Assembly (NCBI RefSeq): GCF_000143965.1
Contig: NC_014365.1
Coordinates: 771,501-835,500 of the forward strand
Length of the DNA stretch: 64,000 bases
Direction: 5' to 3'
Source of the DNA: Desulfarculus baarsii DSM 2075
GTDB lineage: Bacteria > Desulfobacterota > Desulfarculia > Desulfarculales > Desulfarculaceae
A program made the position numbers and the translations under genes. Shown one piece after another: positions 1 to 64,000 of the stretch; the stretch's first letter is position 1, and every line of letters starts with the position of its first letter. The notes under the pieces were generated by a model. The model saw nothing but the letters and a program-made list of their open reading frames with translations, was not told the origin of the DNA and ran no database searches.

Positions 1-762
1 AGCGGTTGGCAACGGCTGGTCGAGAGCCAGATATTCTATCCCGAAAAGCAAATTCACTACACGCCGCGCGACATGGGCCTGGCCTACGAGGACGTCTGGT
101 TCGAGTCGGCCGGCGGGGTGCGCCTGCACGGTTGGTTCGTGCCGGCGGCGGTGGGGCGCACGGTGTTGTTATTCTGTCATGGCAACGCCGGCAACGTTGG
201 CGACCGGGTCGACAACATCATGCGTCTCAACCGCATCGGCATAAGCGTGTTCATCTTCGATTATCGCGGCTACGGCAACAGCCGGGGCCGGCCCAGCGAG
301 GAAGGCCTCTACCGCGACGTGGAGGCGGCCTGCAACGTGGCCCAGGCCCGGGCCAAGCAGGAAAAGGCCCGCCTGGTGATCTTCGGCCGCTCGTTGGGCG
401 GGGTGGCCGCCGTCCACGTGGCCGCGCGCAACCACTGCGCCGGGTTGATCCTGGAGTCGACCTTCACCCATCTGGGGGCCATGGCCCGCATTCATTTTCC
501 CATGCCCCTGCCCGAACAATGGCTCAGCAGCCGCTTCAACGCCCGCAAAAAGATCAGCGCCGTGCGCGCGCCGATCCTGTTTTTCCACGGCGACCAGGAC
601 GACATCGTGCCCCTGGCCCTGGGCCGGCGGCTGTTCATGGCCGCGCCCGAGCCCAAGGAGTTCGTGACCCTGGAAGGCGCGGGCCACAACGACACCTACC
701 TGATCGGTGAGGACGCCTATTTCGCCAAGTTCCGGGCATTTTGCGAGGGCCTGCCGCTTTAG
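1..762 (+). CDS. alpha/beta hydrolase, BEM46/YfhR-like (5' end outside window)
   Basis: The frame is open from base 1 without a convincing start, and the upstream residues (ESQIFYPEK, then HYTPRD) match the usual N-terminal part of this family, so the true start lies before the window. A serine nucleophile elbow FGRSLGG (Ser codon 391-393), an acid loop HGDQDDIVP and a late histidine in GAGHND form a complete Ser-Asp-His triad. Family members are membrane-anchored or periplasmic serine hydrolases of unknown substrate. The first ATG in frame (73) would remove the first strand and is unlikely. The family call is firm; the substrate is unknown. Confidence 0.85.
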   Translation, partial: SGWQRLVESQIFYPEKQIHYTPRDMGLAYEDVWFESAGGVRLHGWFVPAAVGRTVLLFCHGNAGNVGDRVDNIMRLNRIGISVFIFDYRGYGNSRGRPSEEGLYRDVEAACNVAQARAKQEKARLVIFGRSLGGVAAVHVAARNHCAGLILESTFTHLGAMARIHFPMPLPEQWLSSRFNARKKISAVRAPILFFHGDQDDIVPLALGRRLFMAAPEPKEFVTLEGAGHNDTYLIGEDAYFAKFRAFCEGLPL

Positions 763-858
763 TCGGCCCGGCCCGGCCAAGACGGCGTTGCTTTTGCGGG
801 CGGGGCTGGTTAAATTGGGCCAGGGCTACCGCACTCTCGCCGAAAGGATCGCGCCTCG

Positions 859-1059
859 ATGAGCAAGTTGAACGTGTTGTTGCTGCGCCTGGGCCTGGGC
901 CTGGTCAGCGGTTGGTTTTTGAACCTGCTGTTTTTCAGCAAACTGCCGATGGCGGCGGCGTTCCGTTCCGGGGTGGACTGGCTGATCTCTTTGATCCTGG
1001 CCGGCATCGTGGTGGGCGCGGCCTACATGTCCGAGGCCCTGCGCAAACGCGGCCAATGA
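859..1059 (+). CDS. small two-helix membrane protein
   Basis: This 66-residue protein has two hydrophobic segments (about residues 5-27 and 38-58) joined by a short polar loop, and a basic tail (RKRGQ) that should stay in the cytoplasm. A GAAAGGA Shine-Dalgarno lies about 12 bases before the ATG. I recognise no family. It follows the hydrolase gene by 96 bp in the same direction and may share its transcript. The membrane prediction is good; the function is unknown. Confidence 0.6.
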   Translation: MSKLNVLLLRLGLGLVSGWFLNLLFFSKLPMAAAFRSGVDWLISLILAGIVVGAAYMSEALRKRGQ

Positions 1060-1128
1060 CGCGGCCGCCAAAAAACGGCCGGCCCGGCGACGAGCGCCAG
1101 GCCGGCGGTGGTTGCCGTTGGGGGCCGC

Positions 1129-1443
1129 TCAGTCCAGGCGCTGGCAGCGGATCAAGAGCGAATCGGTGATGGCCTCCTCGCGCAGGTGGACGATGGCCTG
1201 ATAATCCGGGTCGGCCATGAACTGCTTGAACACCGTCCAGCTTGGCCATTCCACAAAGAAAATCAAGTCGGCGTCGAACTTGCCGATCACGGCCTTGAAG
1301 GGCTTGAACGACGGCAGGGGCCGACCGCCGAAGCGCAGGACAATGGGCCCGGCCGCCCGCAGATACTCTTGGTATTTTTCGCGGCCGCCGTCGGGTTTGA
1401 ACCACAGGGCGTTGAGCATGTAAAATTTGTCTTCACTGTTCAT
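1129..1443 (-). CDS. DUF1330-like dimeric alpha/beta-barrel protein
   Basis: The protein has 104 residues. It opens with a beta strand (FYMLNALWFKPDG) and carries an LIFFVEWPSWTVFKQFMADPDYQ segment typical of the DUF1330/ABM-like ferredoxin fold, small dimers often of unknown role. An upstream ATG at 1494 is open, but the ATG at 1443 is chosen because AGAGGCGACG sits just before it and the family begins there. It lies 91 bp downstream of the CheW-fusion gene on the same strand and may be cotranscribed. No catalytic motif is visible. Confidence 0.6.
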   Translation of the reverse strand: MNSEDKFYMLNALWFKPDGGREKYQEYLRAAGPIVLRFGGRPLPSFKPFKAVIGKFDADLIFFVEWPSWTVFKQFMADPDYQAIVHLREEAITDSLLIRCQRLD

Positions 1444-1534
1444 CGTCGCCTCTTTTTGTTTCGCGTTCGCGCCAAACCCCACCCGTCCAACCAAATTTGT
1501 TTCATAGCCCGGCCGCCGTCGCGCGACCGCCGGC

Positions 1535-3484
1535 TCAGACCGCCTCCAGCATGTTCATGTCCTGATCGCTGAGCAGGCGGTCGATGTTGAGCAGGATCTT
1601 GACCCGCCCGCCCACTTGGACCAGGCCCTGGATGTGGCGGGTGTCCAGTTGGGCGCCGAAGTTGGGCGCCTCCATGATCTGATCCTGGCGGATGTTTAGC
1701 ACCTCCGTCACCGAGTCGACGACCACGCCCGTCTGGACCACGCCCTTGCGGCCCATCACCTCCACGACGATGACGCAGGTGCGTTCGTCGTAGGCGCGCT
1801 GGTCCATGCCCAGCTTCAGGCGCAGGTCGACCAGGGGGATCACCCGGCCGCGCAGGTTGATCACCCCGCGGATGTATTCGGGCATTCGCGCGACCTTGGT
1901 CACCGGCTGCATGCCCACGATCTCGCGGGTTTTCAGCACGGCCATGGCCCAGTCCTCGCCGCCCAGGGCAAAGCTGAGGTACTTGCCTTCGGAGGTGAGC
2001 ATGGCCTTGGACGACTGGCCGGCGGCGGCGCGAGCGGCCTCGACCTTGGCCACCAGGTCCAGATCCTCGCCGGGGGCGTGGGAGGAGAGCTCGCGGGGCA
2101 GGCCCTGGCAGGCGACTTCGGCGAAGCGCGTCTCGACGAAGGCGTCCAGGTCCACCGCCGCGCCCACGCCCATTTTGTGGACCATGTAATCCTGCATGCG
2201 CCGCAGGTCGTCGATGACCGGGAACAGATCGGTGGTGGTGATGCCCGAGGGCTCGGTGAGCACGTTTTGCAGCACGGCCTTTTTCAGGCCCAGGGTCTTG
2301 CCGGGATCGAGAAAGTTGACGGCGATGTCGGCGGCCGCGCCGGGCTCGGTCTTGACGAACTGGCCGGCCTTGACCAAAAGGCTGATGAACTCCTGCACGG
2401 CGGCCTCGTGGGCGGCGATGACCTCGTCGCGCAGGGTGACCACGCAGCAGGGATGATGCTCCCAGACCTCGCCCGAGAGAAAATGCAGTTCGGCCGCGCC
2501 CGAGGCGATGGCCTTGGTGCCCAAGGGCTCGGCGACCATGAAGCCGCTGCACAGCTCGCTCTGGGCCAAGAGCTCGGGCATCTTGATGGGCGGGACGACC
2601 TCGAAGCGCACGTCGGAAACGCTTTCGCCCGGCGTGCCCGGCGCCAGGCCAAGCTGCGAAAGGTACATGTGCGAGATCATGTGATGCACCGACAAGCGGT
2701 GGGGGATGTAGAAGGCCGTGTCGCGGAAATAGTCGGCCGGCCGGTCCTTGCGATATTCGCGGCTCTTTCTGCGCACGAAGATCGAGCCGTTTTTGTGGGC
2801 CAGCAGGCAGAGCTTGATCGGCACGCCATAGCCGAAAAGGTCCATGCCGATGGGCGCCAACACCAACGCGCCGTCCAGTTCGCCGTTTTCCAGCTTTTGC
2901 TGCACCGGGTTCCAGCCGGGCAGGCAGACGGTCTCCAGCACGAAGTGCTTGGGCCGGGCCAGGCCGGTTTCGATCTGGTGCTTGAGCACGCCCAGGATCA
3001 GGTGGTCGGTGATCTGGATGTGGGCGATTTTGAGCTTGAGCCGGCCGTCGTCGGTGAACTGGGGCTGGCGGGCCTTGGAGCCTTCGTCGGCGGCCTCGGC
3101 CTGGCCAAAGCATTGCTCGATCTTGGCGCGCAGTTCGTCGGCGTTGAAGGGTTTGGCCACCAGGGCGCTGACTCCGGCCTCGCGGGCCAGGGAGACCTGT
3201 TTTTTCTCGCCCTGGGCTGTGGCCATGATGAAGGGCGTGTTTTTGCGCCGGGCGTCGGCGCGCACCCATTTGAGCAACTCGTAGCCGTCGAAGTTGGGCA
3301 TGTTCCAGTCGCTGATGATCAGTTCGACCGGCTCCTCGGTGACAAGCTTTTCCACGGCGGCCCGGCCGTCGTCGGCCTCGCTCACGTTGACAAAGCCCAA
3401 TTCGCGCAGGATGGCCAGCTCCATCTTGCGCATGATGGAGGAGTCCTCCACCAGCAGGATGCGGATGTCGCTCGGAACGCTCAT
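1535..3484 (-). CDS. receiver - NrtA/SsuA-like ligand-binding - CheW fusion protein
   Basis: This 649-residue soluble protein has three parts. Residues about 1-125 form a CheY receiver with acidic pocket (LLVEDS), phospho-acceptor Asp in IISDWNMP, conserved Thr (MATAQ) and Lys (VAKPF). Residues about 145-440 resemble NrtA/CmpA/SsuA solute-binding proteins: LPGWNPVQQKLENGELDGAL, PPIKMPELL, a VAEPLG signature, and VWEHHPCCVV. There is no signal peptide, so this module is cytoplasmic. Residues about 495-640 are a CheW domain (RGVINLRGRVIPLVDLRLKL). CheV has the same partners in reversed order, CheW then receiver. I infer a scaffold feeding phosphorylation state and an intracellular ligand to a CheA array. 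No cheA lies nearby. Confidence 0.85.
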   Translation of the reverse strand: MSVPSDIRILLVEDSSIMRKMELAILRELGFVNVSEADDGRAAVEKLVTEEPVELIISDWNMPNFDGYELLKWVRADARRKNTPFIMATAQGEKKQVSLAREAGVSALVAKPFNADELRAKIEQCFGQAEAADEGSKARQPQFTDDGRLKLKIAHIQITDHLILGVLKHQIETGLARPKHFVLETVCLPGWNPVQQKLENGELDGALVLAPIGMDLFGYGVPIKLCLLAHKNGSIFVRRKSREYRKDRPADYFRDTAFYIPHRLSVHHMISHMYLSQLGLAPGTPGESVSDVRFEVVPPIKMPELLAQSELCSGFMVAEPLGTKAIASGAAELHFLSGEVWEHHPCCVVTLRDEVIAAHEAAVQEFISLLVKAGQFVKTEPGAAADIAVNFLDPGKTLGLKKAVLQNVLTEPSGITTTDLFPVIDDLRRMQDYMVHKMGVGAAVDLDAFVETRFAEVACQGLPRELSSHAPGEDLDLVAKVEAARAAAGQSSKAMLTSEGKYLSFALGGEDWAMAVLKTREIVGMQPVTKVARMPEYIRGVINLRGRVIPLVDLRLKLGMDQRAYDERTCVIVVEVMGRKGVVQTGVVVDSVTEVLNIRQDQIMEAPNFGAQLDTRHIQGLVQVGGRVKILLNIDRLLSDQDMNMLEAV

Positions 3485-3604
3485 GTCAATCCTCCGCTGG
3501 CGCGGGCGGCCTCTTGCCGGCCGGCCTTGGCGTGTGGCTTTGGTCCGTGATCGGCCCGGCGGCGGTTGTTGGCGTCAAACCCGCCGCCCGTGACGCGCGA
3601 AAAC

Positions 3605-4486
3605 TCAAGCGCCCGGCCGGGGCCCGCGGCCCAGGTAGGCGTGGAACGGATACCCCAGGCGCGAGGCGACCATGCCCTCGACCACCTGGCGGAAGCAGGC
3701 CATGGGCAGGCCCATGCCCATGCGGTCGGCCGGCAGGCCGGCCAGCAGCCGCGAGCCCAGGCAATAGGACGAGACGTTGATCTGGCCGCTGAGATGGGGC
3801 CGCACGATCAAATCGCTGTCCACCGCCCGCAGGGGGCCCATGTCGGCGCGCACGCGCCCGCCCGTGACAAAGGCCCAGGCCTGGACGATTCTGGTCAGTT
3901 CGGCCGGCCGCGGCGAGAGCACCACCACGTGGGGCTCGATGTCCAGTTCGTCGTAGGCGTTGGAAAAAACGAACACGGCCTTGGTCGTGGCCGGTTGGAT
4001 CGCCGCCATCTCGGCCACGGCGGCCCGGGCCGTGGCCACGTCCTTGAAGCGGCCCGGATCGTCGGGGCCGAACAGGGCGAACTCCGCGCGGCCGGCGTCC
4101 TTGCAGGCGTAGACCTCGCCGCTGGTGAACTGGGCCGGGGCCGGCGGCCGAAACCCCGGCCCCAGGCCCGATTGCTCTTTCATCACGCAGGTGTAAACCC
4201 GCGCGCCGGGCAAGGGCTCGGGCTGGCGCTCATCGACCAGGCCCAGGGTGATGGCCGCGGCCACGCAGCCGATATTGTCGATGGTCAAAAGGATCGGCTC
4301 GCCGCCCTCCACGTGGCGCAGGGCCTGGCAGCACATCACCGACTCGCTCCGGGGCGCGTGCTTGAGCAACTGGGGCGGGATGTCGTCCCCGGCCCCGTAA
4401 AGGCGCACGTAGGCCGCCGGAATCTCCAGCCCGGCCACGCCCATGGCCTCGATCATCCGCGCGTATAGGCCGGCGATGGTGCTCAT
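3605..4486 (-). CDS. DUF169 family protein
   Basis: The 293-residue protein matches the DUF169 pattern: an N-terminal EIPAAYVRLY strand, a VMCCQALRHV segment, then GCVAAAITLGL, corresponding to the cysteine/glycine-rich core of the family, and a late VVLSPRPAEL strand. Family members are common in anaerobes and methanogens; their biochemical role is not established. GAGGCGGAA precedes the ATG. The gene lies upstream of, and in the same direction as, the receiver-CheW gene, but 120 bp separate them. Confidence 0.75.
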   Translation of the reverse strand: MSTIAGLYARMIEAMGVAGLEIPAAYVRLYGAGDDIPPQLLKHAPRSESVMCCQALRHVEGGEPILLTIDNIGCVAAAITLGLVDERQPEPLPGARVYTCVMKEQSGLGPGFRPPAPAQFTSGEVYACKDAGRAEFALFGPDDPGRFKDVATARAAVAEMAAIQPATTKAVFVFSNAYDELDIEPHVVVLSPRPAELTRIVQAWAFVTGGRVRADMGPLRAVDSDLIVRPHLSGQINVSSYCLGSRLLAGLPADRMGMGLPMACFRQVVEGMVASRLGYPFHAYLGRGPRPGA

Positions 4487-4618
4487 TTCCGCCTCGTTGA
4501 GTTATCGGCCGCAAGCAATTATAGCCTGGACCGGCGGGCGAACTCCACCGCGCAAGCGAGGGTGGGGCAAATTATGCGCGGGCCGCCGATGGTCGACGGC
4601 CCGCCGACAGGCGCGGCC

Positions 4619-4924
4619 TTACTCGCTCACGCCCTTGTTCTGGGCGATCTTGTCCACTTTGTCGGCGATGCGGAAAATCACCAGCAACAGCTCCATGTAG
4701 AACCGGGCCAAAATCAGCATGATCAGCGCGCCGATGGGCACCAGGATCAGGGCCAGGAGGGTGCTGGCGAAACCGGTGGAGTAGGCGAAGGCCGAGAACA
4801 GGCCGAACAGCGTGTATAGGGCGATGCCCACGATGGCCAGGATGTAAAGAACCTTGACCAGGCGCGGCGTCACGAATTCGCTGAACGAGAAATCGAACAG
4901 GTCGGAGAAAAAGTTCTTTTGCAT
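4619..4924 (-). CDS. DUF4282 small membrane protein
   Basis: The 101-residue protein begins with an amphipathic stretch (FFSDLFDFSFSEFVTPRLVKVLY), followed by two transmembrane segments (about 24-48 and 58-80) and a charged cytoplasmic tail (FRIADKVDKIA). This is the DUF4282 arrangement. Role unknown; members often accompany membrane-trafficking or stress genes. A clear AAAAAGGAGCGCC Shine-Dalgarno precedes the ATG. It is transcribed divergently from the Cys-rich gene at 5016. Confidence 0.75.
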   Translation of the reverse strand: MQKNFFSDLFDFSFSEFVTPRLVKVLYILAIVGIALYTLFGLFSAFAYSTGFASTLLALILVPIGALIMLILARFYMELLLVIFRIADKVDKIAQNKGVSE

Positions 4925-5015
4925 TTGGCGCTCCTTTTTGGATGATTATCGTTGCATGTGGCTTTGCTCCATCATAGGCGCGCCCCACGGGGCAAAACAA
5001 CCGGGATTTGCGTAA

Positions 5016-5537
5016 TTGATCAGACCTTTGCCCGACAATGGGGTGACGGGCGGCCCGCCCTGGGCCGACCCGGCCCAGTGGCGCGACCTCAACCGACGCC
5101 TGGAGCGGGCCTGCGCCGTGGGCCACGATCAGGCCAGGCAAGCGGCCCTGGCCCTGGCCGGCCTTTTGGGCCAGGCCGACGCCCTGCTGGACGAGCTCTG
5201 CGCGGCCGCCTGCCCCTGGTGCCCCACGCCATGCTGCCTGGAGGCCAAGGTCTGGCTGGACCGCCGCGACCTGCTGTTCATCCACCTTGGCGGCCAGAGC
5301 CCGCCGCCGGCCCAACTGCGCCAAGGGCGTCACGACCACTGCCGCTACCTGGGCCCTCGCGGCTGTCGGCTGCCCCGCCTCCAGCGGCCCTGGGTCTGCA
5401 CCTGGTATCTGTGCCCGACGCTCTCGGCCCGCCTGGCCGGCCGCCCCGGCCAGCAAGCGCGCTGGCAAGGGCTGGTGGCGGCCATCAAGGAGCAAAGGCG
5501 GCTGATCGGCGCGTTGATGGCCGATACGATCTTATGA
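5016..5537 (+). CDS. Cys-rich, YkgJ-like metal-binding protein
   Basis: The protein has 173 residues with a cluster CPWCPTPCC at about residue 66, followed by C in HCRYLGPRGCRLP and a WVCTWYLC motif. Spaced cysteines of this sort occur in YkgJ/UPF0153 proteins, which bind zinc or iron. The arrangement here (CxxCxxxCC, then CxxxxxxxC, then CxxxxxC) is only similar, so assignment is tentative. A TTG at 5016 gives the longest frame; a GTG at 5043 is an alternative, and neither has a strong Shine-Dalgarno. Confidence 0.5.
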   Translation: MIRPLPDNGVTGGPPWADPAQWRDLNRRLERACAVGHDQARQAALALAGLLGQADALLDELCAAACPWCPTPCCLEAKVWLDRRDLLFIHLGGQSPPPAQLRQGRHDHCRYLGPRGCRLPRLQRPWVCTWYLCPTLSARLAGRPGQQARWQGLVAAIKEQRRLIGALMADTIL

Positions 5538-5599
5538 CCACGGGCGTGGGCGGAGGCGACGGTGAATAATATACTACGGACCAATCATAGGAAATCGCC

Positions 5600-5627
5600 T
5601 TGCATAATCTCCAGCCGATGGTAATCA
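5600..5627 (+). promoter_or_regulatory. candidate promoter of the PAS sensor gene
   Basis: TTGCAT and TAATCA are separated by 16 bp, and TGG directly precedes the second hexamer (extended -10). It lies 62 bp before the ATG. Both hexamers are imperfect, so this is a weak call. Confidence 0.3.
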
Positions 5628-5688
5628 TTGTCGCAGGGGCCCAAGCGCCGCGAGGAGACCTTCGCGCGCGGCCCGCCAAGGAGCGACG

Positions 5689-7173
5689 ATGCAAGATTCC
5701 ACCGTGGAAATGGAGCGCCTGCGGGCCAGGGTAAGGGAATTGGAAGGCCAACTGGCCCGGGCTGGCGGCCCGGGCGGCGGGCCCATGGACGCCATCGGCA
5801 AGCGGATGGCCGTTTTCGAGGCCATCTTGCAACGCGCGCCCTACGGCGTGGTGATAAAAGACGCCGACATGCGCTTCCGCCTGGTCAACCAGCGCTATTG
5901 CGAACTGCTGGGCCTGAGCCGCGAGGAACTACTGGGCAAGAACTCCGCCGAGCTGTTTCCGCCGGAGCTGGCCCGCGGCTTCGACGAGGAAGACCGCCGG
6001 GTCATGGAGACCCAGGAGCCCCTCAGCCGCACCTCCAGTGTGTTTTTCGGCGGCCGCCACCGCTGGCTGCGCGTGCATAAATCGCCCATCGTCGACGCCA
6101 ATGGCCTGGTCTACGGCGTTTTGGCCGCGGTGATGGACGTCACCGAGCGCCAGGTCTACAAGCTGGCCCTGGAGGAAAGCCAGCGGCGTTATCACCAGCT
6201 TTTCGAGACCAACTGCGCCATGAAGATGATCATCGACCCCGCCGACGGTTCGATCCTCGACGTCAACCAGGCGGCTTGCGCTTTTTATGGCTATCCGCGC
6301 TACGTCCTGCTGACGATGAACGTGGGCGATCTGTGCGCCGACGGCAGGCGCGAGGCCCTGGAGCGGGTGCGCCGCCTGGCCGAGGGTTGCCCCTTGCCGC
6401 TGGAGGCCAGGCATCTGCTGGCCTCGGGCCAGACCCGCGACGTGGAGTTGCACCACGGCCCGGTCAGCCATGGGGCTAGCCTATACGTTTATGTGATCAT
6501 CCACGACATCACCGCGCGCAAGCGGGCCGAGTTGGCCCTGCGCCACAGCGAGGAGCGCCTGGAATTGGCCCTGAAGGGGGCCGGCATGGCCATGTGGGAT
6601 CACAACCTGCAAAGCGGCGAGATTTTCGTCGACGAACGGATCCAAGACCTGCTGGGCCACAACTACGCCGATGTGGGCCACGACGCCAAATTTTTCTGGA
6701 GCTTGGTTCTTCCCGAGGACGCGCCGCTCATGCGCCAAGCCATCGACCAGAACCTGACCGGCCAGTCGGACTCGCTTTCGTGCGAGCTGCGCCTGCGGGC
6801 CGCCGGCGGCGATTACCGCTGGGTCCAGGTCACGGGCCGGGTGGTCGCCCGCGACGAGGCGGGCAAACCCAGCCGCATGGCCGGCACGCTCCTGGACATC
6901 AGCCGCCGCAAAAGCGCCGAGCAGGAGCGCGAACGGCTCATCGCCGAGTTGCAAACGGCCCTGGCCCAGGTGCGCACGCTCTCGGGCTTGCTGCCCATTT
7001 GCAGCCACTGCAAGAAGATCCGCGACGACCAGGGCTATTGGAACCAACTGGAGGCCTACGTGGCCCGCCATTCCAACGCCGAGTTCACCCACAGCATCTG
7101 CCCCGAGTGCGCGGCCAAGCTCTACCCCGAGATCTACGCCCGCAAACGCGGCGACCAGGCCGAAAAGCCCTAG
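5689..7173 (+). CDS. triple-PAS sensor with C-terminal four-cysteine tail
   Basis: The 494-residue cytoplasmic protein starts with a short coiled coil (about 1-25), then three PAS/PAC units (about 45-155, 160-275 and 290-405; PAC ends such as VTERQ, ITARKRAEL and ISRRKSAEQ). A second coiled coil (about 405-430) leads to a tail PICSHCKKIRDDQGYWNQLE ... HSICPEC ... KLYPE with CxxC and CxxC pairs and a conserved His. That tail is widespread in Deltaproteobacterial PAS and receiver proteins and probably binds a metal. No kinase, cyclase, EAL or HD-GYP output domain is present. An AAGGAGCGACG Shine-Dalgarno fixes the start. Its stop shares CTAG with the convergent gene. Confidence 0.85.
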   Translation: MQDSTVEMERLRARVRELEGQLARAGGPGGGPMDAIGKRMAVFEAILQRAPYGVVIKDADMRFRLVNQRYCELLGLSREELLGKNSAELFPPELARGFDEEDRRVMETQEPLSRTSSVFFGGRHRWLRVHKSPIVDANGLVYGVLAAVMDVTERQVYKLALEESQRRYHQLFETNCAMKMIIDPADGSILDVNQAACAFYGYPRYVLLTMNVGDLCADGRREALERVRRLAEGCPLPLEARHLLASGQTRDVELHHGPVSHGASLYVYVIIHDITARKRAELALRHSEERLELALKGAGMAMWDHNLQSGEIFVDERIQDLLGHNYADVGHDAKFFWSLVLPEDAPLMRQAIDQNLTGQSDSLSCELRLRAAGGDYRWVQVTGRVVARDEAGKPSRMAGTLLDISRRKSAEQERERLIAELQTALAQVRTLSGLLPICSHCKKIRDDQGYWNQLEAYVARHSNAEFTHSICPECAAKLYPEIYARKRGDQAEKP

Positions 7174-9386
7174 TCGGCCCGCACGCCGCGCTCCTGGCGG
7201 GGCACGCCCTGGGCGTCGAGCCAGCTTTCATAGCCGGCCATCTTGGCCAGGGCCTTGACCGCCCGCTCGGGCGTCTGGAAGAAAACGCCCTTGAAGGTCG
7301 CGCCGGCGATCTCGACGACGGTTTTGTCGTTGGGGTCGGCGTCCAGGCTCACGCCGATGACCGGCTTGTTGGCCCGCTCCATGGCCCGGACGATGTGCTC
7401 GACGTAGCCCCGCTCGATCTCGCGCAAAATCTGGCGGCCCTGGCCGAGGTATTGCCGGTCGCAGTCGGGGTTGGTGGCCAGGGTGGCGTCGATGAGCCGC
7501 TGGGCCATGGCCTTGCGGCCCATGATGCCCAGGTGGATCACCGCGTCGCAGCCGTCCCAGTCCAGCAGCATGTCCAGGATGGTCATGGGCAGCTTTTCGT
7601 CGGGCTCGCCCACCAGGTCCACCGGGTTGGCCCGGCTCCAATAGGGCGGCAGGAGCTTGTCGATCTCGGCGATGATCGCCGGGGACAGCTCGGCCACTTC
7701 CAGGCCGTATTCGCTGCACAGGTCGGAGGTGACCACGCCCCAGCCGCCGCCCAGGGTGACGATGGCCACGCGGCGGCCGGCCGGCAGGGGCAGCGAGGCG
7801 AAGGCCGCCGAAAGATCGAGCATGTCCATGGGTTGATCGGCCAAGACCACGCCGGCCTGGCGGCAGGCGGCCTCGAAGACGCGGTTGTTGGAGGCCAGGG
7901 CCCCGGTGTGGCTGGCGGCGGCCTTGCCGCCGATGGCCGTGCGGCCGCCCTTGAGCGCCACCACGGGCTTGCGTCGGCTGAGCCGGCTGGCCGACTGGAA
8001 AAACCGCCGGCCGTCCTTGACGCTCTCCAGATAGAGCAGCACCGTTTTGGTCAGCTTGTCGGCCTCGAAGCCGTCGAGGGCGTCCTCCACCGTGAGCATG
8101 GCCTCGTTGCCCGAGCCGGCGAAGGCGCGGATGCCGATGCCCTGATCCTCGGCGAAAAACAAAAGCTGCACGCCCATGTTGCCCGACTGGGCCACGAAGG
8201 CCGTGGCCCCCGGCGCTGGCCGCGCCCCGGCCCCGCTGCAATAGAACTTGTGGTGGGGGTTGCACAGGCCCATGGTGTTGGGGCCCAGGATGAGGATGCC
8301 GGCCTCCCGGGCCGCGCGCACCAGTTCGTCCTGCATGGCCTGGCCCTCGGGGCCGACCTCGGCGAAGCCCGAAGACACCAGCACCACGCTGGTCACGCCC
8401 TTTTGCTTCAGCTCGGGGATCAGGGCCAAGACCTTGGCCGCCGGCACCGTGACCACGGCCAGGTCCACCGGCTCGGCGATGTCCAGCACCGATTTATGCA
8501 CCGGTCGGCCGGCGATGACTCCGCCCTTGGGGTTGACCAGATGCACCTGGCCGGGGAAGCCGCCGTGCAGGGTGTCGGTGAAGAGGCGGTTGCCCCACTT
8601 GCCAAAGACGTCGGAAGCGCCGATGTAGGCCACGCTGTTGGGGTGGAACAGGGCGGCCATGGCCGCCGGCGACACCGGCGGGCGGGCCTCGCTCCGGCGT
8701 ACGGCCTGGCCCAGGACGATCAGGGCGTCCACGGCGCGGACCTGGCCATCGGGCGAGACCAAAAGCGGGTTTATGTCGATCTCGCGCACGCGGGGTTCGT
8801 CCATGGCCAGGCGCGACAGGCCCACCAGGGCCGCGGCCAATTGCTGGCGATCGGCGGCGGCCTCGCCACGGAAGGGCCCCAGCAAGGCCCGTGAGCGCAG
8901 TTCGTCGATCATCGACAGGGCCTGGGCCTGGTCGATGGGCGCGATGCGAAAGACCGCGTCGTCCAGCGCCTCGGTGAACACGCCACCCAGGCCGAACATC
9001 ACCACCGGCCCGAACTGGTCGTCGGTCAACAGCCCCGCCACGAACTCGCGGCGGCCGGCCACCTGGGGTTGCAGCAAAAAGCCTTCCAGGTCGGCCCCGG
9101 CCGTGGCGGCCATCGCGGCGGCGGCCTGGCGCACGGCCTCGGCGCTGGTCAGGCCAAGACGCACCAGGCCCAACTCGGATTTGTGGGTCAGCTTGGCCCC
9201 CAGGCCCTTGAGCACCACCGGCCAGCCCATGGCCTGGGCGATCGCGGCGGCCTGATCGGCGTCGGCGGCCCGGCGCTCCTCGACCACCGGCACGCCATAT
9301 TGGGCCAGGACGCGCTTGGAATCGGCCTCGGAAAGGGCGTGTTGCCCCGCGGCGATTGCCTTGTCGATCAACTCCGTGGCGCTCAT
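7170..9386 (-). CDS. ADP-forming acyl-CoA synthetase, fused beta-alpha subunits
   Basis: The 738-residue protein converts acyl-CoA, ADP and phosphate to acid, CoA and ATP, or the reverse. Residues about 1-225 are the ATP-grasp beta domain (WPVVLKGLGAKLTHKSE; DINPLLV). The CoA-binding domain starts near 243 (FHPNSVAYIGASDVFGKWGN). The succinyl-CoA-ligase-like part carries the phosphohistidine segment ASHTGALASN. The frame is open to 9602, but GGGAGG before the ATG at 9386 and the family N-terminus set the start there. The beta-alpha order is one of the known fused arrangements. It probably supports acetate or other short-chain acid metabolism with substrate-level ATP formation. Confidence 0.88.
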   Translation of the reverse strand: MSATELIDKAIAAGQHALSEADSKRVLAQYGVPVVEERRAADADQAAAIAQAMGWPVVLKGLGAKLTHKSELGLVRLGLTSAEAVRQAAAAMAATAGADLEGFLLQPQVAGRREFVAGLLTDDQFGPVVMFGLGGVFTEALDDAVFRIAPIDQAQALSMIDELRSRALLGPFRGEAAADRQQLAAALVGLSRLAMDEPRVREIDINPLLVSPDGQVRAVDALIVLGQAVRRSEARPPVSPAAMAALFHPNSVAYIGASDVFGKWGNRLFTDTLHGGFPGQVHLVNPKGGVIAGRPVHKSVLDIAEPVDLAVVTVPAAKVLALIPELKQKGVTSVVLVSSGFAEVGPEGQAMQDELVRAAREAGILILGPNTMGLCNPHHKFYCSGAGARPAPGATAFVAQSGNMGVQLLFFAEDQGIGIRAFAGSGNEAMLTVEDALDGFEADKLTKTVLLYLESVKDGRRFFQSASRLSRRKPVVALKGGRTAIGGKAAASHTGALASNNRVFEAACRQAGVVLADQPMDMLDLSAAFASLPLPAGRRVAIVTLGGGWGVVTSDLCSEYGLEVAELSPAIIAEIDKLLPPYWSRANPVDLVGEPDEKLPMTILDMLLDWDGCDAVIHLGIMGRKAMAQRLIDATLATNPDCDRQYLGQGRQILREIERGYVEHIVRAMERANKPVIGVSLDADPNDKTVVEIAGATFKGVFFQTPERAVKALAKMAGYESWLDAQGVPRQERGVRAD

Positions 9387-9577
9387 GCTGGCCTCCCATA
9401 CTCTGAAAGATGATTCATTATTCAGTAATAAAGCGTCGCGCGCCATGGTCGCGGCCCAAATGCGGCTGGCCGCCGGGCGCGGATATTTGTAACATTGTTC
9501 TTCGCGCAGACTTATGTTTACCAAAGTTTGGCCGTCTTGTCTGCCCATGGGCGGCGCGTTTTTTGGCCCATGGTGCG

Positions 9578-9605
9578 TTGACGGGCCTGTAAAATATGGC
9601 ATACT
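9578..9605 (+). promoter_or_regulatory. promoter of the lipoprotein gene
   Basis: TTGACG (9578-9583), a 16-bp spacer, and CATACT (9600-9605) preceded by TGG as an extended -10. Transcription would start near 9612, at the GGAGG Shine-Dalgarno itself, giving a leader of about 11 bases before the ATG at 9623. Confidence 0.5.
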
Positions 9606-9622
9606 GGGCGCGGAGGGGCGAC

Positions 9623-10189
9623 ATGAAAACGAAAATGCTTTTGTATTTCCGCTTGTTGGTAATGATTGCGTTGACGCTGGCCACGCCGGCCTGCCAGTTG
9701 GAGGAGCCCCTCAGCCCCGAGGCCCAGCGTTTCAAGGACGCGGTGCGCGGCCAACTGGCCATGCTGGAGCCCGGCGTGGTCAAGGGCCTGGCGGCCGATG
9801 ACGAAGCCGCCGTGGACGAGGCGCTAATGGCCTATTTCGGCCAGACGCCGTGGCTCGAGGAGCCCTGCTCGTATTCGGTGCATGTGGTCAACGGCCAGCA
9901 CCTCTACGTGGCCGGCCGCTGGCATGCGCCCGGCAGCCAGAGCGCGGCCTCGGTCAAAAAAGAGTGGGTGCGCTACTCCAACTTCAAGGACATCTTCGAC
10001 GAGCTGGAAGGCGGTCGGGTCAAGCCGGTGCGGCTTTATGACCAAGACGGCCCCTTCGTGGTGATCTGCGCGCCCCTACGCCGCGACGACAAGTTCATCG
10101 GGGCCATCGGCCTGATTTTGCCCGATGATTGCCTGCCCGGTCGTTTTGATTTGACGCCCGACCAAGTTCTGGCCATCGATTACAACTGA
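9623..10189 (+). CDS. putative lipoprotein, unknown function
   Basis: The 188-residue protein has a basic N-terminus and a hydrophobic core ending at ATPAC (Cys 24), a lipobox-like site; Gln follows the Cys, which in Gram-negatives favours outer-membrane sorting. The mature part is mixed alpha/beta with no motif I recognise (GRWHAPGSQ, YDQDGPFVVICAPLRRDDKF). The ATG at 9623 is chosen over an open frame from 9596 because GGAGG lies 7 bases upstream. It is divergent from the acyl-CoA synthetase. The proline in the lipobox makes lipidation uncertain. Confidence 0.6.
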   Translation: MKTKMLLYFRLLVMIALTLATPACQLEEPLSPEAQRFKDAVRGQLAMLEPGVVKGLAADDEAAVDEALMAYFGQTPWLEEPCSYSVHVVNGQHLYVAGRWHAPGSQSAASVKKEWVRYSNFKDIFDELEGGRVKPVRLYDQDGPFVVICAPLRRDDKFIGAIGLILPDDCLPGRFDLTPDQVLAIDYN

Positions 10190-10229
10190 GCCCGCGCCAA
10201 CGGACGGGGCGCCGGCCCCGGCGGCGCGC

Positions 10230-10235
10230 TATAAT
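10230..10235 (+). promoter_or_regulatory. consensus -10 box abutting the permease start
   Basis: A perfect TATAAT ends 6 bases before the ATG at 10242, which is where transcription would begin. No Shine-Dalgarno is seen and no -35 is recognisable, so this may be a leaderless promoter or a chance match. Confidence 0.35.
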
Positions 10236-10241
10236 GAACTC

Positions 10242-11555
10242 ATGTCCGCAACCGACCAAAGCCGCGCCCTGCGCCAAACCCTCGACCGCTGGCCCTCGCC
10301 GGCGGCGCTTTTGATTTTTTCGTTGCAATGGCTGGTGGTGGCCGTGCCCGGCGTGCTGGTGGTGGGCGATCTGGTGGCCGTGGCCTGGGGCCTGGACGGG
10401 GCCGGACGCCTGGCCTTTCAGCAGCGCCTGTTTTTGCTCATGGGCCTGACCCAGGCGGCCCAGGTGGTCTTTGGCCACCGGCTGCCGGGGCTGGTCGGGC
10501 CGGCCTCGGTGCTGTTGGTGGGGGTGTTGGGCAGCGTGTCCAGCGGGCCCGGCGCGGTCTATGGGGCCATGGCCATCGGCGGGCTGGTGATGGCCTTGCT
10601 GGGGCCCACGGGCTGGGCCTCGCGCCTGGGCCGGCTCTACACCCCGCCGGTTTTGGCCTCGACGCTGATGCTCATCGCCATCAGCCTGGTGCCGGCCATG
10701 GGCCGCATGGTCTTTGATCCGGCCGCCGCGGGCCGTGCGTGGGGCGCGTCGTTTTTGTTCGCCATGGCCCTGGCCTGCCTGATCCTCTGGGCCCAGAGCC
10801 GTTTGCGCGGGCTGGCCGGCGCGTCGATGCTCATGGCCGGCATGGTGGTGGGTTCGGCGGTTTATTATCTGGCCGGCATGGGGCCGTGGCCGGGCCTGCC
10901 GCCAGCGAGCGGCCAGGGCCTGACGCTGGCGACCTTCGCCGGGCCCAGCCTTAGCTTCGACTTGCCGGTGGTGCTGGCCTTTATCATCTGCTCGCTGGCC
11001 TTGGTGGCCAACGAGCTGGGCACGCTGGAATCATTGGGCCGGATGATGGATCTGCCCGACATGGAAAAGCGCGTGGGCCGTTCGGTGGCCGTGGGCGGGC
11101 TGGGCTGCCTGGCCGCCGGGTTGCTGGGCGTGCTGGGGCCGGTGACCTACTCGGTGAGTCCGGGGGTGGTGCTGGCCACCGACAACGCCAGCCGCTGGTC
11201 GCTGCTGCCGGTGGCGCTGGCGCTTGTGCTATTGGCCTTTTGGCCCCAGGGCATGGGCTTTTTTCAGCTTGTGCCCCAGCCGGTGGCCGGGGCGGTGCTC
11301 TTTTGCCTGATGGCCCTGACCACCTACGCCGCCCTGGCCGTGCTGGAAGGCGGGGCCTGCGCGGCCGATCGGCGCTCGGGCCTGGTGGTGGGGGCCTCGC
11401 TGGTGGCCGGGGCGATCATCAGCTTCCTGCCCGAGGACGCCCGCCAGGCCATGCATCCCTACCTGCGGCCGGTGTTGGGCAACGGCTTTGTCACGGGCCT
11501 GCTGCTGGCCATGATCCTCGACCGCCTCCTGCCCCGGCCCAGCGCCGCCAAGTAG
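10242..11555 (+). CDS. xanthine/uracil permease family transporter
   Basis: The 437-residue protein is almost entirely hydrophobic, with about 12-14 membrane segments in the NCS2 (nucleobase-cation symport 2) pattern: an early LQWLVVAVPGVLVVGDLVA helix, a glycine-rich GLVGPASVLLVGV re-entrant motif, LVANELGTLESLGRMMDLPD, and GVLGPVTYSVSPGVVLATDNAS. Family members import uracil, xanthine or related bases with protons or sodium; the substrate cannot be told from sequence. The N-terminus is short and the ATG has no visible Shine-Dalgarno. The gene ends 8 bp from the convergent hydrolase gene. Confidence 0.85.
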   Translation: MSATDQSRALRQTLDRWPSPAALLIFSLQWLVVAVPGVLVVGDLVAVAWGLDGAGRLAFQQRLFLLMGLTQAAQVVFGHRLPGLVGPASVLLVGVLGSVSSGPGAVYGAMAIGGLVMALLGPTGWASRLGRLYTPPVLASTLMLIAISLVPAMGRMVFDPAAAGRAWGASFLFAMALACLILWAQSRLRGLAGASMLMAGMVVGSAVYYLAGMGPWPGLPPASGQGLTLATFAGPSLSFDLPVVLAFIICSLALVANELGTLESLGRMMDLPDMEKRVGRSVAVGGLGCLAAGLLGVLGPVTYSVSPGVVLATDNASRWSLLPVALALVLLAFWPQGMGFFQLVPQPVAGAVLFCLMALTTYAALAVLEGGACAADRRSGLVVGASLVAGAIISFLPEDARQAMHPYLRPVLGNGFVTGLLLAMILDRLLPRPSAAK

Positions 11556-11563
11556 GCCGGGCC

Positions 11564-12112
11564 CTATTTGACCAACGGCAGAACCTGGGCGAACTCGGGT
11601 CGATCGGCCCGTTGCAACAGCTCGTAGATGAACATCTCGGCGCTGGTGATCAGCGCGCCGGCCTGGCGCAGACGCTCCAGGGCCAGGGCGTGGTTGCCCG
11701 CCGCCCGCGAGCCGACGGCGTCGGCCACCACCTGCACGGCGTATCCGGCGGCCAGCGCGCCCAGGGCCGTCTGCATCACGCAGATGTGCGCCTCGATGCC
11801 CACCAGCACCAGCGTCCGCCGGCCCAGGCCGGCCACGGCCCCGGCAAACGGCTCCAGGCCAAAGCAGTCGAAGCTGGTTTTTTCCATGGCCTCCAGCCCC
11901 GGCGGCAGGGCCTGGGCCAGGGGTGCGACGATCTGGCCCAGCTTGCGCTGGCGGCAGGCCAGCACGGGCAGGTCCATCAGCCCGGCAAAGCGGGCCAGGC
12001 GCTGGCAGTTGGCCAACACGGCCCCATGGCCGTCGATGACCGGCAAAAGCTTTTCCTGCACGTCGATGACGATCAGCGCGCAGTCCTCGGGCCGGGTCAG
12101 GGCGTGTGTCAT
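11564..12112 (-). CDS. isochorismatase-family cysteine hydrolase
   Basis: The 182-residue protein shows the family triad: Asp in ALIVIDVQEKLLP, Lys in MEKTSFDCF, and the nucleophilic Cys in VGIEAHICVMQTAL. It lacks extra domains and resembles the YcaC branch, whose substrates are mostly unknown. AAAGGAGCGCTC precedes the ATG. It lies 34 bp downstream of the chemoreceptor gene on the same strand, so readthrough is likely. A nucleobase-catabolic role with the neighbouring permease is possible but unsupported. Confidence 0.85.
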   Translation of the reverse strand: MTHALTRPEDCALIVIDVQEKLLPVIDGHGAVLANCQRLARFAGLMDLPVLACRQRKLGQIVAPLAQALPPGLEAMEKTSFDCFGLEPFAGAVAGLGRRTLVLVGIEAHICVMQTALGALAAGYAVQVVADAVGSRAAGNHALALERLRQAGALITSAEMFIYELLQRADRPEFAQVLPLVK

Positions 12113-12146
12113 GAGCGCTCCTTTCGTGGTGGGCGCGCGACCGGGC

Positions 12147-13655
12147 TCAGTCGAGCACGAACAAGCGCGCCTGACGCCGCAGCTCCTGGGCGGCCGCGGC
12201 CATGTCGGCCGATGACGCCGCGGCCTGCTCGACCAGGGCCGCGTTCTGCTGCACGGCCTGATCCATCTGGCCCACGGCCTTGTTCACTTCCTCGATGCCC
12301 AGGGCCTGCTCGTGGCTGGCCGCGCTGATCTCGGCCACGGTCTCGCCCACGTCACGGACGTTATCGAGGATCGCCTCCAGCAGCTCGGCGTTTTCGCGCG
12401 CCAGGCGCACGCCCTGCTCGACCTTTTGCGCGCTCTCGCCGATCAGCCCCTGAATCTCCTTGGCCGCCGCCGCCGAGCGCCCGGCCAGGTTGCGCACCTC
12501 GCCGGCCACCACGGCGAAGCCACGGCCGGCCTCGCCGGCCCGGGCCGCCTCCACCGCGGCGTTCAAGGCCAGCAGGTTGGTCTGGAAGGCGATCTCGTTG
12601 ACGACGCTGGTTATCTCTTTGATCTTTTGGCTGGAGGCGTTGACCTCGGCCATGGCCTGGGCCGTGCGCGCGGCCGATTGGCCGCCGTCGGTGGCGATGC
12701 GCGTGGTCTTTTGGGCCAAGTCATTGGCTTTGGCCGCGTTTTCGGCGTTTTTGCGCACGGTGGTGGTCATTTGCTCGATGGTGCTGGCGGTCTGCTCGAC
12801 GGCGGCGGCCTGGCCGCTGGTGCGATCGGCCAAGTCTTGATTGCCGCTGTTTATCTCGCCGGCGGCGTTATCGACCCGGGCCGCGCCCTCGAAAATGCCC
12901 CGGGCGATGTCGGCCCAGGCCACGCGCAGGCTCTCCAGGGCCACGCCCACGTGGGCAATCTCGTCGCGGCCGCTGAACTGGTGGGCCGTGGGCCGCAGAT
13001 CGCCCGAGCGCAGTTGCTCCACCGCCGCCACCAGCCGGCCCAACTGGCCAATGACCCCGCGCTCGGTCACCAGCCAGGCCAGGGCGAAGACCGCGCAGCT
13101 CAGGCCCAGGCCAAGGAGCATCAGCATCTTGAGCAGGACGACCTTGCCCCGGGCGATGTCGGCCAGCATGTCCACGGCCTTGTTCATCTCGGCCAAAAGG
13201 CCCAGGTTGCCCTGGACCAGCGCGTGCGTCGCTTGGCGCATGCGCGCGGCGTCGGGCCGGTCCTGGAGGATCTGGCCCAGCGGCTGGCGCAGCTGGCGCC
13301 ACAGGCCCTGGACCAGCGCCAACTGGGCCGCCACCGCGCCGTCGGCCGCTGGCAGGCCGGCCGCCGCGTCGCCGTCGATCAGCCCGGTCATGCCTTGTTC
13401 AAACAGCTCGACCGAGGCGGCCAGTTGCTTTTTGACCTCCGCCGGCTGGCCGAAATCGGCCGCCAGCATCAGCGCCTCCTTGGTCATCTTTTGCGAGAGC
13501 ATGCGCTGGCGGCCAGCTATGTTGACCACCGCGCCGTCGGCCTCTCGCGCGCCCAGGAAATAAATCGCCCCCAAAACCAACGCCGCCGTCGTCGCCAACA
13601 GCAGGCCAAAGGCCGTCAGCGCCTTGATCCGAATCGAACCGCCAAACCAACCCAT
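12147..13655 (-). CDS. methyl-accepting chemotaxis protein with PilJ-type sensor
   Basis: The 502-residue protein has one membrane helix (about 9-32), a periplasmic PilJ N-terminal domain with the hallmark NIAGRQRMLSQKMTKEAL, a second helix (about 175-198), a HAMP region, and an MCP signalling domain whose hairpin tip reads EIAFQTNLLALNAAVEAARA. It should couple an unknown periplasmic signal to CheA/CheW or a type IV pilus pathway. The ATG at 13655 is preferred over 13685 because CGGGAGGCGTCG precedes it. No C-terminal CheR-tethering pentapeptide is present. Confidence 0.9.
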   Translation of the reverse strand: MGWFGGSIRIKALTAFGLLLATTAALVLGAIYFLGAREADGAVVNIAGRQRMLSQKMTKEALMLAADFGQPAEVKKQLAASVELFEQGMTGLIDGDAAAGLPAADGAVAAQLALVQGLWRQLRQPLGQILQDRPDAARMRQATHALVQGNLGLLAEMNKAVDMLADIARGKVVLLKMLMLLGLGLSCAVFALAWLVTERGVIGQLGRLVAAVEQLRSGDLRPTAHQFSGRDEIAHVGVALESLRVAWADIARGIFEGAARVDNAAGEINSGNQDLADRTSGQAAAVEQTASTIEQMTTTVRKNAENAAKANDLAQKTTRIATDGGQSAARTAQAMAEVNASSQKIKEITSVVNEIAFQTNLLALNAAVEAARAGEAGRGFAVVAGEVRNLAGRSAAAAKEIQGLIGESAQKVEQGVRLARENAELLEAILDNVRDVGETVAEISAASHEQALGIEEVNKAVGQMDQAVQQNAALVEQAAASSADMAAAAQELRRQARLFVLD

Positions 13656-13728
13656 CGACGCCTCCCGCGGCATGGTCGCGTCCACCCAATCGTTGATCGT
13701 TTTAGCATAGCAACGGCGTGGTGATTAA

Positions 13729-14697
13729 TCAAAGGCTGGATTGCCGCTCTTGCCGGCTTTTGGCCCGCGCTTGGGGCAAAAGCCCCTCGATCAGCCGCAC
13801 GGCGTCGGCCATCTCGCGGACGGAGTGGCTGGGCCGCACCTCCAGCACCAGGCGCGGGGCGTGGGCGACCATGGCCAACAGCGCCGGCCAGTCCAACTGG
13901 CCCAGGCCGGGCGGCATGTGGTCGTCGGGGCCGATGGCGTCGTGCAGGTGGCAGCCAAGCAGCCGGTCGCCATAAAGGCGCGGCCAGTCGGCCAGGGGGG
14001 CCAGGCCGGCCAGGGCCTGGGTGTTGGCGTGGCCGGTGTCAAACCAAAAACCGATGGGCGCGCCGGCGAAGCGGGCCAACAAGTGGCCGGTCTCGGCGAT
14101 GTCGGGGAGTTCGGCGGCGTGGTTGCGGTTTTCCAGGGCGATGGCCACGCCCAGCTTTTCGGCGCGGCCCAGCAGGCGCTCCAGTGAAAAGCAGGCCTGA
14201 TCCAGGTGGCGGGGGGCCAAGGCGGCCCGCTGGCGCAGATGCGCGGCCATCTCGGGGGTGAGCCCGCCGGCGCGGGCGGCGTCCGGGGTGACTTTTTTGT
14301 CCAGAATAGCGGTGATCTGGCCTAGATGCACCACCAGCGCGCCCACCTCCATGTCGGCGGCCAGCTCCAGCGAGGCCTGGGCGTGGCGCACGGCCAGGGC
14401 CCGTTGATCCGGGTCCAGATGGGCCAGGTTGAAGGCGTCGCCGCTGGCGCGCAGGCCCTCGGGCGTGGGGATGTAGTTGTGCAGCGAAACGACCTGGAAG
14501 CCCCGGGACTTCAGTTCGGGCCGCAGCAGGCCAAGCGTTTGCCGGTCCAGGCGATATTCCAGCTCCAGGTGGCGCGGGCCCACGACCTCCAGGCGCTCCA
14601 GAATGCCTTGGGCGATTTGCGCGGCCGGCGGACGGGGTTGGTCGGGCGGGGTTTTTTCCTGGGCCCAGACGGTGCTGATGGCCAGCGGCGCGGTCAT
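13729..14697 (-). CDS. sugar-phosphate isomerase/epimerase-like TIM barrel
   Basis: The 322-residue protein belongs to the xylose isomerase-like/AP endonuclease 2 superfamily. Strand ends carry the expected metal ligands: HLELEYR, VVSLHNY, VVHLGQ, IALENRNH, FWFDTGHAN, LLGCHLHDAIGPDDHMPPG, and a final LVLEVRP. The GPDDHMPPGLGQLDWPAL loop is typical of the IolE/IolI-like group. The N-terminal MTAPLAISTVWAQ strand and GGAGGATCA before the ATG fix the start. The substrate is unknown. Confidence 0.8.
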   Translation of the reverse strand: MTAPLAISTVWAQEKTPPDQPRPPAAQIAQGILERLEVVGPRHLELEYRLDRQTLGLLRPELKSRGFQVVSLHNYIPTPEGLRASGDAFNLAHLDPDQRALAVRHAQASLELAADMEVGALVVHLGQITAILDKKVTPDAARAGGLTPEMAAHLRQRAALAPRHLDQACFSLERLLGRAEKLGVAIALENRNHAAELPDIAETGHLLARFAGAPIGFWFDTGHANTQALAGLAPLADWPRLYGDRLLGCHLHDAIGPDDHMPPGLGQLDWPALLAMVAHAPRLVLEVRPSHSVREMADAVRLIEGLLPQARAKSRQERQSSL

Positions 14698-14716
14698 TGA
14701 TCCTCCGGGGGCGAAA

Positions 14717-14756
14717 GACGAAAGCGGCCTCCGTCGAGGCCGGGCCGACGGAAGCC
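14717..14756 (-). terminator. terminator-like hairpin after nifS
   Basis: On the minus strand an 11-bp stem with one G-U pair (arms 14746-14756 and 14726-14736, 9-nt loop) is followed by a broken T-rich run (14717-14725). It lies 31 bp past the nifS stop. The T run is poor, so efficiency is uncertain. Confidence 0.5.
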
Positions 14757-14787
14757 GTTTGGTTTGCCGAAAACTGGCGCGCCGATG

Positions 14788-15996
14788 CTAGGGCTCCATG
14801 TAGCCGGTGAGGCAGGCCGCGCCGGTCTTTTTGAACTGGCTCCAGAAGGGGCTGATGGCCCGCAGCTTTTCGATGACGCCGGGCATGTGCTCGAGGACGT
14901 AGTCGATCTCCTCTTCGGTGTTGTAGACGCTCAGCGAAAAGCGGATGCTGCCGTGGGCGGCGGTGTAGGGCACGCCCATGGCCCGCAGCACGTGGCTGGG
15001 CTCCAGCGAGCCGCTGGTGCAGGCCGAGCCGCTGGAGGCGCAGACGCCCCGCGACGAAAGGTGCAAAAGGATCGATTCGCCCTCGATGTATTCGAAGCTG
15101 ATGCTGCAAGTGTTGGGCAGGCGGCGCTGTTTGTCGCCATTGAGGATGGTGGCCTCGATTTTGAGCAGGCCGGCCTCCAGGCGGTCGCGCAGGGCCTTTA
15201 CCCGCGAGTTTTCCTCGACCATGCGCTGGGCGGCCAGCTCGCAGGCCTTGCCCAGGCCGACGATGTAGGGGGCGTTCTCGGTGCCGGCGCGGCGGCCGCG
15301 CTCCTGGTGGCCGCCCATGATATAGGGCACGAAGGGCGTGCCCTTGCGCACGTAGAGCACGCCGATGCCCTTGGGCGCGTGCAGCTTGTGGCCGCTGAGG
15401 GAGAGCATGTCGATCTTGCTCTCGGCCAGGTTGATGGGGATCTTGCCCACGGCCTGGACGGCGTCGGTGTGGAAGAGCACGCCGCGGCGGTTGCAGATGG
15501 CCGCCAACTCCTCGACGGGAAAGACCACGCCGGTCTCGTTGTTGGCCCACATGATGCTGACCAGGGCGGTGTCCTCGCGGATGGCCTCGCGCAGCTTGTC
15601 GGGGTCGAGGTTGCCGCCGCGATCGACGGGCAAAAAGGTCACGTCGTGGCCGCGCTCGGAGAGATTCTGGCAGAAATTAAGCACCGCCGGATGCTCGACG
15701 CGGGTGGTGATGATGTGCTTTTTGCCGGGCTGCGAGCGCAGGGCGCTCATGATGGCGGTGTTGTCGCTTTCGGTGCCGCAGGAGGTGAAGATCAGCTCGC
15801 CGGGCGTGGCCCCCAGCAGGGCGGCGACTTTTTCGCGGGCTTGGGCCAGGTGATGGGCCACCTCGCCGCCAAAGTTGTGCATGCTGCTGGGATTGCCGTA
15901 ACGGTCGCCAAAAAACGGCAACATTGCCGCCACGACCTCGGGGGCCACCTGGGTGGTGGCGTTGTTGTCGAGGTAAATGACCCGTTCGTGACTCAC
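14788..15996 (-). CDS. nifS: cysteine desulfurase NifS
   Basis: The 402-residue PLP enzyme removes sulfur from cysteine for Fe-S assembly. The N-terminus VIYLDNNATTQ, the PLP lysine in SLSGHKLHAPKG, and the mobile persulfide Cys in RGVCASSGSACTSGSLEPSHVL are intact. It starts with GTG at 15996, overlapping the nifU stop in GTGA, with GGAGGTGAAG just upstream, so translation is coupled. An open frame continues upstream through nifU but is not part of the protein. With NifU it makes a complete two-gene assembly system. No nitrogenase genes are in view, so a general house Fe-S role is likely. Confidence 0.95.
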   Translation of the reverse strand: MSHERVIYLDNNATTQVAPEVVAAMLPFFGDRYGNPSSMHNFGGEVAHHLAQAREKVAALLGATPGELIFTSCGTESDNTAIMSALRSQPGKKHIITTRVEHPAVLNFCQNLSERGHDVTFLPVDRGGNLDPDKLREAIREDTALVSIMWANNETGVVFPVEELAAICNRRGVLFHTDAVQAVGKIPINLAESKIDMLSLSGHKLHAPKGIGVLYVRKGTPFVPYIMGGHQERGRRAGTENAPYIVGLGKACELAAQRMVEENSRVKALRDRLEAGLLKIEATILNGDKQRRLPNTCSISFEYIEGESILLHLSSRGVCASSGSACTSGSLEPSHVLRAMGVPYTAAHGSIRFSLSVYNTEEEIDYVLEHMPGVIEKLRAISPFWSQFKKTGAACLTGYMEP

Positions 15997-16850
15997 GCCT
16001 TCACCTCCTCGACCACCAGTTCGTCGGTGACGAACTCGCGCAGCTTGGCCTGCACGAACTGGCTGAGCGTGGCCTGGCTGGCCGCGCAGGAGCTGCACAT
16101 GCCGCGCAACGACACCAGCACCTTGTCGCCGTCGATGTCGATCAACTCGATATCGCCGCCGTCTTGCTTCAGGGCCGGGCGCACCTCGCGTTCGAGGGTC
16201 TCCTCGACCAGGCGCATCTTTTGGATATTGGTCAGCTTTTTCTTGGGTTCGGCCTGCGGCGGGGCCTGGACCTTGGCCGCGAGCGCCCCCGAGGTCCACA
16301 ACTCGTCGAGGATCTGCTGGATCTTGTCCACGCAGTCGCCGCAGCCGCCGCCGGCCTTGGTGTAGTTGGTGATCTCCTCGACGGTGTGCAGGTTGTTTTC
16401 GCTGGCCACGCGGCGGATTTCCTGATCGGTGACGCCGAAACACTGGCAGATGATCTCGCCCTCGGCCTGGGGCAGGGGGGCCTGGCCGCGGAAATTGCGG
16501 ATGGCCGCCTGCAAGGCCTGCTCGCCCATCACCGAGCAGTGCATCTTTTCCTTGGGCAGGCCGCCCAGATATTCGGCGATGTCTTTGTTGGTGAGGTTTT
16601 CGGCCTGCTCGATGGTCATGCCCTTGATCATCTCGGTCAGGGCCGAACTGGAGGCGATGGCGCTGGCGCAGCCGAAGGTCTGGAACTTGGCGTCGGCGAT
16701 GCGGCCCTGGTCGTCGATCTTGATCATCAGCTTGAGCGCGTCGCCACAGGCCAGGGAGCCCACCTCGCCCACGCCGCTGGCGTCGTCGATCTCGCCGACG
16801 TTCTTGGGATTGACGAAGTGCTCCTTGACTTTATCGGTATATTCCCACAT
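15993..16850 (-). CDS. nifU: Fe-S cluster scaffold NifU, three-domain
   Basis: The 285-residue protein has the full NifU architecture: IscU-like domain (about 1-125) with its three cysteines (LACGDALK, TFGCASA, MHCSVMGEQAL), a central BFD-like [2Fe-2S] domain (about 130-185; IICQCFGV and GGGCGDCVDKI), and a C-terminal Nfu domain with RGMCSSCAAS. It takes sulfur from NifS and builds clusters for apoproteins. GGGGAG lies before the ATG. It is first in the operon nifU-nifS. Confidence 0.95.
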   Translation of the reverse strand: MWEYTDKVKEHFVNPKNVGEIDDASGVGEVGSLACGDALKLMIKIDDQGRIADAKFQTFGCASAIASSSALTEMIKGMTIEQAENLTNKDIAEYLGGLPKEKMHCSVMGEQALQAAIRNFRGQAPLPQAEGEIICQCFGVTDQEIRRVASENNLHTVEEITNYTKAGGGCGDCVDKIQQILDELWTSGALAAKVQAPPQAEPKKKLTNIQKMRLVEETLEREVRPALKQDGGDIELIDIDGDKVLVSLRGMCSSCAASQATLSQFVQAKLREFVTDELVVEEVKA

Positions 16851-16901
16851 ATGGTTTCTCCCCGGCCGCGGCGGGCCAAAGCCCTTTTCGCCGGCTGGCC
16901 G

Positions 16902-17309
16902 TCAGTGGTCTTGGGGGTATTGACACAGTTCGATGAGCACGCCGTGGGTGGCCTTGGGGTGCAAAAACACCACCTTGGCCCCGTGGGCCCCCGGGCGCGG
17001 CTCGTCGCTGGTCAGCGGCACGCCCTTGGCCTTGAGCTCGGCGATGGCCGCGACGATGTCGTCGACCTCGAAGGCCAGGTGATGGACGCCCTCGCCTTTC
17101 TTGGCCACGTATTTGGCGATGACGCCGTCGTCGGTGGTGCTCTGGACCAGCTCGATGTTGGTCTCGCCCACGGGGATGAAGCCGGTGACCAGTTCACCCA
17201 CCGGCTCGGTGGAGGTCAGCTCCAGGGGCAGCATGCTGGTGTAAACTTTCGCCGCCTCGTCGACGCTGCCGACGGCCACGCCGATATGGGCCAATCTTTT
17301 GATCTTCAT
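16902..17309 (-). CDS. mce: methylmalonyl-CoA epimerase
   Basis: The 135-residue protein has two vicinal-oxygen-chelate half repeats. Metal-binding residues are in KRLAHIGVAV (His), NIELVQ (Glu/Gln), GEGVHHLAFEVDD (His) and GVLIELCQ (Glu). It interconverts the S and R forms of methylmalonyl-CoA in propionate oxidation or synthesis. The ATG at 17309 is chosen over an open frame to 17468 because the protein then begins with its first strand, and GAGGTG precedes it. A CCGCCG-GAAA-CGGCGG hairpin (17348-17363 on the plus strand) would sit in its leader. No mutase gene is in this window. Confidence 0.9.
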   Translation of the reverse strand: MKIKRLAHIGVAVGSVDEAAKVYTSMLPLELTSTEPVGELVTGFIPVGETNIELVQSTTDDGVIAKYVAKKGEGVHHLAFEVDDIVAAIAELKAKGVPLTSDEPRPGAHGAKVVFLHPKATHGVLIELCQYPQDH

Positions 17310-17505
17310 GGGCGCACACCTCGTAAAAGCGGGGGCCAACTGCAATTCCGCCGTTTCCGGCGGCATTCCATGGATTATCCAGCGGTTGTTTAATATTAGT
17401 GCCATCGTGACGCCGGCGCAACTCTTATCCCCGCCGGCCGGCAAAGGCCCTTGGCCCGGCTGGATCACGATTTTACAAGCACTAACAAAATTTCGCCTTG
17501 CGCGA

Positions 17506-17533
17506 TTGGCTTTTTTTGCATCATTTGTATAAT
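17506..17533 (+). promoter_or_regulatory. promoter of the KaiC-like/HTH/cupin regulator gene
   Basis: TTGGCT (17506-17511), a 16-bp spacer and a perfect TATAAT (17528-17533), 70 bp before the ATG. The region between the divergent genes (17310-17603) is AT-richer than the surroundings and holds no other gene. Confidence 0.55.
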
Positions 17534-17603
17534 TATTGCATCGTTACCATGCACGGCAATCTGCGGGCCATAACAACCCGGCCCATTTACGACTGGAGAG
17601 CGC

Positions 17604-18902
17604 ATGTCCGAGCCGGTGAGGGTCGCCAGCGGCGTAAGCGAACTGGACCGCCTTTTGGGCGGGCTGTTCATCGGCGACAACGTGGTCTGGCTCGATGACG
17701 CCGGCTCGTTGGCCACGGTGTTCTGCGGCAATTTCATCATGGCCAGCCAGTCACAGGAGCGGCCGCTGATCTACGTCACCTTCGACCGTTCGCCCAAAAA
17801 CCTGCTGGACAAGCTTGGCCCCCTGGCCGACTATCCGGCCCTGACCATCCTCGACTGCTTTACCCACGGCAAGGGCATGGGCTCCGAGGTCTTCCTGAAG
17901 TTTTACGAAGACCCGCCGGCCCGTCGCGCGGCCAACGTGGTGCTGATGAGCGCCCCCGGCGACCCCGAGGAGGTCAGCCAGGCCCTCTACGGCTTGCAGG
18001 CCCGGCACCAGGGCGACGTGCGCTTCGTGCTGGAGAGCATCACCGGCATGCAGGAGCTGTGGGGCGACGAGGAGGCCATCGTCAATTTCTACAGCCGCAC
18101 CTGCCCCCGGCTCTACGAACTCAACACCATCGCCTATTGGATCATGGAAAAGGCGGCCCATTCGGACCGCCTGAAGGCCCAGATCGCCCACATCGCCCAG
18201 GTGGTCATCGAGCTTTCGATCAAGCGCGGCACCACCAACCTGATGGTGGTCAAGGCCGAAAAGCGTCCCTCGGAAAACCTCCACCGCCAGTTCAACTATT
18301 GGAGCAAAGGGGCCAGCGTCAGCTTCGATCCCCAGCGCCGGGCGGCCAGCCGCTTCGACCTGGGCAAGCGCATCAAGGAGCTGCGCGGCAAAAAAGGCCT
18401 GAGCCAGACCGACCTGGCCAAGATGGTCGGCGTCACGCCCAGCACGATCAGCCAGGTGGAGAGCAACCACATTTACCCGTCGCTGCCGGCGTTGATCAAG
18501 ATGGCCGAGGTGCTCAGCGTCGAGATAGCCTCGTTTTTCAACGACGGGGCCGAGGATCGCCAGCGAGTGGTCTTTTCGGCCGAGGAGGCGGTGGAGGTCA
18601 AGCTGGTGGACATGCCGGCCGGCGCGGTGCGCGCCCAATTGCTTTCGCCGGTGGATCTCGACAGCAAGACGGAACCATATATCATCGAGATTCCGCCAAA
18701 AACCAGCCTGCCATCGCATTTTTTCATGCACAAGGGCGAGGAGGTCGGCTATGTGCTGGCCGGCCGCGTGCAACTTAAGATCAAAAAGGCCGTGCACAAC
18801 GCCCGGGCCGGCGACGTGATCTTTCTGACCAACGAATTGCCCACCAACTGGCAGAACCCCGGCCGCACGCCGGCCCGCCTGCTGTGGCTCAAGATCGGCT
18901 GA
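17604..18902 (+). CDS. KaiC/RecA-like (P-loop degenerate) - XRE HTH - cupin regulator
   Basis: The 432-residue protein has three regions. Residues 1-about 235 follow the KaiC/RadA layout (GVSELDRLLGGLFIGDN, then VVWLDDAGSLATVF where the P-loop should be; PLIYVTFDRSPKNLLDKL), but the Walker A lysine and Ser/Thr are absent, so ATP hydrolysis is unlikely. Residues about 250-310 are an XRE/HipB-type helix-turn-helix (LSQTDLAKMVGVTPSTISQV). Residues about 315-432 are a cupin (HKGEEVGYVLAGRVQL; AGDVIFL). I infer a ligand-sensing DNA-binding protein, and the next gene across a palindrome-rich gap is a plausible target. Confidence 0.75.
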   Translation: MSEPVRVASGVSELDRLLGGLFIGDNVVWLDDAGSLATVFCGNFIMASQSQERPLIYVTFDRSPKNLLDKLGPLADYPALTILDCFTHGKGMGSEVFLKFYEDPPARRAANVVLMSAPGDPEEVSQALYGLQARHQGDVRFVLESITGMQELWGDEEAIVNFYSRTCPRLYELNTIAYWIMEKAAHSDRLKAQIAHIAQVVIELSIKRGTTNLMVVKAEKRPSENLHRQFNYWSKGASVSFDPQRRAASRFDLGKRIKELRGKKGLSQTDLAKMVGVTPSTISQVESNHIYPSLPALIKMAEVLSVEIASFFNDGAEDRQRVVFSAEEAVEVKLVDMPAGAVRAQLLSPVDLDSKTEPYIIEIPPKTSLPSHFFMHKGEEVGYVLAGRVQLKIKKAVHNARAGDVIFLTNELPTNWQNPGRTPARLLWLKIG

Positions 18903-19285
18903 GCCCAGCGCCCGTTTGTTAGTTTGCATAATAATCTTGGTTGGATGGGCCTTTGTCCTCCCGGCGGCCGCGCGCTGTCGCGGCTTTGGCTGTTCGCGGC
19001 GGTGGTGAAAAATGTCGTTTGCCGTATTTGCAGCATTTTTGTGACTTTTGCGGCAGAGTTGCCGTAAAGTCTCGTCGCGCATTATTCATGATTATTCATT
19101 CTTATACTGCAATATTGCCGCTTTAATCCTGATATTCTGCCGACGCCAGCCGTGGCCTTTGATGGCGATCGTTGCAGTAGTTTTTTCTTTTTAGCTGTTA
19201 TTGTAATTAGTTAATCGAGTTAGCACCGCTAATTTTGCCTTGACAGCGACCGGGCCTTCAGTGGAAATTATGGCAACAATTGCAT

Positions 19286-19300
19286 TTCAGTTAAACTGAA
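19286..19300. promoter_or_regulatory. 15-bp palindrome, candidate operator
   Basis: TTCAGTT-A-AACTGAA is a perfect inverted repeat with a single central base. It lies 80 bp before the glutamate-synthase-like start codon, in the expected promoter or leader zone. Confidence 0.5.
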
Positions 19301-19344
19301 TATGACGCCGCGCGCGGCAAAGCAGGCGCGCAAACCAGTCAAAG

Positions 19345-19360
19345 GCGGCAATATTGCCGC
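19345..19360. promoter_or_regulatory. 16-bp palindrome, candidate operator
   Basis: GCGGCAAT-ATTGCCGC is perfectly palindromic. Thirteen bases of it (GCAATATTGCCGC) recur at 19109-19121 in the same intergenic region, in the same orientation. It ends 19 bp before the start codon at 19380, just ahead of the Shine-Dalgarno, a typical repressor position. Confidence 0.5.
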
Positions 19361-19379
19361 ATTCTCTCTGGAGATAACC

Positions 19380-20993
19380 ATGAATCTCAATCGTCCCAAC
19401 TCCAACGAAGCCATCCAGACCAAAAACCGCTCGCGCGACGTCGCCCCCCAGTCGGGCCTCTGCACCCGCTGCATGGACGGCTGTAAGGGCAACTGCGACC
19501 TGTTCCAGGCCACCTTCCGCGGCCGCGAGCTGCTCTATCCCGGGCCCTTCGGCGACGTCACCGCCGGCGCCGACAAGGACTACCCCGAGGACTACAGCCA
19601 CCTGCAAATCATGGGCTACGCCCTCGGCGCCGACGGCACCCAGGCCGACCCCGATCACGCCACCTTCCCCACCGTCAGCACCGAGACCTCCTTTGGCGTC
19701 ACCCACAAGGTCAAGATGAAGATCCCCATGTTCACCGGCGCGCTGGGCTCCACCGAGATCGCCCGCAAGAACTGGGAGCACTTCGCCATCGGCGCGGCCA
19801 TCACCGGCATCAGCCTGGTCTGTGGCGAGAACGTCTGTGGCATCGACCCGGGCCTGGAGTTCGACAACAACGGCAAGGTCAAAAAAGCCCCCGACATGGA
19901 GCGCCGCGTCGAGCTCTACCGCCGCTATCATGAGGGCTACGGCGACATCCTCGTGCAGATGAACGTCGAGGACACCCGCCTGGGCGTGGCCGAGTACGTC
20001 GTCGACAAGTTGGGCGTGGAGACCATCGAGCTGAAGTGGGGCCAGGGCGCCAAGTGCATCGGCGGCGAGATCAAGGTCAACAGCCTCGAGCGGGCCCAGG
20101 AGCTCAAGCGCCGTGGCTACATCGTCACCCCCGATCCCGACAACCCGGCCATGCAGGCGGCCTTCAAGTCCGGGGCCATCAAGGAGTTCGAGCGCCACAG
20201 CCGCCTGGGCTTTGTCGATCAAGAGAGCTTCCACAAGGAAGTCGAGCGCCTGCGCAACCTGGGCGCCAAGCGCGTGACCCTCAAGACCGGCGCTTATCCC
20301 ATGCGCGAGCTGGCCATGGCCATCAAGTGGGCCTCCGAGGCCAAGATCGACCTGCTGACCATCGACGGCGCGCCCGGCGGCACCGGCATGAGCCCCTGGC
20401 GGATGATGGAAGAGTGGGGCATCCCCGCCCTCTACCTGCACTCCATGACCTACGAGCTGTGCAAGCGCCTGGCCGACAATGGCGAGTGGGTGCCCGACAT
20501 CGCCTTTGCCGGCGGTTTCTCCACCGAGGACCACATCTTCAAGGCCCTGGCCCTGGGCGCTCCCTTCACCAAGGCCGTGTGCATGGGCCGCGCCCTGATG
20601 ATCCCCGGCATGGTCGGCAAAAACATCCAGAAGTGGCTTGACGGCGAGGACGGCGGCCTGCCCAGCACCGTGAGCAAATACGGCGCGACCAAGGAAGAGA
20701 TCTTCGTCTGCCTCGAGGAGCTCAAAGGCAAGTTCGGCTCCGAGATCAACAACATCCCCCTGGGCGCGGTGGGCATCTTCAGCGCCGGCGAAAAGCTGCG
20801 CGTGGGCCTGCAACAGCTCATGGCCGGCGCGCGCAAGTGGCGCGTGGACCTGATCACCCGCAAGGAGCTGGCCTGCCTCACCGAGCAGGCGGCCAAGGTC
20901 ACGGGCCTGCCCTACATCATGGACGCCTATCGCGAAGAGGCCCTGGCCGTCATCGACGGCAAGGACTGGACCAAAGTCCGGGCCATCGCCTAA
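19380..20993 (+). CDS. FMN-binding glutamate-synthase-like protein with N-terminal Cys motif
   Basis: The 537-residue protein matches the FMN-binding synthase domain of GltB-type proteins in stand-alone form: KMKIPMFTGALGSTE, VKWGQGAKCIGGEIK-like barrel motif (LKWGQGAKCIGG), LLTIDGAPGGTGMSPWRMM and IAFAGGFSTEDHIFKALALGA. The N-terminus carries CTRCMDGCKGNCDLF, four closely spaced cysteines that could bind a cluster. There is no glutaminase domain and no C-terminal beta-helix domain, so glutamate synthesis would need partner subunits or free ammonia. GGAGATAACC before the ATG at 19380 fixes the start. It is followed by a strong terminator and is probably monocistronic. Confidence 0.75.
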   Translation: MNLNRPNSNEAIQTKNRSRDVAPQSGLCTRCMDGCKGNCDLFQATFRGRELLYPGPFGDVTAGADKDYPEDYSHLQIMGYALGADGTQADPDHATFPTVSTETSFGVTHKVKMKIPMFTGALGSTEIARKNWEHFAIGAAITGISLVCGENVCGIDPGLEFDNNGKVKKAPDMERRVELYRRYHEGYGDILVQMNVEDTRLGVAEYVVDKLGVETIELKWGQGAKCIGGEIKVNSLERAQELKRRGYIVTPDPDNPAMQAAFKSGAIKEFERHSRLGFVDQESFHKEVERLRNLGAKRVTLKTGAYPMRELAMAIKWASEAKIDLLTIDGAPGGTGMSPWRMMEEWGIPALYLHSMTYELCKRLADNGEWVPDIAFAGGFSTEDHIFKALALGAPFTKAVCMGRALMIPGMVGKNIQKWLDGEDGGLPSTVSKYGATKEEIFVCLEELKGKFGSEINNIPLGAVGIFSAGEKLRVGLQQLMAGARKWRVDLITRKELACLTEQAAKVTGLPYIMDAYREEALAVIDGKDWTKVRAIA

Positions 20994-21071
20994 CCAGACA
21001 CCCACCGCCTCCGGCGGCCGCCGCCACGGTCGCCGGAGGCGCCACGCCTCCTTGGGCCTTGCGGTCCACCA

Positions 21072-21108
21072 GCGCCGCGCGGCAATTTTGCCGTGCGGCG
21101 CATTTTTT
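21072..21108 (+). terminator. Rho-independent terminator of the glutamate-synthase-like gene
   Basis: A 12-bp stem with one G-U pair (21072-21083 and 21090-21101), a 6-nt loop and ATTTTTT directly after. Another 10-bp stem (21007-21016 with 21031-21040) without a T run lies between it and the stop codon. Confidence 0.85.
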
Positions 21109-22479
21109 CTAGCGGCCGACCATGCGCGCCAGGCGGCCGGCGGTCAGCTCGCTGATCTCGGCCAGGCAGGGGTGGACGTAGGGGATATCGGCCAGATCGG
21201 CGGCGGCGCCGCCCAGCTTCATGGCCACGGCCACGTCGTGGATCATCAGCGAGGCCTCGGGGGCCACCAGGTCGGCCCCGATGATGCGGCCGCTCTTGGC
21301 CTCGGCGCGCAGGTTCATCAGGCCGCGCACGCCGCCGGGGTAGGTCTGGGCCGCGCCCAACTCGGCCAGGTCGTAGCTGGCCTGGCGGAAATCCACGCCG
21401 GCGGCCTGGGCCTGGGCGGCGCTCAGGCCGACGCGGGCCACCTGGGGGTCGGTGAAGACGGCCCGGGGCACGACGCGGTCGTCGATGGCCTTGGGCTTGT
21501 CGCTGGAGGCGTTGTGGCCGGCGCACTGGCCCTCGACGATGGCCTGGTTGACCACCATCAGCCGGGCGGTGACGTCGCCGGCGGCGAAGATATGCGGCGC
21601 GCTTGCGCGCATGAACTGATCGACGGTCACCGCCCCGCCGGGGCCCGTGGCCACGCCGGCGGCGGCCAGATCCAGGCCGTCGCTGTTGGGCCGGCGGCCC
21701 AGCGAGAGCAGCAGGGCCTCGGCCTCGATGGCCCGCTCGCCGCCCTGATGGATGAACCTCGCCCGCGCGCCGTCGGCGGTCTTGGTCACGTCCAGCAATT
21801 TCGTGCCCAGGAATAGCTCCACGCCCTCCTCGGCCAGGCACTGGGCCAAAATCTGGCCGATGGCCGGGTCTTCCTTGCTGAGCAGGGCCTGGCCACGCTG
21901 GACGATGCTGACGCTTACGCCCATGCGCCGGGCGTATTGGGCCAGCTCCAGGGCCATGGTCCCGCCGCCCAGCACCAGAAGCGAGCGCGGCGGCCGCTCC
22001 AGCGCCAGGAAGGTCTCGGAGGTCAGATAGCCGCTCTGGGCCAGGCCGGGCACGTCGGGGACGACCTCGACGCTGCCGGTGGCGATGACGATGCTGGCCG
22101 CGCTGACGGGCTTGCCGTCCACGGCCACGGCGTGGGCGTCCAGAAAGCGCGCCCGCCCGCGCAGTAGCTCCAGGCCCTGCTGTTGCTTGGCGGCCACGGC
22201 CTGGGCGCGGCGCTGGGCCAGAAAGTCGACCACCCCCCGCCTGAATTCCTGCACGCCCGGATAGGCCGCCAGCCGGTCGGCGTTTTGGCGGCGCAGGTTG
22301 TCGGCGCTGTGGATCAGGGCCTTGGAGGGCATGCAGCCGGCCAGGATGCACAGGCCGCCCAGGCGGCCGGATTCGACCATGGCCACCCGCGCGCCGTTTT
22401 TCATGGCCGTGGTCGCCGCGGTGAAGCCGGCGCTGCCGCCGCCGCCGATGACCAGCACGTCGAAATCGTATGCGCTCAT
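21109..22479 (-). CDS. FAD-dependent pyridine nucleotide-disulfide oxidoreductase
   Basis: The 456-residue protein resembles dihydrolipoamide dehydrogenase and mercuric reductase. Seen are the FAD fingerprint VLVIGGGGSAG, the redox disulfide GGLCILAGCMPSKAL (CxxxxC), an NAD(P)-binding LLVLGGGTMALELA, the second FAD motif PHIFAAGDVTA, and a C-terminal HPCLAE where the catalytic His-Glu pair lies. Its substrate is unknown; no lipoyl-complex or mer genes are nearby. The start overlaps the CNNM gene stop in ATGA, so translation is coupled. Confidence 0.88.
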   Translation of the reverse strand: MSAYDFDVLVIGGGGSAGFTAATTAMKNGARVAMVESGRLGGLCILAGCMPSKALIHSADNLRRQNADRLAAYPGVQEFRRGVVDFLAQRRAQAVAAKQQQGLELLRGRARFLDAHAVAVDGKPVSAASIVIATGSVEVVPDVPGLAQSGYLTSETFLALERPPRSLLVLGGGTMALELAQYARRMGVSVSIVQRGQALLSKEDPAIGQILAQCLAEEGVELFLGTKLLDVTKTADGARARFIHQGGERAIEAEALLLSLGRRPNSDGLDLAAAGVATGPGGAVTVDQFMRASAPHIFAAGDVTARLMVVNQAIVEGQCAGHNASSDKPKAIDDRVVPRAVFTDPQVARVGLSAAQAQAAGVDFRQASYDLAELGAAQTYPGGVRGLMNLRAEAKSGRIIGADLVAPEASLMIHDVAVAMKLGGAAADLADIPYVHPCLAEISELTAGRLARMVGR

Positions 22480-23543
22480 GATTTTTGCTCCTCTCTTCCG
22501 GCCAGCATGTCCTTGGCCCGCCGGCGGGCCAGCTCTTGCATGTCGACCACTTGATCGGTTTCGTCGACGATCTCGGCCCCCACCAAAGACTCCAGCACGT
22601 CTTCCATGGTCACCAGGCCATCGACGCCGCCGTATTCGTCGACAACCACGCACATGTGGGCCCGTCTGCTGAGAAAATGCTTGAGCAGGCGCAGGGCGTT
22701 GGCCGAGGCGGGCACGAAATGCAGCGGCCGGGCCAGCTCGGAGACCTTGGGGTCGTGGCGGGCCGGGTCGGTGGCCAGGATGTGATCGCGCAGCACGTAG
22801 CCGACGATGTTTTCCGGGTCGCCCACGTAGACCGGCAGGCGCGAATACGACCACTTGCGCGCCTCGGGCAGGATCTGCGAGACGTTGAGCGCGCCGTTGG
22901 CCAGCTTCATCACCGTGCGCGGGGTCATGATGTCGCTGGCGCTGATTTCCTCCAGGCCGATGATGTTGTGGATCAGTTCGGCCTCCATCTGGCTGATCTC
23001 GCCGCCGCGCTGGCCCATGGAGGCCGCGGCCAGGATCTCCTGCTCGCTGACATGGGGGCTGGCGGTGGCCTGGCCTTTGCGCGTAAAGACCCTGGTCAGC
23101 AGTTGGGTCAGCCAGATCAGCGGCGTCAAGCCGACGATCATGATTTTCAGCGGCGTCACCGCCCACGGCCACAGCCCGCGCCAATAAAGCGTGCCCAGGG
23201 TCTTGGGCAGGATCTCGGTGAAAACCAGCGTGGAGAGGGTGAACAGCACCGAGAAGATAAACAGCGAGTCGGCCCCCCACAGGTCGCCGGCGGCCCAGCC
23301 GGCGATGGACGCGCCGCCGGTGTGGGCCAGGGTGTTGAGGATCAGGATGGCCGAGAGCGTGCGCTCCATGCGCGCCTTCAGCCCCAGCATCTGGGCGGCG
23401 GCGCTGGAGCCGCCTTCCATGGCCGCCTCCAGGCTGATCACGCGGGTCGAGAAGAGAACAGCCTCCAGCAGGGAGCAAAGAAAAGACACGCCCTGCGACA
23501 CCGCCACCGAGACCACGAACAGTACCACGACCACTCCCCGCAT
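22476..23543 (-). CDS. CNNM/CorC-type membrane protein with CBS pair
   Basis: The 355-residue protein starts with a CNNM membrane domain of about four helices (1-145; LLEAVLFSTRVISLEA, VFTEILPKTLGTLYWRGL), then an EMELI-type linker and two CBS domains (about 195-330; DIMTPRTVMKL, SRLPVYVGDPENIVGYVL, CVVVDEYGGVDGLVTMEDVLESLVG). There is no CorC_HlyC C-terminal domain, so it is the short form. Such proteins take part in Mg2+/Co2+ transport. It heads a two-gene operon with the flavoprotein. Confidence 0.88.
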   Translation of the reverse strand: MRGVVVVLFVVSVAVSQGVSFLCSLLEAVLFSTRVISLEAAMEGGSSAAAQMLGLKARMERTLSAILILNTLAHTGGASIAGWAAGDLWGADSLFIFSVLFTLSTLVFTEILPKTLGTLYWRGLWPWAVTPLKIMIVGLTPLIWLTQLLTRVFTRKGQATASPHVSEQEILAAASMGQRGGEISQMEAELIHNIIGLEEISASDIMTPRTVMKLANGALNVSQILPEARKWSYSRLPVYVGDPENIVGYVLRDHILATDPARHDPKVSELARPLHFVPASANALRLLKHFLSRRAHMCVVVDEYGGVDGLVTMEDVLESLVGAEIVDETDQVVDMQELARRRAKDMLAGREEQKS

Positions 23544-23592
23544 CGTTTGCGCTCACGCCCGGCGCGCCAAGCCCGCGCCTTCAGAGGCATAT

Positions 23593-23601
23593 ACTATATC
23601 A
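23593..23601 (-). promoter_or_regulatory. extended -10 element for the CNNM gene
   Basis: On the minus strand TGA-TATAGT forms an extended -10, 50 bp before the start codon at 23543. No clear -35 is present, as is usual for extended -10 promoters. Confidence 0.45.
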
Positions 23602-23707
23602 TGGCCTTGAGCCGCGTCGCGCCCGATCGGCGCGCCATGACGGCCGGTTTGTGCTATCGTGGGGCGGAATCAAAAAAACGCCGGCCCGCCGGCCGGGGGA
23701 GGGGGGC

Positions 23708-24589
23708 ATGCAAAGCGTTGAGCTGACCTTCGACAGCCACGGCCAGGCCTGCGCGGCCCGGCTGCATCTGCCCGATAACGCGAAAAAGCCGCCGGTGGTG
23801 GTCATGGGCCACGGCTTCGGCGCGCTGGCCAGCTTCGGCCTGGAGCCCTTCGCCCAGGCCCTGGCCCAGCGCGGCCTGGCCAGCCTGGTCTTTGACTATC
23901 GCCATTTCGGCCCCAGCCAGGGCCTACCACGCCAGTTGATCAGCATCCGTCGTCAGTTGCAAGACTGGCGCGCGGCCATGGCCCTGGCCCGTTCGCTGGA
24001 GGCGGTCGATGGCGCGCGTCTGGGCCTGTGGGGCAGTTCGTTCAGCGGTGGGCACGTGGTGGTCTTGGCCGCCAGCGACCCCGAGGTGGCGGCCGTGGTC
24101 AGCCAGGCCCCCATGGTCGATGGCCTGGCCTCGGCCCTGCTGCTGGGCCCGGCCTACGCCGCCGGCGGGCTGCTGCACGGCCTGTGGGATTTGGCCCGCG
24201 CGGCGCTGGGCCTTGCGCCTCACTACGCGCCCATCGTCGGCCGGCCCGGCTCCAGCGCCTTTTTGCGCACGCCCGACGCCTTCGATGGCTACATGGCCCT
24301 GGTCCCGCCCGGCGCGCCCTGGCGCAACCAGACTCCGGCGCGGGTGTTTCTCGCGGCGGCCTTTTATCGGCCCACGGCCCGCGCCACCCGCGTGCAATGC
24401 CCCCTATTGGTGGTGGCGGCCGGCCGCGACGGATTGATCCCGCCGGCGGCCACGCGCAAGATGGCCGCCAAGGCCCCGCGCGGCCAGCTCATCGAGCTGG
24501 ACTGCGGTCATTTCGAGGTCTACGTCCAGCCGACCTTGCGCCAACTGGCCGTGGCCGAGGCCGATTTTCTGGTCCGGCATCTGCTCTAG
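23708..24589 (+). CDS. alpha/beta hydrolase (acyl/dienelactone hydrolase-like)
   Basis: The 293-residue protein contains VVVMGHGFGALASFGLEPFA (oxyanion region), FDYRHFGPSQG, a nucleophile elbow GLWGSSFSGGH, an acid in VVAAGRDGLIP and His in LDCGHFEVYV. The sequence between elbow and acid is a cap domain (about 145-210). No signal peptide is seen, so it is cytoplasmic. The ATG at 23708 follows a GGAGGGGGGC Shine-Dalgarno. Its stop overlaps the convergent epimerase stop in CTAG. The substrate is unknown. Confidence 0.85.
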   Translation: MQSVELTFDSHGQACAARLHLPDNAKKPPVVVMGHGFGALASFGLEPFAQALAQRGLASLVFDYRHFGPSQGLPRQLISIRRQLQDWRAAMALARSLEAVDGARLGLWGSSFSGGHVVVLAASDPEVAAVVSQAPMVDGLASALLLGPAYAAGGLLHGLWDLARAALGLAPHYAPIVGRPGSSAFLRTPDAFDGYMALVPPGAPWRNQTPARVFLAAAFYRPTARATRVQCPLLVVAAGRDGLIPPAATRKMAAKAPRGQLIELDCGHFEVYVQPTLRQLAVAEADFLVRHLL

Positions 24590-25500
24590 CGTGGCAGAAG
24601 ATCGGCCAGGGCCTGATCCAGCGTGGGCTGGGCAAAGCGAAAGCCGGCCCCCCGCAGGCGCTGGGGCAAGGCCCTTTGCCCCTCCAGCAGCACCGAGCCG
24701 AACTGGCCCAGGGCCAGGCGCACGGCAAAGGCCGGCGCGGGCAACACGGCCGGCCGGCCCAGGGCCCGGCCCAGGGATTTGGCGAATTGCCGGTTGGTGA
24801 CCGGATGGGGCGCGCAGCAGTTGAAGGCCCCGCGCAGCTCGGGGCGCTCGAGGACAAACTTCAGCGCCGCGGCCAGATCGGCCTGATGGATCCAGCTCAA
24901 CCACTGCCGGCCATGACCCAGCCGGCCGCCCAGGCCCAGCCGAAAGAGCGGCAGCATCTGGCCCAAGGCCCCGCCGCCCGAACCCAGCACCACGCCAAAG
25001 CGAGTAATGGCCACCATGGCCCCGCTTTGCTCGGCCGCCATGGCTTGAGCCTCCCACTCTTGGCAAACCCGGGCCAGAAAATCGTCACCGGGCGGGCTGG
25101 CTTCGTCCAATTCCTCGTCGCCGCCAAAGCCGTAGTAACCCACCGCCGAGGCCGATACCAGCCGAAACGGCGCGCCGCTGGGCCGGCCGGCCACGGCCTG
25201 GACCAGGTTGCCCGTGGACGCCAGGCGGCTGGAGCGGATCAATTCTTTATAGCTGGCGCTCCAGCGGCCAAAAATGCTGGCCCCGGCCAGATTGACCGCC
25301 GCCTGGCACCCGGCCACGCGCTCCTGCCAGGGCCCCGGCGAGGTGGGGTCGCCGATGACTGCCTCCACGCCCTGGGCCAGCCGCGCCGCCGAACCGGCCG
25401 TGCGGCATAGCGCCAGCACCCGCCAGCCATCGGCCACCAGCGCCCGGCACAGCGCCCCGCCCACGAAGCCGCTGGCCCCGGTGATCAACACGCTTTTCAT
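24586..25500 (-). CDS. TIGR01777-family NAD-dependent epimerase (YfcH-like)
   Basis: The 304-residue extended short-chain dehydrogenase/reductase has the NAD-binding start VLITGASGFVGGALCRAL, an NLAGASIFG loop, a SASAVGYYG active-site segment, and the family-specific LPAPAFAVRLALG and LQRRLRGAGFRF-like C-terminus (SACGAGFRFAQPTL position). YfcH proteins are widespread and their reaction is unknown. GGGAGGGGCGCG precedes the ATG. Confidence 0.88.
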   Translation of the reverse strand: MKSVLITGASGFVGGALCRALVADGWRVLALCRTAGSAARLAQGVEAVIGDPTSPGPWQERVAGCQAAVNLAGASIFGRWSASYKELIRSSRLASTGNLVQAVAGRPSGAPFRLVSASAVGYYGFGGDEELDEASPPGDDFLARVCQEWEAQAMAAEQSGAMVAITRFGVVLGSGGGALGQMLPLFRLGLGGRLGHGRQWLSWIHQADLAAALKFVLERPELRGAFNCCAPHPVTNRQFAKSLGRALGRPAVLPAPAFAVRLALGQFGSVLLEGQRALPQRLRGAGFRFAQPTLDQALADLLPR

Positions 25501-25811
25501 CGCGCCCCTCCCGCCGCTGGGTGTTGGCTGTTTCTTGGCCCGTGGCGCCGGTTTGTGGCGGCCCCTCCACGGGCGCGGCCCCTGGTTTCAATGTAAAAGC
25601 AGGGCCACGCGCCGGTCAAGGGGAGCCGCTCCGTGATGTTGTGATAATCTTTTCGAGAGAAGTTCATAAAAAAATCGCGGCTGTTTTGCCGCCAAATCAA
25701 TTTGGGCACAGCCCGTCTCGACTCTTTGCCCCGCGTCTTGATTGACGAAAAGGCCCCGCCGGCTCGTTTTTGGTCACCGTTGTGGCCGGCCGGGCTCCCC
25801 GCATTTTTTGT

Positions 25812-25839
25812 TTGACGAGTCGTTGGCACCAGATATAGT
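25812..25839 (+). promoter_or_regulatory. nrdD promoter
   Basis: TTGACG (25812-25817), a 16-bp spacer and TATAGT (25834-25839), each one base off consensus. Transcription would begin near 25846, about 92 bases before the start codon. Confidence 0.7.
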
Positions 25840-25859
25840 ATGACTCTGGTATAAACGAC
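25819..25859. promoter_or_regulatory. 41-bp two-tier dyad overlapping the nrdD -10, candidate operator
   Basis: Outer arms GTCGTT and AACGAC and inner arms ACCAGA and TCTGGT are arranged symmetrically (6-3-6-11-6-3-6). The -10 box lies within the dyad. It does not read as a standard NrdR box pair. Confidence 0.55.
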
Positions 25860-25937
25860 ACAACATGAAGCATCCGGGCCACAAGGGCCCGCCACGGACA
25901 CCAGCGATCGAAAGTGTTTGAGACTATGGAGGAAACG

Positions 25938-28070
25938 ATGCCCCAGCTCAAGGTCGTGGACAAATCCAGCCACGAGGTCCATGGCGCCGAGACCACCGAC
26001 ATGGCCCTTTTCGTGCGCACCTCGGCCGAGGAGATGGACTCCTGGGACAGTTCGCGCATCGAGCAGGCCCTCATCCGTGAGACCTTGCTGGACGACATCA
26101 CCGCCAAGGAGATCGCCGCCGAGGTCGAGCGCCAGATCGCCAACGCCGGCATCAAGATGGTCACCGCCCCGCTCATCCGCGAGTTGGTCAACAGCAAGCT
26201 CATCGAACGCGGCCTGGAGGCCGAGCGTCTGCGCCACACCCGTCTGGGCGTGCCCCTCTACGACGTCGACAACATGATCCGTCTGCCCAACAAGGAAAAC
26301 GCCAACGTGCCCCACGGCCCCGAGGCCACCAACCTGACCCTGGCCGAGAATATCAAAAAGGAATACGCCCTCATCAGCGTCTTTTCGCCCGACGTCGGCG
26401 ACGCCCACATGCGCGGCGATCTGCACCTGCACGACCTGGGCTTTGTCGACCGGCCTTATTGCTCGGGCCAAAGTTTGGAATATATTAAAAAATTCGGCCT
26501 CAACCTGCCCAACAGCCTGGCCCTGGCCAAGCCGGCCAAGCACGCCGAGGTGCTCCTGGCCCACATGGTCAAGTTCGCCGCCGCCCTGCAATCCAACTTC
26601 GCCGGGGCCATCGGCTGGGACGCGGTCAACCTCTTTTTCGCCCCCTACCTCGAAGGCCTCGACGACCGCGCCGTCAAGCAGATGGCCCAGATGCTCATCT
26701 TCGAGTTCAGCCAGCAGGCCGTGGCCAGAGGCGGCCAGGCCATCTTCACCGACATCAACCTCTATTGGGAAGTGCCCAAGCACTTCGAAAACGTCCCGGC
26801 CATCGGCCCCGACGGCAAATATACCGGCAAGACCTACGCCGAATACGAAAAAGAGGCCCAGCGCTTTGTCTGGAAGCTCTTCGACGTCTACAAAGAAGGC
26901 GACGGCGCCGGTCGGCCCTTCTTCTTCCCCAAACCCCTGGTGCACATCACCGAAAAGTTCTTCAAGACCGAAGGCCACATGGATTTCCTGCGCCACATCT
27001 GCGACGTGGCCAGCGAAAAGGGCAACACCTACTTCGTCTTCGACCGGGGCGACACCGCCAAGATCAGCGAGTGCTGCCGCCTGAGCTTCAAGCTCGAACA
27101 ATCCGACCTCGACGACGCCAACACCCCCTGGCGCATGCGCTACAGCGCCCTGCAAAACGTCACCATCAACCTGCCGCGCATCGCCTACGAGGCCGGCGGC
27201 GACGACACCAAGCTCTTCCAGATCTTGCGCCAGCGGATCGGCCTGGCCGCCAAGGCCCATATCGAAAAACGCGACTTCATCCAGAACCTGCTCAGCCACG
27301 GCCCCAAAGGCCCCCTGGCCCTGCTGGCCATGGAGCTCGACGGCACGCCCTACCTGCGCATGCACCGCGTGACCTACCTGGTGGGCATGGTCGGCCTCAA
27401 CGAAATGGTCCAGGAACACCTGGGCCAGGAACTGCACGACTCCGAGGAGGCCTTGCGCTTTGGCCTCAAGGTCATCGCCCAGATGAACCTTTTGTGCGAC
27501 TACTACGCCAAACGGCACGGCATGCGCTTTGTCCTCGAACAAACCCCCGCCGAGTCCACCGCCTATCGCTTCGCCAAGCTCGACCTCAAACACTACCCCG
27601 AGCGGGCCAAGCACAACGTGCGCGGCGATATCTTCCGCGGCGAGGTCTACTACACCAACTCGACCCTGTTCAACGTCGGCGCCACCATCAACCCCATCGA
27701 ACGGGTCAAACTCGAAGGCCGCTTCCACCCCCTCATCGAAGCCGGCTCCATCACCCACGTCTGGCTGGGCGAGGCGCGCCCCTCCGCCGAATCCCTGGCC
27801 AACTTCGTCATCAAAATCTTCCGCGACACCAAAAACGACCAGGTCGCCTTCAGCCCCGAGTTCAGCTGCTGCAAATCCTGCGGCAAAACCACCCGCGGCA
27901 TCGTCGACGCCTGCTCCTATTGCCACGGCGACGACCTGGAACATATCACCCGCATCACCGGATACTTCACCCGCGTCTCCTCCTGGAACAAAGGCAAAGT
28001 CGGCGAACTCAAGGACCGCTACCGCAATAACGGCTTCTTCAACGCCAACCCCAAGTCCGAGGCGGTTTAA
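25938..28070 (+). CDS. nrdD: anaerobic ribonucleoside-triphosphate reductase
   Basis: The 710-residue glycyl-radical enzyme reduces ribonucleoside triphosphates to dNTPs without oxygen. An ATP-cone lies at about 18-95 (SAEEMDSWDSSRIEQAL), the barrel follows, a zinc site sits at Cys645/Cys648 and Cys659/Cys662, and the radical Gly675 is in RITGYFTRVSS. GGAGGAAACG before the ATG at 25938 fixes the start; an open frame extends to 25914. It is followed by a terminator-like hairpin, then a glutaredoxin-like gene and nrdG. It is a class III enzyme and implies growth without oxygen. Confidence 0.96.
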   Translation: MPQLKVVDKSSHEVHGAETTDMALFVRTSAEEMDSWDSSRIEQALIRETLLDDITAKEIAAEVERQIANAGIKMVTAPLIRELVNSKLIERGLEAERLRHTRLGVPLYDVDNMIRLPNKENANVPHGPEATNLTLAENIKKEYALISVFSPDVGDAHMRGDLHLHDLGFVDRPYCSGQSLEYIKKFGLNLPNSLALAKPAKHAEVLLAHMVKFAAALQSNFAGAIGWDAVNLFFAPYLEGLDDRAVKQMAQMLIFEFSQQAVARGGQAIFTDINLYWEVPKHFENVPAIGPDGKYTGKTYAEYEKEAQRFVWKLFDVYKEGDGAGRPFFFPKPLVHITEKFFKTEGHMDFLRHICDVASEKGNTYFVFDRGDTAKISECCRLSFKLEQSDLDDANTPWRMRYSALQNVTINLPRIAYEAGGDDTKLFQILRQRIGLAAKAHIEKRDFIQNLLSHGPKGPLALLAMELDGTPYLRMHRVTYLVGMVGLNEMVQEHLGQELHDSEEALRFGLKVIAQMNLLCDYYAKRHGMRFVLEQTPAESTAYRFAKLDLKHYPERAKHNVRGDIFRGEVYYTNSTLFNVGATINPIERVKLEGRFHPLIEAGSITHVWLGEARPSAESLANFVIKIFRDTKNDQVAFSPEFSCCKSCGKTTRGIVDACSYCHGDDLEHITRITGYFTRVSSWNKGKVGELKDRYRNNGFFNANPKSEAV

Positions 28071-28080
28071 AGAAAAGAAC

Positions 28081-28112
28081 GGGGGGAGCTTTTTTGAAAA
28101 AAAGCTCCCCCC
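28081..28112 (+). terminator. terminator-like hairpin after nrdD
   Basis: GGGGGGAGC and GCTCCCCCC arms are separated by a T6-GA-A6 core that can itself pair, giving a very stable stem. It lies 10 bp past the nrdD stop. The U run is inside the stem and not after it, so it may act as a transcript-end or processing signal more than as a classic terminator. Confidence 0.6.
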
Positions 28113-28135
28113 GCACCCCCCGCAAAAAACTTTGG

Positions 28136-28180
28136 CGCGTCCGTTTGGTTTACGCCTGCGGCGCAAACCAAACGGACGCG
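28136..28180. repeat. 16-bp perfect inverted repeat
   Basis: Arms 28136-28151 and 28165-28180 are exact complements around a 13-nt loop, which itself contains CGCC-TGC-GGCG. It is the second of four inverted repeats in the nrdD to glutaredoxin gap. A short GGTCGCC-GG-GGCGACC dyad follows at 28202-28217. Confidence 0.75.
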
Positions 28181-28253
28181 GCGAAAAATATTTGAGCGCG
28201 AGGTCGCCGGGGCGACCGGAGCCAGGCAACTATAGAGTTTTTTGGGAAGGGGT

Positions 28254-28291
28254 GCGGGGAAACCCTTTTTTGCAAAAAAGGGTTTCCCCGC
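28254..28291. repeat. 38-bp perfect palindrome
   Basis: Arms 28254-28272 and 28273-28291 are perfect 19-bp complements with no spacer (GCGGGGAAACCCTTTTTTG on the left). It resembles the first hairpin at 28081-28112 in having G/C-rich outer arms and a T6/A6 core, so the two may be related elements. Confidence 0.8.
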
Positions 28292-28329
28292 GATCTCCCC
28301 TCTCCTCCCTCCCCAAAAGGAGCCAAATC

Positions 28330-28581
28330 ATGACGCTATTCACCAAACCGGGTTGCGAGAAGTGCCATTACATCACCGACAAGTTTGATTTGCCGGCGTT
28401 GGGCATTCGCGAGGACATTTTGGCCCCGGACAATCCCGAGGCTTTGGCGCATCTGGCCTGGCACGAGCTGGTGGACGTGGCCGAGCGGGAGCTGCCCATT
28501 TTGGTGCTTGACGACATGAGTCACATCAGCGGGGCGATCAAGATCAAGTCGTATCTGAGCAAGCAGGCGGTCGGTGCCTGA
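28330..28581 (+). CDS. glutaredoxin-like thiol protein (NrdH-type)
   Basis: The 83-residue protein carries LFTKPGCEKCHYI, a CxxC redox site at Cys9/Cys12, on a short thioredoxin fold. The cis-Pro region is replaced by ELPILVLDD, which still supplies a proline. AAGGAG precedes the ATG. Placed between nrdD and nrdG, it may re-reduce the reductase or activase, although class III enzymes classically use formate. The family match is clear; the physiological partner is inferred. Confidence 0.75.
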   Translation: MTLFTKPGCEKCHYITDKFDLPALGIREDILAPDNPEALAHLAWHELVDVAERELPILVLDDMSHISGAIKIKSYLSKQAVGA

Positions 28582-29317
28582 CGGGGCTGGCGCGGCGCGG
28601 CCCGAGGGGGTTGGCGCGGCGTTGCCGGCGATCAAGGGCTTTTTGGAGACCAGCTTTGTCGATTGGCGGGGCTGCATCGCGGCGGTGCTTTTTTTGCCGG
28701 GCTGCAATTTTGCCTGCCCCTATTGCCACAACCACGCCCTGGCTGTCGAGCCCGAAAGCTATCAGACCCGGCCGCTGGAGGATGTGCTGGCGCGCCTGCG
28801 GCCCTTCGTGGGCTGGATCGACGGCGTGGTGGTCAGCGGCGGCGAGCCCACGGTCAACCAGGGCCTGGAGCGCCTGCTGGCCCTGATCAAGGCCGAGGGT
28901 TTCGCGGTCAAGCTCGACACCAACGGCCATCGGCCCGCCGTGTTGCGTCGGCTGGTGGAGGCGGGTTTGGTGGACATGGTGGCCATGGACCTCAAGGCCC
29001 CGCTGGAGGCGCTGGCCTATCGCCGGGCGGCCGGGGTGGCGGCGGATGTGGCGCGCATCGGCCAGAGCGTGGATTTTTTGATCCACAGCGGCGTGGCCCA
29101 CGAGTTTCGCTCGACGATCATACCCGGCTGGCACGGCCCGGCCGAGCTGGCGGCCATGGCCCAGGCCCTGCGCGGTTGCCAAGGTTGGACGCTGCAAGCC
29201 ATGAACCCGGCCACGGCCTGGAACCAGGCGGCCCTGCCGTTGGCCGGCGGGGTCTATGCCGCCGACGATCTGGCCCGTTTGCAGGCCAGCCTGGCCGACG
29301 CCGTCGGGCGGCGCTAG
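28574..29317 (+). CDS. nrdG: anaerobic ribonucleotide reductase activating enzyme
   Basis: The 247-residue radical SAM enzyme has LPGCNFACPYCHN with CxxxCxxC at Cys44/48/51, a VVVSGGEPTVN SAM-binding motif and the barrel strand VKLDTNGHRP. It generates the glycyl radical on NrdD using SAM and a [4Fe-4S] cluster. It is longer than E. coli NrdG and resembles the long activase type. GTG at 28574 overlaps the preceding gene by 8 bases; the Shine-Dalgarno is weak, so the exact start is uncertain. Confidence 0.9.
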   Translation: MPDGAGAARPEGVGAALPAIKGFLETSFVDWRGCIAAVLFLPGCNFACPYCHNHALAVEPESYQTRPLEDVLARLRPFVGWIDGVVVSGGEPTVNQGLERLLALIKAEGFAVKLDTNGHRPAVLRRLVEAGLVDMVAMDLKAPLEALAYRRAAGVAADVARIGQSVDFLIHSGVAHEFRSTIIPGWHGPAELAAMAQALRGCQGWTLQAMNPATAWNQAALPLAGGVYAADDLARLQASLADAVGRR

Positions 29318-29329
29318 GAGCCGTTGGTC

Positions 29330-30250
29330 GTGGCCGCCCTGCGCCTGATCGTCTTTGACAGCGGCGAAGGCGTGTGCCTTTTTTTGCGCCTGCCCGGTGG
29401 CCGGCGGATGCTCATCGACAGCGGCGTCCGGCCCAGCGGCAAGGCGCTTGGTTTTTTGCGCCGGCGGGGCGAGGTGGGCCCCTTGCGGCCGCTGGACGAA
29501 TATCTGCGCCCGGCCTGTGGCCAGCCCGACATCCACCAATGGTTGGCCGTGTTGTGTTTGGTGCGCGGGCTGGTCTTGCGGCCCGGCGGTTCGTGGGTGT
29601 TCTGGCAGGGCCTGGCCAGCGACGAGAGCGGCTTCAGCCTGCGGGCCCACGTCATGCCCAGGGCCAGGGTGGCCCAGCCGCCGCTGGACATCTTTCCCCA
29701 ACCGCCCATGCTGGTCTTGGGCCTGCAACCCGAGGAAATCCTGGACCTGGGCGGGCCGCCCGGGGCCTGGGTCTGCAACAGTTCATTGGCCGCGCGCCTG
29801 GGCCCCGCGCCGGACGGCGGCCGTCAATTGCTGGTGGGTGGCGATCTGCGCGCGGCGGCCTGGCAACGGCTGCTGGCCGATGGCGAGACCAGGCGGCTGG
29901 TGGGCGGGGTTTCGGGTTACGCCGCCGGCGAGCCGGCCGCCGGCCACGATCTGGGTCGTGGCCTGGTGATGGCCTGCCTGCCCTGGTTGCTGCTGGGCTG
30001 GCGCGAGGCCCAAGAACCCTGGCCGGCCGAGGATGGCGACGAGGCCTGGCGACGGCCGCTCGGCACCAGGCCCATGGCCGAGCTGCAAATCGACGTGGAC
30101 GAGGGCGGCCAGATGCTGGTGCGTGGCCAAAGGGGAGAAGACAACGGCCTGGCGTGGAGCGGCTTGGCCCGGCCGCCTCACGACGAGGCCCTGCCCGCGC
30201 CATGGCCCCTGCGGCGGGCCCTGGCCGGCTCGGCCGAAGGGGATTGGTGA
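29330..30250 (+). CDS. ComEC-type metallo-beta-lactamase-like protein lacking the metal motif
   Basis: The 306-residue protein starts RLIVFDSGEGVCLFLRLPGG then MLIDSG, which matches the opening of ComEC-like metallo-beta-lactamase domains. A later NSSLAARLG ... RQLLVGGDLRAAAWQRLL matches their second half. The HxHxDH zinc motif expected between them is absent; only an isolated PDIHQWLAVL is present. I infer a non-catalytic descendant, probably cytoplasmic. The GTG at 29330 is preferred because AGGAG lies 9 bases upstream; a TTG at 29324 is possible. It overlaps the next gene by one base. Confidence 0.45.
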   Translation: MAALRLIVFDSGEGVCLFLRLPGGRRMLIDSGVRPSGKALGFLRRRGEVGPLRPLDEYLRPACGQPDIHQWLAVLCLVRGLVLRPGGSWVFWQGLASDESGFSLRAHVMPRARVAQPPLDIFPQPPMLVLGLQPEEILDLGGPPGAWVCNSSLAARLGPAPDGGRQLLVGGDLRAAAWQRLLADGETRRLVGGVSGYAAGEPAAGHDLGRGLVMACLPWLLLGWREAQEPWPAEDGDEAWRRPLGTRPMAELQIDVDEGGQMLVRGQRGEDNGLAWSGLARPPHDEALPAPWPLRRALAGSAEGDW

Positions 30251-30561
30251 TGGAGCGCGATCTGCCGTTGGAGCTTATCGAGCGGGTCTGGCAAAAGGCG
30301 CGGCCCGCGCCGCGACTGGACCCGGACAGCGTGCGCCAGGATTGCTTTGGGGCCTGGATCTACCGCCACGCCTTTGGTGATCGGGCCTCGGCCTATGGCT
30401 GGGATCTGGACTACATCGTGCCGCCCGACTGCGGCGGCCGTGGCGAGTTGGACAACCTGCGGCCCCTGCAATGGCAAAACAGCCTGATGCGTGGCCTGGG
30501 CCGCCTGACCAGGCCGGTCTCGGCCCTGGGCCTGGGCAACGCCCTGCTGATCATCGACTAG
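30250..30561 (+). CDS. HNH-like protein with a substituted first histidine
   Basis: The 103-residue protein contains YGWDLDYIVPPDCGGRGELD then NLRPLQWQNSL, which follows the HNH pattern of (W)(D)HI.P...GG...NL.PL...N. The first His is Tyr here (DYIVP), so metal-dependent nuclease activity is doubtful. It starts with ATG overlapping the previous TGA (TGATG), and shares its stop with the convergent HAD gene in CTAG. Its partnership with the degenerate metallo-beta-lactamase-like protein suggests a joint non-nucleolytic role, but that is a guess. Confidence 0.55.
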   Translation: MERDLPLELIERVWQKARPAPRLDPDSVRQDCFGAWIYRHAFGDRASAYGWDLDYIVPPDCGGRGELDNLRPLQWQNSLMRGLGRLTRPVSALGLGNALLIID

Positions 30562-31190
30562 GCCGCGATCATCTCCGCGATCATCCCCGCATCGGCCAAA
30601 ACCAGCCCCGCGCCGGCGGCGCATAGCGCGGCGGCGTCGCTACGACCGCTGGTCAGGCCCAGGCAGAAACAGCCGGCGGCCCGGCCGGCGCTCATGTCGG
30701 TGGGGTGATCGCCGATCATCCAGGCCTGGGCCGGCCAAACGCCAAGGCGCTCCAGGGCCGCCAGCACGTGGGCCGGGTCCGGCTTGGGCCGGGGCGCGGC
30801 CTCGCGGGGCAAAAACGCCTGGCAGTGGGCGTCGATGTCGGGGAAAACCCGCCTGATGGCCGCCGCGCAGTTGCGGCTGACAATGGCCACGGCCAGGCCT
30901 TCCCGCCGCAGGCCGGCCAACAACGGCCGGCAGAAATCGAACAAGCGGCCCCTTGCGGCCGCTTCGACCTCCACCTGGCGGATGACTTCCTCGGCCTGGG
31001 CGGCGAAACCGTCGCCCAGGGCGTTGGCGACCCGGCCCACGACCTCCAGCAGATAGCCCGCCGGCCACGGCCCGGCAAAACCCATGCGCCGGGCCAGGGC
31101 CTCGACCTGGCGGGCCATCAGGCCAAAATCGATGTTCAGCTCGGCCAGGGTGCCGTCAAAGTCAAAGACCAGGGCCAGGGGCCGGTTCAT
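30558..31190 (-). CDS. HAD-superfamily hydrolase (phosphoglycolate phosphatase-like)
   Basis: The 210-residue protein has motif I DFDGTL, motif II IVSRNC, motif III Lys in PKPDP, and motif IV GDHPTD, all intact, with a helical cap (about 15-80). The substrate is unknown. Its ATG overlaps the stop of the molybdopterin-binding gene in ATGA. It is the last gene of the minus-strand operon 33662-30558. Confidence 0.85.
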   Translation of the reverse strand: MNRPLALVFDFDGTLAELNIDFGLMARQVEALARRMGFAGPWPAGYLLEVVGRVANALGDGFAAQAEEVIRQVEVEAAARGRLFDFCRPLLAGLRREGLAVAIVSRNCAAAIRRVFPDIDAHCQAFLPREAAPRPKPDPAHVLAALERLGVWPAQAWMIGDHPTDMSAGRAAGCFCLGLTSGRSDAAALCAAGAGLVLADAGMIAEMIAA

Positions 31191-32266
31191 GCGCCCCGGC
31201 CGAATCCGCAGAAGGGGAAGCGACAGCCGCCGGGGCAGTCGCGGCAAAAACCGCCGTGGGCCAGGGCGGCCATGTCGGCGCGGTCGGGGCTTTGGCCGGC
31301 CAGGACTCGTGGCAGGATCACGTCGAGGATGGTCGTGGGGTGATAGAGCGCGCAGGCCGGCACGCCCAGCACCGGCACGAGGCCGTGGGGCCCGGCCAGC
31401 TTGCCCACCAGAAACATCGCCCCCGGCAGTATCGGCGCGCCATAGACCAGATCCAGCCCGCCGGCGTCGACGATGGCGTGGCGGGTGACGTCGTCGGGAT
31501 CGACGCTCATGCCGGCGGTGGTGATGATCAGCTCGGCCCCGTCGGCCAACAGCGAGCGGATGGCCCCGGCCACGGCGGCGCGGTCGTCGGGGGCGATCTT
31601 GACGCCCAACGCCGAGGCCCCCAACTCGGCCAGCTTTTTGCGCACCACCGGCGCGAAGCCGTCCTGGATCAAACCCGAGGCCACCTCGTTGCCGGTGACG
31701 ACGATGCCCGTTCGCGCCGGCTTGATGGGCGCGACCTCGATCAACCCGCCTTGGGCCACTTCCACGGCCCTGGCGATGTTTTGGCGTAACGGCGTCAGCG
31801 GGATGGCCCTGGTGCCGGCCACGGGTTGGCCTTTTTTCACCGGCGTGTGGCGGTGGATGGTGGCGCACATCACTTCATCGACCAGATTGAAGCTGGTCAG
31901 GCGCTCCACGTCGACCATGAACAGGCCGTCGCGGTCGGCCAAAAGGGTGATCTTGCCCTCGCGGGGCGGCCCACCCAAACAGACGCCCGGCCCGGCCAGG
32001 GCCTGGGCCAGCAGGCCGGCGGCCTCGTCCTCGTGCATCTGCTCGGGGCCGATATCCAGCACGTAAAGATTGCGTTTGCCCATGGCCGCCAGGCGCTCCA
32101 GATCCTCGGCGCGCACCACGTGGCCCTTGCGAAAGGCCGGGCCCTTGGCCTTGCCGGGCACGATCTCCGTAACGTCGTGGGCCAGAATCAGGCCCACGGC
32201 CTGCTCCAGGGGCACGATGCGCCCGCTGGGCCCGTTGGCGCATTGTTGTCCGCAGTCGCCGCTCAT
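31187..32266 (-). CDS. MoeA/MogA-like molybdopterin-binding protein with C-terminal Cys cluster
   Basis: The 359-residue protein has an N-terminal beta-rich part and a molybdopterin-binding fold at about 155-320 (GIVVTGNEVASGLIQDGFAP, LIITTAGMSVDPDDVT). The C-terminus carries CRDCPGGCRFPFCGFG, four cysteines that may bind a metal. It is shorter than MoeA and lacks some MoeA domains, so it is a paralogue. With the FmdE-like protein upstream, a role in Mo/W cofactor handling, for example for formate dehydrogenase, is inferred. ATGA overlaps couple it to both neighbours. Confidence 0.8.
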   Translation of the reverse strand: MSGDCGQQCANGPSGRIVPLEQAVGLILAHDVTEIVPGKAKGPAFRKGHVVRAEDLERLAAMGKRNLYVLDIGPEQMHEDEAAGLLAQALAGPGVCLGGPPREGKITLLADRDGLFMVDVERLTSFNLVDEVMCATIHRHTPVKKGQPVAGTRAIPLTPLRQNIARAVEVAQGGLIEVAPIKPARTGIVVTGNEVASGLIQDGFAPVVRKKLAELGASALGVKIAPDDRAAVAGAIRSLLADGAELIITTAGMSVDPDDVTRHAIVDAGGLDLVYGAPILPGAMFLVGKLAGPHGLVPVLGVPACALYHPTTILDVILPRVLAGQSPDRADMAALAHGGFCRDCPGGCRFPFCGFGRGA

Positions 32267-32910
32267 GATCGATCATCTCCGGGCGCGGGGGAAAAGTACG
32301 CTTGGCCGGCGCAGACCGCGCAGAGGTTCTGGCCCGCCACCCGGCGCATCTGGCCCGAGCGCACCAAAACGCCACAGCGTTGGCAGGGGATTTTTTCCGG
32401 CCGCGCGCCGGGCCGTTCGTTGGGCTCCAGGTCGATGCGCACCCACGACGCCTCGAAGAGCACGTCGTCGGGCATGAGCCGATAGGCGGCCTCCTGCACG
32501 GCGCTGGGTTTGGTCAGGCCGGCCGGGGCGTAGTCGCGCGCCAGCTCCTTGGATTGCTCGCGGTTGACCACGCGCACGGCCCGGCCGTCGGTCAGGTCCA
32601 GAAACGAGACGGCCAGCAGGCCCAGGTTGATCATCTTGAGCGAGCCGCGGCCGAAACGCAGGCCCGTGGCCGCGGCCACGGCGTCGGCCAGGCAGCGCTC
32701 CACCTCGACAAATCCCACGATGTTTTTGATCTCGGGCATGCCCAGCGGGCAGCCGTAGCCTAAAAGCCCCAGGCCCAAAATAGACATGCGCACGCCGATG
32801 ACCTGGCCGGAACAGAGGTGGCCATGGCTGCGCGCCGAGGCCTCGACCAGGGCGTCGACCAAGGCGCGGGGTGGCGTCTGGCCCGGGGGAATGGCGATGG
32901 TTTGCGGCAT
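32263..32910 (-). CDS. FmdE-family protein with C-terminal zinc ribbon
   Basis: The 215-residue protein has the FmdE signature SHGHLCSGQVIGVRM, LGY with GCPLG, and FVEVERCLADAVAAATGLRFGRGSL. The C-terminus has CQRCGVLV ... NLCAVC, a four-Cys ribbon. FmdE was named for formylmethanofuran dehydrogenase operons, but bacterial homologues occur near molybdopterin genes; their biochemistry is unsettled. The stop overlaps the next ATG. The Shine-Dalgarno is weak and expression may depend on the upstream gene. Confidence 0.85.
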   Translation of the reverse strand: MPQTIAIPPGQTPPRALVDALVEASARSHGHLCSGQVIGVRMSILGLGLLGYGCPLGMPEIKNIVGFVEVERCLADAVAAATGLRFGRGSLKMINLGLLAVSFLDLTDGRAVRVVNREQSKELARDYAPAGLTKPSAVQEAAYRLMPDDVLFEASWVRIDLEPNERPGARPEKIPCQRCGVLVRSGQMRRVAGQNLCAVCAGQAYFSPAPGDDRS

Positions 32911-32921
32911 GGGCGCGACGG

Positions 32922-33662
32922 TCACTTGACGCGGTGGATGGAGCTGACCCGGCCGTGGGCCCGCAGGGCTTCGCGGCCAGCCACGGGCGGGGCGGTGGTG
33001 ATGGGCAGCGGCATGGCGCGCAGGCGCGGCGTCACCGCCGCGCACAGGCCCACCAACTCGCCCAGGGGGTGACGACCGACCCTGGGCCAGGGCCAGGTGA
33101 CCGCGCTGGACCAGGTGGTGGGCACTGGACCCAGAACCTCGCGCACCAGGCGACGCAGGCCCAACAGGCCGATGGGCCGGCCCGTCAGCACCGGGTGCTT
33201 GCGGCCCAACCAGCGGGCGATCTGGGCGCTGGGGTCGAAGGGGTTGGCGCTGATCACGCAGACCCGGCTGGCGGCCACCCGCGCGGCCTCGGCCAGAACC
33301 TGGGCGCGGCGCTCGGTCAGCTCCAGGGTGTTGACCAGCACCACGGCGTCGAACTCGTTGTCGTCGAAGGGCAGATCGTGGGCGTCGCCCTTGACGATGC
33401 GCGCCCGCCCGCCCAGGCGTTGGGAGGCCAGCTTGGCCGCCACCGGCCCGGCCTCCAGGCCCTGGCAGAACATGCCCCGCTCGTGCAGGTGCTCCAGATG
33501 CGCGCCCAGGCCGCAACCCACGTCCAACACCCGCCAGCCAGGCGTGAAGTCGAGGATCTGGTCGAGCAGGGCGCAACTGGCCCGCAGATATTGAGCCCCG
33601 GCCGGGGTCTCCAGCCAGGCTTCGTATTGGGCGGTCTCCTGCGCTTCGAATATCTTGTCCAT
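32922..33662 (-). CDS. class I SAM-dependent methyltransferase
   Basis: The 246-residue protein shows motif I VLDVGCGLGAHLEHL, motif II in ARIVKGDAHDLPFDDNEFDAVV (acid loop and post II), and a long C-terminal extension (about 160-246). The target is unknown. ATG at 33662 begins MDKIFEAQETAQYEAWLETP, a typical family opening; an open frame reaches 33722. It is first in the methyltransferase-FmdE-MoeA-like-HAD operon, with an 11-bp gap to the FmdE gene. Confidence 0.8.
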   Translation of the reverse strand: MDKIFEAQETAQYEAWLETPAGAQYLRASCALLDQILDFTPGWRVLDVGCGLGAHLEHLHERGMFCQGLEAGPVAAKLASQRLGGRARIVKGDAHDLPFDDNEFDAVVLVNTLELTERRAQVLAEAARVAASRVCVISANPFDPSAQIARWLGRKHPVLTGRPIGLLGLRRLVREVLGPVPTTWSSAVTWPWPRVGRHPLGELVGLCAAVTPRLRAMPLPITTAPPVAGREALRAHGRVSSIHRVK

Positions 33663-33809
33663 GTCGCTAAGGATATAACCATCGGCCCCCTTGGGCAAGC
33701 CCGAGGCGACGGCCAAGGGCAATATCCCGCCGGCCTATCCGGCCAGGTTGCCGGCCCTGTGGCGCGGCTGGCCCGGTTTGTGGTATTTTTAGGCGCGGAA
33801 AGGGCAGCC

Positions 33810-34052
33810 ATGCAACGAAGACGCAAAAGCAAGCGCGGGCCGACGTTCCTGGCCAGGGAGCTGGACTACGCCGAGGTCCGTTGCCACCGCCACCTGGATT
33901 GCGGGCTCTACAACGCCTGCCTGGGCCTGGTTTCGGCCCGGCGCTGGACGTCTTTTTCCTGCCGCCAGTGCGAGCTGTTCCCCGACGGCGCGCCGAGCAT
34001 CCCCCGTGGCCCGGCCGAGGTGCTCTCCATGCCCGTGGGCTCGACCCGCTGA
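33810..34052 (+). CDS. small Cys-rich basic protein
   Basis: The 80-residue protein starts with a basic segment (MQRRRKSKRGPTF) and carries RCHRHLDCGLYNACL, then SFSCRQCELF, which gives five cysteines and two histidines suited to zinc binding. I recognise no family, though a similar C..H..C..C...CxxC pattern occurs in small Deltaproteobacterial proteins. A GGAAAGGGCAGCC Shine-Dalgarno precedes the ATG. It is divergent from the methyltransferase operon. Confidence 0.6.
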   Translation: MQRRRKSKRGPTFLARELDYAEVRCHRHLDCGLYNACLGLVSARRWTSFSCRQCELFPDGAPSIPRGPAEVLSMPVGSTR

Positions 34053-34095
34053 TCATCCGGCCAGCGTTGCGCGCCGCCGTCCGCGAAAACGTCGC

Positions 34096-34857
34096 CTAGT
34101 CCTGGCCGTCCTCGTCGTCGATGGGGCCGTGGCGGCGGTCCAGCCGATAAAGCAAGCCATAGATCTTCTCGCGCCAGATCCACACCGGGGCCACCATGGC
34201 CAGACTGATGGCCAGCAGCAGGCCCAGGCTCCAATATTGCTCGTTGTAGACCAGCGCGCCCTGGAGGCTCAGCATCAGCGTGCCGGGGATGCGCCCCACC
34301 GACGAAAGCACCATGAACACCGCCCAGTGCATGGGCGAAAGCCCCAGCACATAGCACAGCACGTCCTTGGGAAAGCCCGGAAAAACAAAAAAAATGAAGC
34401 TGAGGATGACGCCTTGGCGCTCCATCAACTCGGCGGTCTTGGCCAGATAGGCCGGCGGGGCCAGGCGCTCGACCAGGCCGCGGCCCAGCAGCCGGGCCAG
34501 GAAAAAGTTGATCCACGAGCCCAGGGCCAGGCTGATGGTGGAGTAGATCGCCGATTGCCACCAGCCAAAGACATAGCCGCCCGCCGCGCCGACAAGCTCG
34601 CCGGGGATGGGCGAAAAGACCACCTGGGCCACCTGAAAGCCCATGAACACCAGCGGCGCCCAGGCGCCGTAATCCTGAATGCGCTGGCGGAAGGTCTCGC
34701 GGTCGGCCAGCATCGCCCACATGCGCTGACAAAAGGCCCACATGGGCTCCCAATAAAGCCACGTCAGCAGGCCCACCGCCAGCAGCAGGGCCACGGCCAG
34801 GGCCGGCCGCCAGAGCGGGCGACGCGGCGTTGGGATTTTGGGCGGATCGGCGCTCAA
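34096..34857 (-). CDS. TVP38/DedA-type membrane protein
   Basis: The 253-residue protein has about six membrane segments and the VTT/SNARE-assoc domain: VVFSPIPGELVGAAGGYVFG, ALGSWINFFLARLLGRGLVERL, and FPGFPKDVLCYVLGLSPM. Family members are lipid scramblases or contribute to envelope integrity. It begins with a TTG that overlaps the phosphofructokinase stop in TTGA, so translation is probably coupled and no independent ribosome site is visible. Confidence 0.8.
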   Translation of the reverse strand: MSADPPKIPTPRRPLWRPALAVALLLAVGLLTWLYWEPMWAFCQRMWAMLADRETFRQRIQDYGAWAPLVFMGFQVAQVVFSPIPGELVGAAGGYVFGWWQSAIYSTISLALGSWINFFLARLLGRGLVERLAPPAYLAKTAELMERQGVILSFIFFVFPGFPKDVLCYVLGLSPMHWAVFMVLSSVGRIPGTLMLSLQGALVYNEQYWSLGLLLAISLAMVAPVWIWREKIYGLLYRLDRRHGPIDDEDGQD

Positions 34858-36194
34858 GCTTCGTTTTTCAGGCTGGGCTGACCGGTGGACTCCAGCACCG
34901 CCCGCCACAGGCCGCCACAGGGGTCGATCTTTTTGCGGTGGCAGATCGCCAGCGGGATCGGCGCGTGGACATAGTGGTTGTTCCACAGCGAGATGAGCAG
35001 GCCCGTGCGGCCGCTCATGCCGGCGTGCACGGCGTGGTGGCCCAGAAAGCCGGTGAAGATGCGGTCGCCGCTGTTGGCCGGCACCGAGCGCACCATGTAG
35101 GACGGATCGATGTATTTTTGGTTGAGCTCGACGCCCTGGTCGGCGAAGTGGGCGCTGAAGCGGTCGCGCAGATAGGTGCCGATGTCGCCCAGGCGCACGT
35201 TGCCGGAGGGGTCTTTTTCGGCGTGGTCGGTGTGAAAAAATTTCTGGCCCGCGCCCTCGGCCACCACCACCACGGCGTGGCCTCGGGCGGTCATGCGGTT
35301 GTTGAGGGCCTGTAGCAGGCCGTTGGGGCCGTCCAGGTCGAAGTCGACCTCGGGCACCAGGCAGAAGTTGACCTCGGTCAGGGCCAGGGTGGCGTGGGCG
35401 GCCACGAAGCCGCTGTGCCGACCCATCAGCTTGACCAGGCCCAGGCCGTTGGGCGCGCCCTCGGCCTCGTTGTGGGCCCCCAGGATGGCCCGGGTGGCCG
35501 CCTCCACGGCGGTCTGGAAGCCGAAGGTCATCTCGACGAAGCAGATGTCGTTGTCGATGGTCTTGGGGATGGCCACCAGGCCGATCTTGAGGCCTCGGTT
35601 GGTGATCTCCTGGTGGATGCTCTGGGCCGCGTGCAGGGTGCCGTCGCCGCCGATCATGAACAGCAGGCCGATGTTCTGGCGTTCGAGGGTGTCGACGATC
35701 TCGTCCATGGGTTGGGGGCCGCGGCTCATGCCCAGAAAAGAGCCGCCCCGGCCGTGGATGCTCTGGACGGTCTTGGGGTTGAGGTCGATGAAATCGTGGC
35801 CGTAGGAGGGGATGAAGCCCTGCAAGCCGTAGCGCACGCCGACGATGTTGCGCACGCCATACATATAATAAAGCTGCAAGACGATCGAGCGCACCAGCGA
35901 GTTGATGCCCGGGCACATGCCGCCGCAGGTGACGATGGCCGCCTTGAGCTTGGTGGGGTCGAAGTAGATGTGGCGGCGCGGCCCGGCTTTTTCCAGGCTG
36001 GCCGGCAGGTTGCCATCGGCGTCCGGCTCGCAGCTGTAGGGGTTGATCAAAACGCGGGCGCTGTCGTCGTCGAGGAAGGTGAAGCCGCGCTTTTCGGGCG
36101 CTTTCATTGTGGTCAGGGGGTTGACGATCTTGGCCGGGCCCAGGGCGGGGATGAGGGTGTCCTCGGGCCTTACGGTGTGTTTGATCTCGTTCAC
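34854..36194 (-). CDS. ATP-dependent 6-phosphofructokinase, TP0108/plant-like type
   Basis: The 446-residue protein has GGMCPGINSLVRSIV, a GGDGTLHAA nucleotide loop with Gly (ATP type, not the Asp of PPi enzymes), and IPKTIDNDICF with Lys at the position that is Lys in PPi-type enzymes, as expected for the long group-X enzymes. It phosphorylates fructose 6-phosphate. GTG at 36194 is preferred because GGAG lies 8 bases upstream; an open frame extends to 36260. A hydrophilic leader of about 70 residues (FLDDDSARVLINPYS) is typical of the type. Confidence 0.85.
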   Translation of the reverse strand: MNEIKHTVRPEDTLIPALGPAKIVNPLTTMKAPEKRGFTFLDDDSARVLINPYSCEPDADGNLPASLEKAGPRRHIYFDPTKLKAAIVTCGGMCPGINSLVRSIVLQLYYMYGVRNIVGVRYGLQGFIPSYGHDFIDLNPKTVQSIHGRGGSFLGMSRGPQPMDEIVDTLERQNIGLLFMIGGDGTLHAAQSIHQEITNRGLKIGLVAIPKTIDNDICFVEMTFGFQTAVEAATRAILGAHNEAEGAPNGLGLVKLMGRHSGFVAAHATLALTEVNFCLVPEVDFDLDGPNGLLQALNNRMTARGHAVVVVAEGAGQKFFHTDHAEKDPSGNVRLGDIGTYLRDRFSAHFADQGVELNQKYIDPSYMVRSVPANSGDRIFTGFLGHHAVHAGMSGRTGLLISLWNNHYVHAPIPLAICHRKKIDPCGGLWRAVLESTGQPSLKNEA

Positions 36195-36272
36195 GGCGCG
36201 ACTCCGTTTGAGGCGGCGGATGACTGCGAGCAGGGTAGCATCGGCCAAATTGGCGGTCAAGCGCGGCGGCGC

Positions 36273-36300
36273 TTTACAAATATAGCGATTGTGCTACGAT
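36273..36300 (+). promoter_or_regulatory. promoter of the Fe-alcohol dehydrogenase gene
   Basis: TTTACA (36273-36278), 16 bp, and TACGAT (36295-36300) preceded by TGC. A TAGCGAT/ATCGCTA inverted repeat (36283-36289 and 36304-36310) spans the -10 and start, so an operator is plausible. Confidence 0.6.
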
Positions 36301-36358
36301 TCTATCGCTAAAATTATACACTATGCGGCCGACCGGCCGAGACAATCGGAGCGAAAAC

Positions 36359-37522
36359 ATGGCGACTCAGTTCACCGTTGAAGGCGTGCGCCGCGTCACT
36401 TTCGGCTGCGGCAGCGCCGCCTCGCTGGGTGAGGAAGTCAAGCTGCTGGGCGGCCGCAAGGCCCTGGTGGTCTTGGATCCGTCCCTGGCCAAGTTGGGCG
36501 TGGCCGCCCCGGCCCTGGACGCCCTCGACAAAGCCGGCGTCGAGGCCGTGATCTACAGCGACATCACCCGCGAGCCCGAGCCCGCCGAGGCCGACGCCGC
36601 CGCCGCCCTGGGCCGCGACAACGCCGTCGACGTGGTGGTGGGCATCGGCGGCGGCAGCGCCCTCGACCTGGCCAAGGCCGCCGGCGTGCTGATCACCAAC
36701 CAGGGCCAGTGCACCGACTATGTCGGGCTGGAGCTGGTCAAGACGCCGGGCAAGCCCGTGATCTGCCTGCCCACCACCGCCGGCACCGGCAGCGAGGTCA
36801 CCTTCACCGCCGTCTTCACCCGCCGCGCCGACAAGTTCAAAGGCGGCATCAACGGCCGGCTGCTCTACCCCCACATGGCCATCCTCGACCCCGAGCTGAC
36901 CGTCAGTTGCCCGCCCTACATCAGCGCCATCACCGGCATGGACGCCCTGACCCACGCCATGGAGGCCTACACCAGCCGCGCCGCCCACGCCCTCAGCGAC
37001 CACAACGCCCTGGCGGCCATCGAGCTCATCGGCGGCAGCCTGCGCCAGGCCGTGGCCCACGGCGAAAACATCCAGGCCCGCAGCGAAATGCTTTTGGGCG
37101 CCTACCTGGCCGGGCTGGCCCTGGCCCAAGCCGGCGTGGGCGCGGTCCACGCCATGGCCTATCCGTTGGGCGCTTTCTACGATATCCCCCACGGCGAGGC
37201 CAACGCCGTGCTTCTGCCCTACGTGCTGCGTCACAACATCATGGCCTGCCCCGAGCGCTTCGCGGCCATGGCCAACGCCCTGGCCGAGCTGCCGGGCGAC
37301 ATGAGCACCCGCGACGCGGCCTACGCCTGCCTGCACGAGGTCATGGACCTCAGCGAGGACGTGGGCATCCCGGCCACGCTCAAGGAATTGAACGTGCCCC
37401 AGGCCTCCGTGCCCGAGATGGCCAAAAAGGCCATGACCGTGGCCCGGCCCATCGCCAACAACCCGCGCAAGGTCTGCGCCGAGGATCTGGAAGAAATCTA
37501 CCACCAGGCCTTTGGCGAATAG
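36359..37522 (+). CDS. iron-containing alcohol dehydrogenase
   Basis: The 387-residue type III dehydrogenase carries the NAD-binding GIGGGSALDLAKA, and metal ligands Asp195 and His199 (GMDALTHAMEAY), His264 (VGAVHAMAYPLG) and His278 (DIPHGEANA). It interconverts an alcohol and aldehyde with NAD(P). GGAG precedes the ATG at 36359. It is followed by a terminator and then a CoA-transferase gene; together they could handle short-chain alcohols and acids. The substrate is unknown. Confidence 0.92.
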   Translation: MATQFTVEGVRRVTFGCGSAASLGEEVKLLGGRKALVVLDPSLAKLGVAAPALDALDKAGVEAVIYSDITREPEPAEADAAAALGRDNAVDVVVGIGGGSALDLAKAAGVLITNQGQCTDYVGLELVKTPGKPVICLPTTAGTGSEVTFTAVFTRRADKFKGGINGRLLYPHMAILDPELTVSCPPYISAITGMDALTHAMEAYTSRAAHALSDHNALAAIELIGGSLRQAVAHGENIQARSEMLLGAYLAGLALAQAGVGAVHAMAYPLGAFYDIPHGEANAVLLPYVLRHNIMACPERFAAMANALAELPGDMSTRDAAYACLHEVMDLSEDVGIPATLKELNVPQASVPEMAKKAMTVARPIANNPRKVCAEDLEEIYHQAFGE

Positions 37523-37541
37523 CCGCCCCATCAGCCGCGCC

Positions 37542-37575
37542 AAGGCCCGCCTCCGCGACCGGGGGCGGGCCTTTT
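37542..37575 (+). terminator. terminator of the Fe-alcohol dehydrogenase gene
   Basis: Ten-bp arms AAGGCCCGCC (37542-37551) and GGCGGGCCTT (37564-37573), extendable inward, followed by TTTT overlapping the second arm. Confidence 0.75.
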
Positions 37576-37687
37576 GCGTGGGGCGCGCCCCACGGCCGGC
37601 GCGCCGCATTTTTTCCGCCGCGCCACGCGCTTTCTGGCAAAATGGGAAAACACAGCGAAACGCTCACCAATAACCAGAGGGCAAGGC

Positions 37688-38989
37688 GTGTATCAGGCTG
37701 AATATGCCAAGAAACTGGTTTCGGCCCAACAGGCGGCCGCCCGCGTCCAGGATGGCTGGACGCTGATCCACGGCCTGACCATGGCCGAACCGCCGGCCAT
37801 CCTGGGGGCCATCGCCCAACGTCTGCGCGAGGGCGCGCTTCAGCGCCTGCGGGTCTATTCGCTGCTGCCCCTGGCCGTGGCCGGCGGCACGATCCTCGAC
37901 CCGCTGCTGTGCGACCGGGTGGAGGCCCTCACGTGGTTCGTGGGCGGCGGCGATCGCGGCCTGGTGGACGTGGGGCTCAATTATTTCGTGCCCAACCATT
38001 TTCATCAGGTGCCCCGGCTGATCGAGGAGTTCACCGACGTGGACGTCTTTGTCACCACTGTTTCGCCCATGGACAAGGCCGGCTATTTCAGTTTTGGCAC
38101 GTCCAACGATTACTCCACCACCGCCGCGCGGCGGGCCCGGCTGACCATCCTGGAGGTCAACCGCCATATGCCCCGCGTCTTTGGCCAGAGCCAGATGCAT
38201 GTCTCGGAGGTGGGCCTGCTGGTCGAAAACCACCAGCCCATCGCGCCCATGCCCCATTCGCCCAACAAGCCCGAGGACGCCGTCATCGGCCAAAAGGTGG
38301 CCGAGTTGATCCCCCATGAAGCCACGCTGCAACTGGGCGTGGGGGCCCTGCCCAACGCCGTGGCCGATTATCTCGGCGATCACAAGGACTTGGGCATCCA
38401 CACCGAGGTGCTGGGGCCGGGCATGATCAAGCTGATCAAGGCCGGCGTGGTCAGCGGGGCCAAAAAGACCCTGCATCCGCGCAAGCACGTTTTCACCGTG
38501 GCCCAGGGCGACGACGAGATGCTGGCCTTCATGGACGACAACCCGGCCATGGAGTCCTACCCGGTCTCCTACGTCAACCGGCCCGCGGTCATCGCCCGCA
38601 ATCGGCGCATGATCAGCGTCAACACCGTCATCGAGGTCGATCTGACCGGCCAGTGCAACGCCGAATCGCTGGCCGGCCACCAGTTCAGCGGGGCCGGCGG
38701 CCAGCTCGATTTCGTGCGCGGGGCCTTTGACGCGCCCGAGGGCAAGTCGATCCTGGCCTTTCGCGCCACGGCCAAGGGCGGGGCGGTCTCCAAGATCGTC
38801 GGCCGGCTGGAGCCCGGCGCGCCGGTGACCACCCCGCGCACCGACGTGCACTGGCTGGTCACCGAGTTCGGCGCGGTCAACCTCAAGGGCATGGCCACCT
38901 CTCGTCGGGCGTTGGCGATCATCGACCTGGCCCACCCGGATTTCCGCGACGATCTGCGCCGCCAGGCCGAGGATCTGCGCCTGATCTGA
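37688..38989 (+). CDS. acetyl-CoA hydrolase/CoA-transferase family protein
   Basis: The 433-residue protein belongs to the family of acetyl-CoA hydrolase, succinate CoA-transferase and 4-hydroxybutyrate CoA-transferase. It has an N-terminal ParA-like lobe (YQAEYAKKLVSAQQAA) and a C-terminal lobe with the catalytic Glu in NTVIEVDLTGQCNAES and GGQLDFVRGAF. It moves CoA between carboxylates. GTG at 37688 is chosen because AGAGGGCAAGGC is upstream and the sequence then begins at the family start. Confidence 0.88.
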   Translation: MYQAEYAKKLVSAQQAAARVQDGWTLIHGLTMAEPPAILGAIAQRLREGALQRLRVYSLLPLAVAGGTILDPLLCDRVEALTWFVGGGDRGLVDVGLNYFVPNHFHQVPRLIEEFTDVDVFVTTVSPMDKAGYFSFGTSNDYSTTAARRARLTILEVNRHMPRVFGQSQMHVSEVGLLVENHQPIAPMPHSPNKPEDAVIGQKVAELIPHEATLQLGVGALPNAVADYLGDHKDLGIHTEVLGPGMIKLIKAGVVSGAKKTLHPRKHVFTVAQGDDEMLAFMDDNPAMESYPVSYVNRPAVIARNRRMISVNTVIEVDLTGQCNAESLAGHQFSGAGGQLDFVRGAFDAPEGKSILAFRATAKGGAVSKIVGRLEPGAPVTTPRTDVHWLVTEFGAVNLKGMATSRRALAIIDLAHPDFRDDLRRQAEDLRLI

Positions 38990-39031
38990 GCCCGGCTCAC
39001 TGACGGGCGCTGGCCCGCGAATGGACCACGC

Positions 39032-40240
39032 TTGCAAGACGAAACGGCAAAAAACGGCCGCGCCCCACTGGCCGACGGCAACTTTCGCATCCTGATGGCG
39101 GTGACGTTTTTCGCGGTGATCGGCGTAAGCTCGTTGACGCCGGCCCTGCCGCTGGTGATGGAGGCGTGGTCGGTGCATCCGGCCCACATCGGCTGGGCGG
39201 TGACGGCCTTTGCCCTGGGCGGGGCCCTGGGCGCGCCGGTCTCCGGCGTGCTGGCCGACCGCCTGGGCCGCCGGCGGGTGCTGGCCCCGGCGCTGTTGAT
39301 CTTTGCCCTGGGCGGGGCGGCCTGTGGCCTGGCCCAGAGCTTTCAGCAGCTTTTGGCCCTGCGTTTCGTGCAGGGCCTGGGCGCGGGGCCCCTCAACACG
39401 CTGACCTTCACCATGGCCGGCGACGCCTACGAAGGCCGCGCGCGGGTGCTGGCCATGGGCCTTTTGGGCATGGCGATCAGCGTGGGTTCGGCCACGGCCA
39501 GCATTTTCGGCGGCCTGACGGCCCTGGCCGGCTGGCGCTGGGTCTTTGTGATGCCGCTGTTGGCGCTGGGCTGCTGGTGGCTGGTGCAATATCGCTTTGA
39601 CGGGCCCGAGCCCCAGAAATCGGCCGACGGCCTGGGCCGTTATCTGGGGCGCGTGCTGGGGCTGGTGGCCTCGCGGCCGATGGCCGGGCTGCTGGCGGCG
39701 GATTTTTGCGTGTTCGCGCTGCTGTTCGGCGCGTTTTTCACCTATGGCCCGCTGATGCTGCACCAGCGCCTGGCCGCCGCGCCCCACGTCATCGGCCTGG
39801 CCATGACCGTGGTCACGGTTTTCATCGGTCTGGCCTCGGCGCTGGTGGGCCGGCTGACGGCGTGGTGGGGCTCGCGGGCGCTGATCGTCGCGGGCTTTGG
39901 GCTCTATGGCCTGGCCATGTTCATCATGTCCTGGGCCGCGTCCATCTGGCCGCTGGCGCTGGCGCTGGCCTGCCTGGGCCTGGGCCACGGCCTGCTGCTG
40001 CCCAGCGTGCTGGAGCTTTTGACCGCGCTTTCGCCGCCGCAACTGCGCGCCGCGCTGATGAGCGTCAACTCCTTGACCATGCGCCTGGGCCAGACCGTGG
40101 CCCCGGTGGGCTTTGGCCTGCTGCTGACCGTGGGCGGTCTGCGCGAGGTCTTCTGGGCCGGAGCGGCGCTGGCCGTTGGGGCCATTGTCGTTGTCGCGGC
40201 GTGCCTGGGCCGGGCCGCCGGCGGCGAGGATGGGGCCTAG
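39032..40240 (+). CDS. MFS transporter
   Basis: The 402-residue protein has 12 membrane segments and the A-loop motif VLADRLGRRRVLAPALLI between helices 2 and 3. The N-terminal half is of the drug-efflux type (GFVQGLGAGPLN-like RFVQGLGAGPLN). The substrate is unknown. TTG at 39032 is the likely start; an ATG 21 codons later would lose part of the first helix. The stop shares CTAG with the convergent GT2 gene. Confidence 0.85.
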   Translation: MQDETAKNGRAPLADGNFRILMAVTFFAVIGVSSLTPALPLVMEAWSVHPAHIGWAVTAFALGGALGAPVSGVLADRLGRRRVLAPALLIFALGGAACGLAQSFQQLLALRFVQGLGAGPLNTLTFTMAGDAYEGRARVLAMGLLGMAISVGSATASIFGGLTALAGWRWVFVMPLLALGCWWLVQYRFDGPEPQKSADGLGRYLGRVLGLVASRPMAGLLAADFCVFALLFGAFFTYGPLMLHQRLAAAPHVIGLAMTVVTVFIGLASALVGRLTAWWGSRALIVAGFGLYGLAMFIMSWAASIWPLALALACLGLGHGLLLPSVLELLTALSPPQLRAALMSVNSLTMRLGQTVAPVGFGLLLTVGGLREVFWAGAALAVGAIVVVAACLGRAAGGEDGA

Positions 40241-40998
40241 GGCCGGCCTTGGCGCGAAAGCTCGCGCAGGCGGGCGTATTTGGCCAGGGTGTAGAGGCTC
40301 TCCAGCCGGGCGGCCAGATAGCCCTCGTAGCCATCCAAAAAGCCCAGCCGCAAGATGTAGCGATTGAAAAAGCTCCAGCCGGCGTGGCCGACCACGGTCA
40401 GCGGCCCGGCCCGGCGGCCGGCGGCCAGCATCTGCTGGGCGGCCTCGGCGCTGTAGCGCTGGGCCCGGGCCAGATAATCGCCCACGGTCCGGTAGCTGTG
40501 GTGGTGGACATGGCCGGCCAGGCGGCCCACCGGCCCGTCGGCCTCCAGGCGCTCGTGGACCTGGCGGGCGACCCAGCGGGCTTGGCCCCGGCGGTGCAGG
40601 CGCAGATGGCGCTCGGGATAATAGCCGCCGTGGCGCAGAAAGCGTCCGAAAAAAAAGACCTTGTAGGTCAGCTCAAAGGCGGCCTCGGCCGGCGGCGGGC
40701 CGTTTTTCAGGGCGTTCAGGGCCTGGGCCAGCTCGTCGTCGATGAACTCGTCGGCGTCGAGGAAGAGCACCCAGTCGCCGCTGGCTTGGTCGATGCAGTG
40801 GTTGCGCTGGTCGGCGTAGCCGGTCCACTGGCGAAAGCAAACCTTGGCCCCGGCCTGGGCCAGCAGATCGACGGTGGCGTCGCTGGAGCCTGAATCAACG
40901 GCCACGATCTCGTCGGCCACGGGCCCGACGGCGGCCAGCCAGCGGGGCAGGTTGGCCGCCTCGTTTTTGGTGATGATGGCGACGGTCAGGCTGGCCAC
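40237..40998 (-). CDS. family 2 glycosyltransferase (WaaE-like)
   Basis: The 253-residue protein opens LTVAIITKNEAANLPRWL, with VDSGSSDATVDLLAQAG, DWVLFLDADEFID (DxD), the VHERL region and a YRTVGDYLARAQRYS helix typical of LPS core beta-glucosyltransferases. Its GTG start (40998) lies 5 bp after the deacetylase stop. It is the last gene of the GT4-deacetylase-GT2 operon. Confidence 0.88.
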   Translation of the reverse strand: MASLTVAIITKNEAANLPRWLAAVGPVADEIVAVDSGSSDATVDLLAQAGAKVCFRQWTGYADQRNHCIDQASGDWVLFLDADEFIDDELAQALNALKNGPPPAEAAFELTYKVFFFGRFLRHGGYYPERHLRLHRRGQARWVARQVHERLEADGPVGRLAGHVHHHSYRTVGDYLARAQRYSAEAAQQMLAAGRRAGPLTVVGHAGWSFFNRYILRLGFLDGYEGYLAARLESLYTLAKYARLRELSRQGRP

Positions 40999-41002
40999 GG
41001 CC

Positions 41003-41788
41003 CTAAAGCCTGCTCTGGCCGCGGGTGAGCTTGAGGCGCAGGTCCAGAAGATTATCGGAGCGCTTGACGATGATGCGCGGCGCGGCCAGCGGGTCCACCC
41101 CCGGCCCCAGCATGCCCGGCCGGGTGGTGCAGGCCACCGTGAAGCCGGCCTGGCCCACGGCCCGGGCGGCCGGGGCGTCATAAAGGCCATAGGGGTAGCT
41201 GAAGACGCGGCAGGGCTGGCCCAAGATGGCGCCAAGGGCCTCTTGGCAGCCGATGGTCTCGCGGGCCAGATCGGCCTGGCTCAGGCCGGCCATGGCCACG
41301 TGGCCGAAGCCGTGGCCGCCGAACTCCACGCCGGCGGCGGCCAGCTCGCGAATGCGCGCGGCGTCCATCAGCGGCTCGCGGGGCTCGCCCTTGGGCCGAT
41401 CCCAGAAATTATCGCCGCCAATGGCCCCGGCCACCAGAAAGACCGTGGCGCTCATGCCGCGCTGGCGCAGCAGCGGCCAGGCCTGGCTGTAAAAATCCTC
41501 GTAGCCGTCGTCGAAGCTGAGCACCACGCCGTTGGCCGGCGCGTCGGGGGCCATGGCTTGGGCCAGGCTGACGGTTTGATAGCCCTTGGCCCGCAGCAGA
41601 TCGAGCTGGGCGGCGAAGGCCTTGGTGGTCACGCGCAGCTTGGGCAGCGGCGTGTTGTTCAACTCGTCGGTGACGTGATGATACATCAGCACCGGCAGGC
41701 CCGGCCGCCGGGGCCGCCACCAGTTGTAACGGGCCGAGAGCCCGGCCGCCGCGGCCAGGCCCAGGCCGGCCGTCAGCCAGCCGATCAT
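41003..41788 (-). CDS. polysaccharide deacetylase (NodB-type)
   Basis: The 261-residue protein has an N-terminal membrane anchor (about 1-18), VLMYHHV, the catalytic VLSFDDGYEDF, the zinc HGFGH motif, and SYPYGLYDA. It probably removes acetyl groups from a surface polysaccharide in the periplasm. ATG at 41788 overlaps the GT4 stop in ATGA. Confidence 0.9.
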   Translation of the reverse strand: MIGWLTAGLGLAAAAGLSARYNWWRPRRPGLPVLMYHHVTDELNNTPLPKLRVTTKAFAAQLDLLRAKGYQTVSLAQAMAPDAPANGVVLSFDDGYEDFYSQAWPLLRQRGMSATVFLVAGAIGGDNFWDRPKGEPREPLMDAARIRELAAAGVEFGGHGFGHVAMAGLSQADLARETIGCQEALGAILGQPCRVFSYPYGLYDAPAARAVGQAGFTVACTTRPGMLGPGVDPLAAPRIIVKRSDNLLDLRLKLTRGQSRL

Positions 41789-42900
41789 GGCCGTGCTCCG
41801 GCGCGCCAGGCCAGGGCCTTGGCGTAGATCGCTTCGGTCTGGTCGAGCATGCGCTCCATCGAGTGGCGCTGTTGCACCAACTGGCGGCCGGCCCGGCCCA
41901 GGCGCTGGCGCAGCTCGGCGTCGCCCAGCAGGCGGCCGACGGCCCGCTCCAGGGCGGCCAGGTCGCCGGCGGGGTAGAGCAGGCCGGTCTGACCATCGAT
42001 GACCACCTGGCCCACGTCGCCGGCGTCGGATGCGGCCACGGCGCGCTCGGCGGCCATTTGCTGCAACACGGCCTGGGGCACGCCCTCGGCGGCGTCGCTG
42101 CACAGCACGCAGACCGTGCACAGCGGCAGGATGCGCTCGACATCGGCGCGGTGGCCGGTCATGATCACCGCGCCGCGCAGGCCCATGTCGTCCAGATAGC
42201 CGTTGACGCGTTGCCAGCCGGGTCCGTCGCCGACGATCAAAAATTGAACGTCGGGCCGGGAGCCTTTCAGGCTGGCCGCCATCTGGCAAAACAGATCGTG
42301 GCGTTTCCAACTGCGCAGCACCGCCACGATGGCCACCACCGGCCGGGCCAGGTCCAGGCCCAGTTCGGCGGCCAGGGCCGCCTCGGGCGGTCGGGGCGCG
42401 AAGCGGGCGGTGTCCACGCCGGTGGGGATGGAGACGACCCGCTCGGCGGCCAGGCCGTAGTCGTCGATCAGGTGGCGGCGGATGCTCTCGCCGGTGGTGA
42501 TCACGGCCTGGGGCAGGCGGTAGACCACGTTGAGGGGATTGGTGTTCACCGGCACGCTCAGGTGCCTGGTGCGCAGGCAAACCACGCCGCGCAGCCGGGC
42601 GACCAGTCCGCCGACCCACGAATCGACCGACGAGTGGGTGTGCAGCACGTCGACCCGTTGCGCGGCCAGCAGCCGGCCCAGGCCCAGCATGGCCCGTGCG
42701 TCCCAGGGCCCGGCCATGGCCAGGGGAAAAAACGCCAGCCCGGCCTCGCGGGCCCGTTGGCCCAGCTTGCCCTCGGGGCAGCCGGCCAGGCCGACCCAGT
42801 GCCCGCGGCCGGCCATGCCCAGGCATTCGCTCAAAACGCGAATCTCCTGACCGCCCCAGCCGTTGGACCATTCGGTATGTATGATGCGCAGCTTATCCAT
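41785..42900 (-). CDS. family 4 glycosyltransferase
   Basis: The 371-residue GT-B enzyme begins LRIIHTEWSNGWGGQEIRVL, has HTHSSVDSW and RTRHLSVPVN in the N-lobe, and a C-lobe with IPTGVDTARF, ILPLCTVCVLCSDAAEGVPQAVLQQMA. It transfers an activated sugar in LPS or capsule assembly. AAGG directly abuts the ATG, an unusually tight spacing. It heads the minus-strand glycan operon. Confidence 0.9.
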   Translation of the reverse strand: MDKLRIIHTEWSNGWGGQEIRVLSECLGMAGRGHWVGLAGCPEGKLGQRAREAGLAFFPLAMAGPWDARAMLGLGRLLAAQRVDVLHTHSSVDSWVGGLVARLRGVVCLRTRHLSVPVNTNPLNVVYRLPQAVITTGESIRRHLIDDYGLAAERVVSIPTGVDTARFAPRPPEAALAAELGLDLARPVVAIVAVLRSWKRHDLFCQMAASLKGSRPDVQFLIVGDGPGWQRVNGYLDDMGLRGAVIMTGHRADVERILPLCTVCVLCSDAAEGVPQAVLQQMAAERAVAASDAGDVGQVVIDGQTGLLYPAGDLAALERAVGRLLGDAELRQRLGRAGRQLVQQRHSMERMLDQTEAIYAKALAWRAGARP

Positions 42901-42953
42901 CCTTCACTAATTACGCCAGGCGCGCAATCGCGTCAAGGCCGCCAAGCCAAACA

Positions 42954-42982
42954 TTGACACGCCGGCCGTCGATGATGATACT
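42954..42982 (+). promoter_or_regulatory. promoter of rnc-era-lipB
   Basis: A perfect TTGACA (42954-42959), 17 bp, and GATACT (42977-42982), 20 bp before the ATG of rnc. Confidence 0.65.
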
Positions 42983-43002
42983 TTGGCCCCGGAGACGATG
43001 GC

Positions 43003-43716
43003 ATGGATCAAACACGGTTGGATATGCTCAAACAACTGGCCGACCAAGTGGGTCATGGTTTTTCCGATTGGACCGCCCTGGACGAGGCCTTGCGGCATTC
43101 GTCGTTTGTCCACGAAAACCCCCAGCGCGGCCCCAGCAACGAGCGCCTGGAGTTTCTGGGCGACGCCGTGCTGGAGCTGGTGGTGACCCAGGAGCTTTTC
43201 CTGCGCTTCGATCAGGCCAGCGAGGGCCAGCTCAGCCGGGCCCGCTCCAGCGTGGTCAACGAGGCGCGCCTGGCCGAGGCCGCCCGCCAGATCGACCTGG
43301 GCCCCTGCATCTTGCTGGGCAAGGGCGAGCAAGGCCAGGGCGGCCAGGAAAAGACGTCGATCCTGGCCGACGCGCTGGAGGCCGTTCTGGCGGCGGTGTA
43401 TCTCGACGGCGGCCTGGAGGCGGCGCGCGACTGCGTGCTGGCGCTGCTGGGCCCGCTGGATGAGCGCGTCATCGACCGGGCCCCGCGCCGCGACTACAAG
43501 ACCATGCTCCAGGAGCGCGTGCAGGAGGATCTGCGCCTGACGCCGCGCTATCGCACCATCGACGAAAGCGGCCCCGATCACGACAAGACGTTTTCGGTCA
43601 GCATCGAGATAAACGATCGCCAATTGGCCATGGGCGCGGGAAAATCCAAAAAAGAGGCCGAACAGAACGCGGCCCGGCGGGGCCTGACCAATTGGAACGC
43701 CGACGATTTTCGCTGA
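43003..43716 (+). CDS. rnc: ribonuclease III
   Basis: The 237-residue protein has the RNase III signature NERLEFLGDAVLEL (47-60), the second acidic pair in DALEAVLAAVYLDGG, and a C-terminal double-stranded-RNA-binding domain (YKTMLQERVQE, SKKEAEQNAARRGL). It processes rRNA and other double-stranded RNA. First gene of rnc-era-lipB; the rnc-era pairing is conserved in many bacteria. Confidence 0.97.
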   Translation: MDQTRLDMLKQLADQVGHGFSDWTALDEALRHSSFVHENPQRGPSNERLEFLGDAVLELVVTQELFLRFDQASEGQLSRARSSVVNEARLAEAARQIDLGPCILLGKGEQGQGGQEKTSILADALEAVLAAVYLDGGLEAARDCVLALLGPLDERVIDRAPRRDYKTMLQERVQEDLRLTPRYRTIDESGPDHDKTFSVSIEINDRQLAMGAGKSKKEAEQNAARRGLTNWNADDFR

Positions 43717-43751
43717 CAGGCGGCGCGCCGAAATTTTTCCAAGGATGATCA

Positions 43752-44642
43752 ATGAATAGCGGTTTCGTGGCCATCGTGGGCCCGCCCAACGCGGGCAAAA
43801 GCACGTTTCTGAACCATGTGCTGGGCTTCAAGCTGGCCATCACCAGCGACAAGCCCCAGACCACGCGCCATCGTCTGTTGGGCGTGTGCAACCGCGAGGA
43901 GTCACAGATAGTTTTTCTGGACACCCCCGGCCTGCACAAGCCCATGCGCGCCCTCAACAAGCTGATGGTGCGCACGGCCATGGCCGCCCTGCAAGACGTG
44001 GAGGCGGTGCTGTTCATGGTCGAGGCCTCGGCCAAGGGCCTGGCCGAGGGCCAGCGCGTGGCCGGCATGCTGGCCGAGGCCAAAAAGCCGGTGGTGGTGG
44101 CCCTGAACAAGATCGACCTGGTGCGCGACAAGGCCGCGCTGCTGCCCATGCTCGAGCGCGTGGCCGGCTGGGCCGAGTGGGCGGCCATCGTGCCCCTGAG
44201 CGCGGCCAAGGGCGACGGCGCGGCGGCGGTGCTGCGCGAGCTGGCCGGGCTGCTGCCCCAGGGCCCGGCCATCTTTCCCGAAGACATGATCACCGACCTC
44301 AGCGAGCGTTTTTTGGTCTCGGAGCTGATCCGCGAAAAGGTCTTCGCCCTGACCAACCAAGAGCTGCCCTACAGCACGGCGGTGACCATCGACGAATTCA
44401 TCGAGCCGCAAAACCAGCGCGGCGTGGTGGCCATCACCGCCACCATCCACGTGGAGCGCCAGGGGCAAAAGGGCATTCTGATCGGCAAGGGCGGCGGCAT
44501 GCTGAAAAAGATCGGCGCGTCGGCCCGGCTGGACATCGAGACGATGCTGGGCCAAAAAGTCTATCTGGACTTGTTCGTGCGGGTCGAGCCAAAATGGTCC
44601 AGCCAGGCCCATGGCCTGCGCAAACTGGGTTACGAGGAATAG
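43752..44642 (+). CDS. era: GTPase Era
   Basis: The 296-residue protein has G1 GPPNAGKST (10-18), G3 DTPG, G4 NKID and G5 SAAKGD, followed by a C-terminal KH domain (GILIGKGGGMLKKIG). It assists 16S rRNA maturation at the ribosome. AAGGATGATCA precedes the ATG, 36 bp after rnc. Confidence 0.97.
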   Translation: MNSGFVAIVGPPNAGKSTFLNHVLGFKLAITSDKPQTTRHRLLGVCNREESQIVFLDTPGLHKPMRALNKLMVRTAMAALQDVEAVLFMVEASAKGLAEGQRVAGMLAEAKKPVVVALNKIDLVRDKAALLPMLERVAGWAEWAAIVPLSAAKGDGAAAVLRELAGLLPQGPAIFPEDMITDLSERFLVSELIREKVFALTNQELPYSTAVTIDEFIEPQNQRGVVAITATIHVERQGQKGILIGKGGGMLKKIGASARLDIETMLGQKVYLDLFVRVEPKWSSQAHGLRKLGYEE

Positions 44643-44706
44643 GGCGGCGGCCCCGGCGTTGGAGCGACCGGGGCGCTACGGGCCGCCAGATGCACGGAAC
44701 CGGCGA

Positions 44707-45378
44707 ATGAACGATAACGATAATAATATAGAACGCCTGGACTGGGGCGTGCGCGACTATCTGCGCGCCCTGGAGGCCATGCGTCAGCGCCACGCCGCCC
44801 GGGCGGCGGGGCAGGTGGCCGACGCCATCATCTGCGTCGAGCACCCCAAGGTCTTCACCCTGGGCAAACGCGGCGGCCGCGAGCATATCCTGCTGGACGA
44901 CGAGGAACTGGCCCGGCAGGGCTTTTCGGTCTATCACGTCGAGCGCGGCGGCGACGTGACCTACCACGGCCCGGGCCAGGCGGTGATCTATCCGGTGATC
45001 GACCTGCGGGCGCGGCGCATGGGCGTGCGGGCGCTGGTGGAGGCGGTGGCCGGGGCCATCTGTCAGGTCACGGCCGAATACGGCCTGACGGCGGCCTGGG
45101 ACGACGAACGCCCCGGCGTGTGGACCCATGGCCGCAAGATCGCCGCCGTGGGCCTGGCCATCCCCCAGCGGGTGAGCATGCACGGCCTGGCCTTCAACGT
45201 CTGTCCCGATCTGGGCCACTATCGGCTGATCGAGGCCTGCGGGCTTTCGGCCGAGTCCACCAGCCTTTGCCAGGAACTGGGCCGGCCGGTGAGCGTGACC
45301 GAGGTCCACGATCGCCTCTTCGCGGCGCTTTGCCGGCAGTTGGCGCTGGCCGCGGGCTCGCTGGGTGCCCACGATTAA
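44707..45378 (+). CDS. lipB: octanoyl-[acyl-carrier-protein] transferase LipB
   Basis: The 223-residue protein transfers octanoate from ACP to lipoyl domains. The motifs RGGDVTYHGPGQ, GRKIAAVGLAI (catalytic Lys) and FNVCPDL (catalytic Cys) are all present. ATG at 44707 is chosen because the family N-terminus (ERLDWGVRDYLRALEAM) follows. It lies 65 bp after era, probably on the same transcript. Confidence 0.95.
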   Translation: MNDNDNNIERLDWGVRDYLRALEAMRQRHAARAAGQVADAIICVEHPKVFTLGKRGGREHILLDDEELARQGFSVYHVERGGDVTYHGPGQAVIYPVIDLRARRMGVRALVEAVAGAICQVTAEYGLTAAWDDERPGVWTHGRKIAAVGLAIPQRVSMHGLAFNVCPDLGHYRLIEACGLSAESTSLCQELGRPVSVTEVHDRLFAALCRQLALAAGSLGAHD

Positions 45379-45443
45379 GCCCCGCCGCCGGCGCGTCACA
45401 CGCTAATGCTGGTTTTCACGAGCTAATTGGCCTGTCGGCCGGC

Positions 45444-45472
45444 TGGACACCCCGCGCGGGCTGTGCTAGAAA
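45444..45472 (+). promoter_or_regulatory. promoter of the TauE/SafE gene
   Basis: TGGACA (45444-45449), 17 bp, and TAGAAA (45467-45472) directly preceded by TGC (extended -10), 75 bp before the ATG. Confidence 0.55.
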
Positions 45473-45547
45473 GTTTGTGAACATATAACCATCGGCCGCG
45501 CGGTGGCGATTTTCCGGCGGCCGGGCTGATTTTTTTGGGAGGAAGGC

Positions 45548-46930
45548 ATGAGGACGAAGCTGGTCCCGATGATCGCGCTGTTGGCGGCGACCCTGCTTTG
45601 GCTGTCACCGGCGGTTCTGGCCCAGGAGCAGGCCGCCCAGCCGGCGGCCCAGGCGGCGGCCGCGCCGGCTGGCGACGCTGGCTATTACAGCGAGGGCATG
45701 TCCACGCACGTGCGCGAGGCCATCGACAAGAGCCTGGCCGATCCGGCCACGGCCGAGAAATTCAAGCAGGCCGTCACGCCCGGGGCCGAGCCCGGCTATC
45801 TGGGCATCCCCGGCGCGCCGTCGGTGAGCTGGATCTGGGCGCTGCTGTGGGCCGTCTGGGTGGGCTGGATCTTCTCGACGGTGGGCGCTTTCGGCGGCAT
45901 CATGGCCGGCGTGGGCCACATCACCATCTTTGGCTTTGGCGAATACGCCTCCAAGTTTGGCAAGGGCGCGCCGGTCAACGCCATGGTCACCGATTCGATC
46001 CGCGTGTCCAACCAGTGGCTGGCTGGCCTTTCGGCGCTGATCGGCTCGTTCAAGTACTACCGCATGGGCCGGCTGGTGGCCCCGCTGGGCATCTGCATGG
46101 CCGTGGGCGCGGTGGGCGGCTCGTGGCTGATTCCGGCGGCCACGGCGGGCCGGGTCAGCCTGAAGGACTACGTGGGTTACTTCGGCCTGTGCGTGCTGCT
46201 GCTGGGCGTGCTGCTGCTGCGTGACCTGACGGCCAAGGGCCAGGCGCGCCAGAAAAAGGCCAAGGAGGCGGCCAGCGCTTTCGAAAAGAAAGTGGCCGAG
46301 GGCGGCGACACCACCGAGCAGGGCGTCAAGGTCGTCGAGGGCAGTTGGCCGTTGATGATGGTGGCCATGCTGGTGGTTTTGGCCAGCGCCGTCATCTACA
46401 AGTTCATGGGCCCGGGCAAGGGCGTGGCGCCCTGGACCGACGTCTGGTTCTGGGCCTGCACGGCCTTGGCCTGCGTGGGCGGGCTGCTGACGGTTTTCGT
46501 GGGCAAGGTGCGCTTCACGTTCTTCGGCGTGGAGTTTGGCTTCAAGGCCTGGCTGCCGATGCTGGGCGGCGCGGTGATCGCGGCGCTGTCGTCGTTCCTG
46601 GGCGTGGGCGGCGGTTTCCTTTACGTGCCGTTTTTGACCACCCTGGCGGGGCTGCCGATGTTTTTGGTGGCCGGCACCAGCAGCCTGGTGGTGCTTGTTG
46701 GCATGATCGTCAGTATTTTCAGCTATATGTTCGGCAAGGGCGTGGTGGTTGAATGGGGCTTGATCGGCGCGGAGTTGGTGGGCGTGTTCATTGGCTCGAT
46801 GGTCGGGCCGGCCACGTCCAAGTTCATCTCCGACAAGGTCTTGCGCCTGATCTTCATTGTGCTGGCCTTCTACGTGGGCTTGGGCTATACGCTCAAGGGC
46901 TTGTTTGGGATGTCGTTGCCGCCGTTCTGA
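45548..46930 (+). CDS. TauE/SafE-family sulfite exporter-like protein
   Basis: The 460-residue protein has an N-terminal signal-like hydrophobic stretch (about 6-26), a periplasmic region (27-90), then about eight membrane segments. The family motifs GGIMAGVGHITIFGFGE in the first half and SFLGVGGGFLYVPFL and GTSSLVVLVGMIVS in the second are clear. A cytoplasmic loop rich in Lys/Ala (about 230-265) separates the halves. It may export sulfite or organosulfonates, fitting a sulfur-metabolising anaerobe. A GGGAGGAAGGC Shine-Dalgarno fixes the start. Confidence 0.85.
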   Translation: MRTKLVPMIALLAATLLWLSPAVLAQEQAAQPAAQAAAAPAGDAGYYSEGMSTHVREAIDKSLADPATAEKFKQAVTPGAEPGYLGIPGAPSVSWIWALLWAVWVGWIFSTVGAFGGIMAGVGHITIFGFGEYASKFGKGAPVNAMVTDSIRVSNQWLAGLSALIGSFKYYRMGRLVAPLGICMAVGAVGGSWLIPAATAGRVSLKDYVGYFGLCVLLLGVLLLRDLTAKGQARQKKAKEAASAFEKKVAEGGDTTEQGVKVVEGSWPLMMVAMLVVLASAVIYKFMGPGKGVAPWTDVWFWACTALACVGGLLTVFVGKVRFTFFGVEFGFKAWLPMLGGAVIAALSSFLGVGGGFLYVPFLTTLAGLPMFLVAGTSSLVVLVGMIVSIFSYMFGKGVVVEWGLIGAELVGVFIGSMVGPATSKFISDKVLRLIFIVLAFYVGLGYTLKGLFGMSLPPF

Positions 46931-46957
46931 TGCGCGCGGCGTGAGTGATGATCATCA

Positions 46958-46992
46958 CGCCGGGTCGGCCGCCGCGCCGGCCCGGCGTTTTT
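46958..46992 (+). terminator. terminator of the TauE/SafE gene
   Basis: Twelve-bp stem with one G-U pair (46958-46969 and 46976-46987), a 6-nt loop, then TTTTT. It ends 15 bp before the next start codon, so the following gene is expressed by readthrough or its own promoter. Confidence 0.8.
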
Positions 46993-47007
46993 GCGTGGTG
47001 AGGGGCG

Positions 47008-47508
47008 ATGCCCGAAATTTTTCAGTGGCTATGGGCCTGGCTGGACGCCTTTCTGATCGGGCCCTATCGCTGGCCGGCCGGGGCCATGGCCGGCTGGTGG
47101 CTGGGCACCTCGCTTTTGGCGATCTGGGCCACGCTGTTGGGCGAACTGACCATGGCCGTGGGCCGTCGGGTCAACCGGCGGCGAGTCACGGCGGCCAACG
47201 ACGAAGTGACCAGGATGCACCAGGCCTCCATCAACGCCCTGCGCCAGTCGGACAAGGCGGCCTGGCGGGGGATCAACCGCCTGGGCAACGAGGCGGTGGG
47301 CAAGGCCTTTTTTTTGCAGGTCGCCATGGGCGCGGGCTCGTTGTGGCCGGCCTTCATGGCCCTGGGCTGGTTGGGTGCGCGCTTCGAGGGCGTGGCGCTG
47401 GCGGTGCCTTTGTTCACAGACAACTACATCGCCGGGTTTTTGCTGTGCTATCTGCCGTGCCGCCTTTTGTTGGCGGTGGCGAAAAAGCTTTGGACCAAGC
47501 GGCGCTAG
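47008..47508 (+). CDS. membrane protein, possibly DUF106/Oxa1-superfamily-like
   Basis: The 166-residue protein has an N-terminal helical hairpin region (about 10-50), a charged coiled segment with Arg, Asn and Gln (about 55-100; RRVNRRRVTAANDEVTRMHQ), and two C-terminal membrane helices (about 100-125 and 130-158). This topology resembles DUF106/EMC3-like insertases, but no sequence signature confirms it. GAGGGGCG precedes the ATG. It follows the exporter gene and may act with it. Confidence 0.4.
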   Translation: MPEIFQWLWAWLDAFLIGPYRWPAGAMAGWWLGTSLLAIWATLLGELTMAVGRRVNRRRVTAANDEVTRMHQASINALRQSDKAAWRGINRLGNEAVGKAFFLQVAMGAGSLWPAFMALGWLGARFEGVALAVPLFTDNYIAGFLLCYLPCRLLLAVAKKLWTKRR

Positions 47509-47856
47509 CCCCTGGGCCGGCCGATGGCGGCGCTGGAAAAACCGCGGCGTTGCAACGGCTTTTGCGTGAAAAGAAACTGACAAACCCGTGATATTTGGTC
47601 TTGACACCGCGAAGGCCGGGTTGCTAGCTTGAAGTACGAAAGTTTCGGTGGGAGATCATCGCGCTCGGCGTGCGTAAGCGCGATGAAGCGTTGACGAATC
47701 TGGAAATCAAATAAAGTCGTCCTTGGTTGGCTGATCAATTCGGGGTGAGCCAGGGAGACTTACGGATCGGGCAAGTGCAATCGACCCTCGGAAGTTGGTC
47801 CTTCGGGGAGATTCATTTGCCCAGCCAATGCAATGAGGGAAAGGAGAAAAGCGGTA
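47509..47856 (+). other. 348-bp region with porin promoter and long leader
   Basis: No gene is seen. The porin promoter lies at 47601, leaving a leader of about 220 bases. The leader contains a 9-bp inverted repeat (CATCGCGCT at 47657-47665 and its complement at 47677-47685) and an imperfect dyad near 47790-47815. Outer-membrane porin mRNAs are often regulated by small RNAs, so the leader may serve that purpose. Confidence 0.45.
47601..47630 (+). promoter_or_regulatory. promoter of the porin gene
   Basis: A perfect TTGACA (47601-47606), 18 bp, and TAGCTT (47625-47630) preceded by TGC. Confidence 0.5.
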
Positions 47857-49116
47857 ATGAGGAAATACTTCGCTATCCTGGCGGCGGTGGTGGTCCTGGT
47901 GGCCATGTCCGCGCCGGCTTGGGCCCAGGCCGAGGCGCCCGGCTCCAGCTTCACGGTCATCGGCCGTTTGTGGACCGACTTTGGTTACCAGCACAAAAGC
48001 GAAGAGCTGGCGACCAACCAGTATGGTCTGACCATGAAGGGCAAAAAGCGCGACAGCTACACCACCAACTTCGTCAACGTCAACGCCAACAGCTACTGGG
48101 GCGCCAAGTGGACGAGCGGTGACAAGAGCACCGGCGCCCACGCCGAGTTCGCCATCCTGTCCAAGGAATCGCAGAACGAGCAGGTCCTCCTCCGCTACGC
48201 CTACGGCTGGTGGAAGATGGGCAACTGCAAGCTGACCGCCGGTCACACCGACGGCGTGTTCGGTTCGCTGTTCGCCGCTCCCGGCTCGCTGCTGGGCACC
48301 TCCAACTCGGGCAAGATCCTCTTCCTGCGTTGGGGCTACCTGTACAGCGGCCGTCTGCCCCAGGTGCGTTTCGAGTACACCTCGCCGGTGGGCCTGTTCT
48401 CCATCGCCCTGGCCCAGGCCGACGCCGAGCAGATTGTCGGCACCGAGAGCCTGCTCTATGGCACCAGCCAGATCGGCTCCTCGCAGGCCTACTTCAGCTG
48501 GCCGCGCGTGGACCTGGCCTACGCCCTGCGTCTGGGCGGCTTCATGGCCATCCCCGGCTTCTCGGTCTCCCAGGTGCGTTACGACGGCGTCAGCTCCGGT
48601 CGTGACGACAGCGTGATCAACTGGGTCGCCCAGTTGCCCATGACCTACGAGATCGCCGGCTTCGGCGTCAAGGCCCAGATCTACTACGGCCAGAACATCG
48701 ACTGCGAGTGGGGTCAGACCAGCACGGGCACCCTGGGCGGCCAGCCCCAGGCGATCCCGGTGTGGTTCGGCGGCAAGGTCGAGGACACCAAGCAGTTGGG
48801 CGCGAGCATCGAGCTGTCCTACACCATCGACAATATCAAGCCTCTGATCGCCTTCGGTTACGTCGACTCCAGCAACGACAACTGGAAGAAGGTCGGCTAC
48901 ACCGACGACAACTACCAGCGCTGGGCCTTGATGGGCGCAGTCGACTACAAGATCAACCAGTACTTCACGGTGCAGCCCGAAGTCGCCTACTACAACTACG
49001 GCGACCGCATGAGCAGCACGCTGAACAACGTCAGCCGGTTGGTCAATGGCAGCTCGCTGAGCAACGACTACGGCAGCGAGTGGCTGTTCGGCGTGGCCTT
49101 CCTCTTCGTCTTCTAA
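47857..49116 (+). CDS. outer-membrane beta-barrel porin
   Basis: The 419-residue protein has a Sec signal peptide cleaved after about residue 23 (SAPAWAQA). Alternating polar/hydrophobic strands with aromatic girdles (YTTNFVNVNANSYWGAKW, LLRYAYGWWKMG) and a terminal Phe (FLFVF), as BAM recognition requires, mark a porin-like barrel. The substrate is unknown. Its codon use and strong signals suggest high expression. AAAGGAGAAAAGCGGTA precedes the ATG, and a terminator follows. Confidence 0.8.
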   Translation: MRKYFAILAAVVVLVAMSAPAWAQAEAPGSSFTVIGRLWTDFGYQHKSEELATNQYGLTMKGKKRDSYTTNFVNVNANSYWGAKWTSGDKSTGAHAEFAILSKESQNEQVLLRYAYGWWKMGNCKLTAGHTDGVFGSLFAAPGSLLGTSNSGKILFLRWGYLYSGRLPQVRFEYTSPVGLFSIALAQADAEQIVGTESLLYGTSQIGSSQAYFSWPRVDLAYALRLGGFMAIPGFSVSQVRYDGVSSGRDDSVINWVAQLPMTYEIAGFGVKAQIYYGQNIDCEWGQTSTGTLGGQPQAIPVWFGGKVEDTKQLGASIELSYTIDNIKPLIAFGYVDSSNDNWKKVGYTDDNYQRWALMGAVDYKINQYFTVQPEVAYYNYGDRMSSTLNNVSRLVNGSSLSNDYGSEWLFGVAFLFVF

Positions 49117-49146
49117 GAAGAGCGACCACTTAGCCTAATCACCCCG

Positions 49147-49187
49147 GGAAGGCCGGGGGGCTGAACAAGCCCTCCGGCCTTCCTTTT
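49147..49187 (+). terminator. terminator of the porin gene
   Basis: Stem of 10 bp (49147-49156 with 49174-49183), extended by 6 inner pairs including one G-U, with a 5-nt loop GAACA, then TTTT. Confidence 0.85.
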
Positions 49188-49215
49188 GCGCGGCGGAATT
49201 CTGTATACAAGCCCC

Positions 49216-49243
49216 TTGACAGCGTTCATTTTTATGCTATACC
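49216..49243 (+). promoter_or_regulatory. promoter of the aminotransferase-serA operon
   Basis: Perfect TTGACA (49216-49221), 16 bp, and TATACC (49238-49243) preceded by TGC as an extended -10. Transcription would begin near 49250. Confidence 0.75.
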
Positions 49244-49497
49244 GACTCTCTAGCCGTGAAATTGGCAAGCCCGTCCGAGCGTGGCCGTGACCCGCGGCCG
49301 CTGGTCCGTCCACGAGGGGGCGTTTTGATTTTTCCCGTCATCGGCCCTTGGCGCGGCGGGGGTTGATCACGGGCAGTGTTTTGGCAATCAACCGCCGCCG
49401 GCCCGGCGGCGGATGTCGTCCGGGGCCTCCTCGCCCTGGCCCGATGCGAAACAGCTACCGCTCACAGCAGCTCAGCTTGACACGAAGGAGCGTTCTG

Positions 49498-50640
49498 ATG
49501 AAAAAGGTCTCTTTGTTGGCTCCCGGCCCCACGCCGGTGCCTTCGCGCACCCTGTTGGCCATGGCCCAACCCCTGATCCACCACCGTTCGGCGGATTTCC
49601 TGGAGATCTTCGGTAAGGTGCGCCAGGGCCTGAAGAAGGTTTTCCAGACCGAAAACGAGGTTCTGACCTTCTGCTCCAGCGGCACCGGCGCCATGGAGAG
49701 CAGCGTGGCCAACCTGCTTTCGCCCGGCGATAAGGCCATCGCCATCCGCGGCGGCAAGTTCGGCGAGCGCTGGACCGAGATTCTCAAGGCCTACGGTTGT
49801 CAGCCGGTCAACCTGGACGTGCCCTGGGGCCAGGCGGTCAAGCCCGCCGACGTGGCCAAGCTGCTGGCCGACGACCCGAGCATCAAGGCCGTCTACGTCC
49901 AGGCCCTGGAGACCTCCACCGGCGTGGCCCACCCCATCGAGGAGTTGGCCAAGGTCACCGCCAAGACCGACGCCGTGCTGGTCGTCGACGCCGTCAGCGC
50001 CCTGCTGGCCTACGACATCCCCGTGGACAAATGGGGCCTGGACGTGGTGATCAGCGGCTCGCAAAAGGCCATGATGCTGCCGCCGGGGCTGGGTTTTGTC
50101 TCCATCGGCCCCAAGGCCCTCAAGCTCATGGAAAGCTCCAAGCTGCCCAAGTTCTATTTCTCGTGGGCCAAGGAGCTCAAGAACCAGACCCAGAACAAGG
50201 GCGCTTTCACCTCGCCGGTGACGCTGTTCATGGGCCTTCTGGATATCTTCGACTATATCGATGAGCTTGGCATGCAAAACATCTTTGCCGAGACCGGGCT
50301 CAAGTCCAAGGCCTTCAAGGCCGCCATGGCCGCCCTGGGCCTGACGCTCTACTCCAAGGAGTGCCCCAGCCAAGCCCTGACCGCCGTGGAGGCCCCGGCC
50401 GGCGTCGACGCCCAGGCCGTGGTCAAGTGGCTCAAGGAAAAATACGGCATCTTCATCGCCGGCGGCCAGGATCAAGCCAAGGGCAAGATCTTCCGCGTGG
50501 CTCACATGGGTCATATCAGCGAGTTCGACACCCTCCAGGGCATCAGCGCCATCGAGATGGCCCTGGCCGGCCTTGGCTACAAGTTTGAAATGGGCGCTGG
50601 CGTGGCCGCGGCCCAGAAGGTCTTTGGGGAGGCGATCTAA
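49498..50640 (+). CDS. class V aminotransferase, alanine-glyoxylate/serine-pyruvate type
   Basis: The 380-residue PLP enzyme begins LLAPGPTPVPSRTLLAMAQP, has SSGTGAMESSVANLLSPGD, VDAVSALLAYDIPVDKWGLD, and the PLP lysine in VISGSQKAMMLPPGL. In organisms lacking a standard SerC, a protein of this class next to serA is thought to act as phosphoserine aminotransferase. ATG at 49498 follows AAGGAG. It overlaps serA by one base (TAATG), so the two are cotranslated and probably make serine together. Confidence 0.9.
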   Translation: MKKVSLLAPGPTPVPSRTLLAMAQPLIHHRSADFLEIFGKVRQGLKKVFQTENEVLTFCSSGTGAMESSVANLLSPGDKAIAIRGGKFGERWTEILKAYGCQPVNLDVPWGQAVKPADVAKLLADDPSIKAVYVQALETSTGVAHPIEELAKVTAKTDAVLVVDAVSALLAYDIPVDKWGLDVVISGSQKAMMLPPGLGFVSIGPKALKLMESSKLPKFYFSWAKELKNQTQNKGAFTSPVTLFMGLLDIFDYIDELGMQNIFAETGLKSKAFKAAMAALGLTLYSKECPSQALTAVEAPAGVDAQAVVKWLKEKYGIFIAGGQDQAKGKIFRVAHMGHISEFDTLQGISAIEMALAGLGYKFEMGAGVAAAQKVFGEAI

Positions 50641-51590
50641 TGAAGATTCTGGTTTCCGACCCGCTGCACGAAAAGGGCGTGGAGATTTTCAAGAACGAAG
50701 GCTTCGAGGTCGAGGTCAAGACTGGTCTGGACCCCGAGGCCCTCAAGGCGGCCATGGCCGGCGTCGACGGCCTGGTGATCCGTAGCGCCACCAAGGTCAC
50801 CGCCGAACTGCTGGCCGCCGCCGACAGCCTCAAGGTGGTCGGCCGGGCCGGCACCGGCCTGGATAACGTCGACATCCCCGCCTGCACGGCCAAGGGCGTC
50901 ATAGTCATGAACACCCCCGGCCAGAACTCCAACGCCGCCGCCGAGCTGGCCATGGGCCATATCTTCGCCGTCAGCCGGCACATCGGCCGGGGCAACGCGG
51001 GCGTCAAGCAGGGCAAGTGGGAGAAAAAACAGCTACGCGGCCGTGAGCTCAAGGGCAAGACCCTGGGCATCATCGGCCTGGGCAACATCGGCCGCATCCT
51101 GGCCGAGCTGGCCACCGGCTGCAAGATGAGCGTGCTGGGCTTCGACCCGTTCATGGACGCCGAGGCGATCAAGGCCCGCGGGGCCGAGCCGGTCAGCTTC
51201 GACGACCTGCTGGCCCGCTCCGACTACGTCTCCATCCACGTGCCCAAGACCAAGCAGACCGCCGGCCTGTTCAACGCCGCCACCTTCGCCAAGATGAAGG
51301 ACGGGGCCATTCTGATCAACTGCGCCCGCGGCGGCATCGTCGTCGAGGAAGACCTCTGCGCGGCGTTGGAGCAGGGCAAGCTGGCCGGCGCGGCCCTGGA
51401 CGTCTTCGAGGTCGAGCCCCTGCCGGCCAACAGCCGCCTGCTCTACGCCGACGACGTGGTCTGCACGCCCCACCTGGGCGCCAACACCTACGAGGCCCAG
51501 GAGAACGTGGCCGTGGCCGTGGCCAACCAGATGAGCCGCTTCCTCAAGGGCGGCCCGGCCGAGTTCGCGGTCAACGCGCCGGCCAAATAA
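50640..51590 (+). CDS. serA: D-3-phosphoglycerate dehydrogenase, short form
   Basis: The 316-residue protein has substrate-binding VIRSATKVTAELLA, VVGRAGTGLDNVD, NAD-binding LGIIGLGNIGRIL, and the catalytic His in CTPHLGANT. It lacks both the intervening and C-terminal ACT domains, so serine feedback is not expected. It oxidises 3-phosphoglycerate at the first step of serine synthesis. Its ATG overlaps the aminotransferase stop, and a strong terminator follows. A general 2-hydroxyacid dehydrogenase is possible, but context favours serA. Confidence 0.9.
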   Translation: MKILVSDPLHEKGVEIFKNEGFEVEVKTGLDPEALKAAMAGVDGLVIRSATKVTAELLAAADSLKVVGRAGTGLDNVDIPACTAKGVIVMNTPGQNSNAAAELAMGHIFAVSRHIGRGNAGVKQGKWEKKQLRGRELKGKTLGIIGLGNIGRILAELATGCKMSVLGFDPFMDAEAIKARGAEPVSFDDLLARSDYVSIHVPKTKQTAGLFNAATFAKMKDGAILINCARGGIVVEEDLCAALEQGKLAGAALDVFEVEPLPANSRLLYADDVVCTPHLGANTYEAQENVAVAVANQMSRFLKGGPAEFAVNAPAK

Positions 51591-51630
51591 GCTCGGGCGG
51601 CCGCGCGCCGCCACATCACCAGACGCCATG

Positions 51631-51673
51631 ACGGCGGCGCGACGGACGTCATTCCGTCGCGCCGCCGTTTTTT
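51631..51673 (+). terminator. terminator of the serine operon
   Basis: Perfect 16-bp arms (51631-51646 and 51653-51668) with a 6-nt loop, followed by TTTTT. Confidence 0.92.
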
Positions 51674-51724
51674 CTTTGGCTCGGCCGGCCTTGCCATCGG
51701 CCCGGCGCGGACTTATATTGAGAG

Positions 51725-51852
51725 TGCTGCACGGGGGCATCCTGCCCCGTGCAGCATCGGCTTGGCAAAAGCGCGGTTTTGCCAACCCTCGCAAATCGCT
51801 TGCCTAATCAGGCTCGCGATTTGGCGCGCCGTCCATGGCGCGCTTCGGCTGC
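51725..51852 (+). ncRNA. candidate structured RNA or repeat element with four hairpins
   Basis: Four consecutive inverted repeats: 12-bp perfect stem (51725-51736 with 51745-51756); 9-bp stem (51762-51770 with 51777-51785); a two-part stem with CAAATCGC outer arms (51792-51799 with 51816-51823) and inner GCCT/AGGC; and 7-bp GCGCGCC/GGCGCGC (51824-51830 with 51837-51843). A GCTGC downstream (about 51848-51852) could pair with GCAGC at 51751-51755. No start codon or long T run. No match to a known family is recognised. Confidence 0.45.
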
Positions 51853-51990
51853 TACACGACGGAATTCATGTTTCACAGGTTACTATCTGTTTTTACAACA
51901 TTTGTTATGTTTCATCGTGCAGCAGCCTCATATTGGTGGAAACCATCCGGCTCGGGCGGGGGTAAGGTCAATAATATTCAGGGGGTTTTC

Positions 51991-52401
51991 ATGAGTGCGG
52001 ACGAAAAGGGATTCACCGTGGTCGATCGCCGGCCCTTCGACGACCAAGGCAACGCGCGGGCGGCCGAAGACGGCGACGACCAGGCGCAACCCGCGGCGGC
52101 GGCCGACGATCCGGCCTGCCAGGAACGAAAGGCCGGCGCCAAACACTGCCAGATGCCGCCGGTGGAGTTTTCCGGCCTGGTGCTTTCGCTGGCCACGGCG
52201 GCCATGACCCACATGGGGGCCATGCCCCAGCCCGACGGTCAGGGGGAGGCCGAGCCCGATCTGGTTTTGGCGCGGCACTCCATCGACACCCTGGGCATGC
52301 TAAAAGAAAAAACCGCCGGCAACCTCAGCGACGACGAGCGCCGGCTGCTGGACAACATCCTCACCGACCTGCGCCTGGCCTACGTGCAATTGTGCCGCTG
52401 A
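51991..52401 (+). CDS. DUF1844 protein
   Basis: The 136-residue protein has a disordered, acidic N-terminus (about 1-50) and the DUF1844 core FSGLVLSLATAAMTHMG, DLVLARHSIDTLGMLKEKT and NLSDDERRLLDNILTDLRLAYVQL. Members are small helical proteins of unknown role in Deltaproteobacteria. ATG at 51991 follows GGGGG, and the frame upstream has no support. It lies 23 bp before the htrA-type gene, and so is probably cotranscribed with it. Confidence 0.75.
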   Translation: MSADEKGFTVVDRRPFDDQGNARAAEDGDDQAQPAAAADDPACQERKAGAKHCQMPPVEFSGLVLSLATAAMTHMGAMPQPDGQGEAEPDLVLARHSIDTLGMLKEKTAGNLSDDERRLLDNILTDLRLAYVQLCR

Positions 52402-52424
52402 GGGCGCGAGGGGAGTTCATAGCC

Positions 52425-53861
52425 ATGCAAAAACGCGCCGTAACCCTGGCCCTTTGCTGGGCCCTGGCCCTGGTCCTGATCGGGCCGCCGCGCCTGGCCC
52501 AGGCCGCCGAGGCCGGACCTCAACTGCCCAGCTTCGCCGATTTGGCCGAGCGGGTCTCGCCGGCGGTGGTCAACATCCGCATCGTCAAGACTGTCACGGG
52601 CCGGCCGCTGATGGGCCTGTTCGGCCGCGAGCGCGGCCAGGGCCACCCCAGCCCCGAGGAGCTTTTCGAGCGCTTCTTTCGCGGGCCGGGCGGTGGCGGC
52701 GACCAGCCCCGCGAGTTCAAGGAGCGCTCGCTGGGTTCGGGCGTGATCATCGACCCCGAGGGCTACGTCCTGACCAACAACCACGTCATCGACGACGCCG
52801 ACGAAATCGTCGTGCGCCTGAAGGGTGAAAAGGAGCTGCCGGCCAAGATCATCGGCCGTGACGCCAAGACCGACCTGGCCCTGATCAAGATCGACGGCGA
52901 GAAGAACCTGCCCGTGCTGCCCCTGGGCGATTCGGACAAGCTGCGCGTGGGCGATTGGGTCTTGGCCGTGGGCAACCCCTTTGGCCTGGAGCACACCGTC
53001 ACCGCCGGCATCATCAGCGCCAAGGGCCGCGACATCGGCGCGGGGCCCTACGACGACTTTTTGCAGACCGACGCCAGCATCAACCCCGGCAACTCGGGCG
53101 GGCCGCTGATCGACCTGGGCGGGGCGGTGGTGGGCGTCAACACGGCCATCGCCGCCCAGGGCCAGGGCATCGGTTTCGCCATTCCGGTCAACCTGGCCAA
53201 GAAGATCGTGGGCCAACTGCGCGAAAAGGGACGGGTCGTGCGTGGTTATCTGGGCGTGTACTTCCAGCCGGTGACGCCCGAGCTGGCCCAGCAATTCGGC
53301 CTGAAAAAGCCCGGCGGGGCGTTGGTGGCCGAGGTCATCGCCGACGGGCCGGCCGCCGAGGGCGGGGTCAAGCCCGGCGACGTGATCGTGCGCTTCAACG
53401 GCCGCGAGGTCAACGACTGGCACGAACTGCCGGCGATGGTGGCCGATACGCCCGTGGGCCAGGAAGTGGAAATGACCGTGATGCGCGGCGGCGATGAAAA
53501 AGACCTGGAGATCACCGTCGGCGAACTCAAGGACGGCGAGGCCCAGGCGCAAGCGCCCCAGCGGCAGTCCGAGGACAAACTAGGCCTGAGCCTACAGGAG
53601 CTGACGCCCGATCTGGCCCAGCAACTGGGCGTGGGCGCCAGCAAGGGCCTGGTGGTCACCGGCGCGCGCGAGGGCGGCCCGGCCGCCGAGGCCGGTCTGC
53701 GCAAGGGTGACGTCATCGTCGAGGCCGACCGCAAGGCCGTCGAGACACTGAAGGATTTCCAAGGGTTGGTGGATGGCCTCAAGCCCGGCGACGGCCTGCT
53801 GGTGCTTTATCAGCGCGAGGGCCGCAGCCTCTACACGGTGATCAAGGCGCCCAAGGAGTAG
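52425..53861 (+). CDS. degP: periplasmic serine protease DegP/HtrA
   Basis: The 478-residue protein has a signal peptide (about 1-27, cut near AQAAEA), a trypsin-like domain with His120 (TNNHVID), Asp150 (TDLALIKI) and Ser224 (GNSGGPL), and two PDZ domains (about 275-370 and 390-475). It degrades or refolds damaged periplasmic proteins. A GGGGAG Shine-Dalgarno 11 bases before the ATG fixes the start. IspE follows within 2 bp. Confidence 0.94.
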   Translation: MQKRAVTLALCWALALVLIGPPRLAQAAEAGPQLPSFADLAERVSPAVVNIRIVKTVTGRPLMGLFGRERGQGHPSPEELFERFFRGPGGGGDQPREFKERSLGSGVIIDPEGYVLTNNHVIDDADEIVVRLKGEKELPAKIIGRDAKTDLALIKIDGEKNLPVLPLGDSDKLRVGDWVLAVGNPFGLEHTVTAGIISAKGRDIGAGPYDDFLQTDASINPGNSGGPLIDLGGAVVGVNTAIAAQGQGIGFAIPVNLAKKIVGQLREKGRVVRGYLGVYFQPVTPELAQQFGLKKPGGALVAEVIADGPAAEGGVKPGDVIVRFNGREVNDWHELPAMVADTPVGQEVEMTVMRGGDEKDLEITVGELKDGEAQAQAPQRQSEDKLGLSLQELTPDLAQQLGVGASKGLVVTGAREGGPAAEAGLRKGDVIVEADRKAVETLKDFQGLVDGLKPGDGLLVLYQREGRSLYTVIKAPKE

Positions 53862-53863
53862 CC

Positions 53864-54727
53864 GTGGCCAAGCTGACGTTGGCCGCGCCGGCCAAGGTGA
53901 ACCTTAGCTTGCGCATCATCGGCCGGCGCGCCGACGGCTACCACGAGCTGCTGACGTTGATGCAGCCGCTGAGCCTGGCCGACGAGGTTTCGGTGGAACT
54001 GAGGGCCGGCGGCGTGGCGCTGGCTTGCGACGACGAACGCCTGATCGAGAATAATCTGATGACCAGGGCGGCGGAGGCCTACTTCGCCGCCCTGGGCGCG
54101 CCGCCTGGGGTCAGGCTGGGCCTGAAAAAGCGCATCCCCGTGGCCGCGGGGTTGGGTGGCGGCTCCTCCGACGCGGCGGCGGTTCTTTTGGCGCTCAACG
54201 CCCTGCACGGCGGGGCGCTGGATCCGGCCCGTTTGGTCGCGCTGGCCGCCGGCCTGGGCGCTGACGTGGCCTTTTTTCTGGCCGGGCAGACGGCCCTTTG
54301 CAGCGGCGTGGGCGAAATCGTCCATCCTTTGCCGGTGTTTCCACTGTTGCATTATGTAGTGGTCAACCCCGGCTTCGCCGTGCCAACCGCTTGGGTTTAC
54401 AAGCAATTCGATTTATCGTGGACAAGCCAAAATAACTGCAATAAAATTATTTGCCTACCGTGCGCTGGGCATGCGCTGTGTGATATTCTAGTCAACGACC
54501 TAGAAGGTGTGACGTTGACTGCTTATCCACAGTTGGTCGACGTCAAACGGGCACTGGCGGAAGCCGGGGCCGTCGGGGCGCTCATGTCCGGCAGCGGGCC
54601 GTCCATTTTCGGCGTATTCGCCGACGAGGGGTCCGCGACAAAAGCAGCGCACAACCTGGCGGCTCGCGGTCAGTGGTGGGTGGAGGCCTGCCGTGGTGTT
54701 GACGCCTGTGAAGGCTGCTGCTGTTAG
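53864..54727 (+). CDS. ispE: 4-diphosphocytidyl-2-C-methyl-D-erythritol kinase
   Basis: The 287-residue GHMP kinase phosphorylates the diphosphocytidyl intermediate of the MEP isoprenoid pathway. N-terminal APAKVNLSLRIIGRRADGYHEL, the P-loop-like PVAAGLGGGSSDAAA and the C-terminal GALMSGSGPSIFGVF are intact. It begins with GTG 2 bp after degP. Base composition drops sharply from about 54340, and the tail WWVEACRGVDACEGCCC is unusual. Synteny ispE-spoVG-tRNA-Gln-prs-rplY-pth is a known bacterial order. Confidence 0.95.
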   Translation: MAKLTLAAPAKVNLSLRIIGRRADGYHELLTLMQPLSLADEVSVELRAGGVALACDDERLIENNLMTRAAEAYFAALGAPPGVRLGLKKRIPVAAGLGGGSSDAAAVLLALNALHGGALDPARLVALAAGLGADVAFFLAGQTALCSGVGEIVHPLPVFPLLHYVVVNPGFAVPTAWVYKQFDLSWTSQNNCNKIICLPCAGHALCDILVNDLEGVTLTAYPQLVDVKRALAEAGAVGALMSGSGPSIFGVFADEGSATKAAHNLAARGQWWVEACRGVDACEGCCC

Positions 54728-54735
54728 GGGGCTGC

Positions 54736-55020
54736 ATGGATGTGACCGAAGTCAGGGTTTTCCCGGTCGAAGAAGATAGGCTCAAGGCATACGCCACCTT
54801 GACTTTCGACCATTGTTTTCTGGTGCGCGACATCAAGGTCATCCATGGGAACAAGGGGCTATTCGTGGCCATGCCCAGCAAGAAGCGCAAGGACGGTTCT
54901 TATCAGGACATCGCTCATCCCTTGAATAGCGAAACCCGACGGATGATCGAGCAAAGGGTGCTCGACGAGTATAATCGCGTGCTGGAAGAGGGCCCAGACG
55001 TGGCGGGCATGGCGAGTTAA
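54736..55020 (+). CDS. spoVG: SpoVG-family RNA-binding regulator
   Basis: The 94-residue protein shows TEVRVFPVEEDRLKAYATL, VRDIKVIHGNKGLFVAMPSK and DIAHPLNSETRRMIEQ, all family hallmarks. SpoVG binds DNA or RNA; its role in non-sporulating Desulfobacterota is not defined. ATG at 54736 is 8 bp past ispE. It lies in the AT-richer stretch. Confidence 0.93.
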   Translation: MDVTEVRVFPVEEDRLKAYATLTFDHCFLVRDIKVIHGNKGLFVAMPSKKRKDGSYQDIAHPLNSETRRMIEQRVLDEYNRVLEEGPDVAGMAS

Positions 55021-55050
55021 CGGTACACTACAGCCGCTCAAGAACCAGGT

Positions 55051-55125
55051 TGGGGTGTCGTCAAGCGGTAAGACACGGGTCTTTGGAACCCGCATTCGTA
55101 GGTTCGAATCCTACCACCCCAGCCA
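55051..55125 (+). tRNA. tRNA-Gln (UUG)
   Basis: Cloverleaf: acceptor TGGGGTG/CACCCCA, D stem GTC/GAC, anticodon stem CGGGT/ACCCG with loop CTTTGGA (anticodon TTG at 55083-55085), T stem GTAGG/CCTAC with TTCGAAT loop. The CCA end is encoded (55123-55125). Confidence 0.97.
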
Positions 55126-55212
55126 ACACAAAACGAAATCATCAGGTTGGCAGGCGGGACTGGGCGCGTCGGGAAGGCGCGCGGCTGACCGCCCGTCGTG
55201 GTTTGGGTTGAG

Positions 55213-56154
55213 ATGTTCAATAAACTCAAGGTCTTCACCGGCAACAGCAACCCCGCCCTGGCGGAAGAGATTTGCCATTATCTCCATCTGCCCCTCAGCC
55301 AGGCCGTGGTGCGGCGCTTCAGCGACGGCGAAATTCTGGTGGAAATCGGTGAAAACGTCCGCGGGTCGGACGTTTTCGTCATTCAGTCCACCTGCCCGCC
55401 GGTCAACGACCACCTGATGGAGTTGTTGATCATGATCGACGCCTTCCGACGGGCCAGCGCCCGGCGGATCACGGCGGTGATCCCCTACTACGGCTACGCC
55501 CGGCAGGATCGCAAGGTGGCCCCCAGGGCGCCCATTTCGGCCAAGCTGGTGGCCGACCTGATCACCACCGCCGGGGCGGGCCGGGTCTTGTGCATGGACC
55601 TGCACGCCGGCCAGATCGGCGGCTTTTTCAATATCCCCGTGGACCACCTTTTCGCCACGCCGGTGATTCTGGACTATCTGCGCACGCAGTTGCGCGGCGA
55701 GGCGGTGATCGTCAGCCCCGACGCCGGCGGCGTGGAGCGGGCGCGGGCCATCGCCAAGCGGCTTTCGGCGGGCCTGGCCATCATCGACAAGCGCCGCGAA
55801 AAGGCCAACGTGGCCCAGGCCATGAACATCATCGGCGAGGTCGACGGCAAGATGACGGTGATCCTCGACGACATGATCGACACGGCCGGCACCCTGACCG
55901 AAGCGGCCCGGGCGCTGATCGACCACGGGGCCAAGGAGGTCTGGGCCTGTTCCAGTCACGCGGTGCTTTCGGGCCCGGCGGTGACGCGCATCAAGGAGAG
56001 CTCGATCACCCGCGTGGTGACGACCAACACCGTGCCCATGCGCGAGGAGGCCAAGAACACCGGCAAGATCAGCAGTCTGTCGGTGGCCCAGATCCTGGGC
56101 GAGGCCATCCGGCGCATCCACATGGAGGATTCGGTAAGCTCCTTGTTCGTTTAA
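55213..56154 (+). CDS. prs: ribose-phosphate pyrophosphokinase
   Basis: The 313-residue enzyme makes PRPP from ribose 5-phosphate and ATP. N-terminal [27 protein letters not shown], the metal/PRPP sites [13 protein letters not shown] and [13 protein letters not shown], are present. ATG at 55213 is supported by family length, although the Shine-Dalgarno is weak. It lies between tRNA-Gln and rplY. Confidence 0.96.
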
Positions 56155-56190
56155 CGGCTTGGCGCTTGGCCGGGGCGGCGCTTAAAAAGA

Positions 56191-56219
56191 TTGCCAATTG
56201 TGAAATAATACATTATAGT
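56191..56219 (+). promoter_or_regulatory. promoter of rplY
   Basis: TTGCCA (56191-56196), 17 bp, and TATAGT (56214-56219), 59 bp before the ATG. Both hexamers are one base off consensus. Confidence 0.7.
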
Positions 56220-56277
56220 CACTTCACCCTTAATCCCGGCGCGGGGTTCCGCGACAGCCGGGGGAGGTTTGCTCGAG

Positions 56278-56886
56278 ATGAAACAGATACCGCTGGCGGC
56301 CGCCCGCCGCGAAACCACCGGTAAAGGCGCCGCCCGCCAGATGCGGGCCGCCGGCAAGATTCCCGCCGTAGTCTACAGCGCCGGCAAGCCGGCCGAGAAC
56401 CTGATGGTCGAGGCCCGCGAGGTGGATCGGCTCCTGCGTCAATCGGGCGGCGGCTCGGCTTTCTTGTCGCTTTCGGTCGCCGACGAGCCGGCCCGTTTGG
56501 CCATGCTCCAGGAGATGCAGTTCGACTACCTGGGCAAAAAGGTCATCCACATCGATTTTCACCAGATCAAAGCCGACGAGGAAATTTCCGTCGAGGCTCC
56601 CATCGAGTTGGTGGGCGAGGCCAAAGGCGCGGCCGAGGGCGGCCTGATCAACCAGAACCTTTACAGTGTGCTGTTGCGCGGCCGTATCGCCGACATCCCC
56701 GACGCGGTGGTGGTCGACATCTCCGGGCTGGATTTGGGCGACAATATCCACAGTACTGACTTGACTCTGCCGCAAAACGTGGCCATGGTGTCGGAGGAGT
56801 CGGTTCTGGTCGTGGCCTGCGTCGCGCCCAACACGGGCGGCGATTCCGGCGCCGAGGAAGAGGGCGGCGAGGCCGAAGAAGAGTAG
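56278..56886 (+). CDS. rplY: 50S ribosomal protein L25 (CTC form)
   Basis: The 202-residue protein has the L25 5S-rRNA-binding domain (RRETTGKGAARQMRAAGKIPAVVYS; IDFHQI) and the C-terminal beta domain of CTC-type proteins (VEAPIELVGEAKGAAEGG, IHSTDLTLP), ending in an acidic tail rich in Glu. ATG at 56278 follows GGGAGG. It has its own promoter and precedes pth. Confidence 0.95.
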   Translation: MKQIPLAAARRETTGKGAARQMRAAGKIPAVVYSAGKPAENLMVEAREVDRLLRQSGGGSAFLSLSVADEPARLAMLQEMQFDYLGKKVIHIDFHQIKADEEISVEAPIELVGEAKGAAEGGLINQNLYSVLLRGRIADIPDAVVVDISGLDLGDNIHSTDLTLPQNVAMVSEESVLVVACVAPNTGGDSGAEEEGGEAEEE

Positions 56887-56891
56887 GCGGC

Positions 56892-57494
56892 GTGTTTGGG
56901 CGCGCCAGGGCCGAGGCCCAGACCGCGCTGGTGGTCGGTCTGGGCAATCCGGGCCCGCGATACGCAACCACCCGGCACAACGCCGGTTTCATGGTGGTGG
57001 AGGAACTGGCCCGACGCCACGGCGTGGGGCTGGTCAAGAGCGGTCACCAGAGCATCTGGGGCAAGGGGCTGGTCGAGGGCCGGCCGGTGATCGCGGCTCT
57101 GCCGCAGACATACATGAACCTCAGCGGCGAGGCCGTGGCCGCGTTGCTGAGTTACTATCGGCTGCCGCCGACGCAACTGGTGGTGGCGCATGACGATCTG
57201 GACCTGGAGTTGGGACGGCTCAAGGTCGCGGCCAGGGGAGGGGCGGCCGGGCACAAGGGCGTCGGCTCCATTATCAGCTTGCTTGGGACCGACGAATTTG
57301 CCAGACTACGTTTCGGCGTGGGGCGGCCCAGGCACGACGAGCCGATAGAACAGTTTGTGCTGAATGGGTTTTACGCCGATCAGCGAGAGCTTGGTCAAAA
57401 AATGGTGCAGGTCGCGGCCGACTGTCTGGAAGTAATCCTGGGCAAAGGTCTGGCCGAGGCCATGCAAAGGTTCCACCGACCGTTTTCGAATTAG
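56892..57494 (+). CDS. pth: peptidyl-tRNA hydrolase
   Basis: The 200-residue enzyme releases peptides from peptidyl-tRNA. [21 protein letters not shown] (Asn and His active residues), [24 protein letters not shown] and [12 protein letters not shown] are all present. It begins with GTG 5 bp after rplY. It ends 14 bp before hppA. Confidence 0.95.
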
Positions 57495-57508
57495 GAGGAA
57501 GAGGGGTA

Positions 57509-59605
<2,097 letters not shown>

Positions 59606-59625
59606 GCCTGGCTTGCAAAGCCTGA

Positions 59626-59655
59626 AACGGGTCGGCCTTCGGGCCGGCCCGTTTT
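59626..59655 (+). terminator. terminator of hppA
   Basis: 12-bp stem with one G-U pair (59626-59637 and 59642-59653), UUCG tetraloop, and T residues to 59655. Confidence 0.9.
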
Positions 59656-59701
59656 TGTTGTCGCGCTCCGCTTGGCTTGTGACGACAGTGACATATGGTG
59701 C

Positions 59702-59729
59702 TTGACATCGGGGCTTTTGATGCTACAAT
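59702..59729 (+). promoter_or_regulatory. promoter of the CarD-like gene
   Basis: Perfect TTGACA (59702-59707), 16 bp, and TACAAT (59724-59729) preceded by TGC. Confidence 0.75.
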
Positions 59730-59781
59730 AACAAGTTAAGTCCATTACAATTCCTACGAAAACCGCCCGCGGGAGTTCCGG

Positions 59782-60267
59782 ATGTTTGATCTGGGTCAAC
59801 TGGCCGTTTATCCGGCGCATGGGGTGGGCCGGATCGAAGCCGTCGAGGAAAAAACCATCGGCGGGGCGCAGCAGTGTTTTTACATCCTGCGCATCCTGGA
59901 AAACGACATGATCATCATGGTGCCCACGGCCAACGCCGGCGCGGTGGGCCTGCGGCCGATCATCCCCACCGAGGAAGTGCCCCAGGTGCTGAGCATCCTG
60001 CGCGACCACGACGTGATCATCGAAAACCAGACATGGAACCGCCGCTACCGCGACTACATGAGCAAAATCAAGACCGGCTCGGTCTACGAAGTGGCCGAGG
60101 TGCTGCGCGATCTGTTCATCCTCAAATCGGACAAAGAGCTTTCCTTTGGCGAGCGCAAGATGCTAGACACCGCCCGCAACCTGCTGGTCAAGGAGCTTTC
60201 CATCGCCCAGCAGCAGACCGAGGACGTGGTCGCCGCCCAGGTGGAAGGCATCTTCTGCCACTGTTGA
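59782..60267 (+). CDS. CarD/CdnL-type RNA polymerase-binding regulator
   Basis: The 161-residue protein starts [24 protein letters not shown], the CarD RNAP-interaction domain (about 1-70), followed by helices with [19 protein letters not shown] and [19 protein letters not shown] that bind promoter DNA. It stabilises open complexes, mainly at rRNA and housekeeping promoters. The C-terminus EGIFCHC is a species variation. GGGAGTTCCG precedes the ATG. Confidence 0.92.
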
Positions 60268-60308
60268 CGGTCCACCGGCCCTTTTCCAACCCACAGAATC
60301 CGGCCCCC

Positions 60309-61258
60309 ATGCGCCAGCTTTTTTTTTCATCCCCGCCGGAAGCGGCGGCTCAACGCCTGGACGTGGCCCTGCTGGGGCTGTTGGGCGATGATTTTTCGCG
60401 GGCCCAGGTCCAGCGCCTGCTGCGCGACGGCTTGGTGCTGGTCGATGGCCAGGCGGCCAAGGCCGCGCAGAAGTTGCGGCCGGGCCAGGCCATCGCGGTG
60501 CGCCTGCCCGACCCCGAGCCCAGCGAGTTGATCCCCATGGCCATGGACCTGGCCATCCTCCACGAAGACGAAGACCTGATCATCATCAACAAGCCGCCCG
60601 GCCTGGTGGTGCATCCTTCGCCGGGCCACGCCGAGGGCACCCTGGTCCACGGCCTGCTGCACCACTGCGGCGGCCTGGCCGAGGTGGGCGGCAAGTTGCG
60701 GCCGGGCATCGTCCACCGTCTGGACAAAGACACCTCCGGCGCGTTGGTGGCGGCCAAGAACGACCGCGCCCACCGCGGGCTGGTGGCCCGCTTCGCCGCC
60801 GGCCGCGTGCAAAAGGAATACCTGGCCCTGGTCCACGGCCGGCCGGCCAAACGGGGCCGGGTCGACAGCGGCATCGGCCGCCACCCCGGCGACCGCAAAC
60901 GCATGTCCAGCCAGGGATCGCGCACCAAGCCGGCCTTGAGCCAGTGGCGGGTCTGCCGGAGTTTCGGCGAGGCCAGCCTGCTGCGCGTCAACATCCACAC
61001 CGGTCGCACCCACCAGATCCGCGTGCACCTCTCCGAGGCCGGCCACCCCGTGCTGGGCGACCAGACCTATGGCGCGCGCCGCCGCGACGCCGCCTTGCCC
61101 GACCCGGTGGCCGCGGCCCTGCGCCAGGCCGGCCGACAGATGCTCCACGCCGTGGTGCTTAGTTTCGAGCATCCCATCAGCGCCCAAATCATCCACGTGA
61201 CAGCCCCGCTGCCAGCCGATTATCGCGCGGTGCTGCGCGCCTGCGAGGCCGCGTCGCG

Positions 61259-61262
<4 letters not shown>
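60309..61262 (+). CDS. rluD: 23S rRNA pseudouridine synthase RluD-type
   Basis: The 317-residue protein has an S4 domain (about 15-75), the catalytic PGIVHRLDKDTSGALVAAK (Asp), and HTGRTHQIRVHLSEAGHPVLGDQTYG. It modifies uridines of 23S rRNA helix 69 or related sites; the A/C/D subclass is not certain. ATG at 60309 is chosen over an open frame to 59874. Its stop overlaps coaE in ATGA. Confidence 0.92.
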
Positions 61263-61882
<620 letters not shown>

Positions 61883-61910
61883 CCCGATCCCTTTAATTCG
61901 GCCCACGCAA

Positions 61911-61926
61911 AACGGTTTCAACCGTT
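61911..61926. promoter_or_regulatory. palindrome in the rho promoter region
   Basis: AACGGTT-TC-AACCGTT is a perfect inverted repeat, 29 bp after coaE. A TATAGT (61935-61940) follows and may be the rho -10, giving a leader of about 95 bases. No -35 is convincing. Confidence 0.4.
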
Positions 61927-62039
61927 CGTGTAGTTATAGTTCGCAGTGCTGACCCTGCCCCAAAATCGGCAGACCGCAATATCCAAAACGGCCGGCCCGT
62001 TCCGGCATCCTAACCCAGACGAGTTAACCAGATATCGCC

Positions 62040-63446
<1,407 letters not shown>

Positions 63447-63473
63447 GCGGCCGGAGGCGGGGCGGGTTTGCTG

Positions 63474-63501
63474 TTGAAATGTGGCCGGGCGGCGCTATAA
63501 T
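63474..63501 (+). promoter_or_regulatory. promoter of rpmE
   Basis: TTGAAA (63474-63479), 16 bp and perfect TATAAT (63496-63501), 36 bp before the ATG. Confidence 0.8.
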
Positions 63502-63537
63502 TCCACTTCTGGACAAACCCGGTCTTTGGAGACTGTG

Positions 63538-63834
63538 ATGAAAAACGATATCCATCCCAAGTACAACATGGTCAAGGTGCAGTGCGCCTGCGGCAACGAG
63601 TTCATCTCGGGCTCTACCAAGGGGGCCATCCGCGTGGAGATCTGCGCGGCCTGCCATCCGTTCTTCACCGGCAAGCAGAAGCTGGTGGACTCGGCCGGCC
63701 GCGTCGAGCGTTTCTATAAAAAATACGCTCACTTGCAGCAGTACAGCGGCAAGGCCGAAGAGCTCGAGGCCGAACGTCTGGCCAAGGCCGAGGCCGACGC
63801 CAAGCGGCGCGAGGCCGAAGGGGCCGAGGCCTAG
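63538..63834 (+). CDS. rpmE: 50S ribosomal protein L31 with acidic/Lys extension
   Basis: The 98-residue protein has [18 protein letters not shown] and [25 protein letters not shown] with four zinc-ligand cysteines (CxC and CxxC), the Zn-containing form. The last about 27 residues ([19 protein letters not shown]) form a charged helix absent from the usual 66-75-residue L31. A GGAG Shine-Dalgarno fixes the start. The order rho-rpmE is conserved. Confidence 0.95.
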
Positions 63835-63860
63835 AGGCCATTGCATATCGGGTGCGAGCC

Positions 63861-64000
63861 ATGAAACCGGCAGCGGTGGGCGGCCAGGCGGTCATCGAGG
63901 GCGTGATGATGAAAGCGCCCGAGAGGCTCTGCGTGGCCGTGCGCCGTCCCGATGGCCAGATTTTGGTCAAAAACGATCCCTTCAACGGACTGGCCCGCCG
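63861..64000 (+). CDS. DUF1385 (YqhQ-like) protein, 3' end outside window
   Basis: Only the first 46 codons are visible: [20 protein letters not shown] then [14 protein letters not shown], the typical DUF1385 opening, usually a membrane protein next to prfA. It lies 26 bp after rpmE and is probably cotranscribed with it. Confidence 0.85.

Follow-up and report, generated by a model that had tools for sequence, protein, structure and literature searches.

The intergenic region between the serA terminator and the DUF1844-degP operon of Desulfarculus baarsii carries a run of consecutive perfect stems that no gene explains, thereby raising the question of what this structured DNA is and how it came to lie there. 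The region belongs to the window analysed here, that is, the whole stretch of 64,000 nucleotides. An earlier note, made from the letters alone, had offered a small RNA, a repeat element or the leader of the DUF1844-degP transcript. The reading that joins our results is that a five-hairpin MITE, moved by an IS5-family transposase, was inserted immediately downstream of the −10 box in the DUF1844-degP promoter, and that the pairing of its hairpins B, C and D was kept as DNA; we regard this reading as very probable. The features used below are as follows, with positions given in the window.

51630 to 51675, plus strand: serA terminator, a 17-bp stem and a T tract, outside the element (inverted repeats)
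51691 to 51719, plus strand: predicted DUF1844-degP promoter, TTGCCA - 17 nt - TATATT, adjoining the insertion (same position, same spacing and similar hexamers in 19 genomes)
51715 to 51719, no strand: left target duplication ATATT, also the final bases of the −10 box TATATT (exact match to 51930-51934)
51720 to 51929, plus strand: whole MITE, with ends set by 23 aligned genomic copies and target duplications
51720 to 51733, plus strand: left terminal inverted repeat GAGAGTGCTGCACG (inverted-repeat analysis; same terminus as the IS5-family element L291 of Dethiosulfatarculus)
51725 to 51756, plus strand: hairpin A, 12-bp stem 51725-51736 / 51745-51756 with TCC in the loop (folding, inverted repeats)
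51762 to 51785, plus strand: hairpin B, TTGGCAAAA/TTTTGCCAA, 9-bp stem 51762-51770 / 51777-51785 (folding, covariation)
51792 to 51823, plus strand: hairpin C, 8+4 bp, 51792-51799 / 51816-51823 and inner 51802-51805 / 51810-51813 (folding, covariation)
51824 to 51843, plus strand: hairpin D, GCGCGCC-GTCCAT-GGCGCGC, 7-bp stem 51824-51830 / 51837-51843 (folding, covariation)
51847 to 51927, plus strand: hairpin E, arms 51847-51864 / 51910-51927, 83% paired (inverted repeats; conserved in copies)
51916 to 51929, minus strand: right terminal inverted repeat, reading GAGGCTGCTGCACG on the minus strand (matches IS5-family ends of sister genera)
51930 to 51934, no strand: right target duplication ATATT (sequence; exact match to 51715-51719)
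51991 to 52401, plus strand: DUF1844 gene, the first downstream (gene position)
52392 to 53861: gene of a Do-family (DegP/HtrA) protease, after DUF1844

The stems of 12, 9, 8+4 and 7 bp that had been described were all present at their positions, and the fold of 51700-51880 reached −84.8 kcal/mol (z = −3.5), with none of 200 shuffles equally stable. The extent 51725-51852 proposed for them held in part: the hairpins lie inside the element and make up its left two thirds, but the end at 51852 was too early, and the real limits are 51720-51929 (210 bp). The ends of the element are GAGAGTGCTGCACG and CGTGCAGCAGCCTC, and alignment of the copies places them at GAGAG...CCTC. In total, the element has five hairpins, the first and last of which contain the terminal inverted repeats; hairpin A holds the left end plus an inverted copy of it, and hairpin D is the best-conserved part in distant relatives. 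An alternative pairing of GCAGC in the first hairpin with a downstream GCTGC had also been suggested; GCTGC is present near 51849, but as part of hairpin E, which closes at 51910-51927. The possible outer stem turned out to be the pairing of the terminal inverted repeats, as the outermost inverted repeat pairs 51719-51733 with 51916-51930 (87%).

The genome of D. baarsii (one contig, 3,655,731 bp) was searched by BLAST with 51700-52000 as the query, and many matches with 91-95% identity and two near-constant endpoints were obtained. A core pattern search located 23 loci, bearing out the idea of extra copies, and 22 full-length, near-identical copies and additional shortened ones are distributed around the chromosome. 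Exact 5-bp direct repeats flank 19 of the 23 aligned copies and are nearly all distinct among them (ATATT at the window copy, GATCC, ATGCG, ATAAT, AATAG and others); the chance of at least 19 exact duplications in 23 is approximately 1e-42, even with p = 1/256. The four exceptions include one near match (AAAGT/AAACT) and a shortened copy, L032, which has GATTT/GATTT at its real ends. As target duplications of exactly 5 bp flank 19 of the 23 aligned copies, the element is a MITE, present in many copies with terminal inverted repeats and target duplications of fixed length, and the guess of a repeat element was correct. Open reading frames across the 210 bp are short and overlapping only, with no transposase gene among them.

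Shortened forms of 172, 137, approximately 110 and 41-42 bp retain both ends, and most have duplications (AAAAC at the 137-bp form and AAGGC at the form of approximately 110 bp). The 41-42-bp forms in the same genome (L060, L061, L062, L063 and L067) consist of the single hairpin A with complete ends; four are flanked by the 5-bp duplications ACTTC, GGTTC, GTTTT and AAGGC, and the fifth (42 bp) has none. The copies differ by 5-10%, which suggests that the MITE family may be inactive.

Short, palindromic and intergenic sequences in many copies are also typical of REP/BIME-type repeats moved by a tyrosine (Y1, RAYT) transposase. However, known REP sequences are 20-40 bp long with a GTAG or CGTC foot (PMC3733652), differing from the present element in length and ends, and its terminal repeats with 5-bp duplications are of the DDE transposase type, which contradicts a RAYT; this origin is extremely improbable. 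The element represents a new MITE family, and literature searches of open-licence papers returned no description of it. The MITE closely resembles the bacterial MITEs mobilised by IS5 elements (PMC10969869), which are likewise 50-500 bp long, non-coding and intergenic, with terminal inverted repeats, target duplications, stable stem-loops, size variants and ends common to an autonomous IS. Unlike those, it comprises five consecutive hairpins and a covarying core common to families that differ in their ends and in duplication length, and its complete mobile form can be reduced to one hairpin of 41-42 bp.

Among other systems, bcr1 is a structured mobile repeat of approximately 150 bp, and in this respect is like the element here, but it belongs to another phylum and was compared by description only. 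It occurs in the Bacillus cereus group and is listed as a MITE (PMC3733652). Compared by its published description (PMC10969869), Chunjie of Geobacter uraniireducens (235 bp) is alike in size, in its 178-235-bp variants and in its intergenic copies, and its host is, as here, a former deltaproteobacterium. QMITE1 and QMITE2 of Coxiella burnetii share the wide size range (QMITE1, 39-400 bp) and have transcripts with strong predicted structure, whereas QMITE2 has 7-9-bp duplications and TIRs that are 23-29 bp long, compared with 5 bp and approximately 14 bp here (PMC10969869).

The position of the window copy was evaluated by comparison with relatives. Upstream of DUF1844, 19 genomes of the family share the promoter TTGCNN-N17-TATA(G/T)T, at a distance of 48-67 nt from the gene in most relatives versus 271 nt here. 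Subtraction of 215 nt (the element and one duplication) leaves 56 nt, within the range of the relatives, thereby indicating insertion into the promoter region. The element starts at 51720, one base past the end of the −10 box (51719). Judged from this comparison, the window copy lies between the predicted promoter and the beginning of the DUF1844-degP operon, as an insertion that left both putative promoter boxes in place. It probably forms the leader of the DUF1844-degP transcript, and the earlier suggestion to this effect gains support from its position, given that the conserved promoter ends at 51719. Transcription would start within hairpin A, at approximately 51726, and the mRNA leader of approximately 265 nt would open with a stable hairpin.

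The location next to a conserved promoter and ahead of the operon, together with the stable fold, would also suit a cis-regulatory leader that the host keeps for this operon. Relatives with the same promoter, however, have a short leader with no such element there, and more than 20 further copies of the sequence are found between genes unrelated to this operon. An influence of the element on degP would be a side effect of its insertion; we consider a host-kept leader very unlikely. As a natural insertion, the window copy separates a protease operon from its predicted promoter, and the effect on expression is directly measurable. A different hairpin element was observed in the serA-DUF1844 intergenic region of genome G011 (L335) and is absent from the related G006 (L332), the two forming a filled/empty pair at one locus; the loop of hairpin D in L335 is inverted (ATGGAT).

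Candidate partners of the MITE were found in sister genera, where IS5-family elements have the same terminal repeats. Dethiosulfatarculus sandiegensis (G001) contains a 1,291-bp insertion sequence (L291:931-2221) with an intact transposase of 345 aa, the ends GAGAGTGCTGCACAG / GAGAGTGCTGCGTAA and the terminus GAGAGTGCTGC. The transposase belongs to the IS5 family (NCBIfam NF033581, E 1e-69, 235 bits versus a cut-off of 140), and of the 63 genomes of the class, 15 gave matches to it, some of them weak or partial. Homologous IS copies have ends such as GAGGCYGATGCACGG and GAGGCCGATGCACGG, and three are flanked by exact 5-bp duplications (L304, TATTT; L306, ACCTT; L308, TCATT); the intact L291 itself has no clear target duplication. 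A second insertion sequence of D. sandiegensis, L298, has the ends CAGGCTGTTGAAAAA, adjoins CTAG on one side and shares these ends with a further group of hairpin elements, which occur in Desulfocarbo and G020.

In the complete genome of D. baarsii (G000), no DDE_Tnp_1 transposase (PF01609, E up to 1) was detected, tblastn with a related transposase gave no match, and terminal-repeat pairs revealed no autonomous copy. Terminal-repeat pairs 1-3 kb apart were also not found in G006 and G011. The ends and 5-bp duplications of the MITE are common to IS5 elements of sister genera and no such element is present in D. baarsii; on these grounds we infer that the mobilising enzyme was a transposase of the IS5 group of L291, now absent from the host. 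Such a transposase would have moved the copies in trans, and its gene would since have been lost from the genome. If it was ever in the same genome it was lost, or it was never resident, and membership among MITEs does not depend on it.

The question of whether the pairing serves DNA or RNA was addressed using a covariance model of hairpins B, C and D (R1, 15 sequences), with which 63 genomes of the class were scanned. Matches were obtained in 11 of them, with 10 to more than 60 per genome in most, and were limited to six genera (the family and a sister family) plus one weak match. Two-sided changes affect 11 of 31 pairs in the R1 seed and 27 of 31 among 81 distinct cores, the latter in an alignment fitted to the model, a level that none of 500 shuffles reached and that lies well beyond the slid controls. 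Within the genome of D. baarsii, only one of 72 stem pairs has a two-sided change; thus it is the comparison of families, not of recent copies, that reveals the covariation. The covariation search that had been proposed as a check yielded strong compensatory changes, the lack of which had been named as a refutation; they point to DNA palindromes more than to RNA.

An RNA read from the plus strand would tolerate G-T mispairs, and one read from the minus strand would tolerate A-C mispairs. The stems of the 81 cores contain 37 G-T and 38 A-C mispairs. The copies of D. baarsii gave 90 G-T versus 33 A-C in the predicted structure, which speaks against pairing kept as DNA, but the prediction allowed G-T and the copies are not independent. 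The orientation of these copies to neighbouring genes, called by a codon-usage script, is mixed (8 co-directional, 5 opposite, 6 divergent and 4 convergent). In Rfam, a tRNA was the sole match in the window at the gathering threshold, and nothing credible appeared at permissive thresholds. The equal mispair counts, the mixed orientation and the lack of an Rfam match favour DNA palindromes, and speak against the small RNA that had been guessed. The pairing of the core thus looks maintained at the DNA level and not as RNA. Its symmetry would most likely be kept for the sake of transposition or else by the repair of imperfect palindromes; covariation in DNA is compatible with both selection on cruciform or single-stranded hairpins and such repair.

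The loops nevertheless bear on a structured small RNA gene or, in another form, a mobile CsrA-sponge RNA read from the minus strand. The TCC (GGA) loop is conserved in hairpins A and D, which alone show GGA in a loop when the minus strand is read (CAGGATG and ATGGAC), a feature of CsrB-type RNAs. This loop persists across families with different stems; CsrA would bind such loops in pairs. In CsrB the repeats have the sequence CAGGA(U/A/C)G, and the SELEX site of CsrA is RUACARGGAUGU with GGA in a hairpin loop (PMC7652899). The stems here exceed the length that CsrA prefers. Likeness to the CsrB/RsmZ sponges is confined to the GGA loops if the minus strand is read, whereas the copies here are transposon-like without a wobble bias; A-C does not exceed G-T, contrary to a minus-strand RNA, and orientation to genes is mixed. 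At the window copy, the strand with GGA runs antisense to the gene on either side. Most element-bearing genomes have csrA, and the genus g3 (8 genomes) has neither csrA nor the element. However, the g3 absence concerns one clade and hence one event, approximately 30 csrA-bearing genomes have no element, and 42 matches occur in G009 (97% complete) without any csrA match. The CsrA-sponge reading is weakly supported at best, and an RNA gene of either kind is unlikely. The eight g3 genomes, mostly nearly complete, are themselves unusual in a class that mostly has csrA.

The inserted MITE shares its core with elements of several other kinds. Around the cores, we found ends of the GAGA... type with 5-bp duplications, AGCAGGCTGTTGAAAAAG adjoining CTAR, AGCTTGCTGACAAAG in Dethiosulfatarculus with similar terminator-like hairpins on both sides, and ATACCAATATGC in G006. 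The B-C-D core is a long-lived module that also occurs within elements with other ends. Contigs were scanned with the hairpin D motif, and distant arrays with the same A-B-C-D-E layout were recovered: Mariprofundus erugo has 42 matches (best E 7e-10), Magnetococcales 12, Rhodanobacter 9, a Lysobacterales genome 5 and Arenimonas 4. The consensus core of D. baarsii is 75% identical to that of Mariprofundus over 79 nt (BLAST, E 8e-10 with a nominal search space). Mariprofundus elements are 150 bp long with exact 4-bp duplications in 6/6 (TTAA or CCAG), and those of Arenimonas are 152 bp long with exact duplications in 2/4 (CTAG, TTAA). As judged from sequence, the case for homology of the core to Mariprofundus and Magnetococcales is good; for the putative homology to Arenimonas and Rhodanobacter, the layout and hairpin D are the sole basis. 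Plasmid, phage and E. coli collections contained no match to the element, and viral contigs none to the hairpin D pattern. Many single matches to this pattern in other phyla resemble random hits or hits in coding sequence.

A MITE generally has just its ends in common with a partner IS, and its interior is not conserved. Here the interior is conserved and the ends vary: duplications of 5 bp or 4 bp, and several terminal repeats unrelated to each other, accompany the core in distant groups, which suggests that the hairpins matter for spreading. A tentative extension, which we hold to be possible but doubtful, is that the core is a modular selfish unit that has passed from one kind of IS5-type end to another and among distant groups of bacteria (Desulfarculales, Mariprofundus, Magnetococcales and Xanthomonadales). 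It would be kept because a host or transposition factor recognises its hairpins, with their conserved TCC/GGA loops, once they are exposed as cruciform or single strand. Natural test constructs are available down to the 41-bp element.

Several further arrangements of hairpins were observed. At seven loci of Dethiosulfatarculus sandiegensis (L007, L017, L024, L104, L108, L120 and L121), elements of the superfamily are flanked on both sides by similar terminator-like hairpins, as would be expected if an entire terminator of approximately 20-30 bp were duplicated upon insertion. In Desulfarculaceae bacterium PIR-30 (L155:2237-2796), five such hairpin units form a tandem array with a spacing of 119 bp. 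Selenomonadaceae RGIG8298 (L144, L159, L164, L165, L176, L198, L202, L208 and L209) has a different repeat, starting ACTTTCTTT...AAAGAAAGT, with two hairpins and TCC in the loops, including GGCGCGCC-GTCCAT-GGCGCGC. Another intergenic repeat with an outer stem occurs in Steroidobacteraceae, Halieaceae, Morganella and others (L142, L194, L178, L200, L206 and L217); it combines a hairpin like TACGTCCCTGTA with the same hairpin D, and its minus strand is near the CsrA SELEX consensus.
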